From an uncultured Cellulophaga sp. (GTDB taxonomy: Bacteria > Bacteroidota > Bacteroidia > Flavobacteriales > Flavobacteriaceae), in NCBI GenBank assembly GCA_947492955.1, contig CANLOV010000001.1, positions 558,001-622,000 of the forward strand: DNA of 64,000 nucleotides, written 5' to 3'. The notes under the pieces were generated by a model. The model searched no databases and was not told the origin of the DNA. It saw only the letters and a list, made by a program, of their open reading frames with translations. The position numbers were made by a program, and so were the translations under genes. Below, piece after piece: positions 1-64,000 of the stretch. Numbering within the stretch: the stretch's first letter is position 1; the number at the start of each line of letters is the position of its first letter.

Positions 1-141
1 TTTTTTGGTAAAGGAATTAAGAAAGGAAATACGTTAGAACGAACAGAAATTCCAGATATAGCTCCAACTATAGCCTCTTTATTAGGAATAGCTTTCCCAA
101 ATGGAGTAACAGGGGAGCCTATAATGGATGTATTAGAATAG
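1..141 (+). CDS. Alkaline phosphatase family protein, C-terminal end only
   Basis: The window opens inside a gene read in frame 1 and ending at a TAG at 139-141. The 46 visible residues have the C-terminal pattern of PafA-like alkaline phosphatases and nucleotide pyrophosphatases: a GxGIKKG strand, then the RTEIPDIAPTIASLLGI segment and a final NGVTGEPI turn. Members of this family are exported enzymes that release phosphate from organic esters. The metal-binding N-terminal part lies outside the window. A sulfatase is the main alternative because the two families share a fold, but the DIAPT...LLGI ending fits phosphatases better. The stop overlaps the end of the convergent glycosyltransferase gene by 9 bases. 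Confidence 0.7.
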   Translation, partial: FFGKGIKKGNTLERTEIPDIAPTIASLLGIAFPNGVTGEPIMDVLE

Positions 142-984
142 TTTTTCTTTTATATTTTCCCAACGTAAATTACGTATAAAAACACCTTCTTCTTTTGTTA
201 CTAGATAAGGTGTTTTTTCTTTTTTTGCATTACTAAAGCCAGATAGGTTATTTACTAATATTTTCCCTTTTTTATGTTTCCAAGCCATTTTTAAGGAAGC
301 AATGCAGGTAATAATAAAACCATACCTCATAGTGTACATAGCTTTTCCTTGAAGCAAACGAGCTTTTTTATTATAGTTGTTTCCTGTTGGTCGTAAATGT
401 TTTGCTTTTAAAGTGTTATCTGTAATTATTTTAAAGCCGTGGTACTGTGCTAAGAGTTCGTCTATAGTATCCCATCCCATAGCAGATTTAAGACCTCCTA
501 TGGCTTTAAAACATTTTTTAGAGTAAGCTTTAAAGGCTCCACGAACATGGTCTTTATTCATAGGATGATTAAGTTTCCAAGTGCCATTTGGTTCTTCTTC
601 ATAGGCAAAGCCACCTACGATTCCCGCTTTAGAGTCCTTTTTTAATAGGGAGGCTATTTTTTCAAAGTAATTTAAGGGTAAAATAATATCGGCGTCTAAT
701 TTTACAATAAAATCATAATCTTCGTCTAATAAATTTAAGCCTTTATTAAAAGCATTTATAACCTTACTGCCAGGCATGTGTAAATTAGATGATGATGTGT
801 TTAGCTTTTTAAATATTGAATTTAAAGTAATATAACTGTCTATAATGGTTTCCGTATTATCTGTGGAGTTATCATTAACAATAACGACTTCTTTTGGAAG
901 TAATGTTTGGTTTAAAATCGAATCTAATGTTTTCGATATGTATTGCTCTTCGTTATGTGCGGGTATTATAATATAATATCTCAT
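133..984 (-). CDS. Family 2 glycosyltransferase
   Basis: A 283-residue GT-A fold transferase of the GT2 family. Residues 5-30 hold the nucleotide-binding opening (IPAHNEE, then ISKTLDSILNQT), followed by VVIVNDNSTDNT. The metal-binding DxD motif is in KLDADIILP near residue 97, and a GW/D acceptor-site segment (GGLKSAMGWDTIDELL) lies near residue 165. It moves a sugar from a nucleotide donor to an unknown acceptor, probably in surface polysaccharide synthesis. There is no membrane anchor, so it is likely cytoplasmic or peripheral. It lies downstream of a DoxX-like gene on the same strand, with a structured gap between them. The sugar specificity cannot be read from the sequence. Confidence 0.85.
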   Translation of the reverse strand: MRYYIIIPAHNEEQYISKTLDSILNQTLLPKEVVIVNDNSTDNTETIIDSYITLNSIFKKLNTSSSNLHMPGSKVINAFNKGLNLLDEDYDFIVKLDADIILPLNYFEKIASLLKKDSKAGIVGGFAYEEEPNGTWKLNHPMNKDHVRGAFKAYSKKCFKAIGGLKSAMGWDTIDELLAQYHGFKIITDNTLKAKHLRPTGNNYNKKARLLQGKAMYTMRYGFIITCIASLKMAWKHKKGKILVNNLSGFSNAKKEKTPYLVTKEEGVFIRNLRWENIKEKLF

Positions 985-1002
985 TAATTTATAGTGTTTA
1001 CC

Positions 1003-1139
1003 ATGAGTTCACTAAAAATTATTTGATTTTGTAATCCATGATTAATTAAACCCAAAAATAAGGTTTTATATTTTTTAATATTGTGAACTCATCATTATTT
1101 TAAACTTTATTAAAAAGCCTTGTAAAACAATGATGAGTT
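1003..1139. repeat. Overlapping inverted repeats between two genes
   Basis: The gap 985-1156 has no gene. Its sequence ATGAGTTCAC at 1003-1012 is the exact reverse complement of 1083-1092. The partly overlapping stretch AACTCATCATT at 1086-1096 is the exact reverse complement of 1129-1139. The middle element can therefore pair with either the left or the right one but not both. On the minus strand this lies between the DoxX-like gene and the glycosyltransferase gene. It may be a transcription attenuator, a small mobile repeat or an RNA-processing site. Only the pairing is seen; any function is inference. Confidence 0.5.
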
Positions 1140-1156
1140 ACTAATATAGTATTTCT

Positions 1157-1588
1157 TTATATGCTATATAAATTATCGTTGTACTTAGGGGATGTTTCTG
1201 GGGTTGTTTTTTCAGCTGCTTTTATCTTTTTATTTAACATATAAATAGTGCCTAATAGTATAAGGCATAAAACAGCTGCAGCTCCGTTTCCTGCTTTACT
1301 CATATAGTGAGCAACTATAGCGCATATAAAATTGATAAAAAAACCTGTGTAGGCCCATTCAGGTAGCCATAATCCTTTATTGCGAATAAGGATAAATAAT
1401 CCTAAGGCTTGCCCAAATGTTAGTATGGGTATAAGGTGTTCTGGGTAGCCTAACGCATTAAATTCTATTACTACCGATTGGTAATCGAATATATATTTAC
1501 ATAGAGAATACATAATAACAATAGAAAATATACTCATAAATATAATGTAAAAAATGCTTAAGGTTTTTGTTGAAGTAGAATTTTTCAT
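1157..1588 (-). CDS. DoxX-like membrane protein
   Basis: A 143-residue protein with four hydrophobic segments (about residues 10-30, 48-66, 76-95 and 100-118) and a polar C-terminal tail. The FNALGYPEHLIPILTFGQALG stretch after the first helix and the EWAYTGFFINFICAIVAHYM stretch are typical of the DoxX-like family (PF13564): a LGYP-x-hydrophobic turn and an EWAYxGF helix. These are inner-membrane proteins whose biochemical role is poorly known; some relatives belong to thiosulfate-handling or oxidative-stress complexes. The gene stands alone between the terminator near 1735 and the inverted repeats at 1003-1139. Confidence 0.75.
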   Translation of the reverse strand: MKNSTSTKTLSIFYIIFMSIFSIVIMYSLCKYIFDYQSVVIEFNALGYPEHLIPILTFGQALGLFILIRNKGLWLPEWAYTGFFINFICAIVAHYMSKAGNGAAAVLCLILLGTIYMLNKKIKAAEKTTPETSPKYNDNLYSI

Positions 1589-1713
1589 GATATATAAATT
1601 TGTAGGTTAATAGTATTTAAGTTAGCACATTAGCTAGATTTTTATGTGTTAAAGTAGTTGAATGCTTAATTATATATAGATGAAAGTATACTTTTGTATA
1701 GACCAATGGAAAC

Positions 1714-1755
1714 TAAAAAAGCCATCTAATTCTAGATTAGATGGCTTTTAAAAAT
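1714..1755. terminator. Rho-independent terminator
   Basis: A perfect 10-base stem (GCCATCTAAT at 1721-1730 with its complement at 1736-1745), a 5-base loop, A-tracts on the left and T/A-rich flanks on the right. It sits 20 bases after the stop of the DUF164 gene on the minus strand and reads as a terminator there. Confidence 0.85.
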
Positions 1756-1774
1756 TGTAATGATAATTTGCTAA

Positions 1775-2557
1775 TTATAGTTTAGCAAACATTTTTTGCA
1801 TTTTTTCTTGTTCTTCCTCAGCTAATACTGGGTCTATAAGTATTCTTCCACTGTGCTCATCGGTAATTATTTTTTTACGAGAAGCAATTTCTACTTGTAT
1901 TTGTGGTGGTATTGTAAAGAAAGAACCTCCAGAAGCACCTCTTTCAATAGGGACAACAGCTAAACCATTCTTTACATTATTTCTAATACGCTTATATGCT
2001 TTTACTAATCTTTCTTCTATTTGGTTTTCAAATTTTAAAGACTTTTCTAATAAAGCTTTTTCTTCTTTCTCTGTTTCAGCTAAGATAGCATTAAGCTCTC
2101 CTTTTTTGTGTTTTAAGTGAGCATCTCTCTCGCTTAAGCGCTCTTTTGTGCTAGAGATAACTTCTTTCTTTTGTTCTATTTGAGCTTTAAATTCTTTAAT
2201 GTTTTTCTCAGCTAATTGAACTTCTAATTCCTGAAATTCAACTTCTTTAGTAAGAGAATTAAACTCTCTACTGTTTCTAACATTTTTTTGTTGCTCGGTA
2301 TATTTTTTAATTAATGCTTTAGATTCATCAATTAAATTCTTTTTACCACCAATTTCATAATTAATGGTTTCTAAATCTGTTTTTAATTTGTCTAATCTTG
2401 TTTTTAGACCAAGCACTTCATCTTCTAAGTCCTCTACTTCTAAAGGTAGTTCTCCACGAACATTTCTTATTTCATCAACTCTAGAATCAATTAATTGCAA
2501 ATCGTATAATGCTCTTAATTTTTCTTCTGCTGTTGTTTCTGCTGCTTTTGTTGCCAT
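1775..2557 (-). CDS. DUF164 coiled-coil protein with degenerate zinc ribbon
   Basis: A 260-residue protein of the CT398/DUF164 family: a long antiparallel coiled coil (about residues 10-190) followed by a C-terminal ribbon. In the usual family the ribbon carries four zinc cysteines (CGGC...CxHC). Here the same framework (RGASGGSFFTIPPQ, then KKIITDEHSGRILIDP) has Ser, Ser, Asp and Ser in the four cysteine positions, so it cannot bind zinc in the usual way. The stop of the upstream Nif3 gene is 2 bases away, giving the conserved Nif3-DUF164 pair. In other bacteria DUF164 proteins have been linked to nucleic-acid binding, secretion or flagellar assembly. The role here is unknown. Confidence 0.85.
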   Translation of the reverse strand: MATKAAETTAEEKLRALYDLQLIDSRVDEIRNVRGELPLEVEDLEDEVLGLKTRLDKLKTDLETINYEIGGKKNLIDESKALIKKYTEQQKNVRNSREFNSLTKEVEFQELEVQLAEKNIKEFKAQIEQKKEVISSTKERLSERDAHLKHKKGELNAILAETEKEEKALLEKSLKFENQIEERLVKAYKRIRNNVKNGLAVVPIERGASGGSFFTIPPQIQVEIASRKKIITDEHSGRILIDPVLAEEEQEKMQKMFAKL

Positions 2558-2559
2558 AT

Positions 2560-3654
2560 TTAAAAATACTTGATGGGATTTGTTTCACTCTCCGATAAAC
2601 GAACTGCAAAATTAGGAATTTTTTTCGTAAGATAGTCAACTAATAAATTTTTTGTATACTGTTCGCTTTCATAATGTCCAATATCTGCAATTATTAATTT
2701 GTTTTCTGCTTCATAAAATTGGTGATATTTTAAATCTGCTGTTATAAAAACATCTGCATTTACAGACTTTGCAGCGCTAATAGCAAAAGCCCCACTGCCT
2801 CCTAATACCGCTATTTTTTGCACTTCTTTTTTTAATAATTTAGAGTGCCTAATAGAAGAAATATTCATTTTTTTCTTAAGTAAGTTTAAAAAATCAACTT
2901 CTTTCATAGGATTTTGTAACATTCCTACCATTCCCATTCCTAGATTTTGGTTTCTATTTTCTAGGGTAGATATTTCGTATGCTACTTCTTCGTATGGATG
3001 ATTTTTAAATAAAGTACTAAGTATTTTTTTTTCGTTAGCGGCTATGTAAGTTACATTAATTTGTGTTTCTTCTTCAAAATGTAATTCCCCTTTTGTTCCT
3101 ATTGTTGGGTTTGTGTTATCTCCAGGAAGGTAACTACCTAAGCCGTTTACAGTAAAACTACAGTTCCTATAATTGCCAATATTTCCTGCGCCAGCATTAA
3201 AAAGTGCTGTTCTGAGTTTATCGGCGCTATTTTTTGGAATATAAGTGGTTAGTTTTTTTACAGTATTCTTCTTAGGTATTAAAATTTGAGTATTTGTTAG
3301 TTCTAAAACTTCACAAATTTTTCCGTTAACTCCGTTGGGAACATTATCAAGAGCAGTATGCATACTGTAAATAGCAATGTTGTTTTGTATGGCTTTTAAT
3401 ACCACGCGCTCAACATAATTTTTACCTGTTAATTTTTTAAGTCCGCTAAAAATAATAGGATGAAAACTTACAATAAGGTTACATTTTTTAGCAATAGCCT
3501 CATCTACTACATTTTCTAATGTGTCTAAAGTAACTAATATACTGGTAACCTCTGTAGTTGGATTACCTACTAAGAGACCAACATTGTCGAAATCTTCAGC
3601 ATTTGCTAATGGAGCTAGTTCTTCGAGTATATTTGTAATTTCTTGTACAACCAT
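2560..3654 (-). CDS. Nif3-like dinuclear metal centre protein (DUF34)
   Basis: A 364-residue member of the Nif3/YbgI/DUF34 family. The opening segment holds EDFDNVGLLVG, then LIVSFHPIIFSGLKKLTG with a metal-binding His, and SMHTALDNVPNGVN with a second one. The C-terminal half closes the site with ADVFITADLKYHQF and IADIGHYESE. The middle (about residues 130-240) is the PII/CutA-like insertion found in long Nif3 proteins. The family forms hexameric rings and has been tied to GTP cyclohydrolase-like or metal-insertion roles, none proven here. The gene overlaps nothing and is followed after 2 bases by the DUF164 gene, so the two are probably one transcript. It diverges from lpxK. Confidence 0.9.
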   Translation of the reverse strand: MVVQEITNILEELAPLANAEDFDNVGLLVGNPTTEVTSILVTLDTLENVVDEAIAKKCNLIVSFHPIIFSGLKKLTGKNYVERVVLKAIQNNIAIYSMHTALDNVPNGVNGKICEVLELTNTQILIPKKNTVKKLTTYIPKNSADKLRTALFNAGAGNIGNYRNCSFTVNGLGSYLPGDNTNPTIGTKGELHFEEETQINVTYIAANEKKILSTLFKNHPYEEVAYEISTLENRNQNLGMGMVGMLQNPMKEVDFLNLLKKKMNISSIRHSKLLKKEVQKIAVLGGSGAFAISAAKSVNADVFITADLKYHQFYEAENKLIIADIGHYESEQYTKNLLVDYLTKKIPNFAVRLSESETNPIKYF

Positions 3655-3690
3655 TTTAGAATTTTATTGGTTACCAAAGATAAAATATTA

Positions 3691-3698
3691 TATTTTCG
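3691..3698 (+). promoter_or_regulatory. Candidate -7 box for lpxK
   Basis: TATTTTCG lies 5 bases before the lpxK ATG in the 49-base gap between two divergent genes. It resembles the Bacteroidetes TAnnTTTG box with one change (C for the third T). The close spacing would give an almost leaderless transcript. No clear -33 TTG element is visible. Confidence 0.35.
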
Positions 3699-3703
3699 TT
3701 CTA

Positions 3704-4714
3704 ATGCAACTACTAAAAATAATAATTTTAAAACCAATATCATGGCTGTATGCTTGTGTTGTTTGGATTCGTAATTACTTGTATGATAAAAGTTTTTTTA
3801 CAACAAAAACATTTGCAATACCAACTATTTGTGTGGGTAACCTAAGTGTTGGTGGTACAGGTAAAACACCGATGATTGAGTTGTTAATTACCTTGCTTAA
3901 GGACCAGTATAAAGTAGTAGTTTTAAGTAGGGGTTATGGTAGAAAATCTAAAGGATATTTAAAGGCATCTGTAAGTAGTTCTGTAGAAGAGTTAGGAGAT
4001 GAGCCATTTCAGATTTATTCTAAATTCCCAAAAGTTGATTTGGTGGTAGATGCGGATAGATGTAATGCCATTTCTAAAATAGAAAAAGAATTAGATAGCG
4101 AAGTTGTTTTATTAGATGATGCTTTTCAGCATAGAAAAGTAAGCCCTAGTTTTTCTATTTTATTAACTGCTTATGAAAAATTGTATAAAGACGATTTTTA
4201 TTTGCCTTACGGTGAATTAAGAGATCATAAAAATCAGGATAAAAGAGCTTCTGTAATTATTGTAACTAAATGCCCTGAAGATTTGTCTATAGAGCAACAA
4301 AATCTTGTAATAGATAAGTTAAATCCCAAAAAGCACCAAAAGGTGTTGTTTAGTTTTTTAACATATGAAACATCATTGAAAGGTGCGGACTCATCTATTA
4401 CGTTAGATGATTTAAAGTCTAAAAAAGTAACGCTAGTAACAGGTATAGCAAATCCTAAGCCATTAGTTTCGTATTTAAAGAATCAGAATATTTCTTTTGA
4501 GCATTTGGCCTATAGAGATCATCATTTTTTTAATGAAGAACAATTACAATTATTTAATTCTAAAGAGATTGTTTTAACTACAGAAAAGGATTTTGTTAGG
4601 TTAAAAGGGAAGGTTAAGAACGTATACTCAATAGCTATAAAACATCAGTTTTTTGATGATGGTAAAGCATTTTTAGAAAAAGAACTGAGCTTGCTTATGA
4701 AGCAGAAGAGTTAA
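3704..4714 (+). CDS. lpxK: Tetraacyldisaccharide 4'-kinase
   Basis: A 336-residue LpxK. It phosphorylates the 4' position of the lipid A disaccharide precursor with ATP at the inner membrane. The N-terminal hydrophobic helix (PISWLYACVVWIRNYLY) anchors it. The Walker A is GNLSVGGTGKTPMI near residue 47, followed by VVLSRGYGRKSKGYL and LDDAFQHRKV, which contains the family's DDxxQHRxV motif. An upstream in-frame ATG at 3521 would add 61 residues that overlap the Nif3 gene on the other strand and do not belong to the family. The ATG at 3704 was therefore chosen. Its 3' end overlaps the convergent kinase gene by 20 bases. Confidence 0.93.
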   Translation: MQLLKIIILKPISWLYACVVWIRNYLYDKSFFTTKTFAIPTICVGNLSVGGTGKTPMIELLITLLKDQYKVVVLSRGYGRKSKGYLKASVSSSVEELGDEPFQIYSKFPKVDLVVDADRCNAISKIEKELDSEVVLLDDAFQHRKVSPSFSILLTAYEKLYKDDFYLPYGELRDHKNQDKRASVIIVTKCPEDLSIEQQNLVIDKLNPKKHQKVLFSFLTYETSLKGADSSITLDDLKSKKVTLVTGIANPKPLVSYLKNQNISFEHLAYRDHHFFNEEQLQLFNSKEIVLTTEKDFVRLKGKVKNVYSIAIKHQFFDDGKAFLEKELSLLMKQKS

Positions 4715-6917
4715 TTTGAGGATTAAAAATATTTTCTCCTATTTTTTGGTAAAATACTTCTGGTTTAAATGGTTTTGTTACTACATCATTACAACCAGCA
4801 GCATAAAACACTTCTAAACTATCATCTAGAGAAATGGCAGTAAGTGCTATTATAGGAATTTCTTTATTAAATTTTCTAATCTCTATTGTTGCTTGGTCTC
4901 CACTAATACCTGGCATATGAATATCCATAAGAATAGCATCATATTTATTTTCTTTTGCTAAGTCTATAGCTTCGTATCCGTTATTGGCTATATCTGAGGT
5001 TATCTCTTTTTTGGTTAACATCTTTTTGGTGATAACCTGATTTATTTTGTTGTCTTCTACGATAAGAATATGTAATCCGTTAATATTATATTCTTTGTCA
5101 TTATTATTAATTAATTCACCTTCATTAGTAGCAATGCCTTCTCTGTATGCAAGACTTAATTCAAAGAAAAAAGAACTTCCTTTTCCTAATTCACTTTTTA
5201 CATCAATCTTGGTGTTAAATAAAGCTAGTAAGCTCTTAACAATCGTAAGCCCTAAACCAGTACCACCATACTCTCTGTTAATTTGTACAGAACCTTGTTC
5301 AAAACTATCAAATATATTTTTCTGTTTTTCTTCTGATATGCCTATTCCGTTATCTTTTATTTCAAAATAAATGACAGCATTCTTGTCTTTTTTTTCTTTT
5401 AATTTTGCTATAATAGATACTTCACCATCTTTGGTAAATTTAATAGCATTCCCTACTAAATTTATAAATATTTGAGAGAGTTTTAAAGCATCACTCATTA
5501 AGTAAGATGGAATATTCTCATCGTAATCAATAGTAAGTTTTGTGTTGTTTTCTTTAGCGCTTTGTGATAAAGAACTATTCACTTCTAAAAGTGTTTTCTT
5601 TAAATTAAATTCAACATTTAGAGGTTCTAATTTTTCTGCATCAATTTTATTAATTTGAAGAATATCATTAATAAAGTTTAATAAATAATCGCCAGAGAAT
5701 TTTAAAGCTTTTAAATGTTCTTTTTGGTTGTCGCTAGGGTTTTCTTCTAAAAGTAAATGAGTTAGCCCAGTAACTGCATACAAGGGTGTTCGTAGCTCAT
5801 GACTTACAGTAGATAAGAAATTAGTTTTTGCTTCCATGGCTTGTACTGCACCATCCCTTGCAATAGAAAGTTCTTTGTTTTTAGTTTGTAATAAATCGTT
5901 TGTTTTTAATTTTATCTGATTGTTTCTGTATAAGGATACTGCTAGTAAAGATATAATAGTTAAAAATGCAGATGTTAATATAGCAGTGATTTCAGAACGA
6001 TTTGCTTCTTCGCTTAATTCTTGAACTTTTTCTTCTAAACGCTTAATTTCATCATTCTGAGAGTTAAATAAAATAGTATTCGCGTTTTTTGCTTCGTTTT
6101 TCGTTTTTTCAATTGTGAAAATAGAATCTTTAAGTTTTATAATGTTGTCACTATGTTCTAATGCTTTACCGAAATTATTAATTTTTGTATAGGTGTTTTT
6201 TAATATGTTATTAGCTTTGAGTCTTGATTTATAGAAGTTGTTTTTTTTAGCCATTTCAAGGGCGTTTTCAGCATTTTTTATGCATTCTTCTAATTTTTTG
6301 TTAATAAAATTTAGTTCTGCATTGCCAATATATGCCTGAGTAACAATGTATTCTTTTTCAAAAATATCATTATTAACTATTAGTGAATTTAAGTTTTTAG
6401 AGGCGATATCATATTTGCCAATCTTAGTGTAAATTTTAGCTTCGGCTAATAAAATATGATTTAATAAATTTCTGTCATTACTTAGTTGCTTTGCTTCACT
6501 CAATATATAAATTGCTTGGAAGTTTTTCTCATTATTAAATAAATTTAAAGCATCTATGTATTTATGAACCGCATTACCGTAAGGATACCTCATATCTCCT
6601 AATAATAATTCTGCTCTGTCCCAATAATAGATAGAGTTTTGGTGTTTTTTTATGTCTAAATAAAGCAGAGAAAATTTATGGTAACAATCTATTAGGTTTT
6701 TAATATTTTCGTTTTTTTCAGCTATTTCGAGTGCTTTATTTAAAGCTTCCAATGTTAGTTTAACATTGTTCTGATTTTTATATATTCTGGCTTTAGAAAA
6801 ATAAAATTCTATATTTTTTTCATTATCAGGAATATTTTCTTGCGAGTTTGTAAGCTGAGCAACAAACAAGAAAATAAAAAGTATAGTTGTTTTTATATGT
6901 GTAGCTATTAATTTCAA
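4695..6917 (-). CDS. Hybrid sensor histidine kinase with TPR sensor and receiver
   Basis: A 740-residue hybrid kinase. A signal-like segment (residues 8-26) is followed by a periplasmic TPR-type helical region (about 35-290), a short coiled coil and a membrane helix (about 310-330). The HisKA domain has SHELRTP with the phospho-acceptor His373. The HATPase domain has NLVGNAIKFT, DNGIGI and GGTGLGL. A C-terminal receiver carries MDIHMPG with the phosphorylatable Asp. There is no DNA-binding output domain. The start is a TTG overlapping the TGA of the upstream GAPDH gene on the same strand, so translation is probably coupled. The stimulus is unknown; the TPR region suggests a protein or peptide partner in the periplasm. 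Confidence 0.88.
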   Translation of the reverse strand: MKLIATHIKTTILFIFLFVAQLTNSQENIPDNEKNIEFYFSKARIYKNQNNVKLTLEALNKALEIAEKNENIKNLIDCYHKFSLLYLDIKKHQNSIYYWDRAELLLGDMRYPYGNAVHKYIDALNLFNNEKNFQAIYILSEAKQLSNDRNLLNHILLAEAKIYTKIGKYDIASKNLNSLIVNNDIFEKEYIVTQAYIGNAELNFINKKLEECIKNAENALEMAKKNNFYKSRLKANNILKNTYTKINNFGKALEHSDNIIKLKDSIFTIEKTKNEAKNANTILFNSQNDEIKRLEEKVQELSEEANRSEITAILTSAFLTIISLLAVSLYRNNQIKLKTNDLLQTKNKELSIARDGAVQAMEAKTNFLSTVSHELRTPLYAVTGLTHLLLEENPSDNQKEHLKALKFSGDYLLNFINDILQINKIDAEKLEPLNVEFNLKKTLLEVNSSLSQSAKENNTKLTIDYDENIPSYLMSDALKLSQIFINLVGNAIKFTKDGEVSIIAKLKEKKDKNAVIYFEIKDNGIGISEEKQKNIFDSFEQGSVQINREYGGTGLGLTIVKSLLALFNTKIDVKSELGKGSSFFFELSLAYREGIATNEGELINNNDKEYNINGLHILIVEDNKINQVITKKMLTKKEITSDIANNGYEAIDLAKENKYDAILMDIHMPGISGDQATIEIRKFNKEIPIIALTAISLDDSLEVFYAAGCNDVVTKPFKPEVFYQKIGENIFNPQINSSAS

Positions 6918-7924
6918 ATATATTTTTTTGTGTTTAATAATTGAATAAGGTCTATAATTCTACTGCTATATCCAGTTTCGTTATCATACCATCCAATAAT
7001 TTTTACCATTTTGCCGATAACAGAAGTCATCTGAGAATCAAACGTACAAGAATAACAACTATTGTTTATATCTATAGAAACTATTGGGTCATTAGTATAA
7101 AAAAGTATGTTTTTTAATTTTTTTTGAGCAACTTCCTTAAAAGTAGTGTTAATTTCCTGAATAGAGGTTTCTTTTTTTACATTAAAAGTAATATCTGTTA
7201 GTGATCCATTAGGTACAGGAACTCTAATGCCACAGCCTCCAATAACACCATCTAATTCGGGAAAAATTTTTGTTATAGCTTTTGCTGCACCTGTTGTTGT
7301 TGGTACTATAGATTGTCCTGCAGCTCTAGCTCTTCTTAAATCTTTATGTGGCTGATCGTGTAAACTCTGGTCGGTTGTATACGAATGTATTGTGGTTATG
7401 TATGCTTGCTCTATGCCGCACAAATCATTAATGATTTTTATCATGGGAGCAGCATTGTTAGTAGTACAAGATGCGTTAGAAATAATGTTATCTTCTTGTG
7501 ATATAGTATGTTCGTTAATGCCATATACCACCATTTTAATATCATCATTTATTGGAGGCACAGAAAGAATTACTTTTTTTGCTCCATTTTTAAGGTGATG
7601 ATTTAAGGCAGCTTTTGTTTTAAATTTTCCTGAAGATTCCACAACAATATCTACATTGTAAGGTTTCCAGTTTATTTTTTCTGGAGAATCGTGGTTTAGT
7701 AACCTAATGGCTTTTCCGTTTACTATTATATGCTTGTCGTTATGCTCAATAGTTTTATTTAAAACACCATGAATACTATCGTATTTTAATAAATGCGAGA
7801 GTGTTCTGCTATCAGATAAATCATTAATAGCTACAACATTTATATTGACATAATTTTGTAATAGTCTAAACAGTGTTCTTCCTATCCTTCCAAAACCATT
7901 GATGCCAATATTAATTTGTTTCAT
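6914..7924 (-). CDS. gap: Type I glyceraldehyde-3-phosphate dehydrogenase
   Basis: A 336-residue GAPDH. The Rossmann opening is GINGFGRIGR, with an Asp at the end of the second strand (AINDLSD) that favours NAD. The catalytic Cys is in SNASCTTN, and the active-site His is in TTIHSYTTDQ. The DLRRARAAGQSIVPTTTGAA and WYDNETGYS segments are intact. The second Cys usually found four residues after the catalytic one is Asn here (SCTTNN), and the MVKIIGWYDNE region is less canonical than in housekeeping copies. It may be a second, specialised paralogue. Its stop overlaps the TTG start of a hybrid histidine kinase by 3 bases, an unusual partner. Confidence 0.92.
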   Translation of the reverse strand: MKQINIGINGFGRIGRTLFRLLQNYVNINVVAINDLSDSRTLSHLLKYDSIHGVLNKTIEHNDKHIIVNGKAIRLLNHDSPEKINWKPYNVDIVVESSGKFKTKAALNHHLKNGAKKVILSVPPINDDIKMVVYGINEHTISQEDNIISNASCTTNNAAPMIKIINDLCGIEQAYITTIHSYTTDQSLHDQPHKDLRRARAAGQSIVPTTTGAAKAITKIFPELDGVIGGCGIRVPVPNGSLTDITFNVKKETSIQEINTTFKEVAQKKLKNILFYTNDPIVSIDINNSCYSCTFDSQMTSVIGKMVKIIGWYDNETGYSSRIIDLIQLLNTKKYI

Positions 7925-7975
7925 TTATTAAAAGGAATCTTTGTTAAAAAAATGATTAAGCGTTGTTTGTGACAC

Positions 7976-8851
7976 TTAATTTATGTGTTTATGCGCTTTG
8001 TATGAAGAGCGAACCAAAGCACCACTTTCTACATGTCTAAATCCCATTTTTAAACCAATTTCTTCGTATTTTTTAAATTGTTCTGGTGTTATAAATTCTT
8101 TTACGGGTAAATGCTTTTTAGAAGGCTGAAGGTATTGTCCTATGGTAACCACATCTACATTAGCATCTCTTAAATCTTGCATGGTTTCTATTACTTCCTC
8201 TTCTAATTCTCCTAATCCTAACATTATACCAGATTTAGTACGTTTAGCACCATTGGCTTTTAAATACCTTAACACTTCTAAGCTACGTTCGTATTTAGCT
8301 TGTATGCGAACTTCTCTAGTAAGTCTTTTAACTGTTTCCATATTATGAGATATAACCTCTGGTGCAACAGCAATAATACGATCTAAGTGTGTTTCTATGC
8401 CTTGAAAATCTGGGATTAATGTTTCTAATGTTGTATTTGGGTTCATACGCCTAATGGCTTTTACTGTTTCTGCCCAAATAATAGAACCCATATCTTTTAT
8501 ATCATCTCTATCAACAGAGGTAACAACGGCATGTTTAATGCTCATTATTTTTATGGATCTAGCTACTTTTTCTGGTTCTTCCCAGTCTATATCTTCTGGT
8601 CTTCCAGTTTTTACGCCACAGAATCCGCATGATCTAGTGCAGATGTTACCTAATATCATAAATGTAGCGGTGCCTTCTCCCCAACATTCTCCCATATTTG
8701 GGCAGCTACCAGATGTACATATCGTGTGTAAATTATATTTGTCTACTAAACCTCTTAATTGTGTATATTTTTTTCCAGTAGGAAGTTTTACACGTAACCA
8801 TTTTGGTTTTCCTTTAGGAGGCATAACACTAGTAGAAGTATCTGTACTCAT
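7976..8851 (-). CDS. lipA: Lipoyl synthase
   Basis: A 291-residue radical-SAM enzyme that inserts two sulfurs into protein-bound octanoyl groups to make lipoate. Both iron-sulfur clusters are visible. The auxiliary cluster is [13 protein letters not shown] near residues 45-57; the radical-SAM cluster is [13 protein letters not shown] near residues 72-84. The conserved C-terminal [12 protein letters not shown] supplies the Ser ligand. The length is normal. The gene stands alone; a promoter-like box is found 16 bases upstream of the start. Confidence 0.96.
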
Positions 8852-8866
8852 AGTATATTTTTAGGA

Positions 8867-8874
8867 CAAATATA
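8867..8874 (-). promoter_or_regulatory. Candidate -7 box for lipA
   Basis: On the minus strand this reads TATATTTG, a full match to the Bacteroidetes TAnnTTTG -7 consensus, 15 bases before the lipA ATG. I see no good TTG -33 element at the usual 19-21 base spacing. Confidence 0.5.
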
Positions 8875-8956
8875 CGAACTAATTTTGGTCGGATTTATTA
8901 TTGTACGTCTCTAGATATAATAATTATGAGTATAAGGTAAAAGTAATTGTGTAAGT

Positions 8957-9523
8957 TTATTTTTTGTTTTTAATAACCTCGGCAAGTAGTTTTTTAGCGC
9001 GTAACAATTTTACTTTAACATTGTTCATTGGCTCATTTAATTCTTTTGCAATAGCAGTATAGCTTAATTCGTTAAAATACCTTAGGTTAATTACTTCTTG
9101 GTAATGAGGCTTTAACTTTTTTATATATTGTAATAATGTGGCTAAGTTCTGCTCGGTAATTAATTGATCTTCTGCTGTAGGGGCATCATCCAAAACTTTT
9201 TTTATGGCTTCGTTTGTGTTGTTGTCTGTGTTGTTTAGGATGTCTTTTTTCTTTTTTCTAATTAAATCTATGTGTATGTTTTTAGAAATAGTAATAAGCC
9301 ATGTCTTAAATTCATACGAATTATCATAGGTGTTAATTTTATCAAAAGCTTTTGAAAATGTTTGAATGGTAATGTCCTCGGCGTCGTTTTCGTTTTTTGT
9401 GCGTATGAGTTGAAAACCAAAAACATCGTTCCAAAAATTATCTAATAAAGAGCTAAACGCGATTTGATTGCCGAGTTTGGCTTTTTCAATAATAGTATTG
9501 ATGTTCTCTTTAGATGTATTCAA
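8957..9523 (-). CDS. ECF-type RNA polymerase sigma factor
   Basis: A 188-residue sigma-70 family protein with only regions 2 and 4. Region 2 includes NDAEDITIQTFSKAF and FKTWLITISKNIHIDLIRKKK; region 4 is the C-terminal HTH (LRYFNELSYTAIAKELN, then VKVKLLRAKKLL). It redirects RNA polymerase to a regulon that cannot be read here. Unlike the second ECF gene in this window, it has no anti-sigma gene beside it; the next gene upstream is a small membrane protein. Confidence 0.9.
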   Translation of the reverse strand: MNTSKENINTIIEKAKLGNQIAFSSLLDNFWNDVFGFQLIRTKNENDAEDITIQTFSKAFDKINTYDNSYEFKTWLITISKNIHIDLIRKKKKDILNNTDNNTNEAIKKVLDDAPTAEDQLITEQNLATLLQYIKKLKPHYQEVINLRYFNELSYTAIAKELNEPMNNVKVKLLRAKKLLAEVIKNKK

Positions 9524-9571
9524 ATCAAGGATGGGGATTGAAATAAAAAAGGAAGTGTTACTTATTTAGAA

Positions 9572-9772
9572 TTAAGCAGTAGCTTCACCCTTACAGTCTT
9601 GTTCGTCTGGGAGTTTTCCACAAAACCCACAAGCTTCACCTTCTTTGTTTAAAAAAGGATTCTGACTAGCACATGTACCTGCAAATTTACCGTCTTTTTT
9701 AGACCATATTTTTAAAGCAATACCAGCAAAAGCAAGTCCTAAAAGACCTATAGTTAATAATACTAATTTCAT
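9572..9772 (-). CDS. Small membrane or exported cysteine-containing protein
   Basis: A 66-residue protein with one N-terminal membrane segment (residues 2-18, LVLLTIGLLGLAFAGIAL) and a polar tail with four cysteines in a CASQNPF...CGFCGKLPDEQDC arrangement. A longer reading from 9814 adds 14 residues without support; the ATG at 9772 gives a clean start to the membrane helix. This small family is widespread in Flavobacteriaceae as a membrane or secreted protein of unknown function. The cysteines suggest metal binding or disulfides, but this is a guess. Confidence 0.65.
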   Translation of the reverse strand: MKLVLLTIGLLGLAFAGIALKIWSKKDGKFAGTCASQNPFLNKEGEACGFCGKLPDEQDCKGEATA

Positions 9773-9841
9773 ATTACAATTTTCAGCAAAGATAATAAAT
9801 ATATTGCTAAGCAAATATGTAAAAAGTGGTTGCTAGTTCTT

Positions 9842-10603
9842 TTAATTAAGCGTAATGTTTGCTACTATATTTTCCACAGAAGGGGTAGTATTTCCTCCCT
9901 TTGGCTCAATAGTAATATAACCAATAGCATCCTTAGCATAAGGCAATGCTAATAACCTGTCCTTATCGCTTATATTTTTAATAATACCTAGATTTACCAT
10001 TTTTCCATTAACCTCTGCCCACATTTGTAAGCATTTGTCTTCTGGTAAATTAGGTAAATTTCTAACGTTAATAAAAGATAGTTTTTTTACTGGGTTTACA
10101 TAAGCAATAGCTTTTAAGTCTTTTGCTTTTTTATTACCCATTACATTATATTTTTTTGTTTTTGGGTTGTTAAGTACAATAAATTGATTTCTTACATCTT
10201 CTAATTGTACTCTCATATCCTCTTCTAAATCCTTCATTTTGTTAGTAACAAAGGCATTTTCTTCTTGTAAACTTTCTTTTTGATTCCAGAAGAAAAGAGA
10301 GGCTCCTGCAAAAAGAAAAGCAATAAAACTTGCTGCAACTGCATATCTAAAGAATTTGCTTTTTAAAGATTTTTCTGTTTTTACTCCATTTAGGATACGT
10401 TCTTTTAACCCTTCTGGAGTTTTTAAAGCATGTAATTTTGCAAATATCTCTAAGTTTTCTTGTAGCTCTACATAAGTTTTTCTAACCTCGGGGTGCATAG
10501 CTATATAACGTTCTACTCTAAGAGTTTCCTCTGTATTAGTAGTGCCTAATAAATACTTTTCTAATAAATCAGAATCTAAAAATATTTTTATTTTATCTTT
10601 CAT
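9842..10603 (-). CDS. RskA-type anti-sigma factor
   Basis: A 253-residue single-pass membrane protein. The N-terminal region (about residues 1-80) looks like a zinc-less anti-sigma domain: SDLLEKYLLGTTNTEETLRVE, then MHPEVRKTYVEL. A membrane helix follows at about 97-114, then a periplasmic coiled coil, then the RskA C-terminal domain with CLQMWAEVNGKMVNLGII. It should hold the adjacent sigma factor inactive until an envelope signal arrives. Its start is 20 bases after the sigma gene stop, so the pair is one operon. Confidence 0.88.
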   Translation of the reverse strand: MKDKIKIFLDSDLLEKYLLGTTNTEETLRVERYIAMHPEVRKTYVELQENLEIFAKLHALKTPEGLKERILNGVKTEKSLKSKFFRYAVAASFIAFLFAGASLFFWNQKESLQEENAFVTNKMKDLEEDMRVQLEDVRNQFIVLNNPKTKKYNVMGNKKAKDLKAIAYVNPVKKLSFINVRNLPNLPEDKCLQMWAEVNGKMVNLGIIKNISDKDRLLALPYAKDAIGYITIEPKGGNTTPSVENIVANITLN

Positions 10604-10623
10604 ATCTCTAATCTGTTTTATGG

Positions 10624-11193
10624 TTAACTAAAAATACATTTTATTAAAAATAAAAGTATTGCAGATGATCCATATATTTTTCTTAATTCTCTTAAACCTA
10701 TTTTTAGTCTAGATTTAATAGTTCCTAATGGAATATTTAATTCATCACTAGCTTCTTGCTGGGTCATTCCTTGAAAGAATAACGCATCTAATACAATTTG
10801 ATATTTGTCTTCTATTTTTTCTAGATTATCGCGAATATCCAAAAGTTCTGGTGTAATGTGATTTACACCTAAATTATATACGTCTGATACATCTATTTGG
10901 ATTTCTTTATCAGTTTTGTTGCTAATGCTTCTGAGTTTGTCAATAGCAGTATTTCTGGTAATACGGAAAAGCCAAGTAAATAATTTTGCTTTTGTAGAAT
11001 CGTATGAGTCAGATTTTTTCCAAATTTTTATAAAACTTTCTTGAACAACGTCTTCTGCCAAATCAGCATTTCTAACGACTTTAAAAGCTACACCATATAG
11101 AGTGTTACCATAGTGTTCATACAGTAAAGAAATGGCTTTTTCATTTCTTTCTTGTAGTAGTTCAACAATATGATTTTCTAAAAGAGCACTCAT
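10624..11193 (-). CDS. ECF-type sigma factor (SigK-like)
   Basis: A 189-residue ECF sigma factor. Region 2 contains NADLAEDVVQESFIKIWKKS and FTWLFRITRNTAIDKLRS. Region 4 contains LFFQGMTQQEASDELNIPLGTIKSRLKIGLRELR. A short hydrophobic C-terminal tail (SSAILLFLIKCIFS) is unusual and might touch the membrane or the anti-sigma factor. It is first in the operon with the RskA-type gene, which implies control by envelope stress or a surface signal. Confidence 0.9.
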   Translation of the reverse strand: MSALLENHIVELLQERNEKAISLLYEHYGNTLYGVAFKVVRNADLAEDVVQESFIKIWKKSDSYDSTKAKLFTWLFRITRNTAIDKLRSISNKTDKEIQIDVSDVYNLGVNHITPELLDIRDNLEKIEDKYQIVLDALFFQGMTQQEASDELNIPLGTIKSRLKIGLRELRKIYGSSAILLFLIKCIFS

Positions 11194-11362
11194 ACAAAAT
11201 TATAATTATAGTGTTTTGTTTTTTGTAAGACATCCAAATAAAGTATTTGAAACGTACATATTCAAACGCTAAATTATAAAATTGATTGTTATATAATCTT
11301 TTTTATTAGATGAATGTGTAGCTGGTAACTATGCATTCTGTTTTGGTTAGTTTGGTTTGGTA

Positions 11363-11394
11363 ATAATCCCCTGTGATTTTTCATGGGGGTTATT
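11363..11394 (-). terminator. Terminator of the murB operon
   Basis: AATAATCCCC pairs with GGGGTTATT around a 14-base loop, and the minus-strand exit side is T-rich. The hairpin overlaps the last codons of murB. Confidence 0.55.
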
Positions 11395-12406
11395 TTATTA
11401 TATTCACTTCCGGATTAATAGTAATTCCAAATTTAAGATATACGCTTTGTTTAATTTTATAAGCTAAATCTATAATCTCTTTTCCAGAAGCATTGCCATA
11501 ATTTACTAATACTAATGCTTGGTTATTATGTACGCCAGCATCACCATATCTTTTTCCTTTATATCCGCATTGTTCTATTAACCAACCTGCGGGTATCTTA
11601 TATTCGTTTTTAGATATTTTATAAAAAGGAGCGTCCGAGTTTTTTTTAATAAATAAGCTGTATAGTTCTTTATTAATTACTGGGTTTTTAAAAAAACTTC
11701 CGCTATTACCTAACTCTTTAGGGTTTGGTAATTTACGATTTCGTATGGCAATTACAGCATTAGAAATGTCTTTAATAGTTGGTTTTTCTATATTGTTTTT
11801 GTGTAACTCTTCTTCTATAGCACCATAAGAGGTATTTAGAACATGATTCTTTTTTGTAAGCTTAAAAGTTACAGAGGTTATAATATATTTTCCTTTTCCT
11901 TTATTCTTAAAAAAAGAATCTCTATATCCAAAGTTGCAATCGTCTTTTGTAAATTCCTTTATTTCTTGCGATACTATTTCCATTGCTTCGCAACTTTCGA
12001 AACAATCTTTTAACTCTACGCCGTAAGCACCTATATTCTGTATGGGAGCTGTTCCTGTATTGCCAGGTATTAAAGACATGTTTTCTAAGCCACCATAATT
12101 TTGTTCTAGTGTCCACAGAATCATATTATGCCAATTTTCACCAGCCATTACTTTTAATGTAACATAATTTTCATCCTCTTTAACAATAGAAATTCCTTTT
12201 ATGTTAATATAAAGTACTAAATCTTCAATATCCTTAGTGATCAGCATATTGCTTCCGCCACCAAGGATAAATTTATTGGTGTACTCTTTTAGTTGTAATG
12301 CTTGTTCTAAACCAGAAATAGTTTTTACTTCACAAAAAAACCTTGCTTTTGCATTAATGCCAAAAGTATTATATTCTTTTAAGGAGATATTGTGTTGAAT
12401 ATTCAC
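11390..12406 (-). CDS. murB: UDP-N-acetylenolpyruvoylglucosamine reductase
   Basis: A 338-residue flavoenzyme that reduces the enolpyruvyl group to make UDP-MurNAc for peptidoglycan. The FAD site is visible in ILGGGSNML (about residue 47) and in SLIPGNTGTAPIQNIGAYGVELKD (residues 113 on). The proton-donor Ser is in NSGSFFKNP, and the final segment FGITINPEVNII is typical of type I MurB. It starts with GTG; the G is shared with the stop of the aminotransferase gene upstream, so the two are coupled. Confidence 0.95.
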   Translation of the reverse strand: MNIQHNISLKEYNTFGINAKARFFCEVKTISGLEQALQLKEYTNKFILGGGSNMLITKDIEDLVLYINIKGISIVKEDENYVTLKVMAGENWHNMILWTLEQNYGGLENMSLIPGNTGTAPIQNIGAYGVELKDCFESCEAMEIVSQEIKEFTKDDCNFGYRDSFFKNKGKGKYIITSVTFKLTKKNHVLNTSYGAIEEELHKNNIEKPTIKDISNAVIAIRNRKLPNPKELGNSGSFFKNPVINKELYSLFIKKNSDAPFYKISKNEYKIPAGWLIEQCGYKGKRYGDAGVHNNQALVLVNYGNASGKEIIDLAYKIKQSVYLKFGITINPEVNIIK

Positions 12407-13599
12407 TAGTCTGTATAAACTTTTAAAGCTTCTCTAATAATAGTAACGGCTTTCTTTAGGCTTTCTTTATCTAATACGTATGCAATACGTATTTGGTTTT
12501 TTCCTAAATCTTTAGTTACATAAAAACCTTGTGCAGGAGCCACCATTACTGTTTCTCCGTCTATATTAAAATCTTCTAATAACCATTGCGCAAAATGATC
12601 AGTGTCTTTTACAGGTAATTGGGCAATGCAATAAAAAGCACCTTTAGGGCTAAAAACGGTTACATCTTTAATTTTTTGTAATTCATGTATAAGAATATCT
12701 CGTCTTTCTGTATATTCTTTTACGGCATCATCAAAGTAACTTTGTGGCGTGTCTAAAGCAGCTTCACAGGCAATTTGTGCATATGCAGGAGGGCATAAAC
12801 GCGCTTGCGAAAGTTTTAATACCGTTTTTATAAGCTCTCTGTTTTTGGTTACAATACAGCCAATACGAGCGCCACACATACTGTATCTTTTAGATACAGA
12901 ATCTATCATTATAGCGTGTTGGCTTATTCCAGTTTCTTGTAAAACAGAATAATGTTCTTCATTATCATCATAGACAAATTCTCGGTATACTTCATCTACT
13001 AAGAAAAATAAATCGTGTTTTAGAACTAGTTTTGATAAGCTTTTAATTTCTTCTTTACTATACAAATATCCAGTAGGATTATTTGGATTGCATATAAGAA
13101 TTGCTTTGGTTTTTGGAGTAATTACTTTTTCAAATTCTTCAAGAGAAGGTAATTCAAAATTAGTTTCTATACTAGAAGTTACAGGAACAACTTTTACGCC
13201 AAAAGCAGCTGCAAAACTGTTATAGTTAGCATAAAAAGGTTCTGGAACAATAATTTCATCATCTATATCTGCAATACTAGCAACAACGAAAGATAAACCT
13301 TCAGAAGCTCCAGTGGTAACAATAATATCCTCGGTAGAAATTGGTAATTTATGTTTAGAGTAATATTGGGCTAATTTTTCTCTATAACTATATGTGCCTT
13401 CGGTTTTGCCATAGGCAAGAATTTCTAAGGCGTTATTTTTTACCGCATCTAAGGCTATTTGCGGAGTTTTAATATCTGGCTGACCTATGTTTAAGTGTAT
13501 TACTCTAGTGCCATTTTTTTTTGCTTTATCTGCAAAAGGAACCAATTTTCTAATAGGAGATTCTGGCATTAATTTGCCTTTCCTTGATATTGTTGGCAT
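12406..13599 (-). CDS. PLP-dependent class I/II aminotransferase
   Basis: A 397-residue fold-type I aminotransferase, closest to aspartate/aromatic aminotransferases. Seen are HLNIGQPDIKTP, TTGASEGLS (phosphate binding), NPNNPTGYLYS with the substrate-side Asn, and DEVYREFVYD with the cofactor-binding Asp and Tyr. SVSKRYSMCGARIGC contains the PLP lysine, and a C-terminal Arg region (NQIRIAYVLD) binds the alpha-carboxylate. The exact amino donor cannot be settled. It is upstream of and coupled to murB by a one-base overlap. Confidence 0.9.
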   Translation of the reverse strand: MPTISRKGKLMPESPIRKLVPFADKAKKNGTRVIHLNIGQPDIKTPQIALDAVKNNALEILAYGKTEGTYSYREKLAQYYSKHKLPISTEDIIVTTGASEGLSFVVASIADIDDEIIVPEPFYANYNSFAAAFGVKVVPVTSSIETNFELPSLEEFEKVITPKTKAILICNPNNPTGYLYSKEEIKSLSKLVLKHDLFFLVDEVYREFVYDDNEEHYSVLQETGISQHAIMIDSVSKRYSMCGARIGCIVTKNRELIKTVLKLSQARLCPPAYAQIACEAALDTPQSYFDDAVKEYTERRDILIHELQKIKDVTVFSPKGAFYCIAQLPVKDTDHFAQWLLEDFNIDGETVMVAPAQGFYVTKDLGKNQIRIAYVLDKESLKKAVTIIREALKVYTD

Positions 13600-13749
13600 G
13601 AAAGTTAAATTTTTCGCAAAAATGATGATTCAAATTGTAGAAAACAATATTCTCTACCTTTTATTTATCGCGCAAAATTATGTTAATCTATATAAAATCA
13701 AAAAAAATAATGCGTATTTTAGAAGAGTAATGTTTTAAAAACATGTGTT

Positions 13750-15075
13750 TTGTATAAAAAAATAAGGTTTTTAATTATATTTTTAATAAGCATGACAGCT
13801 ATTGGCAATGCGCAATTTTTTCTGTTGCCAGAGGGACAAAAAGTAGAAAAAGTAAATTTTAAACTCGTAAATAATCTCATTGTTTTTCCTGTGGAAGTAA
13901 ATGGCTCTAAGCTTTCATTTATATTAGATTCGGGAGCAAGTAAAACTATTTTGTTTAATATATCGGATCAAGATTCAATTCAGGTTAAAAACGCAAAACA
14001 ACTTATTAGAGGCTGGGGAGAGGCAGAAACAGTTAAAGTAATAACATCTACCAATAATTATTTTAAAATAGGAGATGTATATAATGAAAGTGAGTCCTTT
14101 TATATGATTTTAGATAAATCATTAGATTTTTCTGCAAATTTAGGGGTGCCCATACACGGAATTATAGGGTATAATCTTTTTAGAGATTTTGCTGTAGAAA
14201 TTGATTATGTAAATGAGGTGATTAAGCTGCATAATCCTGAATATTTTGATTATAAGATAAGAAGGAAAAGCGAAATACTACGGCTATCATCAAAAAATAA
14301 AAAAGTATATATAAACGCAAGTGCCTTTATAGAAAAAGATATTCCTGTAGAACTATTAGTAGATACAGGTAGTAGCGATGCAGTATGGTTGTTTAAAGAT
14401 GATATTGGAGAAATTAATGTGCCCGATAAACATTATGAAGATTTTTTAGGGCATGGTTTGGCAGGTAAGATATTTGGGAAGCGAACAAAGATTAGTAAAA
14501 TTAATATTGGGGATTTTTCTTTTAATGATGCTAAAGTGTCTTTTCCTGATATTACATCATTTTCAACTAGAAAAATTTTAAAAGACAGAAATGGTAGTGT
14601 AGGAGGAGAAATATTAAAAAGGTTTAATGTTATTTTTGATTATTCTAGAGATATTTTAGTGCTTAAAAAGAATAAAAATTATAACCTGCCATTTGATTAT
14701 AATATGAGTGGTATAAATTTACAGCATCAAGGGGTAAGGTATATTACAGAGAATATTGTAAAAAATAAGTTTGTAAAAGAAGGAGAGGAAAAATCTTTTG
14801 GAGATGTGTTTGTACTGCATGATAATGCAACTAGATTAAGTGTTGTACCAGAAATAGTTGTTTCTGCAATTAGATCGGGTAGCCCTTCTGATAAGGCCGG
14901 GTTAAAAGAAGGAGATATTATCTTATCTGTAAATGGCAAACAAGTACATAGTTATAAGTTGCAAGAAGTGGTAAAATTTTTAAATGAAAAAGAAGGTAAA
15001 AAAATACGTGTACTTATAGAACGTTACAATAAAAAATTAGAGTTCAATTTTGTTTTAAAAGATGTTTTTAAATAA
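13750..15075 (+). CDS. Exported PDZ protein with two retropepsin-like aspartyl domains
   Basis: A 441-residue exported protein. After a signal peptide (residues 1-21, ending at GNAQ) come two aspartyl-protease half-domains: FILDSGASKTILFN near residue 57 and LLVDTGSSDAVWLF near residue 202. Each has the DTG/DSG catalytic motif. A C-terminal PDZ domain (about residues 360-435, AIRSGSPSDKAGLKEGDIIL) should bind C-terminal peptides. A single chain with both halves could form one intramolecular pepsin-like site. The start is a TTG; the nearby ATG at 13743 is followed by a stop in its own frame. Substrates are unknown. Confidence 0.85.
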   Translation: MYKKIRFLIIFLISMTAIGNAQFFLLPEGQKVEKVNFKLVNNLIVFPVEVNGSKLSFILDSGASKTILFNISDQDSIQVKNAKQLIRGWGEAETVKVITSTNNYFKIGDVYNESESFYMILDKSLDFSANLGVPIHGIIGYNLFRDFAVEIDYVNEVIKLHNPEYFDYKIRRKSEILRLSSKNKKVYINASAFIEKDIPVELLVDTGSSDAVWLFKDDIGEINVPDKHYEDFLGHGLAGKIFGKRTKISKINIGDFSFNDAKVSFPDITSFSTRKILKDRNGSVGGEILKRFNVIFDYSRDILVLKKNKNYNLPFDYNMSGINLQHQGVRYITENIVKNKFVKEGEEKSFGDVFVLHDNATRLSVVPEIVVSAIRSGSPSDKAGLKEGDIILSVNGKQVHSYKLQEVVKFLNEKEGKKIRVLIERYNKKLEFNFVLKDVFK

Positions 15076-15113
15076 AAAAAGTCATCCTAATGTATTTAGA
15101 ATGACTTTTACTT
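15076..15113. terminator. Bidirectional terminator
   Basis: AAAAAAAGTCATCCTAA and its near-complement TTTAGAATGACTTTTA surround a short loop; one C/A mismatch interrupts the stem. It lies between the convergent PDZ protease and DUF1573 genes and can serve both. Confidence 0.8.
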
Positions 15114-15133
15114 TAAAATAAGTTTTTGTTTTT

Positions 15134-15523
15134 TTATTGTGCGTTAGGGTCTTTTATTGTTCCCTTTATTTTTAAAACTTTAGTTGGTGTATCAGCATTA
15201 GAAGTTACTGTAATAGCTTTTCTAATTGGACCAACTCTGTTAGTGTCATATTTAACTTCTATAGTTCCAGTTTTACCAGGTAAAATAGGATCTTTTGGTT
15301 TTTTAGGGATGGTACATCCACAAGAACTTTTTACATTAGAAACTATTAATGGCGCATTTCCTGTATTTGTAAACTCAAATACACGAATACCATCACTACC
15401 TTTATTAATTTCACCGTAGTCTACAGTCTCTGTTTTAAATTCAATTTTTGCAGCTTTATCTTGTGCAGTTAGTGTAAAACCTAACATTCCAATAAATAAT
15501 ACAAGTACAATTTTTTTCATCAT
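15134..15523 (-). CDS. Exported DUF1573 protein
   Basis: A 129-residue protein starting at MMKK; an upstream ATG at 15562 would place 13 polar residues before the signal peptide and was rejected. The signal peptide ends at LTAQ. The single domain is the DUF1573 immunoglobulin-like fold: EFTNTGNAPLIVSNVKSSCGCT with the paired SCGC cysteines, then LPGKTGTIEVKYDT and a KVLKIKGTI final strand. These proteins are common in the Bacteroidetes periplasm and outer membrane; the molecular function is not established. Confidence 0.88.
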   Translation of the reverse strand: MMKKIVLVLFIGMLGFTLTAQDKAAKIEFKTETVDYGEINKGSDGIRVFEFTNTGNAPLIVSNVKSSCGCTIPKKPKDPILPGKTGTIEVKYDTNRVGPIRKAITVTSNADTPTKVLKIKGTIKDPNAQ

Positions 15524-15720
15524 TTTTAGTTTTGGGTGAGCCTCAAATGTAAATCTTTTCACATGAACCTCAAAATTCTTTTGTTATCAGATAACGTTAC
15601 TTATTTTTGTTTCGTATTTGTAAAGGCTAAAAATCCTTTAAGATTACTATAATTTAACATTTGCATACAGCAATCAATTATTAATACTCGGTTAGAGTAA
15701 AAACAAAAACTGTTCCAAAA

Positions 15721-18351
15721 ATGGAGATTCCATCAAAATATGAACCCCAGAAGGTAGAAAATCAATGGTATAATTACTGGATGCAGCATAATTATTTTCA
15801 TTCAGAACCAGATGAAAGAGAGCCCTATACAATTGTAATTCCGCCACCAAATGTTACAGGAGTGTTACATATGGGACACATGCTTAATAATACCATACAA
15901 GATGTACTTATACGTAGAGCTCGTCTTATGGGTAAAAATGCTTGTTGGGTACCAGGAACCGACCATGCTTCTATTGCAACAGAAGCAAAAGTGGTTGCTA
16001 AACTAAAAGAGCAAGGAATAAATAAAGCAGATTTAACAAGAGAAGAGTTTTTAAAACATGCTTGGGATTGGACAGATGAATACGGAGGAGTTATCCTAGA
16101 ACAGTTAAAAAAGCTAGGGTGCTCTTGTGATTGGGATAGAACTAAGTTTACCTTAGATGATAATATGTCTGAATCTGTAATTAAGGTTTTTGTAGATTTA
16201 TTTAACAAAGGTTTAATTTATAGAGGATACAGAATGGTAAACTGGGATCCTGAGGCAAAAACAACCTTATCTGATGAAGAAGTAGTATATGAAGAAAAGC
16301 AAGGCTTACTGTATTATTTAGAATACCAGATAGAAGGTTCTAATGAAAAAGTTACCATAGCTACTACAAGACCAGAAACTATTTTAGGAGATACTGCTAT
16401 TTGTATAAATCCTACAGATGAACGTTATACACATTTAATAGGTAAAAAGGTAATAGTACCAATATGTAATAGGGTAATTCCGATAATTACAGATGAATAT
16501 GTAGATGTAGAATTTGGTACAGGTTGTTTAAAAGTAACACCAGCACATGATATTAATGATAAAGCTTTAGGAGAGAAACACGGCTTAGAAACGATTGATA
16601 TATTTAATGAAGACGCTACTTTAAATAGTTTTGGACTGCATTATAAAGGTAAAGATCGTTTTGTTGTACGTAAAGAAATTTCTAAAGAATTAGAAGCATT
16701 AGGAGTTTTAATAAAAACGGAGAACCATATAAACAAAGTAGGAACTTCAGAAAGAACCAAGGCAGTTATAGAGCCAAGGTTATCTGATCAGTGGTTCTTA
16801 AAAATGGAAGATTTAGCTAAACCAGCTATAAAGGCTGTTTTAGAAGATGAAGATGTAAAACTTTTTCCTAAAAAGTTTGAAAACACCTACCGTCATTGGA
16901 TGGAGAATATTCGAGATTGGAATATTTCTCGTCAATTATGGTGGGGACAACAAATACCTGCTTATTACTATGGTGATGGAGAAAATGACTTTGTAGTAGC
17001 AGAAACAAAAGAAGAAGCGCTAAAGTTAGCACAAGAAAAAACAGGTAATGCCGCATTGCAAGCATCAGATTTAAAACAAGATGAAGATGCGTTAGATACA
17101 TGGTTTTCTTCTTGGTTATGGCCTATTAGTGTATTTAACGGAATATTAGAGCCAGATAATAAAGAGATAGAATATTATTATCCTACTAATGATTTGGTAA
17201 CCGGACCTGATATTTTATTCTTTTGGGTAGCTAGAATGATCGTTTCTGGATATGAATTTAGAGATAAAAAACCATTTGATAATGTATACCTAACAGGCTT
17301 GGTACGCGATAAGCAGCGTAGAAAAATGTCTAAGTCTTTAGGAAATTCTCCAGATGCGTTAAAGTTGATAGAAGAATTTGGAGCAGATGGTGTACGTGTA
17401 GGGCTTTTATTAAGTTCTGCTGCTGGGAACGATTTAATGTTTGATGAAGCATTGTGCCAGCAAGGAAAAAACTTTGCTAACAAAATATGGAATGGTTTCC
17501 GTTTGTTAAAAGGTTGGGAAGTTGCAGATTTGCCACAGCCCGAAGCCTCTAAATTAGGTTTAGCATGGTATAAAGCAAAGTTTAATGAAACTTTAGTAGA
17601 GATAGAAGACCATTTTAGTAAGTATCGTATTTCAGATGCTTTAATGGCAATTTATAAATTAGTTTGGGACGATTACAGCTCTTGGTTATTAGAAATTATA
17701 AAGCCAGCATACCAACAACCTATAGATAAAACTACTTTTGATGCTGTTATTAGCATATTTGAAGATAATTTAAAATTATTACATCCATTTATGCCGTTCT
17801 TAACAGAAGAAGTTTGGCAGCACATAGCTACAAGAACTCCAGAAGAAGCATTAGTGGTTGCAGAATGGCCTACTATACAAAAGGTAGAAACTTCTTTAAT
17901 TAAAGATTTTAATTTTGCTGCTGAGGTTATTTCTGGTATTAGAACTATACGTAAACAAAAAAACATTCCCATGAAGGAAGCTTTGGAATTATCCCTTTTA
18001 AACGGAGAAGGTGTTGCTAAAGATTGGGATGTAATTATACAGAAGTTAACTAATGTATCTGAAATTACTTATGTTTCTGAAGCTGTAGAAGGAGCCCTTT
18101 CTTTTAGAGTAAAATCTAATGAGTATTTTATTCCAATGAGCGGAGCAATAGATGTGGAAGCAGAGATTAAAAAACTGCAAGAAGAATTAAAATATACAAA
18201 AGGATTCTTAATGTCTGTACAAAAGAAACTTTCTAATGAGCGTTTTGTTAGTAACGCACCAGAAAAAGTAATTGCTTTAGAAAGAAAAAAGCAAGCAGAT
18301 GCAGAAGCTAAAATAGAAACCATAGAAAAGAGTTTAAAGAGTTTAGTATAA
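15721..18351 (+). CDS. valS: Valyl-tRNA synthetase
   Basis: An 876-residue class I synthetase. The HIGH motif appears as [12 protein letters not shown] (residue 40 on) and the KMSKS loop as [13 protein letters not shown] near residue 540. Between them is the CP1 editing domain (about residues 195-350), with [13 protein letters not shown] and [12 protein letters not shown]. The all-helical anticodon-binding domain follows, and a coiled-coil arm (about 810-875, rich in Lys, Glu and Leu) binds tRNA. Length and order are normal. It charges tRNA-Val. Confidence 0.97.
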
Positions 18352-18373
18352 ACACTCTAAAACTTTATAAAAG

Positions 18374-18412
18374 TATAAAGGCTTGTTATTATTAATAACA
18401 AGCCTTTATTAT
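18374..18412. terminator. Terminator after valS
   Basis: A perfect 14-base stem, AAAGGCTTGTTATT at 18377-18390 with its complement at 18394-18407, and a 3-base loop. It separates valS from the convergent metalloprotease gene. Confidence 0.88.
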
Positions 18413-18441
18413 ATTTAGTTTTATCTGCTTTTTCAGGAAAA

Positions 18442-19251
18442 TTATCGCCCTCCATTATTTTTTAAATCAGCAATACATTCGGCATCTAAATCTGGTATAA
18501 TACCATTTTTAGCAATTAACAATTTTTTCATGCTATTACCGAATTCTAGTTCGGCACGCATTAAGCAGCCAGCTACATTACAATGGTTATGGGCTTCTGT
18601 GTCTTCATGGTCAGGGTTTACAGGAGTAGTTCCTAAATTAACCAATCCAAATAAATGACCAAATTCATGCATTAAAGTAGCAGCCTCTAAAGTTCCTATA
18701 AAAGAAGGTCTACTTTTAACTAAATCTCTTAATGTAGATTCATAAATAATCATAGATGTATTTCGGAATACAGCTCCAAGAGTAACTAAATCTTCTTCTG
18801 GTTTGTCATCAGCCGCAGGTGCATCAGCGAAATAAATATATATGGCTAAAGTTTCTTCACAATTATAAACAGTTCTATTTTCTTGTTCTAAATCATCAAC
18901 TTGTTGTAATTCCAATTTTTCTTCTCCAGAAGATTCTAATTCTTTAAACACAACTTCTATATCTTCTTTAAAAGTATGTTTTTTTAGAAAAGCAGTAAAT
19001 TCAGTAATAGCACTTTCTGTAGGTTTAAAGCCTTCTACATAGGCTACCTGTATTAGTAATTTTGTAAAGTTATCATTAGATAAAATATCATTAGCAGAAT
19101 CTCCAGTAGCTTGTAAATTTGGAATTTTGTTAACCTCTTTAGGGGTTTCTTCAGGTTTTTTCTTTGCTTCTTCCTCTGTGTTAGAGCTTTTAGAACAATT
19201 TATAATAGTTAAAAAAGCAATGAATATAAGGAGTAAGTTATATTTTTTCAT
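18442..19251 (-). CDS. Zinc metalloprotease lipoprotein
   Basis: A 269-residue lipoprotein. The start at 19251 (MKKYNLLLIF) puts the lipobox IINC at residue 19; an earlier ATG at 19305 would bury it. An acidic linker (EEEAKKKPEETPKE) is followed by a catalytic region with HEFGHLFGLVN, the HExxHxxGxxN signature of metzincin-like enzymes, and CNVAGCLMR as the likely Met-turn. It is probably anchored in the outer membrane. The substrate is unknown. It is neither a TolC-type nor an archaemetzincin match that I can prove. Confidence 0.8.
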   Translation of the reverse strand: MKKYNLLLIFIAFLTIINCSKSSNTEEEAKKKPEETPKEVNKIPNLQATGDSANDILSNDNFTKLLIQVAYVEGFKPTESAITEFTAFLKKHTFKEDIEVVFKELESSGEEKLELQQVDDLEQENRTVYNCEETLAIYIYFADAPAADDKPEEDLVTLGAVFRNTSMIIYESTLRDLVKSRPSFIGTLEAATLMHEFGHLFGLVNLGTTPVNPDHEDTEAHNHCNVAGCLMRAELEFGNSMKKLLIAKNGIIPDLDAECIADLKNNGGR

Positions 19252-19340
19252 AATGAGAAACCTTTGGTTTAATAAACTTAAAAGTAATACCTTAAAAAAT
19301 GGCAAGACTTAATAGTAACGAAAAAAAAGAAAATCTAGTA

Positions 19341-20066
19341 TTACTTATGAGTCAACTTGGCTAAATAGTCGTAATGTTTTCCTTCACTTACAAGTTCGCA
19401 TGTTAAATTATTGCTAATGGCTGCTCTTTGTAAAGTGTTGTAATCTAGGTATAACCAATTAAATTCAGAAGTTTTTTCCTTTTTGTATTCCATGCTAAAT
19501 GTTACTTCGCCATAATAATTGCCATTATCTGGAATCCAATATTCGCCACTTTCGTCTTCAAACATGTATATAATATCACTAGAATCTAACAATATTTGTC
19601 CGTTAGGTTTTAAAAGTGATTTTAAATGTTTAAAAAAAGAATCAATATTACTTAGTTTACCAGCAATACCAATCCCATTCATTAACATTAATAATGTGTC
19701 GTATTTTTTAGCAGTGTAGGTATAAAAGTCTGTTGCTATAGTGTTTTTTATGCCTCTTAAATTACACGCTTCTATAGCGTCTTTAGAGTAATCTAATGCG
19801 GTAACTTGCAGTCCTTTTTTTTGTAAGTATAGACTATGGCTCCCTGCTCCGCATCCTATATCTAAAATTTCTCCCTTACATAATTGTAGTGCTTTTTGTT
19901 CTAGTAAAGGCATTTTTTTATAATCTCTAAACAAATAGGGAATAGGGATAGTATCTTCTTCATCTAAAGAAGAAAATGTAATAATATCTTCGGTATAATT
20001 ACCTAATTGATAGTCTAAAACTGCTTTTCCGAAAATGTCTTTTGGCATTAAATTTGTATTTTCCAT
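19341..20066 (-). CDS. Class I SAM-dependent methyltransferase
   Basis: A 241-residue soluble methyltransferase. The SAM-binding loop is EILDIGCGAGSHSLYL near residue 67, with the acidic end of the next strand at VTALDYSKDAIEAC and the post-I motif KYDTLLMLMNGIGI. The C-terminal part is a partly beta domain with WIPDNGNYYGEV. The substrate cannot be told. It stands alone and diverges from the DUF2059 gene. Confidence 0.82.
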   Translation of the reverse strand: MENTNLMPKDIFGKAVLDYQLGNYTEDIITFSSLDEEDTIPIPYLFRDYKKMPLLEQKALQLCKGEILDIGCGAGSHSLYLQKKGLQVTALDYSKDAIEACNLRGIKNTIATDFYTYTAKKYDTLLMLMNGIGIAGKLSNIDSFFKHLKSLLKPNGQILLDSSDIIYMFEDESGEYWIPDNGNYYGEVTFSMEYKKEKTSEFNWLYLDYNTLQRAAISNNLTCELVSEGKHYDYLAKLTHK

Positions 20067-20149
20067 GCAAATGTGGGACTTTTAGCCAAGTTTTGAAAAT
20101 TATATATTGGGCTTACCTTTAAAAGTCTATTTAATAAAAGATATAACCT

Positions 20150-20668
20150 ATGAAATTGATGAAATTATTTGTGTGTGTTTTTGTAATAATACCCTTTTTA
20201 TCTAGCGCACAGCAAACAGATTATACTAAAGAAGTAGCAGTTTATTTGGAACATAATGGTACAGAAAACCAGTATGCTTATGCTTATGATGAAATGTTAA
20301 AAATGCTAGGGAGTAGGTTCCCTAAAACAGATACTAATGCTCAGGGTTGGACTTATTTAGAAGCGAATAAAGAAAAAGCAATTACAGAAATAAAATCTTT
20401 GTTGGTTCCTATATACAAGAAACATTTTAAGAAGGAAGAGATGCGTAAAATGGTAGCTTTTTATAAAGATGGAGCAGGAAAACAGTTAATTGCGGATCGT
20501 ACAAAGCTAACATCTGATCAGAAGCAAGAGCTGAATGATTTTTATAATAGCGAGGTTGGAGAAAAAATAAAAGAAAAGCAGCCTGTTTTAACAGAAGAAA
20601 TAGCAAAGGTATCTGAAGGTTGGAGTAGAGATTTGTATGAAACAGCTATGAGTTTATTAAAGGAATGA
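20150..20668 (+). CDS. Exported DUF2059 protein
   Basis: A 172-residue protein with a signal peptide ending at LSSAQ (residues 1-21). The helical core has the DUF2059 pattern: EMRKMVAFYKDGAGKQLI followed by LTSDQKQELNDFYNSEVG. The function is unknown; such proteins are periplasmic. Its TGA overlaps the ATG of the next gene (ATGA), so they are co-translated. Confidence 0.85.
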   Translation: MKLMKLFVCVFVIIPFLSSAQQTDYTKEVAVYLEHNGTENQYAYAYDEMLKMLGSRFPKTDTNAQGWTYLEANKEKAITEIKSLLVPIYKKHFKKEEMRKMVAFYKDGAGKQLIADRTKLTSDQKQELNDFYNSEVGEKIKEKQPVLTEEIAKVSEGWSRDLYETAMSLLKE

Positions 20669-21156
20669 ACGAATTTTTAAAACAACTCCCTAAAAAGGCA
20701 GCTGAAAAAAAAGCAGAAAACAAGAAGTTTTTTGCTAAACTAAAGAAAAGACCGCCTAAAAATTTAGACTATCTAATGCAAGAATTGCATGAGGCTGAAT
20801 TTGAAAAAACAGATTGCCTCACTTGTGCTAATTGTTGTAAAACTACGGGACCGCTTTTTACCAATGCAGATGTAGAGCGTATTGCGAAGTATTTTAGGTT
20901 AAAACCTCAAAAATTTATAAGTCAGTATTTAAGAGTAGACGAGGAAAACGATTATGTGTTGCAACAAGTACCATGTACTTTTTTAGGAGCAGATAATTAT
21001 TGTTCTATTTATGATGTGCGTCCTAAGGCATGTAGAGAATTTCCGCATACAGATAGAAAAAAATTTCAGCAGATAAGTAACTTAACCATGAAAAATGTTG
21101 CTATTTGCCCAGCGGCTTATAATATTGTTGAAGAAATGAAAAAGAAGATTAAGTAA
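20665..21156 (+). CDS. YkgJ-family cysteine cluster protein
   Basis: A 163-residue cytoplasmic protein of the YkgJ family (PF03692). The cysteine set reads CLTCANCCKTTGPLF near residue 52, then VPCTFLGADNYCSIYDVRPKACREFPH, and a final CPAAYNI. These residues are expected to hold zinc or an iron-sulfur cluster. The biochemical role is unproven. It follows the DUF2059 gene with a 4-base overlap. Confidence 0.87.
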   Translation: MNEFLKQLPKKAAEKKAENKKFFAKLKKRPPKNLDYLMQELHEAEFEKTDCLTCANCCKTTGPLFTNADVERIAKYFRLKPQKFISQYLRVDEENDYVLQQVPCTFLGADNYCSIYDVRPKACREFPHTDRKKFQQISNLTMKNVAICPAAYNIVEEMKKKIK

Positions 21157-21170
21157 TTCTTTTTCTAAAA

Positions 21171-21536
21171 TTAAATTTTATCCAAATTGGAAACAGTTAA
21201 ATCATTTTTAGTGTTTCCGGTGTTTAAAGTAGTCGCAGGTTCAAATAACAGTACGCTAACTTCTTCGGGGGCATAAGGTTTGTGTTCTACTCCTTTAGGA
21301 ATTATAACGAATTCTCCAGAGTTTAGTTCTAAAGTTTTATTTGTTAATTCAATAAATAATTTTCCTTCTATTACGTAGAAAAGTTCATCTTCTTGCTCAT
21401 GTTTATGCATTACAAATTCTCCTTTAAATTTTGCTATTTTAACTAGCTGGTTGTTAAGTTCTCCAACTATTTTTGGAGTCCAGTATTCGTTAAAAGTTTT
21501 TAATTTTGATAGGAGGTTTACTTTGCTTATTTCCAT
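21171..21536 (-). CDS. Single-domain cupin protein
   Basis: A 121-residue cupin. The metal-binding motif 1 is MHKHEQEDELFYVIEGKL (two His and a Glu) and motif 2 is IIPKGVEHKPYA (third His). It may be an enzyme or a small-molecule binder; the family is too varied to say. It is 12 bases downstream of the NamZ gene on the same strand. Confidence 0.83.
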   Translation of the reverse strand: MEISKVNLLSKLKTFNEYWTPKIVGELNNQLVKIAKFKGEFVMHKHEQEDELFYVIEGKLFIELTNKTLELNSGEFVIIPKGVEHKPYAPEEVSVLLFEPATTLNTGNTKNDLTVSNLDKI

Positions 21537-21547
21537 ATTATTTGTAA

Positions 21548-22807
21548 TTAATCATAAATTAAATATTTAGCTCTTGTAGTTTTAAAAGCCTCAATGTCTT
21601 TTTGCCAAGACTTTTGTATTTTATTAAATGAAATACCTGTTTCTATTTGTTGCTGTAGTTTTTCGGTGCCAGCATGTTTAGTAAAGCTATTTTTGTTAAA
21701 AAACTTTTCTTTATTATTAGAGTTTTTATAAGCATCAATTAACCAGTGCACAGACACACCATTAAGTTTTCTTTGATTTATGTTGGTTAAATCTTTTCCA
21801 TAGCAAATTTTCCCTTTGTGTTTTGGGTTTTTAGAACCAAAATTAGGCTTAGGGGTATATTCAAAATCATAAGAATTAGCATCTAAAAAAGGAGCGCCAT
21901 AGCGTTGAAACTGAAATTCGGTACCACGACCAGCATTTATAGTAGTGCCTTCAAAAAAACCAAGCGATGGGTATAGTTTTATGGCTAAGTCGTTGGGCAG
22001 GTTAGGAGAGGGTCTAATGGATAAGCTATAGGGTGTTTCGTGTGTGTAATTTTTAAGCGGAATTACTGTTAAGCTTGCTTTTAAATTATTAGCAAGCCAA
22101 TTTTCTTCATTAATCATGGTGGCATATTCGCCAATTGTCATTCCATAAACTAAAGGAATAGTGGTCATGCCTAAAAAACTAGTATGTTTAGTTTCCATTG
22201 TAGGTCCGTCTACATAATGTGCGTTGGGATTAGGTCTGTCTAAAACTATCATAGGAATATTCTTTTCGGCACAAGCCTCCATCACTAATTGTAAGGTGGC
22301 TATGTAGGTGTAAAAACGAACACCAACATCTTGTATGTCAAAAACAACAAGGTCTATATTATTTAATTGCTCTCCAGACGGTTTTTTGTTTTTTCCGTAA
22401 AGAGATATTAGTGGTAATCCTGTTTTGGTATCTATGCCATCTTTTACAGTTTCACCGGCATCTACAGTGCCTCTAAAACCATGCTCGGGAGCAAAAACTT
22501 TCTTTACATTAATTTGTAAAGAAATTAAAGAATCTACCAAATGTGTATGTGCTATTTTATCTGTAGTATTTTCTTTAAAAATAACACTGGTTTGGTTAGC
22601 AACAACAGCTATTTTTTTATTCTTCAGTAGTGGTAAATAAAGGTTTGTTCTATTTGCAGCAACAATTATTTTAGGAACTATGGCGGTTTCATCTTTTGTT
22701 ACATTAGTTTCTGTAACTTTTTTAGGGCTTTGTACTTTGTTTCCACAACTAGTAAGTACTAAAACCAATAATAAAACTGTATTTTTGAGATTGGATAAAA
22801 ACACCAT
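21548..22807 (-). CDS. namZ: Exo-beta-N-acetylmuramidase (GH171, DUF1343)
   Basis: A 419-residue lipoprotein (lipobox LTSC at residue 21) of the DUF1343 family, now GH171. NamZ releases MurNAc from the non-reducing ends of peptidoglycan fragments. Visible signatures are KIAVVANQTSV, KVFAPEHGFRGTVDAGE, LPLISLYG, DLVVFDIQDVGVRFYTY, VLDRPNPNA, and RPSPNLPNDLAIKLYPSLGFFEGT with INAGRGTEFQFQ. The gene probably takes part in cell-wall recycling. Its start codon is only 3 bases from that of the divergent permease gene. Confidence 0.9.
   Translation of the reverse strand: MVFLSNLKNTVLLLVLVLTSCGNKVQSPKKVTETNVTKDETAIVPKIIVAANRTNLYLPLLKNKKIAVVANQTSVIFKENTTDKIAHTHLVDSLISLQINVKKVFAPEHGFRGTVDAGETVKDGIDTKTGLPLISLYGKNKKPSGEQLNNIDLVVFDIQDVGVRFYTYIATLQLVMEACAEKNIPMIVLDRPNPNAHYVDGPTMETKHTSFLGMTTIPLVYGMTIGEYATMINEENWLANNLKASLTVIPLKNYTHETPYSLSIRPSPNLPNDLAIKLYPSLGFFEGTTINAGRGTEFQFQRYGAPFLDANSYDFEYTPKPNFGSKNPKHKGKICYGKDLTNINQRKLNGVSVHWLIDAYKNSNNKEKFFNKNSFTKHAGTEKLQQQIETGISFNKIQKSWQKDIEAFKTTRAKYLIYD
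22780..22787 (+). promoter_or_regulatory. Candidate -7 box for the LolC/E-like gene
   Basis: TATTTTTG fits TAnnTTTG and lies 23 bases before the TTG start at 22811. It is inside the signal-peptide codons of the namZ gene on the other strand, because the intergenic gap is only 3 bases. No -33 element is obvious. Confidence 0.35.
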
Positions 22808-22810
22808 AGA

Positions 22811-24052
22811 TTGAATTTAGAATTTTTTATCGCTAAGCGACTTATTAAAGGTAAGGAGCATAAAAGTAGTATTTCCGCTCCAATTATAAAAATAGCAATT
22901 ACAGCTATTGCATTAGGAATTATTATGATGCTTATTGCTATAGCTACTGGTGTAGGCTTAAAACATAAAATTAGAGAAAAAGTAGCTGCTTTTAATGGGC
23001 ATATTCAAATTTCTAATTACGATAATAATAGATCAGATGTTTCTATTACTCCAGTGTCTATTATGCAAGATTTTTATCCAGAATTTGCCAATATAGAAGG
23101 AGTGGCACATGTACAAGCTGTTGCCAGTAAAGGGGGTATTATAAGAACCGAAAATACTTTTGAAGGCATTATAGCAAAAGGAGTAGGGAAAGATTATAAC
23201 TGGGAAGTTTTTAAAGAATATTTGGTAGAGGGGAAATTACCAAGCTATAGTGGAGAGCGTAATGATGAGGTCTTAATTTCACGAATAATAGCAAATAGGT
23301 TGCAGTTAAAAACAGGGGATAGCTTTTTTGCATTTTTTTTGAAAGATGATAACCCTTCTAAAAACCCTAACCAGCGTAAATTTACAATAACAGGTATTTT
23401 TGATAGTGGTTTTGAGGAGTTCGATAGTGTATACATTTTTACAGACATACGCCACATACAACAAATGAATAAATGGACGAAAGATGAAATTGGCAACTTT
23501 GAAGTCTTTTTGGATAGTTTTGATGATATCGACGAAAAAACGAAGCAAATTTACGGAAGTACACTTTCCAATTTAGATACCCAAAACATAAAAACAAAAT
23601 ACTTGCAAATATTTCAATGGATTGGTTTGTTCGATTTTAATATAGCCTTGGTTATAGGTATTATGATTATTGTAGGAGGTATAAATATGATTACTGCATT
23701 GTTAGTACTAATTTTAGAGCGTACACAAATGATAGGCATTTTTAAGGCTCTAGGAACCTCTAATTGGAGTGTGCGTAAAATATTTTTATATAATGCTACC
23801 TATTTAATTGGTGTAGGCTTATTTTGGGGAAATCTTATTGGTTTAGGCGTTTTATTATTACAGCAAAAATTTAGGCTATTTAAATTCCCAAACCCCAAAG
23901 AGTATTATATAGATTATATACCGGTACACATTAGTGTTTCTACAGTTCTTTTGTTAAATGCAGGAGTTATGGTTTTATGTTTGCTAATGTTATTAATACC
24001 ATCTTATATAATTACTAAAATTACGCCTGTAAAGGCCATAAAATTTGAATAG
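22811..24052 (+). CDS. LolC/LolE-type ABC transporter permease
   Basis: A 413-residue permease of the FtsX/MacB superfamily. It opens with the typical NLEFFIAKRLIKGK segment, followed by membrane helix 1 (about 28-48). A large periplasmic MacB-type domain follows (about 50-270). Three further helices lie near 275-300, 320-345 and 370-400, with ERTQMIGIFKALG between two of them. This topology matches proteins that extract lipoproteins from the inner membrane for transfer to the outer membrane. No ATPase gene is adjacent. The start is TTG; this gives the family's normal N-terminus. Confidence 0.85.
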   Translation: MNLEFFIAKRLIKGKEHKSSISAPIIKIAITAIALGIIMMLIAIATGVGLKHKIREKVAAFNGHIQISNYDNNRSDVSITPVSIMQDFYPEFANIEGVAHVQAVASKGGIIRTENTFEGIIAKGVGKDYNWEVFKEYLVEGKLPSYSGERNDEVLISRIIANRLQLKTGDSFFAFFLKDDNPSKNPNQRKFTITGIFDSGFEEFDSVYIFTDIRHIQQMNKWTKDEIGNFEVFLDSFDDIDEKTKQIYGSTLSNLDTQNIKTKYLQIFQWIGLFDFNIALVIGIMIIVGGINMITALLVLILERTQMIGIFKALGTSNWSVRKIFLYNATYLIGVGLFWGNLIGLGVLLLQQKFRLFKFPNPKEYYIDYIPVHISVSTVLLLNAGVMVLCLLMLLIPSYIITKITPVKAIKFE

Positions 24053-24078
24053 TTTCTTATTTAAAAATATTAAAGAGT

Positions 24079-24855
24079 ATGACAGAATTAATTTTATCCA
24101 ATCAAAAAGTAACTATAGAAGCAGGAGAATTGGTTGGTTATTTGGTGAACGGACACGAATATATTCATCAAAAAGGTAGCCCGGGATGGCGTAGTGCAGA
24201 TGCAGAAATGTTTCCAATAATAGGTCCTACTAATGAAGCAGATTTTAAGGTAAAAACGGATAAAGGAGAAGCGGTACAAGATCAGCATGGACTTTTAAGA
24301 GAACTATCTTATAACTTAGTATCTAGTACAGCAACAACAGCAGTGTACGAAAAAATATATATTGCTAATACTGTAGTAAAGAATTCTAAATATCCTAAAA
24401 AATCTACAGCAGAAAATTTAGCCTGGCCTTATAATTTTACGTTTGTAAAAACATTTGTTTTAAAAGAAAATACATTAGAAGTAAGTTTTAAAATAGCTGG
24501 GGATAAAGGAATGCCTTTTATGTTAGGATATCATCCTGCATTTAAATTACATGTTGATGCGCCAATTATAGAGGCTAATAATAAAACAATAACATTAAAG
24601 GATGTATTAGCAGTAGGTAGTAGAGCATTAGAAGTTCCTAATTGTACCACAATTACTCTTAAAGATAAAAAAGAGATAAGTTTAAAAACAGAAGGTTTTG
24701 GTAATTTTATGTTATGGACAGAAGTGCCTAATATGGTTTGTATAGAGCCTATTAGTTTTTATCCATACGCGGTGGCGCAAGAGCAACTTCATAAAGGTTT
24801 TCAAACAATAGATAATCAAGAAAAAATATTTAAAGTATCTTTAAGTATTAACTAA
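24079..24855 (+). CDS. Aldose 1-epimerase family protein (LacX-like)
   Basis: A 258-residue galactose-mutarotase fold protein. Landmarks are the GSPGWRSADAEMFPIIGP loop, the His in DQHGLLREL, and the His in LGYHPAFKLH, which are the usual substrate-contact positions of the family. It interconverts sugar anomers or acts on sugar phosphates. It sits 8 bases upstream of a Crp/Fnr gene. A role in galactose use would fit the agar genes nearby, but the gene may belong to the older core. Confidence 0.82.
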   Translation: MTELILSNQKVTIEAGELVGYLVNGHEYIHQKGSPGWRSADAEMFPIIGPTNEADFKVKTDKGEAVQDQHGLLRELSYNLVSSTATTAVYEKIYIANTVVKNSKYPKKSTAENLAWPYNFTFVKTFVLKENTLEVSFKIAGDKGMPFMLGYHPAFKLHVDAPIIEANNKTITLKDVLAVGSRALEVPNCTTITLKDKKEISLKTEGFGNFMLWTEVPNMVCIEPISFYPYAVAQEQLHKGFQTIDNQEKIFKVSLSIN

Positions 24856-24862
24856 AGCAGTT

Positions 24863-25495
24863 ATGAAACAACTTATTCGGCAAGAATACGCTTATCTTTT
24901 TGAGGAGGAATTGTTATGCGATATAGAAAAAGTTGGTTCGCTAAAAAAAGTTAAAAAAGGAACGCAATTAATGGAGATAGGAGCGGTTATTACTGCTATA
25001 CCATTGTTGCTAGACGGAGCTGTAAAAATACTTAGAGAAGATGCTAAAGGAGATGAGCTGTTACTCTACTTTATAGAAAAAGGAGACTCTTGTGCCATGA
25101 CTTTCTCTTGTTGTATGGGTTCTAGTAAAAGTAAAATAAGAGCCATTGCCGAAACAGATGCAAAGCTAATTATGTTGCCAGTTACGTATATGCAGCTATG
25201 GATGACTAAGTATCAAAGCTGGCAAAAGTTTATATTAGAAAGCTATCATACAAGAATGATGGAGCTATTAGAAACTGTAGATACTTTAGCCTTTTTAAAA
25301 ATGGACGAGCGCATATTAAAACATTTGCAAGATAGAGCAAAAGTAACTCATAATGAGGTTATACATACTACCCATCAAAATATAGCATACGATTTACATA
25401 CATCTAGAGTAGTGGTATCTCGCCTATTAAAAAAGTTAGAAAACGAAGCTAAAATAGAACTGCATCGTAATTGGATTAAAGTATTAGAACTCTAG
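24863..25495 (+). CDS. Crp/Fnr family transcriptional regulator
   Basis: A 210-residue regulator with an N-terminal cyclic-nucleotide-binding fold (about residues 20-130) and a C-terminal winged helix (about 150-205, ending in RVVVSRLLKKLENEAKIEL). The FSCCMGSS segment has two neighbouring cysteines that could sense redox or sulfur species; this is inference. In Bacteroidetes this type is often found next to beta-lactamase/rhodanese and DUF2892 genes. Here these lie 5.5 kb downstream, separated by an agarase-containing segment. Confidence 0.87.
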   Translation: MKQLIRQEYAYLFEEELLCDIEKVGSLKKVKKGTQLMEIGAVITAIPLLLDGAVKILREDAKGDELLLYFIEKGDSCAMTFSCCMGSSKSKIRAIAETDAKLIMLPVTYMQLWMTKYQSWQKFILESYHTRMMELLETVDTLAFLKMDERILKHLQDRAKVTHNEVIHTTHQNIAYDLHTSRVVVSRLLKKLENEAKIELHRNWIKVLEL

Positions 25496-25533
25496 TTATA
25501 TAGGTGTTAGTATTAATTATGAAATAAGAAGTC

Positions 25534-25998
25534 TTGAATAAAATTTATCAATATAATACTCCAATAAAATTTTTTCTCATAATTAAACTTATTATTGGAA
25601 TCTGTTTATTGTCTCTTTTTGCATACTTATTTAATAACGAAATATTTCCCGATATCTGGACTTTTGCTGGGCCACTGCTCGGACTTGCTCTAATTATAAA
25701 TGGACTGACAAGTTCTACGATTAGCGAAATTAACGTACATAACTCGCTAAAAAAGATTGAAATAGTTAAAGAATCTTTGTTTGCGACAAAATCAAGAGAA
25801 GTTAGTTTTTACTCATTGAAATCGGAATTAAAATCAGAAAATGCGAAAAAAATGTTTACACTGATAGTAAAACTTAGAGTGGTAATTTCTGAAAATGAAA
25901 AAGAGATTGAAGAATTAGGTAGCAATTTATTTTCACTTAATAATTCTAAGCTTACAAAACTTCACTCTGATTTAAAAAAGTTGTACAGAAATAACTAA
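25534..25998 (+). CDS. Small membrane protein of unknown function
   Basis: A 154-residue protein with two membrane helices (about residues 12-31 and 40-58) and a cytoplasmic helical tail that has a coiled-coil character. It has a TTG start because the frame is closed by a stop 9 bases upstream. Its codon use is richer in CTC, CTT and CGG than its neighbours, which fits recent acquisition. It directly precedes the first inverted-repeat element of the SUKH cassette. No family recognised. Confidence 0.55.
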   Translation: MNKIYQYNTPIKFFLIIKLIIGICLLSLFAYLFNNEIFPDIWTFAGPLLGLALIINGLTSSTISEINVHNSLKKIEIVKESLFATKSREVSFYSLKSELKSENAKKMFTLIVKLRVVISENEKEIEELGSNLFSLNNSKLTKLHSDLKKLYRNN

Positions 25999-26189
25999 TG
26001 CTAGCAAAACCTATAAACAATACAGGCTTAGCTGCTTAAGTTATAAACCCGGAATACAAGCACCGCCAAATCTTTTGGATTTTGCATTAATTAAAAAAGA
26101 AAACGCAAAACAAAAAGTTTGGCTATTTTTATGATTGAAAGCAAACGCCAGTTTGCTCCCGTACTGTTCATAGCTCAAGCGTTGTAATT
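25993..26189. repeat. Long imperfect inverted repeat A, cassette boundary
   Basis: The gap between the membrane gene and the SUKH gene folds as nested hairpins. The outer arms are CTATAAACAATACAGG (26011-26026) and the complement of 26158-26173, matching at 13 of 16 bases. The inner arms are GCCAAATCTTTT (26065-26076) with 26112-26123, matching at 10 of 12, and the centre has TTTTGC...GCAAAA. The right end reads GCGTTGT. This is like the attC-like or cassette-type elements that bracket small accessory genes in Bacteroidetes. Confidence 0.55.
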
Positions 26190-26211
26190 AATTAGAGAAA
26201 ATTTAGAAAGA

Positions 26212-26649
26212 ATGAGATATAATTTTGAAAAGGATTTTTTAGAAAAAGTTGAGGATAAAACTGATAACACAAATCTGAGAGAAAAAATATCGAACACTGA
26301 ATTAATAAAACTAAAAGAAGAGTTCCCAGAAATATCATCAGAGTTTTTAGATTATCTAAGTGAAATTGGAAGTGGAAACTTTAGAGAGTGTCAATTTAAA
26401 GTTCAAAAATACTTGTTTAATTTAGAAGATTTAGGAATTGAAGAACATTATGAATTAAAAGATGGAATCAAGTTTTTTGGAGATAATTTTTCTGGAGACT
26501 TTTCTGGATTTGATTTTAATGGCAATCCTGAATTAGTGGTTGAGTTTTGGAACGAAGATGGAACAATATATGAAACCAATAAAACTTTTAAAGATTATAT
26601 TAGAGAACAAATGCTAATAGGAGATAACGGACAAGATGAAAGAATTTAA
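26212..26649 (+). CDS. SUKH/SMI1-KNR4 family protein
   Basis: A 145-residue protein of the SUKH superfamily. After an N-terminal helix the core reads LKEEFPEISSEFLDYLSEIG, then GDFSGFDFNGNPELVVEFW with the DGTIYETNKTFKDYI end. These match SMI1/KNR4-type proteins, which are most often immunity proteins against polymorphic toxins. No toxin gene is adjacent. The gene is flanked by inverted repeats A and B, and it may be an orphan immunity gene carried in a cassette. Confidence 0.75.
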   Translation: MRYNFEKDFLEKVEDKTDNTNLREKISNTELIKLKEEFPEISSEFLDYLSEIGSGNFRECQFKVQKYLFNLEDLGIEEHYELKDGIKFFGDNFSGDFSGFDFNGNPELVVEFWNEDGTIYETNKTFKDYIREQMLIGDNGQDERI

Positions 26650-26654
26650 ACTGA

Positions 26655-26860
26655 CTATAATACGGTCTATAAAACATAGCTAATAAGTTTTTGACCAAAA
26701 GGTTTGTGTATATTTATGAAGTCCGCCAAATTTTTAATTTGGCTTTTAAAAAGAGAAAAATTAAAATCAAAATATAAAAATTCGGCTCTATTTTAATCCG
26801 AAAAATAAGTGTCCTTTTGCACGCTACGTTTCATACACAAGACCGTTTTGCATGTAAATG
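26655..26860. repeat. Long imperfect inverted repeat B, cassette boundary
   Basis: The 314-base gap between the SUKH and GH16 genes holds a second element of the same style as A. The left arm ACGGTCT...ATAAAACATAGC (26662-26680) pairs with GCTACGTTTCATACACAAGACCGT (26823-26846). The perfect palindrome GCCAAATTTTTAATTTGGC sits near 26725-26743. A and B share the GCCAAAT-type inner motif and a GTT-ended right boundary. The rest of the gap is AT-rich and contains no gene. Confidence 0.55.
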
Positions 26861-26963
26861 TGTAACTATGTTTTATTAGAAAATAAATGTTTGTTCTACC
26901 TTTTTAATCATATGAACATATTAAAACATATAATCAAAAGTATTTTTGAAAATAAAATAGACT

Positions 26964-28151
26964 ATGTTAAAAAATAAATTTGCTTTTATATTACTTTCAT
27001 TATTTCTACTATCAATAATAGCTTGTAGTAGTGATGGCGGAGGTGAAGACCCACAAGAAAAAGATGCTGTAGATCCGTCTATAGCTTGCTTAGATCCTAT
27101 CAATGTAAATATAGATGCCACTGCTAATGATGCTATGGTAACATATAGTGCTCCTGAAGGAACAGATAATATAGCTGGTGCAGTAACAACGCAAACTGCT
27201 GGTTTAGCATCTGGAGAATTATTTCCTGTAGGTACAACAACTAATACCTTTGTTGTAAAAGATGCAGCAGGGAATACTACTTCTTGTAGTTTTGATGTAA
27301 CTGTAGCAAGAAACGCTCCTTCAGAAAATAAACCTTATTTTATAGGTGGTGATCCAACGCCGGCAGGCAAAAAATGGACTTCTGTAGCAGAATTATCAGA
27401 TGAATTTAATACTGATATTTTCGATGATTCTAAGTGGTTTAGAGATCCTTCTCAAGATCAATTTGGATGGTATGGTAGAGAACCAGCACTTTTTCAGCCT
27501 GATAATGTTTCTGTAGGAGATGGGTCTTTAAATGTAACGGTAAAAAAATTACAAACACCAATAAATGTTAATGGTCGTAATTGGACTCATGGAGGTGCAA
27601 TTTTACGCTCTAAAGCTAAAGCTATACCTGGTTATTACTATGAAGCTAGGATGAAAGCTAATGAAACAGTAATGTCTTCAACATTTTGGATAGCTTTTCC
27701 TCAAAATTGTAATTCAGGACCTGTTAGAAAACTTGAATTAGATATTCAAGAATGTGTTGGAAGAACGCATAGTGGTACTGATGTATGGGCAAAAAAATGG
27801 GATAATATCTATCACTCTAATGCTTGGAGACACGCAAGACCTTGTGATATTGATACCTCAGTGCAAAGCCCTGGAAAAAAGGATTTAGATGAAAAAAATC
27901 ATTCAAGATATTTTGTATATGGATGTTGGTGGAAATCGCCTACAGAAATATTATTTTACTTAGATGGAGAGTATGTTTATACTATTAATCCTTCAACAGA
28001 TTTTGATTTAGAAGGTCACATAACTATGGCAATGGAAACTTATGATTGGAACCCTATTCAGCCAGAGAACGATTTAACTGCTACAGGAACTGAAGAGCAA
28101 AGAACTACTAAGTATGATTGGGTAAGAAGTTGGGAATTGCAAGACGAATAA
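26964..28151 (+). CDS. GH16 endo-galactanase lipoprotein (agarase/porphyranase type)
   Basis: A 395-residue surface lipoprotein. The lipobox is IIAC at about residue 21, followed by SSDGGGED, an acidic surface-export signal. Residues about 38-118 form a HYR/Ig-like domain (CLDPINVNI...VKDAAGNTTSCSFDVTV). The GH16 catalytic domain follows; its ELDIQE motif gives Glu258 as nucleophile, Asp260 and Glu263 as acid/base. The GREPALF and RSKAKAIPGYYYEAR segments are typical of agar- or porphyran-cleaving members. It should hydrolyse internal beta-1,4 bonds of an algal galactan. Which galactan cannot be settled by eye. A DUF1080 gene converges on it. Confidence 0.88.
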   Translation: MLKNKFAFILLSLFLLSIIACSSDGGGEDPQEKDAVDPSIACLDPINVNIDATANDAMVTYSAPEGTDNIAGAVTTQTAGLASGELFPVGTTTNTFVVKDAAGNTTSCSFDVTVARNAPSENKPYFIGGDPTPAGKKWTSVAELSDEFNTDIFDDSKWFRDPSQDQFGWYGREPALFQPDNVSVGDGSLNVTVKKLQTPINVNGRNWTHGGAILRSKAKAIPGYYYEARMKANETVMSSTFWIAFPQNCNSGPVRKLELDIQECVGRTHSGTDVWAKKWDNIYHSNAWRHARPCDIDTSVQSPGKKDLDEKNHSRYFVYGCWWKSPTEILFYLDGEYVYTINPSTDFDLEGHITMAMETYDWNPIQPENDLTATGTEEQRTTKYDWVRSWELQDE

Positions 28152-28188
28152 AAAGTAATTACTACTATTTATAGTAATGATTGGTGTT

Positions 28189-28226
28189 TAAAAGGCAGCT
28201 TTAAATTATTAAAGTTGCCTTTTTTA
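28189..28226. terminator. Terminator shared by GH16 and DUF1080 genes
   Basis: AAAGGCAGCTTTAA and TTAAAGTTGCCTTT form a 14-base stem with one G/T position and a short loop, followed by T-rich DNA on the plus side. It lies between two convergent genes. Confidence 0.85.
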
Positions 28227-28248
28227 TAGTATAATATTATGAGTATAC

Positions 28249-29139
28249 TTAAAAAATACAAGTGTTGGGAGCAGATTTTTTATAGTAACTACGGTAGTTT
28301 TTTGCCTTAGGATTCATACATCCTTTTAAATTTCGGATACTTATATTTCTAAAATCTACAGGTTGCCCCTCGCTTTGTAAAGCAATATAACCTTCTTTTA
28401 ATGGTGTGCCATCTATTTTTGCTGTGGGGTTAAATCTATGAACTACTTCTCCTCCAATATGTGGTTTTGTATACTCTAACACTTTTTCTCCATTTATATA
28501 TTGAGTAACTAAAGAATCTCCCAAAACAATTATTTCTGCACGTACCCACTCCTTACCATAATAAGTTTTAGAGCTAGATTTTATACAATGTTTTTCGGCT
28601 AGTTTTCCTTGGTAAAAAACATGAGTACCAGGCGAGCACATATTGCCTGTGGGTCTATCTTTATTTTTATCAATACCACCTAAAAATTGCATTTCTACAG
28701 AAATAGGCCAGTCTTGTTCTTTAGACATTGTTTTTGGGTCTTGTGAATGATACATAAGGCCACTATTCATTTTTGTAAAAATTGGGGCGCCAGGATGTAA
28801 ATCACCCGTAAATCTATATTCCAGTACCAAATGGTAATAAGAAAATGGCTTGTTATAATATAAGTGTCCAAAACGGTCGTTAAAATCGCCTTCGTAATTG
28901 TTATAACGAACTTTTATAATACTATCTTCTACTCGGAACGTATTTCCGTAATTATCTCCAACTTTATAATGCTGAATTTTAGTAGTCCAATTTTTAATGT
29001 CTTTACCATTAAAAAGTTGTTGCCAACCATCATTAGATAATGTGCTGGTAGATTTTATACTTTTACATTGGAAACAGGTAAAACATAAGATAAAAATGAC
29101 ACTTATTTTTAAAATAGGAGTAATAATTATTTTAAACAT
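28249..29139 (-). CDS. DUF1080 (3-keto-disaccharide hydrolase-like) lipoprotein
   Basis: A 296-residue lipoprotein (lipobox FQCKS). The DUF1080 domain spans about 35-265 and is a concanavalin-like fold: GWQQLFNGKDIKNWT, NSGLMYHSQDP, ISVEMQFLGG, and a closing EGYIALQSEGQPVDFRNISIRNL. The C-terminal tail (GCMNPKAKNYRSYY...C) is a short cysteine-flanked motif common in Flavobacteria. Related enzymes hydrolyse 3-keto-glycosides. In this window DUF1080 genes occur twice, each beside a GH16 gene, which links them to galactan breakdown. Confidence 0.86.
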   Translation of the reverse strand: MFKIIITPILKISVIFILCFTCFQCKSIKSTSTLSNDGWQQLFNGKDIKNWTTKIQHYKVGDNYGNTFRVEDSIIKVRYNNYEGDFNDRFGHLYYNKPFSYYHLVLEYRFTGDLHPGAPIFTKMNSGLMYHSQDPKTMSKEQDWPISVEMQFLGGIDKNKDRPTGNMCSPGTHVFYQGKLAEKHCIKSSSKTYYGKEWVRAEIIVLGDSLVTQYINGEKVLEYTKPHIGGEVVHRFNPTAKIDGTPLKEGYIALQSEGQPVDFRNISIRNLKGCMNPKAKNYRSYYKKSAPNTCIF

Positions 29140-29233
29140 AACTATATTAGGTTTGGGTATTAAGATACTATATTTTTAATTACATAATCATAGTATGGTA
29201 ACTAAAGTAGCATAAGAATTATATTATAAATGT

Positions 29234-29241
29234 TAAATTTG
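29234..29241 (+). promoter_or_regulatory. Candidate -7 box for the SulP gene
   Basis: TAAATTTG fits TAnnTTTG and ends 4 bases before the SulP ATG, which would make the transcript leaderless or nearly so. A TTG at the -33 spacing is not clear. Confidence 0.45.
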
Positions 29242-29245
29242 ATCA

Positions 29246-30985
29246 ATGCAACGTTTTCTACCCTTTTTAGCATGGCTTCCCAATTATAAAAAGAATTATA
29301 TTCTTAAAGATATAATAGCAGGCTTAACAGTAGGTATTGTGTTAGTGCCACAAGGAATGGCATATGCAATGATAGCAGGTTTGCCTCCTGTATATGGTTT
29401 GTATGCTTCTTTATTTCCAATGTTAATGTATGCCATAATGGGTACGTCTAGGCAATTAACAGTTGGTCCGGTAGCTTTAGACTCTATATTAGTAGCTGCA
29501 GGTTTAGGGACATTAGCTATTACTGGTATAGAAAATTATATAGCTATGGCTATTCTTTTAGCGTTTATGGTAGGTGTAATACAGATACTATTAGGCTTTT
29601 TTAGAATGGGCTTTTTAGTAAATTTTTTATCAACACCTGTCATTAGTGGGTTTACCTCTGCAGCGGCACTTATTATTATATTTAGTCAGTTAAAACATTT
29701 ATTAGGAGTTTCTATAGAAAAAAGTAATCAGTTTCATGAGCTCATTATAAATGCAGTTCAAAAATTGCCAGAAACTAATATGTATGACTTTGCTATTGGA
29801 GCATTAGGAATTGCTATTATATTATTTCTAAAAAAAGTAAATAAAAGAATACCATCAATATTACTAGTGGTAGTTTTAGGGGTTTTAGCGGTTTATTTTT
29901 TTAAACTAGATACCTATGGCGTAAAAATTGTAGGGACAATACCCCAAGGATTTCCATCATTTCAATTGCCAGATTTAACTTGGAAAAATATTTCTAATAT
30001 ATTCCCTATAGCGCTTACATTAGCATTAATGGGGTATTTAGAAGCTATTTCTATAAGCAAGGCGATGGAAGAAAAAAATAAAGAAGATACTATAGATGCC
30101 AACAAGGAGCTAGTTGCCTTAGGAACATCAAATATGGTTGGGTCATTATTTCAATCGTATCCTGTAACAGGTAGTTTTTCTCGTTCGGCTGTTAATTATG
30201 AAGTAGGGGCAAAAACACAATTATCATCTCTTTTTGTATTGTTACTAGTGGTGGTTACTTTGTTGTTTTTAACACCCTTGTTTTACTTTTTACCCAAAGC
30301 AATTTTTGCTTCTATTATAATGGTATCGGTATTAGGGTTAATAGATTTTTCTTATCCTAAATCATTATGGAAACATCGTAAAGATGAGTGTGTAGTACTA
30401 ATTTTTACTTTTTTAGCAACGCTATTTTTAGGAATTAAAGAAGGGATTTTTATAGGAGTATTGTTTTCTTTATTGTTAATGGTATACCGCACCTCTAAGC
30501 CACATATTGCTATTTTAGGTAATATAAAAGGTTCTGATTATTATAAAAATGTAGAACGATTTGGAGAAGATTTAATTATAAGGGAAGATTTATTAATTCT
30601 TAGGTTTGATGCGCAGCTTTATTTTGGAAATTCTGGCTATTTTAAAACCGAGTTGTACAAACAGATTGATGCAAAAGGTAAAGCTTTAAAAGGGGTTATT
30701 TTAAATGCTGAAGCTATTAATTATATAGATTCTACAGGGGCAAAAACACTTATGAAAGTTATGGAAGAAGTACATGCTAGAGATATTAAGTTTTTTATAG
30801 CAGGAGCTATAGGCCCTATTAGAGATATTATTTTTAGAAGTAATATTATAGAAGAATTACAAAAAGAATGTTTGTTTGTAAGTACAAAAGAAGCAGTTGC
30901 TTGTTTTGATAACCCTAATGCTACATCTGCACTTCAAGAGAAAGTAGCTTTTCAGAATTTAAATAATGCTATAGAAAATAAATAA
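29246..30985 (+). CDS. SulP-family sulfate permease with STAS domain
   Basis: A 579-residue inner-membrane transporter. The signature VLVPQGMAYAMIAGLPPVYGLYASLFP is near residues 36-62, with about ten to twelve hydrophobic helices up to residue 415. A C-terminal STAS domain follows (about 455-555), including AEAINYIDSTGAKTLMKVM with the usual Ser-Thr pair. It probably takes up sulfate or another anion. Uptake of sulfate freed from sulfated galactans would fit the adjacent GH16 gene, but no sulfatase is present in the window. The persulfide dioxygenase-like gene follows 69 bases downstream. Confidence 0.9.
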   Translation: MQRFLPFLAWLPNYKKNYILKDIIAGLTVGIVLVPQGMAYAMIAGLPPVYGLYASLFPMLMYAIMGTSRQLTVGPVALDSILVAAGLGTLAITGIENYIAMAILLAFMVGVIQILLGFFRMGFLVNFLSTPVISGFTSAAALIIIFSQLKHLLGVSIEKSNQFHELIINAVQKLPETNMYDFAIGALGIAIILFLKKVNKRIPSILLVVVLGVLAVYFFKLDTYGVKIVGTIPQGFPSFQLPDLTWKNISNIFPIALTLALMGYLEAISISKAMEEKNKEDTIDANKELVALGTSNMVGSLFQSYPVTGSFSRSAVNYEVGAKTQLSSLFVLLLVVVTLLFLTPLFYFLPKAIFASIIMVSVLGLIDFSYPKSLWKHRKDECVVLIFTFLATLFLGIKEGIFIGVLFSLLLMVYRTSKPHIAILGNIKGSDYYKNVERFGEDLIIREDLLILRFDAQLYFGNSGYFKTELYKQIDAKGKALKGVILNAEAINYIDSTGAKTLMKVMEEVHARDIKFFIAGAIGPIRDIIFRSNIIEELQKECLFVSTKEAVACFDNPNATSALQEKVAFQNLNNAIENK

Positions 30986-31054
30986 GCTTAAGTAACCATT
31001 GTTACTAAGCGTGCTATAAAAATCATATAACTTTATAATTAATTAGAGATAGTT

Positions 31055-32449
31055 ATGATTATAGAGCAGATATATACAGGGTGTTTGGCACAAGGGGCTT
31101 ATTATATACAAAGTAAAGGAGAGGTTGCAATAATAGACCCTTTACGAGAGATTACTCCCTACCTAGAGAAGGCTGCTAAAAATAAAGCAGTAATTAAGTA
31201 TGTTTTCGAAACTCATTTTCATGCAGATTTTGTTAGTGGCCATGTAACATTATCTGAAAAAACTGGTGCGCCAATTATTTTTGGACCTAATGCAAACCCT
31301 AGCTTTAAAGCAATAATAGCTGCCGATAATCAGGAATTTAAGTTAGGAGAACTAACCATAAAAGTGTTGCATACACCAGGGCATACTATGGAAAGTACAA
31401 CTTATTTATTGATAGATAAAAATGAAAAAGAGATTGCTATATTTTCTGGCGACACATTGTTTTTAGGTGATGTAGGTAGACCAGATTTAGCTCAAAAAAC
31501 ATCAGAAGTTACTCAAGAAGATTTAGCAGGTATTTTATATGATAGCATACAAAATAAAATTTTGCCTTTGCCAGATGAGGTGTTAGTATACCCCGCACAT
31601 GGAGCAGGGTCTGCCTGTGGTAAAAATATGATGAAAGAGACGGTAGATACTTTAGGCAATCAAAAGAAAGTAAATTATGCTTTACGAGCAGGTATTACAA
31701 AAAAAGAGTTTATTAAAGAAGTAACAGAAGGGCTATTACCACCACCAAAATATTTTCCTTTAAATGTAAGAATGAATAAGGAAGGTTACGAAGATGTAAT
31801 TGCTGTATTAGAGCGTGGAGCAAGAGCATTATCTGTTAACGATTTTGAATCCTTGGCTAATGAAACTGGTGCTTTGGTTTTAGATGTAAGGCATCAGGGG
31901 AAATTTGTAGAAGGGCATATACCAAGGTCTATATCTATTGGTTTAGATGGTGGTTTTGCTCCATGGGCAGGTGCTTTAATAGCAGATGCGCAGCACCCTA
32001 TATTACTAGTAGCCCCAGAAGGAAGAGAAGAAGAAGCTATTACGCGTTTATCTAGAGTAGGTTTCGATAGTGTTATAGGTTATTTAGAAGGTAGTTTTTT
32101 AGCATGGGAAAATGCAAAGAAAGAATATGACACTATAAACTCAATTACCGCAGAGGAAATGGAGAAAAATGAGCATCCTTTTTTTGATGTTAGAAAAGAA
32201 ACAGAATATAAATTGGAGCATGTGTTAAATGCTAAGAATACGCCTTTAGATGTATTAAATAATTATACGTCTAAATTTTTATTAAAAGAGCCTTTTTATA
32301 TCTATTGTGCAGGTGGCTACCGTTCCGTAATAGCTGCTTCAATTTTAAAAAGTAGAGGCATACATAATATGATAAATGTAGAAGGTGGTTTCCCTGCAAT
32401 AAAAAAAACAGGAATAGCTGTTTCCGATTATACTTGCGCTATAAAATAG
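31055..32449 (+). CDS. MBL-fold/rhodanese persulfide dioxygenase-like protein
   Basis: A 464-residue fusion. The N-terminal metallo-beta-lactamase domain has THFHADFVSGH, the His of PGHTMEST, and FSGDTLFLGDVGRPDLA, as in ETHE1-type persulfide dioxygenases, which have one iron. Two rhodanese domains follow (about 270-360 and 365-460). The second has the active-site Cys in YCAGGYRS. The first has no Cys in its equivalent loop (LVAPEGREE) and is probably structural. The fusion should oxidise glutathione persulfide or a similar low-molecular persulfide to sulfite and help detoxify sulfide. Confidence 0.9.
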   Translation: MIIEQIYTGCLAQGAYYIQSKGEVAIIDPLREITPYLEKAAKNKAVIKYVFETHFHADFVSGHVTLSEKTGAPIIFGPNANPSFKAIIAADNQEFKLGELTIKVLHTPGHTMESTTYLLIDKNEKEIAIFSGDTLFLGDVGRPDLAQKTSEVTQEDLAGILYDSIQNKILPLPDEVLVYPAHGAGSACGKNMMKETVDTLGNQKKVNYALRAGITKKEFIKEVTEGLLPPPKYFPLNVRMNKEGYEDVIAVLERGARALSVNDFESLANETGALVLDVRHQGKFVEGHIPRSISIGLDGGFAPWAGALIADAQHPILLVAPEGREEEAITRLSRVGFDSVIGYLEGSFLAWENAKKEYDTINSITAEEMEKNEHPFFDVRKETEYKLEHVLNAKNTPLDVLNNYTSKFLLKEPFYIYCAGGYRSVIAASILKSRGIHNMINVEGGFPAIKKTGIAVSDYTCAIK

Positions 32450-32462
32450 AAAAGCTTGTATC

Positions 32463-32564
32463 ATGAAAAATATGTCTAATGGAAAAAAATTAGCATTAGT
32501 GTGTCTGCTATGCATAGCTTTAATTACAATAGTTGTTTTAATAATAGAGTATATAAATAAATAA
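32463..32564 (+). CDS. Very small single-pass membrane peptide
   Basis: A 33-residue reading frame starting 13 bases after the rhodanese gene stop and ending 10 bases before the DUF2892 gene. It has one hydrophobic helix (LALVCLLCIALITIVVLII) with polar ends. Its tight fit between two genes on the same strand suggests that it is real, but it has no recognised family. Confidence 0.4.
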   Translation: MKNMSNGKKLALVCLLCIALITIVVLIIEYINK

Positions 32565-32574
32565 AAATAAGATT

Positions 32575-32784
32575 ATGAAAAAAAACATGGGTAAAATAGA
32601 TAGGATAGTACGATTGTTGGCAGTTGTAACTTTTGCATTATTGGCTTATTTTAAAGTAGTAGAAGGAACATTAGCCTATGTGTTATTAGGGTTGTCTGGT
32701 ATATTTTTAATAACAAGTTTAGTAAGCTTTTGTCCTTTGTATTCCATTTTTGGTTTAAATACATGTAAAATAAAGAGTAAATAG
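32575..32784 (+). CDS. DUF2892 (YgaP-like) membrane protein
   Basis: A 69-residue protein with two membrane helices (about residues 13-27 and 32-52). It has the DUF2892 pattern: NMGKIDRIVRLL, LLGLSGIFLITSLVSFCPLYSIFGLNTC, with the conserved CPLY and final TC. DUF2892 proteins are commonly linked to rhodaneses and sulfide oxidation. It belongs with the upstream persulfide dioxygenase gene. Confidence 0.85.
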   Translation: MKKNMGKIDRIVRLLAVVTFALLAYFKVVEGTLAYVLLGLSGIFLITSLVSFCPLYSIFGLNTCKIKSK

Positions 32785-32860
32785 AATCTTTATCTATAAT
32801 AAATACTAATTATTTACGATTTACGTTGTTTATGTAAACGACCCCAAAAATTATTAGATT

Positions 32861-33169
32861 ATGATGAAGACTATAGGTATTGCTTTTTTTGTATTAGTAA
32901 GCTCTTTTTTTACACCTGTACAAGATGAAATAGAGACAATAACAGCTACTTATGTTGGGTTTGCTGATGGAGAATATTATTTTACCCAGCAAGATGGAAA
33001 AGAAATTACTTTTCAAGGAGTTAAAGAGTCTGCCAGAGGAATATATGACTTAATGAGCAATAAGTATACAGATGAAAAGTTTGAAGTTGAGTATAGTACA
33101 AAAATACTCAGAGAGGGTGGAGAAAGACCTTTTTATTTTCACATCATAACAAAAATAATAAAGAAATAA
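32861..33169 (+). CDS. Small exported protein of unknown function
   Basis: A 102-residue protein with a signal peptide (FFVLVSSFFTPVQ). The mature part is mixed alpha/beta with a YYFTQQDGKEITF strand pair and EYSTKILREGGERPFYFHI. No family recognised. It follows the DUF2892 gene by 76 bases, with its own terminator downstream. Confidence 0.6.
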   Translation: MMKTIGIAFFVLVSSFFTPVQDEIETITATYVGFADGEYYFTQQDGKEITFQGVKESARGIYDLMSNKYTDEKFEVEYSTKILREGGERPFYFHIITKIIKK

Positions 33170-33194
33170 TCTTTGTTCGTTATATATTATGAGC

Positions 33195-33230
33195 TTAAAG
33201 CCAATTACAAGAAAGTAATTGGCTTTTTTT
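33195..33230. terminator. Bidirectional terminator
   Basis: AAAGCCAATTAC at 33197-33208 pairs with GTAATTGGCTTT at 33215-33226, followed by a T-run. It lies between two convergent genes. Confidence 0.87.
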
Positions 33231-34071
33231 ATGTTGCTAAAAACGCTAAAATAGATGCATTAACATCTTCTTGATGTAAAGAGTGTCCATAACCAGTAGT
33301 TTTAATAAGTTTACTATTTTTCCAGTTACGATGTATATTTTCAGAGTTTTTAAAAGGTGTAATAGGGTCTAATTCATCATGAATTAATAAACCTTTTTTA
33401 TCTATTTTTTTTGCATATTCGGCAATAGAAAAATCTTTAATTCTAAAATTAAATTTTTGTACAAAAAGGTCGTCCAAACTTTGTAACACATTTTTGTTCA
33501 AATTTAATAATCTACTATAAGTATCAATAAATTCTGAAACTACAGAAGGAGAGCCTAAAGTAATTACTTTTTTTATGCTGGTATTAGAACTTCGTTTATA
33601 TTGGTTATAAAGAGCAGTCATAGCACCAAGAGAATGGCCAATGATATAGGTTGGTTGGTACTTTTCTATAAGTTCATGAGTACATTCTTCGTATAAAGGA
33701 ACATTTAAGATAGCACCAGAAGAATTTCCATGACCAGGGGCGTCACAGGCTATTATATTATAATTTTCTTGTTGTAACAGGTGAACCAAATTACGCCAAC
33801 GAAATACATTGCTTTCCCAGCCATGTAGTAAAAGAATAGTTTCTTTACTTCCTTTCCATTCGTAGGTTTGTATGGCTACATTTTTAGTTTGTACAATTTC
33901 TTTTTTTGCTTCATCTAAATATTCTTTTTGATGGGGTAGCACTTTTCCTTTTCTAGGCGTACAGAATAATATAAATGCTTTTTTAGCTGCTTTTGTTTTA
34001 GAAAAAAGAGACAAACTGTTTATATAAGTTCCAAAAGCTAAAGGAATAATTTTGTTAAGAATCTTTTTCAT
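33229..34071 (-). CDS. Alpha/beta hydrolase
   Basis: A 280-residue alpha/beta hydrolase. The oxyanion region is LLLHGWESNVFRW, the nucleophile elbow GHSLGAM holds the Ser, the acid is in HDELDPITPF and the His in GYGHSLHQ. The ATG at 34071 is preferred to one at 34134, which would add 21 residues of low complexity. The substrate is unknown. It diverges from an HxlR regulator, which may control it. Confidence 0.85.
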   Translation of the reverse strand: MKKILNKIIPLAFGTYINSLSLFSKTKAAKKAFILFCTPRKGKVLPHQKEYLDEAKKEIVQTKNVAIQTYEWKGSKETILLLHGWESNVFRWRNLVHLLQQENYNIIACDAPGHGNSSGAILNVPLYEECTHELIEKYQPTYIIGHSLGAMTALYNQYKRSSNTSIKKVITLGSPSVVSEFIDTYSRLLNLNKNVLQSLDDLFVQKFNFRIKDFSIAEYAKKIDKKGLLIHDELDPITPFKNSENIHRNWKNSKLIKTTGYGHSLHQEDVNASILAFLAT

Positions 34072-34176
34072 GATTTTTATAATGTTGATTACTTTTAGTA
34101 ACTTACTCTTTAATAGTAGGTTAAAAGTATACATTATTTTAAGAAAATAAAAGAGGTTTCATTAAAAGAATTAGGT

Positions 34177-34605
34177 ATGGAAATAGAAACTGTTACTGAT
34201 TATCAGAAAGTTAAGTCGGCAAATAAAATAAAAAAAATGTTTGGGCATTTAAACCCTGATGACATGCCAGAGTTTTGTCCTATTAGAGATGTTATGGCTG
34301 TAATATCAGATAAATGGAGTATTCTTATTGTTTTGTACCTAGGTTTTTTTCCCATACTACGATTTAATCAATTAAAGAAAAAAATCTCAGATATTTCTAA
34401 TAAAATGCTGAGCGAACGACTTAAAGTACTAGAAGCTGATGGTTATTTGTCTCGTACCATGTACCCAGAGGTTCCTATACGAGTAGAATATCAATTAACA
34501 GATTTTGGACACTCCTATCTGGAGAAATTATTAGAATTAACAGAATGGTCCGAGAAGCATAGTAATACTATTATAGAGAATAGAAAAAAGTTTCATAAGA
34601 AATAA
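34177..34605 (+). CDS. HxlR-family transcriptional regulator
   Basis: A 142-residue winged-helix regulator. CPIRDVMAVISDKWSILIVL is the HxlR opening with its single Cys, then LRFNQLKKKISDISNKMLSERLKVLEADGYL (recognition helix), and VEYQLTDFGHS closes the wing. Members respond to oxidants, aldehydes or other small molecules, with the N-terminal Cys as the sensor in some. The divergent hydrolase is the likely target. Confidence 0.88.
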   Translation: MEIETVTDYQKVKSANKIKKMFGHLNPDDMPEFCPIRDVMAVISDKWSILIVLYLGFFPILRFNQLKKKISDISNKMLSERLKVLEADGYLSRTMYPEVPIRVEYQLTDFGHSYLEKLLELTEWSEKHSNTIIENRKKFHKK

Positions 34606-34609
34606 AAAT

Positions 34610-35182
34610 TTATTCAATCTTAATCTGATATTTTGTTAAAAGTCCTGGGAGTGTTTGCAAAGAGAATTTAGCATATTTAATATTGTTGTTTTCTGGGTCA
34701 ATTATAAAATTCTTAGCACTTTTAAAATCTGCTTTTTGCAAATTGGTACGGTCAAATATTGCATGCATTAAATCACAATTATCAAAGCTTGTCGAGGTTA
34801 AATTACATTCAGTAAAATCAACCTCATGTAATTTAGCGTTAATAAATTCTGTTTTTGTTAGTTTCTGTTGGTAGAATGAAGAATGGTTAAGTATGCAGTT
34901 GTCTACTTTTATAGAAAAAGCAAAATCGTTACATTTTTCAAAATGCATTCCTAGCATTTTACAGTCTTTAAATAAGATGCTTTGGAAACTTGTGTTATGA
35001 ATATTTACAGTACTTAAATTACAATCGTAAAACTCACATTCTATAAATTTAAAACTAGCAAGGTTTGCATTAGAAAAGTTACAGTTTATAAAAGTACAAA
35101 GCTCATAATCACCTTTTTTAGGTGCGTTTGTAGTAAAGTCAGTATTTTTAAATGTTTGTTCCTCTATAAATGTGTTACTCAT
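34610..35182 (-). CDS. Pentapeptide-repeat protein (Qnr/McbG-like)
   Basis: A 190-residue right-handed beta-helix protein of five-residue turns: CTFINCNFSNANLASFKF, CEFYDCNLS, LFKDCKMLGMHFEKC, then DFTECNL and FDNCDLMHAIF. A C-terminal cap follows with IDPENNNIKYAKFSL. This layout is shared with Qnr and McbG, which mimic DNA and bind gyrase. Length is slightly less than Qnr. Whether it acts on gyrase is not shown. Confidence 0.8.
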   Translation of the reverse strand: MSNTFIEEQTFKNTDFTTNAPKKGDYELCTFINCNFSNANLASFKFIECEFYDCNLSTVNIHNTSFQSILFKDCKMLGMHFEKCNDFAFSIKVDNCILNHSSFYQQKLTKTEFINAKLHEVDFTECNLTSTSFDNCDLMHAIFDRTNLQKADFKSAKNFIIDPENNNIKYAKFSLQTLPGLLTKYQIKIE

Positions 35183-35197
35183 TTGTTTAAATTAATT

Positions 35198-35743
35198 CTA
35201 ATCCCAACCAATCATAAAATATTTTATTTTGGCAGCATCTGGTATTTGCACAGCCTCAATAGTTGTGTTGGTGTAACGGATGTTGGCTGGTAGTTCCTTT
35301 TTATCTATTGTAAAATAGATGTCATTATCCTTTAAAAAAATAACCACGTTGTTTAAGGAGTTTACTACTTTTTTAATGGAGTAATTGTCTTTTATATCTT
35401 TAAAAGTACTGTTTAAATTAATTCCTTTATCTGTTGTGTAGCGAGCATCATACACACGTATATTTTTAATTGTAGAAATGCTATCGTTGTTAGGTGTTAA
35501 GGATAATAAGTGTTTACCACCTTTTTCGTAAATTTCTATTTTTTTAGTACTAGAAACTAGTGCTACCTCAGTAGAATCTTTTACTATAGAATCTTTAATA
35601 AAAGCTGTTTGTATATTTTTAACATCAGTTTTTTTTGTTAATTCTCCTACACTTTCTTTTGTAATTAAAAAAGGGTTACTTTTTGTATTGCATTGAATTA
35701 ATAATAAAGGAATAGAAAGTAGTATAATTGTTTTTTTAATCAT
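35198..35743 (-). CDS. Lipoprotein of unknown function
   Basis: A 181-residue lipoprotein with lipobox LIQC at residue 18. The rest has a long charged linker and a mixed alpha/beta C-terminal half (IRVYDARYTTDKGINLNSTFKDIKDNY, then NNVVIFLKDNDIYFTIDK), reminiscent of small exported proteins. No family recognised. It lies between the pentapeptide gene and the HerA-like gene on the same strand. Confidence 0.6.
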   Translation of the reverse strand: MIKKTIILLSIPLLLIQCNTKSNPFLITKESVGELTKKTDVKNIQTAFIKDSIVKDSTEVALVSSTKKIEIYEKGGKHLLSLTPNNDSISTIKNIRVYDARYTTDKGINLNSTFKDIKDNYSIKKVVNSLNNVVIFLKDNDIYFTIDKKELPANIRYTNTTIEAVQIPDAAKIKYFMIGWD

Positions 35744-35770
35744 GTTGTAAATAGCTGTTGAAACTTAATA

Positions 35771-37279
35771 TTATCGCATTACTTTTTTTAAGATACCCAG
35801 AACTCCTCTAATAAAGGTAGCGCTTGTAAGTACTTTTATAACTGGGTTTTGAGCAGTACTTCGCCTTCTGCTACTTGTTGTTCTTGGTTTGGGTTTGTTT
35901 TTTTCCTTTTCAGCTTCTACTTCAGCTTTTTCTATTTTTTCGTTTAAGATTTCATAAGCACTTTCCCTATCTATAACATCGTTGTATTTTTTTACGAGTT
36001 TAGAATTGTCTACAATATCTTTTAATTCGCTAGATGTTAGTACATCCATGCGACTCATTGGCGCTCTAAGCATTGTAGCTGCTAAAGGCGTGGGTCTTCC
36101 TTTTTCATCTAAAGCAGAAATTAAAGCTTCACCAATACCTAATGATGTTAAAACTTCTTTAGTATCGTAATAGTCAGATTCTGGATAATTTTCTGCGGTT
36201 AATTTTATAGCTTTTCTATCTTTTGCTGTAAAGGCTCTTAAGGCATGTTGTACTTTTAATCCTAGTTGAGATAAAACAGCATCTGGAACATCGGTTGGGT
36301 TTTGTGTTACAAAGTAAAGCCCAATGCCTTTAGAACGGATTAGTTTTACAATGCTTTCTATTTGGTCTAATAGTGCTTTAGAAGCTTCTTTAAAGATTAA
36401 ATGCGCTTCATCTATAAATAATACTAATTCTGGTTTATCACTATCTCCTTGTTCTGGGAAAGTGGCATAAATTTCTGCCAATAAGCTTAGCATAAATGTA
36501 GAGAAAAGCTTTGGTCTATCTTGTATATCTGTAAGTCTAAGAATATTTATGTAGCCATTAGCATTTTCATCAATACGAGTTAAATCGTCTACATCAAAAG
36601 ATTTTTCACCAAAGAATAAATCGGCTCCTTGCTGTTCTAATTCTATAATTTTTCTAAGAATACTACCAGTAGAGCTTGTAGATATTCTTCCATAACTATC
36701 GGCAAATTCTTTTTTACCTGCGCCAGTTGCGTATTGCAGTACTTTTTTAAAATCTTTAAGATCTAGTAATGGTAGTTTATTATCATCGCAATATTTAAAA
36801 ACTACTGCAACAATACCTTCTTGTGTTTCGGTAAGGTCTAAAATTCTAGAAAGTAAAACGGGTCCAAATTCAGAAACAGTAGCTCTAAGTTTTACACCAT
36901 CTTGCTCGGATAAAGAAAGTATTTCTACAGGGAAACCTTTGGCCGTAAAAGGAACACCAATTTTTTCGTGACGCTCATCTATTTTTTTATGTCCAGGACT
37001 AGGTTGTGCAATACCACTTAAATCCCCTTTTAAATCCATTAATAAAACAGGAATCCCTTTTTCAGATAAGTTTTCTGCAATTACTTGCAATGTTTTAGTT
37101 TTTCCTGTACCAGTAGCACCGGCAATAAGCCCGTGTCTGTTTAGTGTTTTTAAGGGGACTTTTACATGGGCATTAGTAATAGTTTCACCATCTAGCATGG
37201 CAGCTCCCATAGTTATAAAGTCTCCTTTTGTAGTGTATCCTTCTTCAATATATGTAGAGAATGTGTCTTTAGAACTCAT
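35771..37279 (-). CDS. HerA-like ATPase (DUF853, YjgR-like)
   Basis: A 502-residue ATPase of the HerA/FtsK superfamily. Walker A is IAGATGTGKTKTLQ near residue 52, and Walker B is LVLFIDEAHLIF near residue 286. The IGLYFVTQNPTDVPDAVLSQLGLKVQHALRAFTAKD segment after it includes the sensor and arginine-finger region typical of DUF853. The C-terminal tail is basic (RTTSSRRRST). The family is a presumed hexameric DNA pump or helicase; the exact substrate is unknown. Confidence 0.87.
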   Translation of the reverse strand: MSSKDTFSTYIEEGYTTKGDFITMGAAMLDGETITNAHVKVPLKTLNRHGLIAGATGTGKTKTLQVIAENLSEKGIPVLLMDLKGDLSGIAQPSPGHKKIDERHEKIGVPFTAKGFPVEILSLSEQDGVKLRATVSEFGPVLLSRILDLTETQEGIVAVVFKYCDDNKLPLLDLKDFKKVLQYATGAGKKEFADSYGRISTSSTGSILRKIIELEQQGADLFFGEKSFDVDDLTRIDENANGYINILRLTDIQDRPKLFSTFMLSLLAEIYATFPEQGDSDKPELVLFIDEAHLIFKEASKALLDQIESIVKLIRSKGIGLYFVTQNPTDVPDAVLSQLGLKVQHALRAFTAKDRKAIKLTAENYPESDYYDTKEVLTSLGIGEALISALDEKGRPTPLAATMLRAPMSRMDVLTSSELKDIVDNSKLVKKYNDVIDRESAYEILNEKIEKAEVEAEKEKNKPKPRTTSSRRRSTAQNPVIKVLTSATFIRGVLGILKKVMR

Positions 37280-37377
37280 CTGAATTATTTTTTGATAAAA
37301 ATAAGGGATTTTAGTTTAAAAAATGAAAGCTATATAAAGTAGTTTTTAGAAGATATTCATATCTCAAACCTAAGATG

Positions 37378-37385
37378 TATCTTTG
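37378..37385 (+). promoter_or_regulatory. -7 box giving a leaderless queE transcript
   Basis: TATCTTTG is a full match to TAnnTTTG and ends 4 bases before ATG 37390. Transcription would start at or next to the ATG. This placement is the main reason to prefer 37390 over the earlier ATG at 37375, which the box overlaps. Confidence 0.6.
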
Positions 37386-37389
37386 CAGA

Positions 37390-38028
37390 ATGGTTAAAGA
37401 AGAAGTATTGGAGTTGGTGGAAAAAGGTGAAATGCTTCCTTTAATGGAAGAATTTTATACCATACAAGGAGAAGGATACTATAAGGGAACTGCTGCTTAT
37501 TTTATTAGAGTTGGCGGTTGTGATGTTGGTTGTCATTGGTGCGATGTTAAGGAGAGCTGGAATGCGGAAACACACCCACCAACCGCTATAGATGTTATTG
37601 TTACAAATGCAGCTACGTACTCAGATACAATTGTAATTACTGGCGGGGAACCATTAACGTGGAACATGCAGCCATTAACAGCAGCATTAAAAGAAAAAGG
37701 TTTAAAAACGCATATAGAAACTTCAGGTGCTTATCCGTTATCTGGTGTTTGGAATTGGATTTGTTTGTCTCCTAAGAAAAATAAATTACCAATAGCAAAT
37801 AGTAAAGTGTACCAAGAAGCGCATGAGTTAAAAATGATTATTTTTAATAAGCACGATTTTATTTTTGCAGAAGAACAGGCAGCGCAAGTAAATAAAGATT
37901 GCATTTTATATTTACAACCAGAGTGGAGCGTTAAGGATAAAATGGTACCGCTAATTGTAGATTATGTAATGAAAAATCCTAAATGGAAAGTTTCTTTACA
38001 AACACATAAGTATTTAAATATACCTTAA
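37390..38028 (+). CDS. queE: 7-carboxy-7-deazaguanine synthase
   Basis: A 212-residue radical-SAM enzyme of queuosine synthesis. It makes 7-carboxy-7-deazaguanine from the QueD product. EEFYTIQGEGYYKGT and GGCDVGCHWCDVK carry the CX3CX2C cluster, and ITGGEPLTW follows. The start at 37390 gives the normal length. No other queuosine gene is next to it. Confidence 0.93.
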   Translation: MVKEEVLELVEKGEMLPLMEEFYTIQGEGYYKGTAAYFIRVGGCDVGCHWCDVKESWNAETHPPTAIDVIVTNAATYSDTIVITGGEPLTWNMQPLTAALKEKGLKTHIETSGAYPLSGVWNWICLSPKKNKLPIANSKVYQEAHELKMIIFNKHDFIFAEEQAAQVNKDCILYLQPEWSVKDKMVPLIVDYVMKNPKWKVSLQTHKYLNIP

Positions 38029-38045
38029 TTTTTATTGAAATAGAT

Positions 38046-39812
38046 TTATGATAAGAATGTGTTTGGATTTGTTCTTGCAATTAAATCAAACTCATCATCG
38101 TTAAGTTGTGCATCACTAGAGACAAAAAGGTCTTTTTCAGAGTTATGATTTCTAACTACATAAAAGTCAGTGCCAAATAGAACACGGTCTTTTAATTTTC
38201 CATGTTTCGGTTTTAATGTCTCTTTTAATAAGGGGAAAATTTCTTGGTCATGAAGAATATAACTAATATCTGCATATACATTAGGGTATTGCATCATCAT
38301 ACTACTAATAATACTATACCAATCTACATATTTCCACATTTTTGCTAGGCGGTCATAATCTATATTTGTAGTCCCTTTTATGTACTTTATAAATTCTATA
38401 CCCGTGCCAGGGTTTTTAATTATTTGCTGACTGTATCCATAACTATCTTTTTCTAAATATTTTCTCCATTGGTTCTCACCACCATAGTGGGCTAAACAAA
38501 TTTTTAATTTACTTAAATCGTATTTTAATGAAGTATTAGCATTGGTATAGCCAAAGATTTTATTTAATTCTGGATCATTATATTTTTCTATTAAAACTCT
38601 AAGTAAGGGCTCTTCTAGTAAGCATAGAAAGTTCATGGGGTGGGTAAAATTGCGTTGAAAATCTACATTTTTAACTTCAGATAAAAGTAATTGCTCATCG
38701 GATTCTTCGTCTTTAAAAACCCAATGTTCATCCCATTGTTTTAGTTTGCTTCCTCTATAAAAAATAGTCCCTTTAATACAATGACTCATAATGGGTATTC
38801 CATTATCAGCAGCATACTTCCAAAGCGGAAGTAATTCTTTTTCAAATGGGTAATAACCAATAGCAGGGTAAATTTTAAAACCACTAAATTTATTTTCTTC
38901 TATATATGTTTTTATTAGGCTTGGTTTTAAAATGATTTTTTCATTTTCATAAGTGTAATTAAATAAATCATTGTCAGAACTAGGCCTTTTTTTATTTTCT
39001 ATAATGCGTCTAGAATCTACAAAAATGAAAGGGTATATTTTAACTCCTTGTTTTTTATAGGTTATAGATTCCTTAATCTGTTTTAATTCGTTAAGCTGCT
39101 TTTTAAAAGAATCTTTGCATTTACCAGCCTTCATATATTTCATATCCATGGATAGCAAAACAAACCCAGACTCTTTAGGGTATTGGTCTTTCATTTTAGA
39201 AAATATATTGGTCTGTTTTTTATATACAGCATATTTTGCAATGAGTAAGTAGCGATCTATTAATTTTTTAGATTCTTTTCCAGGGATTATTTTAAAAAAA
39301 TTAAAAATCTTTTTAAATAAGAAAAGCATAAGATTTCTGCCAGATTTTATAAATAATAAAACAAATAAAATAATTCCGACTTTAATATATAATGGTAGGT
39401 TTTTAGGAAGAATATCATATTTATTAAGAGTAGCTCTTAAAGCTTCTATAGCTTTGCCTATATAAGTTTCATTTTCCGAAATATTAAATAATTCGGATAT
39501 CCAATCGTGTAAATAATAAAATGTTACCGTTACTAGCCATACACTTAATATCCAATTTATAATTCGCAATACAGGGTTTCTGGCTATTGCAGCAGAAATG
39601 TAGTAAAGAAACCTTCTAAGTTTACGATTCCAGTTTTTATAATATAGATTTTTTATGCTTTTAAAGAATTTGTAAAGCCCAATTATAATATCTAGATGAA
39701 CAAAATAATAAAAAGGAAAAGGAATAAATTTTTTAGCGAGTAAAGGAGGTACATGTTTAGATGTAAAAACATGCGCATGTGCGTTTACTATCGGTAGTTT
39801 TTTATTGGACAT
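38046..39812 (-). CDS. Amidohydrolase-2 protein with membrane insertion
   Basis: A 588-residue amidohydrolase with unusual layout. The first metal motif HAHVF is at residues 12-16. Then comes an insert of about 200 residues with an amphipathic stretch (33-50), two clear membrane helices (about 83-101 and 141-156) and a basic region. The TIM-barrel continues from about 215: FSGFKIYPAIGYYPFEKELLPLW, IMSHCI, ICLAHYGGENQW, VYADISYI, and LFGTDFYVV with the catalytic Asp. It should be an inner-membrane-bound metal hydrolase. The substrate is unknown. I have not met this arrangement in the well-known amidohydrolase-2 enzymes. Confidence 0.75.
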   Translation of the reverse strand: MSNKKLPIVNAHAHVFTSKHVPPLLAKKFIPFPFYYFVHLDIIIGLYKFFKSIKNLYYKNWNRKLRRFLYYISAAIARNPVLRIINWILSVWLVTVTFYYLHDWISELFNISENETYIGKAIEALRATLNKYDILPKNLPLYIKVGIILFVLLFIKSGRNLMLFLFKKIFNFFKIIPGKESKKLIDRYLLIAKYAVYKKQTNIFSKMKDQYPKESGFVLLSMDMKYMKAGKCKDSFKKQLNELKQIKESITYKKQGVKIYPFIFVDSRRIIENKKRPSSDNDLFNYTYENEKIILKPSLIKTYIEENKFSGFKIYPAIGYYPFEKELLPLWKYAADNGIPIMSHCIKGTIFYRGSKLKQWDEHWVFKDEESDEQLLLSEVKNVDFQRNFTHPMNFLCLLEEPLLRVLIEKYNDPELNKIFGYTNANTSLKYDLSKLKICLAHYGGENQWRKYLEKDSYGYSQQIIKNPGTGIEFIKYIKGTTNIDYDRLAKMWKYVDWYSIISSMMMQYPNVYADISYILHDQEIFPLLKETLKPKHGKLKDRVLFGTDFYVVRNHNSEKDLFVSSDAQLNDDEFDLIARTNPNTFLS

Positions 39813-40073
39813 ACTTTAACTAATTTAATTACTACAAGTAATACAGTTATTTAGTGAACCTTAAATAATAGGGGAGAACTTATTTTTTATAAAAATATGA
39901 ATACCTTATAAATATAAATGAATTTTCTTTCTTTTTAAAGCTGTATGGTTCGTAGTGTAAATACTAATAAACTTAAATAAGGTATATAATATGATGTTTT
40001 ATGAATTGATTTATTTATATAATAAAAAATAAACAAGTATTTTTATAGTCTTAAATAAATAACAACTAAACTA
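39813..40073. promoter_or_regulatory. Non-coding gap upstream of the GH2 gene
   Basis: 261 bases, AT-rich, without a gene. It must hold the promoters of both the divergent amidohydrolase and the GH2 gene. I see one 9-base inverted pair (ATACCTTAT at 39901-39909 with 39977-39985) but no TAnnTTTG box close to either start. Nothing here is strong enough to name. Confidence 0.3.
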
Positions 40074-42611
40074 ATGAAACAACATTTAATTTTGTTAGCT
40101 CTTTTAATAGGGCTTTTTTCATCATGTCAAGAACAGAATGAAACTATTACAAAATATGAACGAGAAGTCGATTTTAATTTCGATTGGAAATTTACAGAAG
40201 TAAAAGATACATTAAAACCAGCAGTTGTTCCATTGAATGATGCTGGCTGGAGAGATATACGTTTACCACACGATTGGAGTGTAGAGCATTCTTTTGATAA
40301 AGAATTGGATGGTGCAACAGGTTATCTTCCAGGTGGAGTAGGAATTTATCAGAAGCATTTTAAAACAGAAAGTAACGCTTCTGAAAAAAGTACCTATGTG
40401 CTTTTTGATGGTGTGTATAACAATGCAACATTTTGGTTAAATGGTAAAAAAATAGGAGAAAATCCTTATGGATATTCGCCAGTTTATTTTGATCTTACAG
40501 ATATATTAAAAGAAGAAGGGCAAGAAAATGTATTAACGGTACATGTAGATCGTTCTCGTTATGTAGATGGTCGTTGGTATCCAGGTAGTGGAATTTACAG
40601 AGATGTAAAATTAATTACACTAGATAAAGTACATATTCCTATCTGGGGAACATTTATTAAAACACCAGAAGTATCTAAAGAAAAAGCAACGATTGATTTA
40701 GATATTAATGTAGAAAACCAGTTAGCAGAAGCAACTAAGTTTACCCTTAAGACAGATATTGTAGATGCTAATGGAAATGAAGTAGCAACTAAATCTAGTG
40801 ATGTAACTGTAGAAGCAGGAGCGGTTAAAGAATTTAACCAAGATTTTACGGTAGAACAACCTAAGCTTTGGGGTGTTGCAAAGCCTAATATGTATAAAGC
40901 GATTACTACAATTACTAGTAATGGTAAAAAAGTAGATGAATATGTAACTCCTTTCGGAATACGTAAAGTTGAATTTGTAGCAGGAAAAGGATTTTTCTTG
41001 AATGGAGAAAATACATTAATTAAAGGAGTGTGTATACATCACGATGGTGGTTTAGTAGGAGCAGCAGTACCTAAAGGAGTTTGGAGAAGAAGGCTACAAA
41101 AGTTAAGAGATGCAGGAGTTAATGGTATTCGCCCATCTCATAATCCATTTTCACAAGAGTTTTTAGATTTATGTGATGAAATGGGATTCTTAGTACAAGA
41201 TGAAATTTTTGACGAGTGGGATTATGCAAAAGATAAGCGTTTAAACTTTCATGAAAGAAAACCAGAGCATGTTACCAGTGGATATGTAAAACATTTTCAA
41301 AAATGGTGGAAAAGTGATTTAACTAGATCAGTGCTTAGAGATCGTAACCACCCATCTGTAATACAATGGAGTATTGGTAATGAGATTGAGTGGACGTATT
41401 TACACTATCGCTTTATTACTGGATATTGGCCAGATCCAAATGACCCACAAAAATATGATGGGTATTGGGGAGGAGAGCCTTTATTTACGCCTGAAAAAAT
41501 GAAAGAACGTTATGATGCCTCTCCAAAGGGAGAATATATTTTAGTAGAAACGGCTAAAAAAATTAATGATGCGGTAAAAGAGTTAGATCCTACGAGAACC
41601 ACAGCAGCTAACTTTATTATTCCACAGGTAAGTATGGTAAGTGGTTTTGCAGATATTGTAGATATTGCAGGATTTAGCTATAGAAATGCAGATATAGATT
41701 GGGCACAAAAGAATTTCCCAGATAAGCAAGTAACCATTACAGAGTGCCCTGGTAATTATAATGACTGGAAAGCGGTGTTAGATAATCCAGGAGTATATAG
41801 TATGTATATGTGGACAGGTATTGGATACCTAGGAGAAAAGCATGATGGATGGCCAAATAAAAGTGGCTGGGGAGATATGTTAAATATTGGTGGCTTTAAA
41901 GCGCAAGGTTGGAATTACTTCAGAAGTATCTGGGTAGACGAGCCTCATCTTTCTTTTGGAACAGTTCCTTTGGCAGCATCTGGATTTAAAGTTAAGAATG
42001 CAGCGCAAGACTTGCCCGAAAATTCTAGTGCTTACAATTGGAGAAATACAGGAATGCACTGGAACTATACAGAAGGAGAAGATATTGTAGTTGAGTTAGC
42101 TACTAATTTCCCTAAAGTAGAATTGTTTTTAAATGGAAAATCTTTAGGATTTAAAGAGTTAGAAAAAACTCCTGATCATATTCTTCGTTGGATTGTTCCT
42201 TATACTGATGGTACTTTAACAGCTAAAGGGATGTATAAAGGAAAAGAGTATACAGAAACATTAGAAACAACTACAGCAATTACAGGGTTTATAATAGATG
42301 TAGATAATACATCTTTAAAAGCAGATGCTTACGATGTAGCTCATATAGTTGTGCAATTAGTAGATGAAAAAGAACGCCCTGTTATAGTAGATAATAAAAG
42401 AGTAACTTTCGAAATCGAAGGAGAAGCTAAATTATTAGGTGTAGATACAGGAGAACCAGATAATGTTCAAGACTTTCAGTCTAATAGCCTAGTTACAGGT
42501 AGAGGTCATGCTTTAGCCATTATACAATCTAAAAAAGTGGTTGGACCAGTTAATGTAACTGTAAAAGTTGATGGTTTAGAAAGCAAAACAGTTACTGTTG
42601 ATATAAAATAA
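40074..42611 (+). CDS. GH2 beta-galactosidase-like lipoprotein
   Basis: An 845-residue lipoprotein (lipobox FSSC at residue 18). The sugar-binding domain (about 35-190) has RLPHDWSVEH and YVDGRWYPGSGIYRDV. An Ig-like domain and the catalytic barrel follow, with GVCIHHDGGLVGAAVP, NGIRPSHNP and FDEWDYAKDK. Glu437 in SIGNEIEW is the acid/base and Glu557 in TITECPG the nucleophile. A DUF4982-like domain and a final Ig-like domain complete it. GH2 enzymes of this type remove beta-linked galactose in agar and porphyran pathways. The exact specificity is open. Confidence 0.9.
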   Translation: MKQHLILLALLIGLFSSCQEQNETITKYEREVDFNFDWKFTEVKDTLKPAVVPLNDAGWRDIRLPHDWSVEHSFDKELDGATGYLPGGVGIYQKHFKTESNASEKSTYVLFDGVYNNATFWLNGKKIGENPYGYSPVYFDLTDILKEEGQENVLTVHVDRSRYVDGRWYPGSGIYRDVKLITLDKVHIPIWGTFIKTPEVSKEKATIDLDINVENQLAEATKFTLKTDIVDANGNEVATKSSDVTVEAGAVKEFNQDFTVEQPKLWGVAKPNMYKAITTITSNGKKVDEYVTPFGIRKVEFVAGKGFFLNGENTLIKGVCIHHDGGLVGAAVPKGVWRRRLQKLRDAGVNGIRPSHNPFSQEFLDLCDEMGFLVQDEIFDEWDYAKDKRLNFHERKPEHVTSGYVKHFQKWWKSDLTRSVLRDRNHPSVIQWSIGNEIEWTYLHYRFITGYWPDPNDPQKYDGYWGGEPLFTPEKMKERYDASPKGEYILVETAKKINDAVKELDPTRTTAANFIIPQVSMVSGFADIVDIAGFSYRNADIDWAQKNFPDKQVTITECPGNYNDWKAVLDNPGVYSMYMWTGIGYLGEKHDGWPNKSGWGDMLNIGGFKAQGWNYFRSIWVDEPHLSFGTVPLAASGFKVKNAAQDLPENSSAYNWRNTGMHWNYTEGEDIVVELATNFPKVELFLNGKSLGFKELEKTPDHILRWIVPYTDGTLTAKGMYKGKEYTETLETTTAITGFIIDVDNTSLKADAYDVAHIVVQLVDEKERPVIVDNKRVTFEIEGEAKLLGVDTGEPDNVQDFQSNSLVTGRGHALAIIQSKKVVGPVNVTVKVDGLESKTVTVDIK

Positions 42612-42633
42612 AAGCTTTAATAAATTGCATTGA

Positions 42634-42670
42634 AAAAAACTCTCAGTATTTAAGCTGAGAGTTTTTTTGT
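42634..42670 (+). terminator. Terminator after the GH2 gene
   Basis: AAAAACTCTCAG at 42634-42645 pairs perfectly with CTGAGAGTTTTT at 42655-42666, with a 9-base loop and a T-run. Confidence 0.88.
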
Positions 42671-42803
42671 TTATAGCTATAAAAGAAAACAGATAGTTAA
42701 TAGATAGAGTCGAATATTAGTTCGTATGGAGCACTTATACTTTATAATTTATTTTTTATAGAATCCGCTTATACTTTAGCTGAAAATTATTAAAATATAA
42801 AAA

Positions 42804-43484
42804 ATGAAATCATTAAAAATTAGTATGCTTGCTGTAATATCATTTCTTGCCTTAGGAAATGTAAATGCTCAAAAGTTAAAAGCTTTTGGTAGTTCTATTG
42901 AGAAAAAAATTGGACCAGTAGTTAAGAAAGTACCTTATACAGATGTTGTTAGTTATTTGGGACATGCTGCACCCAATACAGAAGATGAAGTAAAAAATGG
43001 AAAAAAATTCTATTACATTTATGTTTGGATTCCTGCTGTAGCACCAGAATTAGGATTGCGTATGATGTCTCCTGCTGGTAGTGTTAAAATAAAAAATGCT
43101 ATTAAAGGAGCAAGTTATGATTCTAATGCTAAATCTAAAGATTATTTTGATACTTACATTACTTTAGAGAGGTCAGATATTTTAACTGAAGGAGCAATAA
43201 AGAATGCAGCAACTGCATCATGGACAATTTTAGCAAGAAATGATGATAGTGGAGAAATGCCTAAGCAACCTAGTGGAAGTAGTTACAACTCTTTATTAAG
43301 ATATGAAAGTAAAGTAGGAGACCCATTAAAAGCATTAACAAGAGGATTGTACAGAATAGGTTTTACAACTTATAAAAGGGGAGAGGTAAACGGAACATTT
43401 TTGGCACAAATAGGTTCACCAATTAAGTTGCCAGGTGTTGTAATGGCTAAGACAGTAGATGAGTTGTTGGCTCAAATGAAATAA
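42804..43484 (+). CDS. LipL32-like exported protein
   Basis: A 226-residue exported protein. The signal peptide is residues 1-22 (ending VNAQ). The mature part follows the Leptospira LipL32 surface lipoprotein closely: YYIYVWIPAVAPELGLRMMSPAG, YFDTYITLER, SYNSLLRYESK, and TRGLYRIGFTTYKRGEVNG. In LipL32 these regions form the jelly-roll core with a calcium-binding acidic loop; here NDDSGE is in the corresponding loop. There is no lipobox Cys, unlike LipL32. LipL32 binds extracellular matrix. Here it may bind an algal surface or the cell's own surface; this is inference. Confidence 0.82.
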   Translation: MKSLKISMLAVISFLALGNVNAQKLKAFGSSIEKKIGPVVKKVPYTDVVSYLGHAAPNTEDEVKNGKKFYYIYVWIPAVAPELGLRMMSPAGSVKIKNAIKGASYDSNAKSKDYFDTYITLERSDILTEGAIKNAATASWTILARNDDSGEMPKQPSGSSYNSLLRYESKVGDPLKALTRGLYRIGFTTYKRGEVNGTFLAQIGSPIKLPGVVMAKTVDELLAQMK

Positions 43485-43504
43485 TTTTATTTAAATAATA
43501 GATT

Positions 43505-43538
43505 AAAAAATAGGGAGACATATGTCTCCCTATTTTTT
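43505..43538 (+). terminator. Terminator after the LipL32-like gene
   Basis: A 34-base perfect palindrome (AAAAAATAGGGAGACAT with its complement directly following, no loop) beginning with an A-run and ending in a T-run. Confidence 0.85.
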
Positions 43539-43717
43539 AATCTATACATTATGTTTTAATACATAAATATTATTAATAGCAAATATGTTTTTAAACACTG
43601 CGGATATAAGTTTGTTATTTCTAAAAGAGAGGGTTAAGAATATTTTTACGATATATAATATGTTTCTAAAAAGAATAGGAACTTTTAAAATTAATGTAAA
43701 AATTTAAAACAATAAAA

Positions 43718-44269
43718 ATGAAAAAAATTATTTTAGGATTAGCAACTTTGGCTTTTATTGCATGTGGTAAAACCACAAAACTGGGAGAAAATGCATCATC
43801 TATTAATTCTGCAAAAGAGAAATTGGATGATAAGTTTGGTAAGGATGCTCATTATACAAGTATAACTATAACTGATACAGAACATGGGTCTATTTTAGCG
43901 GCTACAGTAACAGAAAATCCTTCTTCTTTAAAAATGGGAGATTGGGCATATTTTCAAAATAGTTGGAAGCAGAATTCAGAAATTACATTAGAATTAAGTG
44001 AAGGCTCTAAGGCAGAAGATTTTATGTTTCAAATAAAAGATGGTATTGTTGATTTTGATTTGTTAGGGAAACTAGTGGAGCAATCAAAAGAAAAAGTGGC
44101 AAAAGAGAAAAGTATTGATGTTGTTACCGAATTAATTTCTATTAACGCTCCAAATAATGGCGATTTTGAAAAAATGAGATATTTCATAACTACTATACCA
44201 GAAAACGGAGGAACTACATTTAAGTTTTGGTATAAAATGGATGGGTCGTTAGAAAATTTTGACTATTAA
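43718..44269 (+). CDS. Lipoprotein of unknown function
   Basis: A 183-residue lipoprotein, lipobox FIAC at residue 16. The mature protein has a mixed alpha/beta pattern with HYTSITITDTEHGSIL and MGDWAYFQNSW. No family recognised. It is on the same strand as the LipL32-like gene and has its own terminator downstream. Confidence 0.65.
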   Translation: MKKIILGLATLAFIACGKTTKLGENASSINSAKEKLDDKFGKDAHYTSITITDTEHGSILAATVTENPSSLKMGDWAYFQNSWKQNSEITLELSEGSKAEDFMFQIKDGIVDFDLLGKLVEQSKEKVAKEKSIDVVTELISINAPNNGDFEKMRYFITTIPENGGTTFKFWYKMDGSLENFDY

Positions 44270-44289
44270 AACAAAAAAAACTATGTAAG

Positions 44290-44326
44290 AAAGCACTAAA
44301 AAATTAATTTTTTTTGGTGCTTTTTC
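44290..44326 (+). terminator. Terminator after the lipoprotein gene
   Basis: AAGCACTAAAAAATT pairs with AATTTTTTTTGGTGCTTT with a few G/T and bulged positions, and a T-run follows. Confidence 0.65.
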
Positions 44327-44427
44327 ATGATTATTTTAATGTTAAAAAAGTATGTAGTTTTTAAAGTTTGATTGTAAAAGAAAGTAAGAGATAAAAGAAG
44401 AATACAAGACGTTAGAGAAATAAAAGA

Positions 44428-45711
44428 ATGACAAAAAAATTATATAGGCTAATATTAGGAGTGTCAATGATAATTTTTTCTTGCTCCAAGCCAACAGTAA
44501 AAGATTTAAGTAAGGTAATACAAAACGATGATTTAAAAAGTTTTGAAAAAGTAAGACAGCAAATAAGTATCGATACGGTTTTGTTTTTTAATGGAAGAAA
44601 TGCACTGCATTGGGCTTTAGAACATAGAGCTAATAAAATAAGTAAAAAGCTTATAGCAGAAAAGTTTAAGTTAAATGCTAAAGATTCTAGTGGGCAAACA
44701 CCACTTTTAATCTCTATTCTTAGTCATAATAAAGAAGGTGTAGATAACCTGTTAAAAGAAATAATAGACCTAAACGCGGTAGATAACTTAAATGGATTTA
44801 CTGCTCTTAATTATGCTATACACATGTCCGATAAGGACCTTTTTAAACAATTAATAGAAAAAGGAGCAAATTATAATTTAAAAAATGGTATGATGGATCA
44901 GACTCCTCTACATTTAGCTATAGAGAATAACAACCCAGATATTATTCGAATTTTATTAGAAAAAGAGGCATTAGATACTATAAGAGATACTAATGGAGAA
45001 ACAGCCATAGATCTTGCTGTAAATGCTTCAACAGATGTAAAAAGTTTATTTTATGATCGGTTTTCGATTAAGGATAAAGAAATAATGCTTGTAAATGAAG
45101 CTAGGTTTGGGAATTATATTGAGTTTTTATCAAAAATTTTAAATGAGAAATGGGTTTCAAAAAGAATAGTAAATGAAGCTTTTATTTTTTCTAAAGATAC
45201 TTTAGTCGCCAGTAAATTATTGCAAAAGGGAGCCTTAGTTAACTACATTTCTCCAGAGTTAAATTATGGAGCGCTTCACTACGCCGCTATTAGAGGTAAC
45301 GTAACAATGCTTAAGTTTTTAATAAATAGAGGGGCAAATATAAACCAGCTTTCAAAAAACTCTAGTATGTCGGTATTAATGCATGCATCTTCTTTATATA
45401 GTAATGTTAATGATTTAGACAGAACCATAGGAGGAATACAAATTGGAGTAAGAAATGTATTTTATGATCAGTTTGCAATGAGCAAAGAAAAAAACAAAGA
45501 AAATAGTTTAGAAGTGGTAAAGTTTTTAGCATCTCAAAAAATAAATTTAGATTTTAAGAATAAGCAAGATGAAAATGCTTTGTACTATGCAGAATCTACA
45601 CATAACAATGAAGTTGCAGCTTATTTAAAAGAAATAGGAATTAAGGAAACAAAAAAATATGAGGAAAGTAAATCGGATAAAATACAAAGAGTATTAAATG
45701 GATTTCAATAG
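44428..45711 (+). CDS. Ankyrin-repeat lipoprotein
   Basis: A 427-residue lipoprotein (lipobox FSCS at residues 18-20) with about seven ankyrin repeats from residue 45 to 410. Consensus-like units include GRNALHWALEHR, GQTPLLISILSHNKEG, FTALNYAIH, QTPLHLAIENNNPDIIRILLEKEA, and YGALHYAAIRGNVTMLKFLINRGA. It is a protein-binding scaffold on the cell surface or in the periplasm. Ankyrin proteins also occur as immunity partners; no toxin is seen here. Confidence 0.83.
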   Translation: MTKKLYRLILGVSMIIFSCSKPTVKDLSKVIQNDDLKSFEKVRQQISIDTVLFFNGRNALHWALEHRANKISKKLIAEKFKLNAKDSSGQTPLLISILSHNKEGVDNLLKEIIDLNAVDNLNGFTALNYAIHMSDKDLFKQLIEKGANYNLKNGMMDQTPLHLAIENNNPDIIRILLEKEALDTIRDTNGETAIDLAVNASTDVKSLFYDRFSIKDKEIMLVNEARFGNYIEFLSKILNEKWVSKRIVNEAFIFSKDTLVASKLLQKGALVNYISPELNYGALHYAAIRGNVTMLKFLINRGANINQLSKNSSMSVLMHASSLYSNVNDLDRTIGGIQIGVRNVFYDQFAMSKEKNKENSLEVVKFLASQKINLDFKNKQDENALYYAESTHNNEVAAYLKEIGIKETKKYEESKSDKIQRVLNGFQ

Positions 45712-45930
45712 TGTAGTTTTTAATTGCTACTTACTCTTGTCTAATAAAATTATAATCATTTTCTAATATGTATTAAATAATAGCGAATATTGATTGTTGA
45801 TTTATAGATGAGAAATTGATATTTATTTTTGATTTAAAGTTAAGTAACGGTATTGTAATTATAGTATAAATGAAGCTTTTTAATTTCTGTCATTTTTATC
45901 TAAAGTATAATACCATAATAAAGAATAAAA

Positions 45931-46365
45931 TTGAAAATGAAAATGGAACAAGAGAATAGTTTAGAAAAAGAACAATTACAGATTTTAGAAAAAATACAGA
46001 AAGAAGAATTAGACACCATTTTAGGTTTATACAGAGAATCTACAAGTATGGAAAGCTATGTTAAAATTCCTTTTTTACTTTTTGGAGTATTAGTTTTAAT
46101 TCATAATGTTTTTATAGCTGGAAATAGTTATGATTATGAGACTTATGATAATATAAAAGCAATAGAATTATTAATTGTAGGAGTTGTGGTATTTATAATT
46201 TTTATAATTGCGGGTATAGCTATGAGTAAAAATTCAAAAATAAAAGAGTTGTTGCAAAAAGCATCTCAAAAGCATAACATTTCACTAGAAAAAATACAAG
46301 AAGAGTTTAGTGTATTAGGTATTCATTTGTATGGTGGTAGAGGTGTGCAATTAAAGAAAAAGTGA
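45931..46365 (+). CDS. Two-helix membrane protein of unknown function
   Basis: A 144-residue protein with an N-terminal acidic, coiled-coil-like stretch (about 1-45), two membrane helices (about 47-63 and 77-98) and a basic, helical C-terminal tail. The true start may be MEQEN, five residues in. No family recognised. It overlaps the next gene by 4 bases (GTGA), so they are co-translated. Confidence 0.6.
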   Translation: MKMKMEQENSLEKEQLQILEKIQKEELDTILGLYRESTSMESYVKIPFLLFGVLVLIHNVFIAGNSYDYETYDNIKAIELLIVGVVVFIIFIIAGIAMSKNSKIKELLQKASQKHNISLEKIQEEFSVLGIHLYGGRGVQLKKK

Positions 46366-46685
46366 GTTTTAAAGAGAATATCCTAATGCTAAAGAGAATA
46401 AATTATAAGTTAATTTTTTATATTTTAATTAGAGTATTTATACTGGTAGTTCCTCTTTTTGGATTATTCTTATTAATGGAATATACAGTCCCAGATCCTA
46501 CATCAAAGAAGGGATATGTAGACAGAGGATTGGGTTATGGTATGATAGGTGGATTATGGATTGTTGTTTTTTGTTTTTTAATCCTGGTAGAGATGGTTTA
46601 TAGAATGTATTTAAAACAAAAAGTATGGTGTATTAACGGTATTATATTGTTGTTATTTGCATTATTGGTATTGTTTTTTATCTAA
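46362..46685 (+). CDS. Three-helix membrane protein of unknown function
   Basis: A 107-residue protein with three hydrophobic helices (about residues 14-38, 57-77 and 88-106). The GTG at 46362 overlaps the upstream stop; the ATG at 46386 is the alternative start. It has no recognised family. It is part of a two-gene unit with the preceding membrane gene. Confidence 0.55.
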   Translation: MSFKENILMLKRINYKLIFYILIRVFILVVPLFGLFLLMEYTVPDPTSKKGYVDRGLGYGMIGGLWIVVFCFLILVEMVYRMYLKQKVWCINGIILLLFALLVLFFI

Positions 46686-46703
46686 AATATAATAGTAAGG
46701 GAA

Positions 46704-47186
46704 ATGATTTTAAAACAAGAAAGAGTAATTCATAAAGTATTATTATTAACTATAATATATGCCTGTGATTTCAGTAAAGAGCCAATAGAAGGAGATAAAC
46801 ATCCATGACGGAGCATATATATTATAGTGTTCTAAATAAAGAAATAGTTTGTAAATAGGTATTAAACAATGAGATTTTAAGTAAAGAGTTAAGCCTAAAA
46901 GAAGATGCAATACCTAAATTTAAAGATTTAAAAGATATATATGATGGTAAAGAAAATCAAAAGCAGTATGATTTTGGAGCAACAGATTATCATATGTGTG
47001 TGAGGTGTTTTAATCTTCAATTTTTTTTGTCCAAAAGGTTATATCTATTATCATATTCTTCAGAAGAAAGATACTATTAAATATAAGATTTTGAATGGTA
47101 ATGTTTTTGAGTATGAAACAAAAGCTCATAATAGATTGTTTATGTACGAGCCTACGAGATTATATGTTTTAAAGAAAAGTGAATAA
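46704..47186 (+). pseudogene. Decayed lipoprotein gene
   Basis: A broken reading frame. It starts with a lipoprotein-like leader (LLLTIIYACDF) from ATG 46704, which is cut by a TGA after 34 codons. A second frame then carries coding-like sequence with a TAG inside (VLNNEILSKELSLKEDAIPK, then KDIYDGKENQKQYDFGAT). A third frame continues with CPKGYIYYHIL and KYKILNGNVFEYE and ends with a stop at 47184-47186. Codon use throughout looks like real coding DNA. At least two frameshifts and one stop are needed to join the pieces. The family is not recognised. Confidence 0.7.
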
Positions 47187-47228
47187 AATTAAATAAGGAT
47201 ATATAAATATTTAAATAAAACAATACCA

Positions 47229-49076
47229 ATGAAAAAACGTATGCAAAAGCTTCTATTGTTTGGTTTTATTATAATGCAAATAGGCATTAATGCCCAAGAA
47301 TTAATACCATATAGAAAAGGTAATTTATGGGGTTATGCCAATAAAAGCGGAATTGTGAAAATTAAATGTACTTATAATAAGGTTTCTACTTTTAAAGGAG
47401 AGTTTGCTTATGTATTTAAAGAAGGTAAAAGAGGAATTATAAATAGTAGAGGTAAAGAAGTTTTAGCTTTAAAAAATTGGATTAGTTTTTCTAAAGTTAA
47501 GAACAAAAACTCTTTTCTTATTATTAATCATTTAAAGCAATATGGTGTTATTAATGGTGAAGGTAAAATAGTAATTCCATTTGGTAAATATGAAAAAATA
47601 CAGCCTTTTAATTCTTTTGGAATTACACAAGTTAATAATGGTAATTTGTTCGGTGTTATAAATTACTTGGGAAAAGAGATATTGCCATTAGATAGTTATG
47701 ATAATATTTATTTAGATAACAAAACTGATTATTTGTATTTGAATAAGAATGATAAATGCATGTTTTTATCCCCTAAAGGAGAGTTACTTTCCAATAAAAA
47801 ATACGAGAATATTTCGGCATTAAAAGGGACGAATAATTATTTTATTGTTTATAGTAGGGGTTCGTATGGAGTTTTAGATTTTAAAGGGCAAGAAATTATA
47901 CCTGTAATGTATGATCGATTACATTATGGAGGAGAAGAAATCTTTATGGTAAAAAAGAATGGTAAATGGATATACATAACTAATAAAAATAAAACTATTA
48001 TTCAGCAGTTAGATGCTTTAGAGCCCTTTGTAAGTGGTTATGCTAAAGTAATTAAAGAAGGTAAGTATGGTATTGTAAATAAGCAAGGAAAATTAATAGT
48101 TGATTTTGGAAAATATGACGATGTAAGAGATAATGAAAATGGACTCTTTGTTGTAAAAAAAGAAGGGGAGTTAGGGGTTGTAAATGTGGATGGCGTAGAA
48201 ATTGTAGCTCCTAAATATCAAAAAATATCAAATTTTAAAGGAGGTTTTGCTGTCGTATCCCTAGAAGGTAAATATGGAATTATTAATGCTGAAGGAAGAG
48301 AAATAAAAGCCTGTAAATATGAGGAGCTTCGAAAGGTACATGACAAAGGTTTAAAAGCTTCAATTTTTGTAAAAGACAGTATGTATGTGCCATCAAAAAA
48401 AGTATTAGTAAGATATAAAGAAAAAGGAAAATATGGTTTGTTTAATTCAAAAGGAAAACAACTACTTAAAGCGGCTTATCATAAGATTAATTTAGAGTAT
48501 GCGCATGCTAATGTTTTACTATCTAGGCAAGATGTAAAAAGTAAAAAAACATTATTAGGTTATTATAATGTAGATAAAGAAATGTTTATAACCGATATAA
48601 TTTACAAACAGGCAAAACCTTTTGAAAGTAAACACTTTAGTGTGGCAGAAGTACAATTACAGAACAATGCAAGAACAGTAATAAATGCGATAGGGGAACA
48701 AGTTATTCCGGCAGAATTATATTTCCAAAAAATACAACAAATAAATAATAGTCACTTATTGGTTAAATCTAATACCTTTTCTTTTGGTTTATATAATATA
48801 GCTCAGAAAAAATATAGTGTTCCATTAGGGAAATATAGTAGCCTTACACCATCTTTAGATGCTCAGTTTTTTTGTGTAGGTATAAAGGTAAAAGAACAAA
48901 ATAGAACAAGTACAAAATATGGTGTTATTAATGTAAATGGAAAAGAAATTACACCAGTAAAGTATGATAAAGTACAGGGAGTATTTAACGGAGATTTTGT
49001 TAAAAATAATAGTATAGAAGTAAAACTAGAAGGTAAAAATGGTTATGTGAATACAAGTGGTAAAGAGTTTTTTTAA
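47229..49076 (+). CDS. Exported WG-repeat protein
   Basis: A 615-residue exported protein (signal peptide ends at INAQ, residue 24). It is made of about a dozen WG repeats of 35-50 residues, each with an xxLWGYANKSGI, KRGIINSRGKE, or GKYGIVNKQGK core. Such beta-repeat proteins (WG_beta_rep) are thought to mediate protein contact. The stop overlaps the start of the next gene by one base (TAATG), so they are strongly coupled. Confidence 0.87.
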   Translation: MKKRMQKLLLFGFIIMQIGINAQELIPYRKGNLWGYANKSGIVKIKCTYNKVSTFKGEFAYVFKEGKRGIINSRGKEVLALKNWISFSKVKNKNSFLIINHLKQYGVINGEGKIVIPFGKYEKIQPFNSFGITQVNNGNLFGVINYLGKEILPLDSYDNIYLDNKTDYLYLNKNDKCMFLSPKGELLSNKKYENISALKGTNNYFIVYSRGSYGVLDFKGQEIIPVMYDRLHYGGEEIFMVKKNGKWIYITNKNKTIIQQLDALEPFVSGYAKVIKEGKYGIVNKQGKLIVDFGKYDDVRDNENGLFVVKKEGELGVVNVDGVEIVAPKYQKISNFKGGFAVVSLEGKYGIINAEGREIKACKYEELRKVHDKGLKASIFVKDSMYVPSKKVLVRYKEKGKYGLFNSKGKQLLKAAYHKINLEYAHANVLLSRQDVKSKKTLLGYYNVDKEMFITDIIYKQAKPFESKHFSVAEVQLQNNARTVINAIGEQVIPAELYFQKIQQINNSHLLVKSNTFSFGLYNIAQKKYSVPLGKYSSLTPSLDAQFFCVGIKVKEQNRTSTKYGVINVNGKEITPVKYDKVQGVFNGDFVKNNSIEVKLEGKNGYVNTSGKEFF

Positions 49077-49855
49077 TGGAGAATAAGCAAAAATATTTTT
49101 TAGTGCTAATAGTTTTTATACTATCTATAAAAAGCTATTCGCAAGCAAAAACGATACATGTTTTTGTAGCTTTGTGCGATAACCAATTTCAGGGTATTGT
49201 GCCAGTACCAAGTAAAATAGGAAACGGAAAAGATCCTAAGTTAAATTTATATTGGGGCGCTGCTTATGGTGTAAGTAATTTTTTTAATGTAAAAACTAAA
49301 GATTGGAAGTTGGTAAAACATTTAGAATCAACAAATACCAATGTTTTAGATCGAATGCTTTTTAAGCATGCAACAAAAAATGTTTACTTATTGGCAGATG
49401 CTTATGATGGACAGCAAATAAAATCTTGTACGGAAGATTTTTTAAAAGTGTCTAATAAACAAAAATTAATAAAAATTAAACAAGATAGCAAAGAGTTAAA
49501 TTTTGGTGGAGGCGCAGACTTAGTTGCATATGTTGGCCACGATGGGCTAATGGATTTTAATGTTAAGGTTAGTTATAACAAAGTAGAAGGAGCTAAGAAA
49601 GATGTTATTATTTTGGCATGTTATAGTAGGTCTTATTTTTCTTCTGAGATAAAAAAAGCGAATGCTAACCCTATTTTATGGACTACACACCTTATGGCTC
49701 CTGAAGCTTATACCTTAAAAGCAGCTATTGATGGGTGGGTTCTTAATGAATCAGGAAAACAAATAGACGAGAGAGCTGCACAAGCTTATAATAAATACCA
49801 AAAGTGTGGTATTAAAGGAGCCAGAAACCTTTTTGCAACAGGTTTTATAAACTAA
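49076..49855 (+). CDS. Exported protein with a caspase-like His/Cys signature
   Basis: A 259-residue exported protein (signal peptide about 1-23, ending YSQA). Three hydrophobic strands are followed by the right motifs for a clan CD cysteine peptidase: IHVFVALCDN, then VYLLADAYDGQQI with a helix after it, then LVAYVGHDG with His155, and VIILACYSRSYF with Cys182. The order and spacing of the GHDG and ACYS motifs match caspases, gingipains and related enzymes. It is not a documented match to a named family. It is translated together with the WG-repeat protein. Confidence 0.55.
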   Translation: MENKQKYFLVLIVFILSIKSYSQAKTIHVFVALCDNQFQGIVPVPSKIGNGKDPKLNLYWGAAYGVSNFFNVKTKDWKLVKHLESTNTNVLDRMLFKHATKNVYLLADAYDGQQIKSCTEDFLKVSNKQKLIKIKQDSKELNFGGGADLVAYVGHDGLMDFNVKVSYNKVEGAKKDVIILACYSRSYFSSEIKKANANPILWTTHLMAPEAYTLKAAIDGWVLNESGKQIDERAAQAYNKYQKCGIKGARNLFATGFIN

Positions 49856-49869
49856 TGTATAGATAAATA

Positions 49870-50076
49870 ATGACAGTTATTCTTTTTATAATAGTAGCAG
49901 CATTAATAGCTGTTTTTTTAATTAAATATGGATTTAGAAAATTAGGTGTTTCTAATAAGATCACTCAGATAATTATAGCTATTCCTTTAGCAATTTTTAT
50001 AGCATCTTTGCTTTATTATCTATTGATGGCCCTTGTATTACTCTTGGTAGATGGCGAGAATATGGATTACTTTTAA
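49870..50076 (+). CDS. Small two-helix membrane protein
   Basis: A 68-residue protein with two hydrophobic helices (about residues 2-18 and 31-61) separated by a basic turn (YGFRKLGVSNK). It begins 14 bases after the caspase-like gene and seems to share its transcript. No family recognised. Confidence 0.55.
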   Translation: MTVILFIIVAALIAVFLIKYGFRKLGVSNKITQIIIAIPLAIFIASLLYYLLMALVLLLVDGENMDYF

Positions 50077-50189
50077 GCAAAAAATAATTTAAGCTAATCG
50101 CATATACAGTAATTAAAAGCGAAAATATGTTAATGGCTTTGTAAAATGCATCATGTGGCTACATTTACGTTAAATAAATCAAAAACAAC

Positions 50190-50798
50190 ATGAAAAAAAT
50201 AATTTTTGTAGCTATTAGCGCTTTGGTATTGGTTAATTGTGGAACAGATAAAAAGAAAGATAAAGAAGGTATAAAAGAAGAATTGTTAGAAGCGCCAACA
50301 GCTGAAAATAAACAACAAATACATATAAAAGAAGATTACTTAGAGCAGTCTATTTTAGATTTTCAGAATTGTAAGGCAAAAAGTGAAGAACGCTCTGATT
50401 GTAGAAACACACTAGCGAAGTATATCAACTATACTTATAATATAAAAGATTTTAAGGATAAGAATAACAAAGAAGTAGTATACGATAGTATACAACCTAT
50501 TATTTTAAAATCTTCTAAATGGAAAAGTATAGGTTTAGCAACAATACAAGAAAATTTAGATAAAGCTTTAATGCATGCTAATAAAGGGAAGTTGGCATTG
50601 ATTATAGATACATCTAAAACTTATGGGCATGTAGTAGTTGTACAACCAGGAGAAAGTAAAAAATCTGGTTCATGGGCATTAAAATTGCCAAAAGTATTAT
50701 CGCTTTCTAATCATAATCCATCTAAATCTTTTTCAGACAAAACGTTAGCATATGCATTTAAAAAGAGTGATGATTTACAGGTGTTTATAAGAGAGTAG
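50190..50798 (+). CDS. Lipoprotein with an NlpC/P60- or amidase-like Cys/His pattern
   Basis: A 202-residue lipoprotein (lipobox VNC at residue 17). After a charged linker the C-terminal half has Cys71 in SDCRNTLAKYI, then KSSKWKSIGLA, DKALMHANKGKLALIID and His147 in YGHVVVVQPG, with a GSWALKLPKV strand after it. This order of a Cys helix, an A-N-x-G turn and a GHVxVV strand resembles NlpC/P60-type or type VI amidase effectors that cut peptidoglycan. The similarity is weak and unverified. Confidence 0.5.
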   Translation: MKKIIFVAISALVLVNCGTDKKKDKEGIKEELLEAPTAENKQQIHIKEDYLEQSILDFQNCKAKSEERSDCRNTLAKYINYTYNIKDFKDKNNKEVVYDSIQPIILKSSKWKSIGLATIQENLDKALMHANKGKLALIIDTSKTYGHVVVVQPGESKKSGSWALKLPKVLSLSNHNPSKSFSDKTLAYAFKKSDDLQVFIRE

Positions 50799-50856
50799 TT
50801 ACTAGCTTAGTAGAATTAAAGATAGTATTCGTGATTTTTCTGTAAACAGAATTAAT

Positions 50857-50898
50857 AAGGGTTTAACGTATAAAAAAGTTAAGCCCTTTTTTATACGT
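50857..50898. terminator. Two overlapping, mutually exclusive terminator stems
   Basis: AAGGGTTTAAC (50857-50867) pairs with GTTAAGCCCTT (50878-50888), allowing one G/T. The overlapping ACGTATAAAAAAG (50866-50878) pairs perfectly with CTTTTTTATACGT (50886-50898). The rest of the 350-base gap to 51148 is AT-rich with no gene; it has the 19-base repeat at 51063. Confidence 0.75.
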
Positions 50899-51062
50899 AG
50901 TTAAGTACTAACTAATAATTAGCATACGATTTTAAATTGATTGTTGCCAATTCTGAGAAATTTTCACATTAACTTTTTTAGCCATTAACTTAAAAGAAGC
51001 TTTTTTTGGTATACTTCCTAACTTTTCTATTAAATAGGCAATTTAAAAATACTTTAATATCT

Positions 51063-51081
51063 AAATAAGGAAATTAAAAAG
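51063..51081 (+). repeat. 19-base direct repeat, copy 1
   Basis: AAATAAGGAAATTAAAAAG occurs here, just downstream of the LytTR operon, and again at 55453-55471, just upstream of it. An exact 19-base repeat flanking a 4.1 kb operon could be a regulator site pair or a scar of DNA insertion. Confidence 0.5.
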
Positions 51082-51148
51082 TAGTATAGGTTTTATTAAT
51101 AATTATATTAAGGTTAAATTGTAATAAGAATACTATTGATAGATAAAC

Positions 51149-51880
51149 TTATTTTAGTAATCTAGATACAAATTCTTCTTTTTTTCGTGTAGCTACGGGT
51201 ATTTTTTCTCCTGATTTTAAGAAAACATATCCATTTTTGTCATACCTATCTACATACTTTAAATTTACAACGAAAGATTGGTGTGTTCTTATAAATGTGC
51301 TTTCTGGTAATTGACCCTCAAACTCTTTTATAGGTTTAGAGGCTATATAGTTTTTTTTATTATCTAGATAAAATGTGGTGTAGCCTTTATCGGATTGGCA
51401 GTACATTAACGATTCAAAACGTATAACCTGGTAACCTTCTTGTAGCCTTAAAACCATATGCTCTTTTTTATTGTCTACTAATTGTTCTTTTACAATTTCT
51501 AAACGTTCTTGTTGCTGATTAGAAGTAGAATTTATGGCTTTATCAATAGCAGCTTCTAATTCTTCAATATCTACGGGTTTTAATATATAATCTATAGCAC
51601 CATTCTTTAAGGCTTGTAGAGCGTATTGATCGTATGCGGTAATGAATATAACCTGAAAAGATAATTCTTTTACGTTTTCTAAAAAATCAAAAGCAATACC
51701 ATCTTTTAAGTTAATGTCTAAAAAAACTAAATCGGGTTTACACGCTTTTGTTACCGTAATGGCCTCTTTTACACTTTCGCACTCCCCTAGAATATCAACT
51801 TCTTTATTAAGAGATTGTATCATAGAGATGAGTCCTTTTCTAATATATAATTCGTCTTCTACAATTAATGCTTTAATCAT
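51149..51880 (-). CDS. LytTR-family response regulator
   Basis: A 243-residue response regulator. The receiver domain (about 1-120) has EDELYIRKGL, the phosphorylation Asp in DLVFLDINLKDG, and KPVDIEELEAAI. The LytTR DNA-binding domain (about 140-240) has YQVIRFESLMYCQSDKGYTTFYL and FIRTHQSFVVNLKYV. It overlaps the preceding kinase gene by 4 bases (ATGA). It should be phosphorylated by the downstream partner kinase and bind a direct repeat near target promoters. Confidence 0.92.
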   Translation of the reverse strand: MIKALIVEDELYIRKGLISMIQSLNKEVDILGECESVKEAITVTKACKPDLVFLDINLKDGIAFDFLENVKELSFQVIFITAYDQYALQALKNGAIDYILKPVDIEELEAAIDKAINSTSNQQQERLEIVKEQLVDNKKEHMVLRLQEGYQVIRFESLMYCQSDKGYTTFYLDNKKNYIASKPIKEFEGQLPESTFIRTHQSFVVNLKYVDRYDKNGYVFLKSGEKIPVATRKKEEFVSRLLK

Positions 51881-53586
51881 AATTCTTCGTTTTTATGAGG
51901 TAATATTAAGGTGATTTTATTTCCAGCGTAGCCACTATTAACATTTTCGATATGTAGATCGGAGGCTATATTAAGTCTTTTAGAGAAGATTTTTAATAAC
52001 TCTTTAGATTTTATATAAGTATCTATTTTCTTTTCTAGAAGCTGTTTTTCATTTTCCTTACTTTCTATACCATTATCTGTAATTACACAATTAAGAGTTT
52101 CTTTAAAGTAGCTTAATTTAATTTCTATAATTGGGTTCTCAGTCTCTTTGGTGTTACAATTTATGATTGCTTGTTCTATAAATGGTTGAACAAGCATAGG
52201 AGGTATATATATATCTTTATCTTTTAATTCGTTGTTAATATGTATTTTGTAGTCAAAACTATTTTCTACTTCAAGCTGTTGTATTTCTAGATAGTATTTA
52301 ATTGTATTTATTTCATCTATTAATAAAATTAGCGGTTTTCTTGAGCTCTCTAAAATTAGGCGTAATAATTTAGAAAACTTTGATATGTATTGAACACTTT
52401 TAGGGTTTTTGTTGTTAATCATTCCCTTCATAGTTAACAAAGAATCAGATAAATATTCTGGTTTAAGCTTTGTCCAGTTTAACCTCTGATTCATTAGAAC
52501 ATTTTTATATGAAGATTGCATAATACGATACTTAAAAAACAAAACAGCAATTATTAAAATAAAAATTAATGTAAATAAAGCTAAGGTTCCTTTTAATATT
52601 TCACTTTTAGACTCGGTAAGTTTATCATCTATATATTTAACTTTTTTTATTAACCTATTTTCATTTTTGTTAGCAGCTTCAATAGAAAGAATTTTTTCTT
52701 TAATCCTTTTCTGTAAAAGTGCTTCGTTGATTTGATAAATACTATCTAATGAAGATATAGCAATGTTTGTATTGCCATTTAGTTTATGTAAAGTATAGAA
52801 ATTTTCGAAAATACCTCTTTTGCTAGTTAGCCTACTATCAGGTGATAAATTATTATATGCAGAGTCTAAATAAATTTTAGCTAGTTTCCAATCTCCTTTT
52901 TTTGTGTAGGCAGAGCCAATATTATTGTATTTAACATTTAAATCTGCATAGTATTTTTCTTGTCTATTTCTATGAGATTCTAGGCTTTTTTTTAAATAGA
53001 AAATAGCTTCATCATACTTTTTTAATTGTAATAGAATAATCGCAAAATTATTAGAGTAAATAGATAAATTTTGATATTCTTTTTTTGTTATTTTTTTATA
53101 AGAGTTATACGCTTTTTGCCCTTGTAAATTATGATGATATAGCATACCGCATTTAAAACACAGTTTCATAAATTCTATAGAATCCTTTTTTTTAAAAAAT
53201 GGAGTAATAGAATCACAAAACTTAACACCTTCGTCTATTCTATATAAATCTATAAGATGTTCCGCTTTTAGGTTAAATGCCTTTAATAGGTTTGCAGCAT
53301 CTTTTTTTTCTGATGCTTTCTGAATCATTTCACTAGATAGTACATATCCATTTCCAAATTGTCTTGTTCTTCCGTATGATCTAGAAAGCCAAAAATATTC
53401 TTTAAAAGATAATTCATTACTAGCTTGCTTTTTTGTTAATATACTTATTACGGAGTCATATTCTCTTTGCTTAAATAATAGCTCTGTGGTATTTTTATTT
53501 GTTTGACTCCATAAAATAGAACTCCCTAAAGTATATAGGAATAAGAATAATACTATATTTAAATATGTGGTTTGGTTAGTAATCAT
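51877..53586 (-). CDS. Degenerate LytS-type kinase (probable pseudokinase)
   Basis: A 569-residue protein with the layout of the adjacent kinase: a signal-like helix, TPR-type periplasmic region (about 30-300), membrane helix (about 333-352) and a His_kinase-plus-ATPase C-terminal half. The key residues have changed. The phospho-acceptor motif PHFIFNSL of the neighbour reads KPEYLSDSL, with Glu377 in place of the His. The N-box Asn is Gln472 (PFIEQAI) and the G1 loop reads DNGIES. It has therefore probably lost both phospho-transfer and ATP hydrolysis but kept the fold. It may act as an allosteric partner of the active kinase. Confidence 0.85.
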   Translation of the reverse strand: MITNQTTYLNIVLFLFLYTLGSSILWSQTNKNTTELLFKQREYDSVISILTKKQASNELSFKEYFWLSRSYGRTRQFGNGYVLSSEMIQKASEKKDAANLLKAFNLKAEHLIDLYRIDEGVKFCDSITPFFKKKDSIEFMKLCFKCGMLYHHNLQGQKAYNSYKKITKKEYQNLSIYSNNFAIILLQLKKYDEAIFYLKKSLESHRNRQEKYYADLNVKYNNIGSAYTKKGDWKLAKIYLDSAYNNLSPDSRLTSKRGIFENFYTLHKLNGNTNIAISSLDSIYQINEALLQKRIKEKILSIEAANKNENRLIKKVKYIDDKLTESKSEILKGTLALFTLIFILIIAVLFFKYRIMQSSYKNVLMNQRLNWTKLKPEYLSDSLLTMKGMINNKNPKSVQYISKFSKLLRLILESSRKPLILLIDEINTIKYYLEIQQLEVENSFDYKIHINNELKDKDIYIPPMLVQPFIEQAIINCNTKETENPIIEIKLSYFKETLNCVITDNGIESKENEKQLLEKKIDTYIKSKELLKIFSKRLNIASDLHIENVNSGYAGNKITLILPHKNEEL

Positions 53587-55280
53587 ACAAGGGTATTCTG
53601 TTGTTTTAATACGTATGGTAATTTTAAAATAACTTTAGTTCCTTGTTCATTACTCATTTTTAAATCTTCTATAATAACAAAAAAATTATGCTTCATTTTT
53701 TTAGACAAAATGGCTAATCTGTCTTCTACTATTTTTATTGCTAAGGAAGATTTTTCCTTACTTTTTTTTGTTGAACCCGATAAAAAACCTATGCCATTAT
53801 CTTTTATAATGCATTGTAGTATTTTTCCTTGCATAGTAAAATGTATGTCAATTACAGGTTTTTTTATTTCTTGTTTAAAGCCATGGATAATAGAATTCTC
53901 TATAAATGGCTGAATAATCATTGGAGGTATTAAAAACTCATTCTTAATATTTTTATCAATATTAACTATAAAACTCACTTCTTTTTTAGCACTAAGGTTT
54001 TGTAAATCAACATAATCTTTTAAGCCTATAATTTCTTCATTTATTGGAATAAATTTTTGAGATTGATCCTTTACAATAAACTTTAATATGTTCGAAAATT
54101 TTGACAGGTATAGTGATGCCTTATTATGCTCATTATTTAGCACCATTCCTTGAACAATGGAAAGTGAATTAAATATAAAGTGAGGTGTCATTTGTGAAGT
54201 AAGTAACTCTTGTTCATTTAAGACTTTTTGATATTTTAGTTTTATATTTTTATACATATATAAAAGAGCTAAAGAAGTCATTGCAATAATTAAATAAGCT
54301 AGAATAAGGTACCCGGTTACTTTTGTTTTATTTGTTGTTTTTATTTCCTTATCTATAGAGGTAACTCTTTTGGTAAGAATGTTTTTTCGTTGGTTTATGG
54401 CAGATAGTTCCTGTGTTTTTTCTTTTATTTTAGTATCATAAACATAGTTGTTATAATCATCAATTTGATGAATAATATTTAATGCTTCATTATGTTTTCC
54501 TTGTAGTGTGTAAAAATGATAGTAAGTTTTTAACCATTCTTTTTTATGAATAACCTTTTTTGTGTGTTGTAAGGTGTAAGAAGCAGAATCTAAATATTTT
54601 TTAGCCTTTTTCCAGTTTTTATATACTATTGAAATTTTAGCAATGTTAGTTAGGCCAACATTAATATATTCTAATTCATTTGCCTCATAACTAATATCAA
54701 TTCCTTTCTTTAGATAATATAGTGCTTTAGGATATTTTTTTAAATTCATTAATATAACACCATTGGTATTAATATAAATAGGCGTTTGTTTTAATTCTTC
54801 ATTAGTGATTTTTTTATATGTATCATAAGCTTTTTTATAGTTGTCACCATCGTTATACAAAACACCACACTTAACACATAGTTCCTGTAAAAAAGGTGCA
54901 TTGCTTTTTTCTAAATATAAAATTGCACTATCACAAAAAGTAACTCCTTCATTAGTTTTTGATAAGTCTACTAAGTTTTCTGCTTTTAAATTATAGGCAA
55001 TAGATAAATTTTTTATTTGGTTTGTTTCTTGTAACTCTGATATGGCTTTATCTAGAAGAACAAGACTTTTATATTGTTTATTAACTTTACTGTAAGATTT
55101 AGATAAAATAAAAATGTCATCAATAGAAAGATTTGTTGATCGTTCTTTATTAGTAAGATTTTTAATAACATCATCGTATTTTTTTTGATTAAAAAGTTCA
55201 GTTAAGTTGTTAGACTGAGCAACTATAGCTATAGAAAAAAAGAAACAGAATAGAATAAGACTTTTTTTTAAAAAATGCAT
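53583..55280 (-). CDS. LytS-type sensor histidine kinase with TPR sensor
   Basis: A 565-residue kinase. The signal peptide is residues 1-21, with TPR-type repeats at about 25-300 and a membrane helix at about 322-343. The His_kinase domain contains SQMTPHFIFNSL with His367 as the phospho-acceptor. The ATPase part has IPPMIIQPFIENSIIHGF (N-box Asn462) and DNGIGF. All the key residues are intact. It is first in a three-gene operon with 4-base overlaps (kinase, pseudokinase, LytTR regulator). The neighbouring galactan genes suggest a glycan-linked signal, but this is inference. Confidence 0.9.
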   Translation of the reverse strand: MHFLKKSLILFCFFFSIAIVAQSNNLTELFNQKKYDDVIKNLTNKERSTNLSIDDIFILSKSYSKVNKQYKSLVLLDKAISELQETNQIKNLSIAYNLKAENLVDLSKTNEGVTFCDSAILYLEKSNAPFLQELCVKCGVLYNDGDNYKKAYDTYKKITNEELKQTPIYINTNGVILMNLKKYPKALYYLKKGIDISYEANELEYINVGLTNIAKISIVYKNWKKAKKYLDSASYTLQHTKKVIHKKEWLKTYYHFYTLQGKHNEALNIIHQIDDYNNYVYDTKIKEKTQELSAINQRKNILTKRVTSIDKEIKTTNKTKVTGYLILAYLIIAMTSLALLYMYKNIKLKYQKVLNEQELLTSQMTPHFIFNSLSIVQGMVLNNEHNKASLYLSKFSNILKFIVKDQSQKFIPINEEIIGLKDYVDLQNLSAKKEVSFIVNIDKNIKNEFLIPPMIIQPFIENSIIHGFKQEIKKPVIDIHFTMQGKILQCIIKDNGIGFLSGSTKKSKEKSSLAIKIVEDRLAILSKKMKHNFFVIIEDLKMSNEQGTKVILKLPYVLKQQNTLV

Positions 55281-55805
55281 TAATGAATAAAATACTTGTG
55301 TTAAATTATTTTTTGATTGTATATACTACTTTTAAGATTTCTAAAATTATAGTGTTGTATTTATTTGATATTAGTTAAATCTGCTAGATTCCTATACCAT
55401 ATAAATATTATACTCTAAAATAATTAAAGCTATATTTTCGTAATAAAACTCAAAATAAGGAAATTAAAAAGATTTATTAAATAAATAATCGATATTAGCT
55501 TATAAGTAGTTAATATTCGAAAACCTTTAATCTATACTATATTATAATTAAAACAGATTAAGAGAATAGTTTTAATTTTTATAAATAATAGTTATATGTA
55601 AAAAATTAAAATGATGTTGTGAGGGAAGAAAATTTCTTGTACCCTATTAAATAAAGGTTTAAAGAAAATACAAGTAATGTTGAATTATTTTAACAATGTA
55701 GTGGCTGGATAGATTTAGCCTACCCAGCCTATGATTTTTATCAATATACTACTTTATGGTATTTAACTGGAAATTATATTAAAATACAAAACCAGTTTAT
55801 TTATA
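55281..55805. other. Non-coding gap with 19-base direct repeat, copy 2
   Basis: 525 bases, very AT-rich, without a convincing gene. It has the second copy of AAATAAGGAAATTAAAAAG at 55453-55471. A short inverted pair (GGCTGG...CCAGCC with a loop) near 55702-55727 could be the terminator of the VOC gene. It must also hold the promoter of the kinase operon. Confidence 0.4.
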
Positions 55806-56372
55806 TTAATCCCATGCAGAAAGACCAATAATTTCACCATTTGGCCCTACAAAGAACGTGTATTTATCACGAGCATAGTTGTCGTTTTCTAGTTCATACC
55901 CTTCTTCTTTTAACTTGTCTCCAATGGGACCAATGTCATTTACTTTAAGCATAAAGTGATTGTGGTTAGTATTTCCAACTGGTCCTATTGTATCTATAAA
56001 TTCAGGAGCAGTTAATGATAAGCTAATTTCTAAGTCATTTGCTTTAAGTTTCATAACAAGCATTCCTTCTAGTCCTGGGCCATGTAGAATTTCAGCATCA
56101 GACATTTTAAAACCAAGAATTTCTCGGTATAATTTTAAGGTTTTTTCTAATTCTAGAACATGTACACATATATATTTTAAACCTGTTACTCTCGCTTGTG
56201 TTGTACTTTCTTTTTTAGCTGCTGGTGACTCTGTTTTTTGTGCAAAAGTGAAGCTGGTACCTGCTAACATAAACACAACAAGAAAGCACCATCTCCTAAC
56301 AAACTTAGAAACAGTGATGTTTGCTTTTTTACCATTGCTTTCTTTTTTACTTTCAATAATGTTTATTTCCAT
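55806..56372 (-). CDS. Exported VOC-superfamily (glyoxalase-like) protein
   Basis: A 188-residue protein. Residues about 24-45 form a signal peptide (RRWCFLVVFMLAGTSFTFAQ) preceded by an unusually long n-region. The mature part is one VOC repeat pair: GLKYICVHVLELEKTLKLYREILGF, LEGMLVMKL, HNHFMLKVNDIGPIGDKL, and FFVGPNGEIIGLSAWD. VOC domains are normally cytoplasmic metal enzymes, so export is striking. The true start may be further in. It may act on a reactive carbonyl or a sugar derivative outside the cell, but this is inference. Confidence 0.78.
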   Translation of the reverse strand: MEINIIESKKESNGKKANITVSKFVRRWCFLVVFMLAGTSFTFAQKTESPAAKKESTTQARVTGLKYICVHVLELEKTLKLYREILGFKMSDAEILHGPGLEGMLVMKLKANDLEISLSLTAPEFIDTIGPVGNTNHNHFMLKVNDIGPIGDKLKEEGYELENDNYARDKYTFFVGPNGEIIGLSAWD

Positions 56373-56716
56373 AATTATTCTCTTAAAAAAATATGATTTT
56401 CGTAAAAATATGATTGTTTGCGGTAATAGTAAGTGTAATATTCATAGACAAAAACTGAACAGGTAATATAATGTAACTTGCGCTTTATAGCCATAGTAGT
56501 GTATGTCTGAATAAAAACTAGACAATAGGTTTAAACTGGTCAAAATGAGATGATGTGATTCTATTATTTTGTAATATTATCATACTTTAATATATTGAAA
56601 GGGTAATTTATATAGTAATTTATTGCATAAAATGTAATTATAACGTCAAGTAAATTTCCATACAACATTACATTAACATTAATTAAGATACTATTTAGGT
56701 AATTAAAAATAATAGC
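56373..56716 (+). promoter_or_regulatory. Gap upstream of DUF1080-GH16 operon with recurring motif
   Basis: 344 bases without a gene. AAAAACTGAACA occurs at 56450-56461 and a close copy TGAATAAAAACTAGACA at 56508-56524. A third close copy, TGAATAAAAACTGAACA, is at 61092-61108, upstream of the TPR-HTH regulator. These may be operator sites. An AACATTACATTAACATTA stretch at 56664 lies about 50 bases before the DUF1080 start. Confidence 0.4.
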
Positions 56717-57613
56717 ATGAAATTTTATAAAAGCCTTTTTCTTTTTTTTATTATAGCTTCTTGTTCTCAGGTAAAAAATAAAGAACAACAAAAGCTTAAG
56801 GATACTTATAATTGGGAAGAATTGATAGATGCAGATTTAACAAATTGGGATACTTATTTAAGTTATAAGCACCAGCCTGGTTATAATGGTTCTGTGCCAA
56901 AAAATGCAGATGGAGAAGAAATAGCTCCAATAGGGTTAAATGATTCTTTATACAATGTTTTTACAACTTTTAAACAAGGAGAAGATGTTCTAATAAAAAA
57001 TACAGGAGAGTATTATGGTTGTTTAATAACCAAAAAAGAATATGCAAATTACCATTTTCAGTTAAAGTACAAATGGGGTAATAAAAAATGGGCATACAGA
57101 AAAAATTTGCTAAAAGATTCGGGTATTTTATATCATTCGGTAGGTCCTATGGCTGTAGAATATTGGAGGTCATGGATGCTTTCTCAAGAATTTCAGATTA
57201 TGGAAGGGCATACAGGAGATTTTTGGAGCCAGGCAAATTCTGCAATAGATATTCGTGCTTATAAACCAGAATCAGTTTTGGACCCTATGGCACATGAATC
57301 TCAAGATTTTATTACCTTAAGTATGAATAGCCCCTATAGAAATTATTGTCTGCGAAGCGGTAATTACGAAAAACCACATGATGAATGGAATACACTAGAT
57401 TTATATTGTTTCGAAGACAAGAGTTTGCATGTGGTAAATGGGGAAGTGGTTATGATTTTAAAAAACTCTAGATATATAGTTGAGGACGGAAAAGATGTGC
57501 CGCTTACTAAAGGAAAAATTCAGCTCCAAAGCGAAGCAGCTGAAATATTTTTTAAAGACATTAAAATAAGAAAAATAGACTCGCTAACACAAAAACAAAG
57601 TAAACTTTTTTAA
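56717..57613 (+). CDS. DUF1080 lipoprotein, second copy
   Basis: A 298-residue lipoprotein (lipobox IIASC at residue 16). It is DUF1080-like: TYNWEELIDADLTNWDTYLSY, GCLITKKEYANYHFQLKYKW, DSGILYHSVGPM, FQIMEGHTGDFWSQ, EWNTLDLYCFED, and KGKIQLQSEAAEIFFKDIKI. It is clearly different from the other DUF1080 protein here: it has a longer GYNGSVPKNADGEEIAPIG loop and lacks the cysteine-flanked tail. It forms an operon with the following GH16 gene (27-base gap). It may act on an oxidised or 3-keto sugar intermediate. Confidence 0.84.
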   Translation: MKFYKSLFLFFIIASCSQVKNKEQQKLKDTYNWEELIDADLTNWDTYLSYKHQPGYNGSVPKNADGEEIAPIGLNDSLYNVFTTFKQGEDVLIKNTGEYYGCLITKKEYANYHFQLKYKWGNKKWAYRKNLLKDSGILYHSVGPMAVEYWRSWMLSQEFQIMEGHTGDFWSQANSAIDIRAYKPESVLDPMAHESQDFITLSMNSPYRNYCLRSGNYEKPHDEWNTLDLYCFEDKSLHVVNGEVVMILKNSRYIVEDGKDVPLTKGKIQLQSEAAEIFFKDIKIRKIDSLTQKQSKLF

Positions 57614-57640
57614 ATTAATAAAACTTAAAAATAATATATT

Positions 57641-58897
57641 ATGAAAACTCACTCATTTCTAATTGTTGGCCTTGTAAGTATACTTATCTCGTGCTCATCT
57701 AATTCTAATGAAGAATCTGGCGGTCCAACGGCAGCGGATGATACTCTTTCTGTTACAGAGAATAGTAAATCTGGTGATAATAACCAAATAGATGTGTCTG
57801 CAAATGATAATATTGGACCAAATGGCGGCGATGCAAATAATTATAGTTTAGCAAGCTCTCCAGCAAATGGGAATGTTACAGAAGTTAGTGATGGTATTTT
57901 TGAGTATATACCTGATTCTAACTTTTTTGGAAATGATAGTTTTACCTATAAAATAACAGATAAAGATAATAATGGCGATACAGCTACAGTTGCTATAGAA
58001 GTAACAGAAAATCAAGGTCCATCAGCTGAAGTTTTTGAAAATATAAATCCTGATTTTCCTTCTTTCGTATCTATAGAGGATACTACTCCAAATGATAAAA
58101 AATGGGTTAAAGTAGATGCTCTTTCTGATGAATTTGAAGGTCCTTTGGATATTTCTGATGATCCAAATGATACATCAAAAAAGTGGTATAATTCATTTTG
58201 GAATTATGGTGGAACTCCTGTTTTTATGAGGTCTGAGAATTCTTATACAGAAGATGGTAATCTTTGTATAAGGGCAACATTAAGGAATGATGCAAATTGG
58301 TTTCAAACAGCAAGAGTTCACTCAACTACTAAAATAAAGTACCCTATGTATACAGAATGTAGTATGAAAACGGCTCATATCTCTGCTTTTAATACTTTTT
58401 GGTTGAATAATGGTGATATTAATGATAGAGATGAAATAGATATTGTAGAAAATAATTCTAAACCAACAGAAGATTGTGTAAATACTTCTATAAATACACC
58501 AAATTTCCCATGGACTACAAATTTATTTCCAACACAAATGAACTCACAATATTTTATAGCTAAAAACGGAGTTACAGAAAGACATGAGGATAATTATGAT
58601 ACAAGATGGTTGTCTGATGAAAATCCTAAAAAAGACAAAACTTGGAACGAAGATTACCATATTGTAGGGTGTTGGTGGATTGATGAGCGTACAGTTCAAT
58701 TTTACCTAGATGGCGAGCCAGCAGGAAGAGTTACTACAAATCAGGATTTTACTTTAGAGTTAGAGCTTATTTTTGATTTGTGGACTGCTGATGAATGTTT
58801 CTTAGGAGGGTTGGCAGATAAAAATGATTTGGCAGACAATACAATTAATACAATGAAAGTTGATTGGGTGCGTACTTGGAAATTAGAAACAAAATAA
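57641..58897 (+). CDS. GH16 endo-galactanase lipoprotein, second copy
   Basis: A 418-residue surface lipoprotein (lipobox LISC at residue 18, followed by SSNSNEESGG). Residues about 30-125 form a cadherin-like or tandem-type domain (TAADDTLSVTENS, ending in NDSFTYKITDKDNNGDTATVAIEV). The GH16 domain starts about 155, with DEIDIVEN giving Glu265 as nucleophile, Asp267 and Glu270 as acid/base. The framework (NYGGTPVFM, YTECSMKTAHISAFNTFW) suggests an agarase or porphyranase-type enzyme different from the first copy. It lies in an operon with the DUF1080 gene. Confidence 0.88.
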   Translation: MKTHSFLIVGLVSILISCSSNSNEESGGPTAADDTLSVTENSKSGDNNQIDVSANDNIGPNGGDANNYSLASSPANGNVTEVSDGIFEYIPDSNFFGNDSFTYKITDKDNNGDTATVAIEVTENQGPSAEVFENINPDFPSFVSIEDTTPNDKKWVKVDALSDEFEGPLDISDDPNDTSKKWYNSFWNYGGTPVFMRSENSYTEDGNLCIRATLRNDANWFQTARVHSTTKIKYPMYTECSMKTAHISAFNTFWLNNGDINDRDEIDIVENNSKPTEDCVNTSINTPNFPWTTNLFPTQMNSQYFIAKNGVTERHEDNYDTRWLSDENPKKDKTWNEDYHIVGCWWIDERTVQFYLDGEPAGRVTTNQDFTLELELIFDLWTADECFLGGLADKNDLADNTINTMKVDWVRTWKLETK

Positions 58898-58957
58898 ATT
58901 TTTGTTATAACATAAATTAAAATATTAATTTACAAACAGTTAGTTAGTTTTTTAGTT

Positions 58958-58990
58958 AGAGGCATGGAAGTTAATCCATGCCTTTTTTTA
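58958..58990 (+). terminator. Terminator after the second GH16 gene
   Basis: AGGCATGGA at 58960-58968 pairs perfectly with TCCATGCCT at 58975-58983, and a long T-run follows. Confidence 0.88.
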
Positions 58991-59430
58991 TACTCTAAAT
59001 AAAGGTTTAGCTATATTATATTCTTAATAAGCTTTATTTTTTTCTAAGTGTTAATTTAAACTGTGAAATTTATTGTTGTAGTTATGTCTGGAATAAAATA
59101 TATAAAATAAATGAATAACTCTTAATTAAATAAAATGTAGGTAATTATTAATCCTGATAGTAAATGTAATAAAGATATGAATAGTCTTAATAATGTGGTA
59201 AATTATAAAGTGTATTAGGTTAAAGATAATCGCTTAGATTATATGTAAAATGTCTTTAAGAGATTATTCTTTAGGTTTGTAGAGGATTTTGTAAAAAGAA
59301 GGTTTGTTTTGTAACTGTAAGGTTAGTGCTTTAATTTTTTGTTTGAAATTATAAAACTAAATAAGTTGTATTATTATGAGAATTAAATACAGTGTTAATA
59401 TATATTAGGTATTAGTTAATGCTGTGAATT

Positions 59431-59467
59431 AAAAAAGGCAGTATCTAATTTAGATACTGCCTTTTTT
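59431..59467 (-). terminator. Terminator after the GH117 gene
   Basis: A perfect 17-base stem (AAAAAAGGCAGTATCTA with its complement at 59451-59467) and a 3-base loop, 28 bases downstream of the GH117 stop on the minus strand. Confidence 0.9.
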
Positions 59468-59494
59468 TAGTGGAATAATTTAATTGTGAACTAA

Positions 59495-60715
59495 TTATTC
59501 TCCTTTAGCTCTGTGTTCTACTTTTCTTTTAGAGGTAAAGCTCATAATACTTTGGTAGTTCCAGCTGTTATATACATGTGATAATCCCCATCGTAATATT
59601 TCAGTAGGGTCTTTTTCGTTGTCAGCAGTTCTGTTAAGACCTATGGCATGTGCGCTAACTCCTGGTATAACAGACATTATTTCAAAGTTTATTCCATCAG
59701 GAGACCATTGAATAGTGTTTTTTTCAGGACCATCTGTTGTAATTAAAGCAGCAATACCACCATTGTATGGCCAAACACAAATTTCATGCCCGCTATTACT
59801 AATAGGGTTGTATTTAGATTTTATATACGGACCTTCTGGCTTATCAGCTATTGCAACACCATGGCGTATTTGTCTACCACCAAAAGTAATTTTTTCTCCC
59901 ATTTGTTCTCCTTTGTAATAAAGATAAAATTTACCTTTATAAGGTACAATACAAGGGTCGTGTACTTTATGGCTATCAAAATCACCTTTCTTTTCAACGG
60001 CAAATCTATCTTGCTTATCACCCTTCCAAATACCATTATCAGCTGGGCTAAGTATAGGTTCTTTACTTTTTGTCCACGGTCCATTAGGAGAATCAGACCA
60101 AGCTAATCCTATTTGGTTTTTAACACGTACTGTATATGGAGATTTTACTGTTTGGTAGCATAAATAGTACTTATTCTCGTGTTTCATAATTTCAACAGTA
60201 AATACAGATCTATCATCGTACTCTCCTTTTTTACCGCGAGCCACAGCTAAGCCTTCTTCTTTCCAAGTTTCTCCGTCTTCAGAAGTCGCATACCATATAT
60301 CGCATCGGTCCCAAGGAAATACTTTGTCATTTTCTACGTCACCCCCAAAACCTTGAGTGGTACCAGTACTTCTAGAGTACCATACATAGTATTTACCATT
60401 TTCTTTAATCATAGCACTAGGGTCTCTACGAACAACCCCTTCTTCATAAGCTAAGTCTCCTTTTAATGGTTTTAAGTTAGAAAATTCAATAAACCAATCA
60501 TTGCCCAAATCTGTAGGCCATTTTAAAGCTCTTTTAGATGCTGCACTTAGGTAATTAACATTAGTTATACCCAGATGATCTATTTGTTCTTGTGTTATTT
60601 CTGTAGGCGCAGAGTTTTCTTTGCTTTCAACAGTACTTACTTTTTTAGTAGAATTACATGAAATCAATAATGTAATTAATGACAGATGAATGAATATTTT
60701 CGTTTTTAAAATCAT
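59495..60715 (-). CDS. GH117 alpha-1,3-(3,6-anhydro)-L-galactosidase
   Basis: A 406-residue lipoprotein (lipobox LISC at residue 20) with the full GH117 five-bladed propeller. It removes 3,6-anhydro-L-galactose from the non-reducing end of neoagaro-oligosaccharides. The catalytic residues are all present: Asp98 in RRDPS (base), Asp253 in HDPC, His310 and Glu311 in SGHEICVW. These correspond to D97, D252, H309 and E310 of Zobellia AhgA by the same spacing. The VRRDPSAMIKENGKYYVWYSR and DRCDIWYATSEDGETW segments resemble AhgA from memory. The gene diverges from the TPR-HTH regulator. It is the clearest evidence of agar use. Confidence 0.95.
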   Translation of the reverse strand: MILKTKIFIHLSLITLLISCNSTKKVSTVESKENSAPTEITQEQIDHLGITNVNYLSAASKRALKWPTDLGNDWFIEFSNLKPLKGDLAYEEGVVRRDPSAMIKENGKYYVWYSRSTGTTQGFGGDVENDKVFPWDRCDIWYATSEDGETWKEEGLAVARGKKGEYDDRSVFTVEIMKHENKYYLCYQTVKSPYTVRVKNQIGLAWSDSPNGPWTKSKEPILSPADNGIWKGDKQDRFAVEKKGDFDSHKVHDPCIVPYKGKFYLYYKGEQMGEKITFGGRQIRHGVAIADKPEGPYIKSKYNPISNSGHEICVWPYNGGIAALITTDGPEKNTIQWSPDGINFEIMSVIPGVSAHAIGLNRTADNEKDPTEILRWGLSHVYNSWNYQSIMSFTSKRKVEHRAKGE

Positions 60716-61248
60716 ATTTAGTTGTTATTTAGTTATTAAATGTATAGTGTATTTATTTTATTCTGATCCTTCTATTATACTAATGCTTTGTATAATATAT
60801 AAATCTATTTGTTGTTTTTTTATAATTGTATTTTATAGGAGTTTATGAGTTTTTAATTGTTTGATTTTTTTAAAATATAGCAAAATATCTAAATCTAATT
60901 GTATTAGTTTTTTTTAAAGTAATTTCATATTTTTTGTAATATTATTACTCAACTTTCACTAGAAATAAAGGTTGTTTAGCGTCTATGTTAATTTAATTCA
61001 AAAAATATCCTTATATTATCGTATTGGTAATATGTTAAGTATTATTTTAACAAATATCAATTATAAGTGATACAAATCTTTTATTTTTTAATGAATAAAA
61101 ACTGAACATATGTATTAAGTGATTTTATATTGATAGATTATAACTAATCATACGTTATATTATAGTTGATTTAAATATTTTATATTCTGTTGAGTCTTAA
61201 ATTGCATGATGTCTAGTTTTGAATTAACATATACTAAAATTTAAAAAA
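60716..61248. promoter_or_regulatory. Divergent promoter region, GH117 and TPR-HTH regulator
   Basis: 533 bases, very AT-rich, no gene. It contains the promoters of the divergent GH117 and regulator genes. The motif TGAATAAAAACTGAACA at 61092-61108 matches those at 56508 (15 of 17) and at 56450. No full TAnnTTTG box is near either start. Confidence 0.4.
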
Positions 61249-62835
61249 ATGAAAAAGAGTTTGGGTTTGCAAAAAATGTTAAGCACTATTTTTTTTATAG
61301 CGTGTTTCTGTACTAATGCTCAAGAGCCTTACCAAACAAATAAATATATTGATAAGGCAAATCTATTAACGGCAAAAAATTTAGATAGCGCCATATATTA
61401 TCTTAAAGATGGGATTAATCATTATTCAATCGAAAAAGATACAACGAACCTTATCAATAGTTTGTGTCAACTTTCTGCATTGTATGATAATGTATTAGAT
61501 TATGGAAAGTCCTATGATGGTTATTGGGATGCTTTAATTTTAGCTGATATGTCTAATGATAGTATTTCTAAAGCCAGAATCTATCAAGAATTAGGTTGGT
61601 TATATAATTCTTACAGAAGGGAAGACGAATCGTTACACTATTTTAATTTGTCTTTAAAATTAAAGAAGAAGCTTTTGCAGGAAAATAAAATAGGCGTAGA
61701 TTATTTAATTAGCAATTATTTTGCTATTGTAAATTGTTACCGTATTAATAATGATTTAATAATGTCTAAAGTTTATTTAGATAGTTGTAATCAATACTTA
61801 AAAAAGTTAAAACCTTATAGAGAATCATATTATGTTGAATCTGAAGAGGCGTACTATAATGCTGTAATTGGAGGGAATTATAATGCTTCTCTTAATAAGT
61901 TAAATGAGGCTAAAATATTTTTTCAAAAAGAAAACCCTTCTTATCAAACTGTAATAAACTTCTTAATAGGAGAAGTACATAGGTTAAAAGGTGATTTTAA
62001 AGAGAGTGTAAAACATTACAAAGAATCGCTTAGATTTTCGAAAATGTATAACAGGCATTTAGGGTACAAGTTGTATAACTATGAAGCATTATCTGCCTTA
62101 TATCAAAATAAGGGTAATTATAAAGAGGCTCTACATTATAAAAATAGTGCGCAAGAATTAAATGAGGATATATTTGGGAGAAGAAGTAAAAACAATAAGC
62201 ATTTAATTGAAATAAAAGACAGGTATAGGCTTCAAAAAGAAAAAGAAAAGGCATTGCTAAAAGAGGCTAGAATTGAAAAATTAGAAAATCAAAAGAGAAT
62301 AGCTTTTTTACAGAACATTTTAATGGGAGTAGTAGTAGTTTTTTTAATAATGTATGGTTTGTTACTTATTAGAAATTTAAGAAGAAAACATAAGTTAGAA
62401 AAAGAAAAAACTAATGAGGTAATGAAGCTAAAAAATAGAGAGCTTACAGCATCTGCCTTGCAATTAGTAGAAAAGGAAGAATTTATTGTTAAATTAAAAG
62501 AGAGTATTTCTAGAAATGATGATATAGATTTTAAATCAATACATAATATGATTAAAGGTTTTCAAAATTCTCCTGGAGGAAATTGGAAGGAATTTGAAGC
62601 TAGATTTACCTCGGTAAATCAAGATTTTTATGATAAAATTAGAAAAAAATACCCCAATTTGGGGCAAACAGATTTAAAGCTTTGTGCTTTGGTAAAATTA
62701 GGTTTTTCTAGTAAAGAGATGTCTTCTTTATTAGGTATTACTGTAGAGAGTGCTCATACGTCTAGATATAGACTAAGAAAAAAGCTAAAATTAGAAAAAG
62801 GAGCAAATCTTATGGAATTTATGTCAACAATATAG
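61249..62835 (+). CDS. Membrane-bound TPR regulator with C-terminal HTH
   Basis: A 528-residue regulator. It has a signal-like segment (residues 11-24, ending TNAQ), a periplasmic TPR region (about 35-330), a membrane helix (about 352-374) and a cytoplasmic coiled coil. The C-terminal LuxR-type HTH (about 465-520) reads YPNLGQTDLKLCALVKLGFSSKEMSSLLGITVESAHTSRYRLRKKL. It joins sensing and DNA binding in one chain, unlike the hybrid two-component regulators of many gut loci. Position beside GH117 and the GH16/DUF1080 operon makes it the likely local regulator. Confidence 0.86.
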   Translation: MKKSLGLQKMLSTIFFIACFCTNAQEPYQTNKYIDKANLLTAKNLDSAIYYLKDGINHYSIEKDTTNLINSLCQLSALYDNVLDYGKSYDGYWDALILADMSNDSISKARIYQELGWLYNSYRREDESLHYFNLSLKLKKKLLQENKIGVDYLISNYFAIVNCYRINNDLIMSKVYLDSCNQYLKKLKPYRESYYVESEEAYYNAVIGGNYNASLNKLNEAKIFFQKENPSYQTVINFLIGEVHRLKGDFKESVKHYKESLRFSKMYNRHLGYKLYNYEALSALYQNKGNYKEALHYKNSAQELNEDIFGRRSKNNKHLIEIKDRYRLQKEKEKALLKEARIEKLENQKRIAFLQNILMGVVVVFLIMYGLLLIRNLRRKHKLEKEKTNEVMKLKNRELTASALQLVEKEEFIVKLKESISRNDDIDFKSIHNMIKGFQNSPGGNWKEFEARFTSVNQDFYDKIRKKYPNLGQTDLKLCALVKLGFSSKEMSSLLGITVESAHTSRYRLRKKLKLEKGANLMEFMSTI

Positions 62836-62956
62836 TATTGTTCTTAAAAATACTAATTTCATAAGAAATTAATAACTGTTCTTTACGGTTAGTAATACGC
62901 TTAACTTATATTCTTTAATAGCACAGAGAGTAATTTATTATTGCTCCAATAAATAA

Positions 62957-62993
62957 AAAAGAGGTTGACTTATTTAAAGGTTAGCCTCTTTTT
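62957..62993 (+). terminator. Terminator after the TPR-HTH gene
   Basis: AAAAGAGGTTGAC pairs with GTTAGCCTCTTTTT with two G/T positions, followed by a T-run. Confidence 0.75.
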
Positions 62994-63183
62994 GGGTTGT
63001 AATATATACAATTAAACTCTATAGTTTAGTAGGTATTGTATTGATGAAGTGTACTTATTCATAATAATATGTAAATTATTAACATTACACTAACACTATA
63101 TTAAGTAAGTATGTTCTTAGGTTTAAGGTGAAATAATTAAAAAGCTTTTCTGATAATAAGATTTACTTTACTAATACATATAA

Positions 63184-63222
63184 ATAAAAAGGGATTGTTA
63201 CTAAGTAACAATCCCTTTTTCT
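63184..63222. terminator. Terminator for the gene at the right edge
   Basis: AAAAAGGGATTGTTACT with its complement AGTAACAATCCCTTTTT directly following forms a 17-base stem with almost no loop. It ends 23 bases before the stop of the minus-strand gene at 63245. Confidence 0.88.
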
Positions 63223-63244
63223 CAACTGAATTAAACTATACTTT

Positions 63245-64000
63245 TTATGGTCTTACGTTAAGTATTCTTAACGCCATCCCGTCTATAAAAAATTTAATAG
63301 GATCGCTGTGGTTCGCATTTTGCCCTCTTATTAAGAACTTTGAATTTGCAGTATTATTAGGTATGAAAGTTGCGCTTTGGAAAATCCATTCACCAGTTGG
63401 CGTAGAGCTTTCAAAAACAGTACCTACTACATCTGCATAATTCCAGCTAGCATCATAAAATACAATATTTGATGCTGCATTACCCACCGGAGCATTAGGA
63501 ATTGGGTCTTCTAAATACACCCAGTAGCTAATTTCATATGTTTTTCCACCTTCTACAGGAAATTCTGTATTAGCAGCAATAATCATTCCTCCATTAGGTC
63601 TGAAGTTTATAGACATACCTTGAGCTTCATCAAAAGCAAGATTTGCATTAATTTGTATATCATATTGTTCCCAGTTGCCTCCCCAACCTTGGTATGGCCA
63701 GTCACCTCCTCCAATTTCAGGACCATCAGCTGTGGTAGATTCAAAACTATAATCAACACCATTAGAAACAAAAAGGTTTTCAGGAGTTGGAAACTCAGTC
63801 ACTTGTGCATCAACAATAAGATCAGAAGCAACTGCATCAGTGGTTGTTAAACTACCAGGAGTATAGGTTACATAAACTAGATCGTCAATATAAAATGGTG
63901 TGCCATCTAATTCAAGAAAAATTAAGGTTGCTTCATCACTATCCACAGTAGCAGATACAACAGTAGGGTTCAATAGAATAGGATTCATGGCATCCTTATT
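63245..64000 (-). CDS. Exported protein with a carbohydrate-binding look, C-terminal part
   Basis: The frame stays open to the window edge, so the start is outside; the Met at 63988 is internal. The visible 251 residues have a first beta-rich unit (VSATVDSDEATLIFLELDGTPFYIDDLVYVTYTPG). A CBM_4_9-like jelly roll follows (VSNGVDYSFESTTADGPEIGGGDWPYQGWGGNWEQY, GGKTYEISYWVYLED, TGEWIFQSATFIPN, FFIDGMALRIL). Such modules bind glycans on the cell surface and are often in proteins downstream of SusD. Position at the end of the galactan segment fits this. Confidence 0.7.
   Translation of the reverse strand, partial: NKDAMNPILLNPTVVSATVDSDEATLIFLELDGTPFYIDDLVYVTYTPGSLTTTDAVASDLIVDAQVTEFPTPENLFVSNGVDYSFESTTADGPEIGGGDWPYQGWGGNWEQYDIQINANLAFDEAQGMSINFRPNGGMIIAANTEFPVEGGKTYEISYWVYLEDPIPNAPVGNAASNIVFYDASWNYADVVGTVFESSTPTGEWIFQSATFIPNNTANSKFLIRGQNANHSDPIKFFIDGMALRILNVRP

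Follow-up and report, generated by a model that had tools for sequence, protein, structure and literature searches.

LipL32 is the main envelope lipoprotein of the disease-causing Leptospira. Its calcium cluster consists of Asp132, Thr133, Asp164, Asp165 and Tyr178 (PMC8951592; PMC5566480). The protein was reported to lie largely beneath the cell surface, and a transposon mutant was equally adherent to matrix (PMC3544172). In 2014 Gardiner et al. described weaker matrix binding and weaker algal colonization in a ptlL32 mutant of Pseudoalteromonas tunicata, and the idea of seaweed colonization is already in print for the LipL32-like group (PMC4080168). PtlL32-like sequences were reported there from eleven other species, including Cellulophaga algicola, C. 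lytica, Formosa agariphila and Ulvibacter, and horizontal transfer of the genes was proposed. The accessions given for marine Bacteroidetes in Table 2 of that paper are ADV49486 (C. algicola), ADY29818 (C. lytica), CDF79332 (F. agariphila) and EDM44616 (Ulvibacter) (PMC4080168).

The window analyzed here is a stretch of 64,000 nucleotides from an uncultured Cellulophaga sp. It carries a further example of this known family in a known setting, relatives having been reported in 2014; the window protein belongs to the same family as the marine Bacteroidetes proteins listed above and comes from the same kind of host (PMC4080168). The original prediction had mentioned relatives in some marine bacteria, and the 2014 paper documents them for both marine Bacteroidetes and Pseudoalteromonas (PMC4080168). 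Like the window protein, PtlL32 belongs to the LipL32 family, and it comes from a marine, alga-associated bacterium. It was called a lipoprotein and was shown to affect colonization (PMC4080168).

Family membership and a likely calcium site

The gene and its parts are as follows.

42804–43484, + strand: LipL32-family gene (PF12103), ATG start, 226 aa, full length; sole copy found in its own genome
42804–42872, + strand: predicted signal peptide, residues 1–23 (ending NVNAQ), cleavage site by eye; no lipobox and no cysteine
42927–43445, + strand: match to the Lipl32 Pfam profile, residues 42–214, profile positions 4–179 of 179
43149–43154, + strand: D116 and T117, equivalents of LipL32 calcium ligands Asp132 and Thr133, from the alignment
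43242–43247, + strand: D147 and D148, equivalents of LipL32 calcium ligands Asp164 and Asp165, from the alignment
43284–43286, + strand: Y161, equivalent of LipL32 calcium ligand Tyr178, from the alignment

The original prediction of a LipL32 homologue drew on four segments said to follow the order of those in LipL32. All four align in that order, with identities of 15/22, 6/9, 6/10 and 15/18, and over the whole alignment 69 of 171 aligned residues are identical. The Pfam search, which had been named as a check, returned a significant match of 249 bits to PF12103 (E 2.9e-74; curated cut-off 25 bits). When the window protein was searched against the PDB with phmmer, the only significant matches were LipL32 entries 2zz8, 3frl and 2wfk (E 9.4e-28 to 1.4e-27); two more rows, at E 0.65 and 0.83, were not significant. 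A 20-sequence family profile placed the LipL32 PDB entries at E ~1e-43. The Smith-Waterman score against LipL32, obtained with the window protein without its first 7 residues, was 286, and the maximum among 500 shuffles was 61. The predicted structure superposes on the LipL32 jelly-roll fold, the comparison that the original prediction had proposed. Chance or convergence in short motifs is refuted as the source of the resemblance by the full-length profile match, the PDB matches, a score far beyond the shuffles and the predicted shared fold, and its probability is negligible.

The window protein is a member of the Pfam Lipl32 family with near certainty. Its score to the NCBIfam equivalog model NF038394 (major surface lipoprotein LipL32) was 104.4 bits, below the 300-bit cut-off, and by these sequence comparisons it is a LipL32 family relative below equivalog level.

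All five LipL32 calcium-ligand residues are present in the aligned window protein. Conservation was followed in a family set of 76 distinct Bacteroidota rows of at least 195 aa, from which duplicates and shorter pieces had been dropped. The first four ligands are invariant (76/76), and the Tyr is kept in 75/76, with Phe in the remaining one. A separate alignment of 75 rows gave 75/75 and 74/75, respectively. Conservation of the five equivalents makes a calcium site likely, and the protein would then be expected to bind calcium, as the original prediction stated of LipL32. The acidic run DDDDDGDD of Leptospira LipL32 corresponds to ARNDDSGE, shortened to NDDSGE, in the window protein, which also lacks a stretch of 12 residues that follows the calcium region in Leptospira LipL32.

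Signal peptide and lipidation

Leptospira LipL32 has a lipid attachment of the Cys20 type, which the window protein does not have. The N-terminus, MKSLKISMLAVISFLALGNVNAQ followed by K, resembles the signal peptidase I type by eye, with a presumed cleavage site before K24. The two preceding residues are well kept in the family, A22 in 74/76 rows and Q23 in 75/76. There is no cysteine in the whole 226 aa and hence no lipobox. A protein without cysteine cannot be a lipoprotein, and the window protein is almost certainly unlipidated. The normal signal peptide without lipobox described in the original prediction was thus borne out, the signal peptide itself being judged by eye. The protein is a genuine LipL32 relative without a lipid anchor in a marine flavobacterium.

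Among the 76 family rows none has a cysteine after the site between AQ and K, and none has a strict lipobox. An earlier cysteine, within the signal peptide, is found in 17/76. A looser, PROSITE-like lipobox pattern occurs inside the signal peptide in 6/76: five congeners' copies (LLFSC, Cys15) and L065 (Cys16). In these six (L084, L085, L086, L087, L091 and L065) the cysteine lies upstream of the conserved AQ-K site. Some of these relatives may be lipidated, and lipidation is not necessarily absent from the whole branch. No Pfam match to a type IX sorting domain was found in the window protein at E up to 1, a search that covers the sorting domains modelled in Pfam.

Distribution and surroundings of the gene

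PF12103 matches over the cut-off were present in 12/299 sampled Flavobacteriaceae genomes and in 13/18 genomes of the genus, the window's own being included in both counts. Among 395 genomes sampled across the phylum, the only match was the window's own. Neither PF12103 nor a protein search revealed a second copy in the window's genome, and no LipL32-family match was found in plasmid or phage records. A pattern scan of named genomes yielded 58 loci, many of them in Tenacibaculum, Aquimarina, Lacinutrix, Formosa and other marine Flavobacteriaceae and a few in other Bacteroidota; the patterns were derived from the window protein, and close relatives are over-represented. The loci include T. piscium, T. 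finnmarkense and T. dicentrarchi (L059–L062), which are fish-associated species. Three copies (L061, L069 and L071) appear short or disrupted as deposited, whether by real decay or through assembly error.

In a maximum-likelihood tree of 77 rows the window copy falls within a clade of 19 rows (support 97/95), where it adjoins five Tenacibaculum rows (98/83). The LipL32 row sits on a very long branch, and the root of the tree is unreliable. Twelve congener copies form a separate clade (100/94); unlike this usual Cellulophaga copy, the window copy clades with those of Tenacibaculum and Formosa. In all 12 congeners the gene stands between the same two genes, rlmN-like and polyprenyl synthetase-like (names by eye). 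The site is syntenic in the window's genome, where 11 of the 14 ORFs of L087 have ordered counterparts, but no LipL32-family gene is found at this site and the flanking genes are ~0.15 kb apart. The separate clade and the empty syntenic site together indicate that the window copy is not the orthologue of the genus's usual copy. The simplest reading of these sequence data is that the window copy arrived by horizontal transfer and the older one was lost. Alternatively, the congeners' copy was gained after the window's species had split off. The window copy was probably acquired horizontally within the Flavobacteriaceae. The G+C content of the gene (32.7%; window 29.8%) is not informative on transfer.

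The gene is flanked by these features.

42640–42668, + strand: stem-loop and T run after the GH2 gene, separating off the LipL32-family gene; by eye, absent from the terminator scan's list
43498–43545, both strands: terminator-like perfect inverted repeat of intrinsic type, just downstream of the LipL32-family gene; terminator scan
43718–44269, + strand: putative lipoprotein, 183 aa, next gene downstream, lipobox FIAC by eye

The downstream repeat accounts for three of the four sites listed by the terminator scan (shuffle mean 0.4), and with the upstream stem-loop it suggests a one-gene transcript. In L015 the LipL32-family gene is likewise followed by relatives of the lipoprotein (64% identical) and of the ankyrin protein encoded next to it in the window (45%). 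A distant relative of the lipoprotein (31–33%) adjoins a LytTR regulator in two congeners (L109:6430-6984 and L110:4822-5376). Many LipL32-family genes lie near a gene for a 140-aa membrane protein (L030:7089-7511 and relatives; G000:C1:276009-276422 in the window's genome), which has no Pfam or NCBIfam match and is present in 16/18 genus genomes. In the window's genome it stands, by eye, beside a PorP/SprF-like gene and the gene of a large surface protein.

A red-algal setting of the window's genome has some support in its gene content. One protein, G000:C14:25047-25349 in a 1275-aa open frame, scores over the cut-off for PF18206, the porphyranase catalytic domain. The upstream neighbor of the LipL32-family gene encodes a GH2-family protein, for which the nearest models are the GalB and GalA beta-galactosidases, with scores under their cut-offs. 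Elsewhere in the window a protein of 406 aa (59495-60715, − strand) matches GH43 in Pfam and could be a red-algal galactan enzyme, and two proteins match the 3-keto-disaccharide hydrolase family, at 28249-29139 (− strand) and 56717-57613 (+ strand).

Proposed envelope role and possible kinase linkage

The reading preferred here is that of a LipL32-family, calcium-binding jelly-roll protein that would be exported by Sec, cut by signal peptidase I and left unlipidated. Lacking both a lipid anchor and a type IX sorting domain modelled in Pfam, it most probably remains periplasmic or is released in vesicles. It may be a stable envelope protein that supports marine life on surfaces and is perhaps controlled by a two-component system; its effect on host colonization would be indirect and not that of a surface adhesin. 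We consider this periplasmic, indirect role to be evenly poised between right and wrong. Routes to the surface that are invisible to Pfam may exist for some Bacteroidota proteins, which tells against the periplasmic location. The loose lipobox seen mainly in congeners tells against a wholly unlipidated branch, and the distance and opposite strand of the kinase genes in the window's genome tell against two-component control. A further point against the indirect role is that deletion of ptlL32 cut both matrix binding and algal colonization in P. tunicata, which the authors read as attachment (PMC4080168).

The original prediction suggested that the protein could attach cells to red algae. It would then be an adhesin, secreted or held at the surface, with direct binding to algal polymers or matrix proteins, as the 2014 paper proposes for the Pseudoalteromonas homologue (PMC4080168). 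For the window protein such a role is rather doubtful, given that it has neither a lipid anchor nor a Pfam sorting domain. Leptospira LipL32 itself is reported as largely subsurface and of weak avidity, with a mutant that adheres equally well (PMC3544172). The other clade's copy is present in 12/17 congeners and no copy in 5/17, a distribution that fits no simple algal requirement.

A linkage with sensor kinases was seen at a number of loci. In the window it is loose.

51149–55280, − strand: two TPR sensor histidine kinases and a LytTR response regulator, beginning 7.7 kb downstream of the LipL32-family gene

In Tenacibaculum L016 the LipL32-family gene is immediately preceded, at 0.1 kb, by genes for two TPR histidine kinases and a LytTR regulator. 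The comparable trio of Tenacibaculum L019 is 0.7 kb upstream and is separated from the gene by a 148-aa ORF on the opposite strand. The window regulator is 77% and 75% identical to the LytTR proteins of these trios. Loci of the Aquimarina-Lacinutrix-Winogradskyella group often have a TPR kinase, a NarL-like regulator and the 140-aa membrane protein encoded ahead of the LipL32-family gene. A kinase of the PF06580/PF07730 kind was found within 8.5 kb at 10 of 18 loci (window, L016, L019, L030, L035, L050, L052, L055, L065 and L095), where 1.37 were expected, the sample being the 18 genomes with kinase counts. The other eight have none within that distance (L015, L022, L024, L036, L047, L053, L060 and L085); L047 has only 1.2 kb of upstream sequence, and the kinase that L015 has at 2.6 kb belongs to another class and was not counted.

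These counts, and the involvement of two regulator types, would suit a family that forms part of a signalling module, in which the window protein would be an extracytoplasmic partner of TPR sensor kinase systems or an output that they regulate. The test was devised post hoc on related loci, and collapsing these by hand to ~5 of ~14 lineages gave P ~0.003, or 0.018 for 4. Neighboring kinases were detected by phmmer and the background by Pfam. The eight loci without such a kinase, the distance between the genes in the window and the 5/17 congeners that have a LytTR relative without an adjoining LipL32-family gene also weigh against a module, which we regard as improbable. The linkage is a lead and not a result.

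What is new here is the lack of a lipid anchor in this protein and in most relatives, the replaced copy and the possible kinase linkage, which place the finding a little above routine. It is tempting to generalize that, with perhaps a few exceptions, the Bacteroidota branch consists of soluble envelope proteins without lipidation, which pass between marine Flavobacteriaceae and are linked with periplasmic TPR sensor kinases of two different regulator types, a tentative view that is unlikely to hold. If it were true, the core function of the LipL32 family would depend on calcium and take place in the periplasm, and Leptospira LipL32 would have acquired its lipid anchor and supposed adhesin role later. 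This would go some way to explaining why the function of LipL32 has stayed unclear. The unlipidated marine flavobacterial homologues offer a safe setting in which to probe the conserved core minus its lipid anchor, and the apparent replacement of one clade's copy by another's within one genus would provide a paired comparison.
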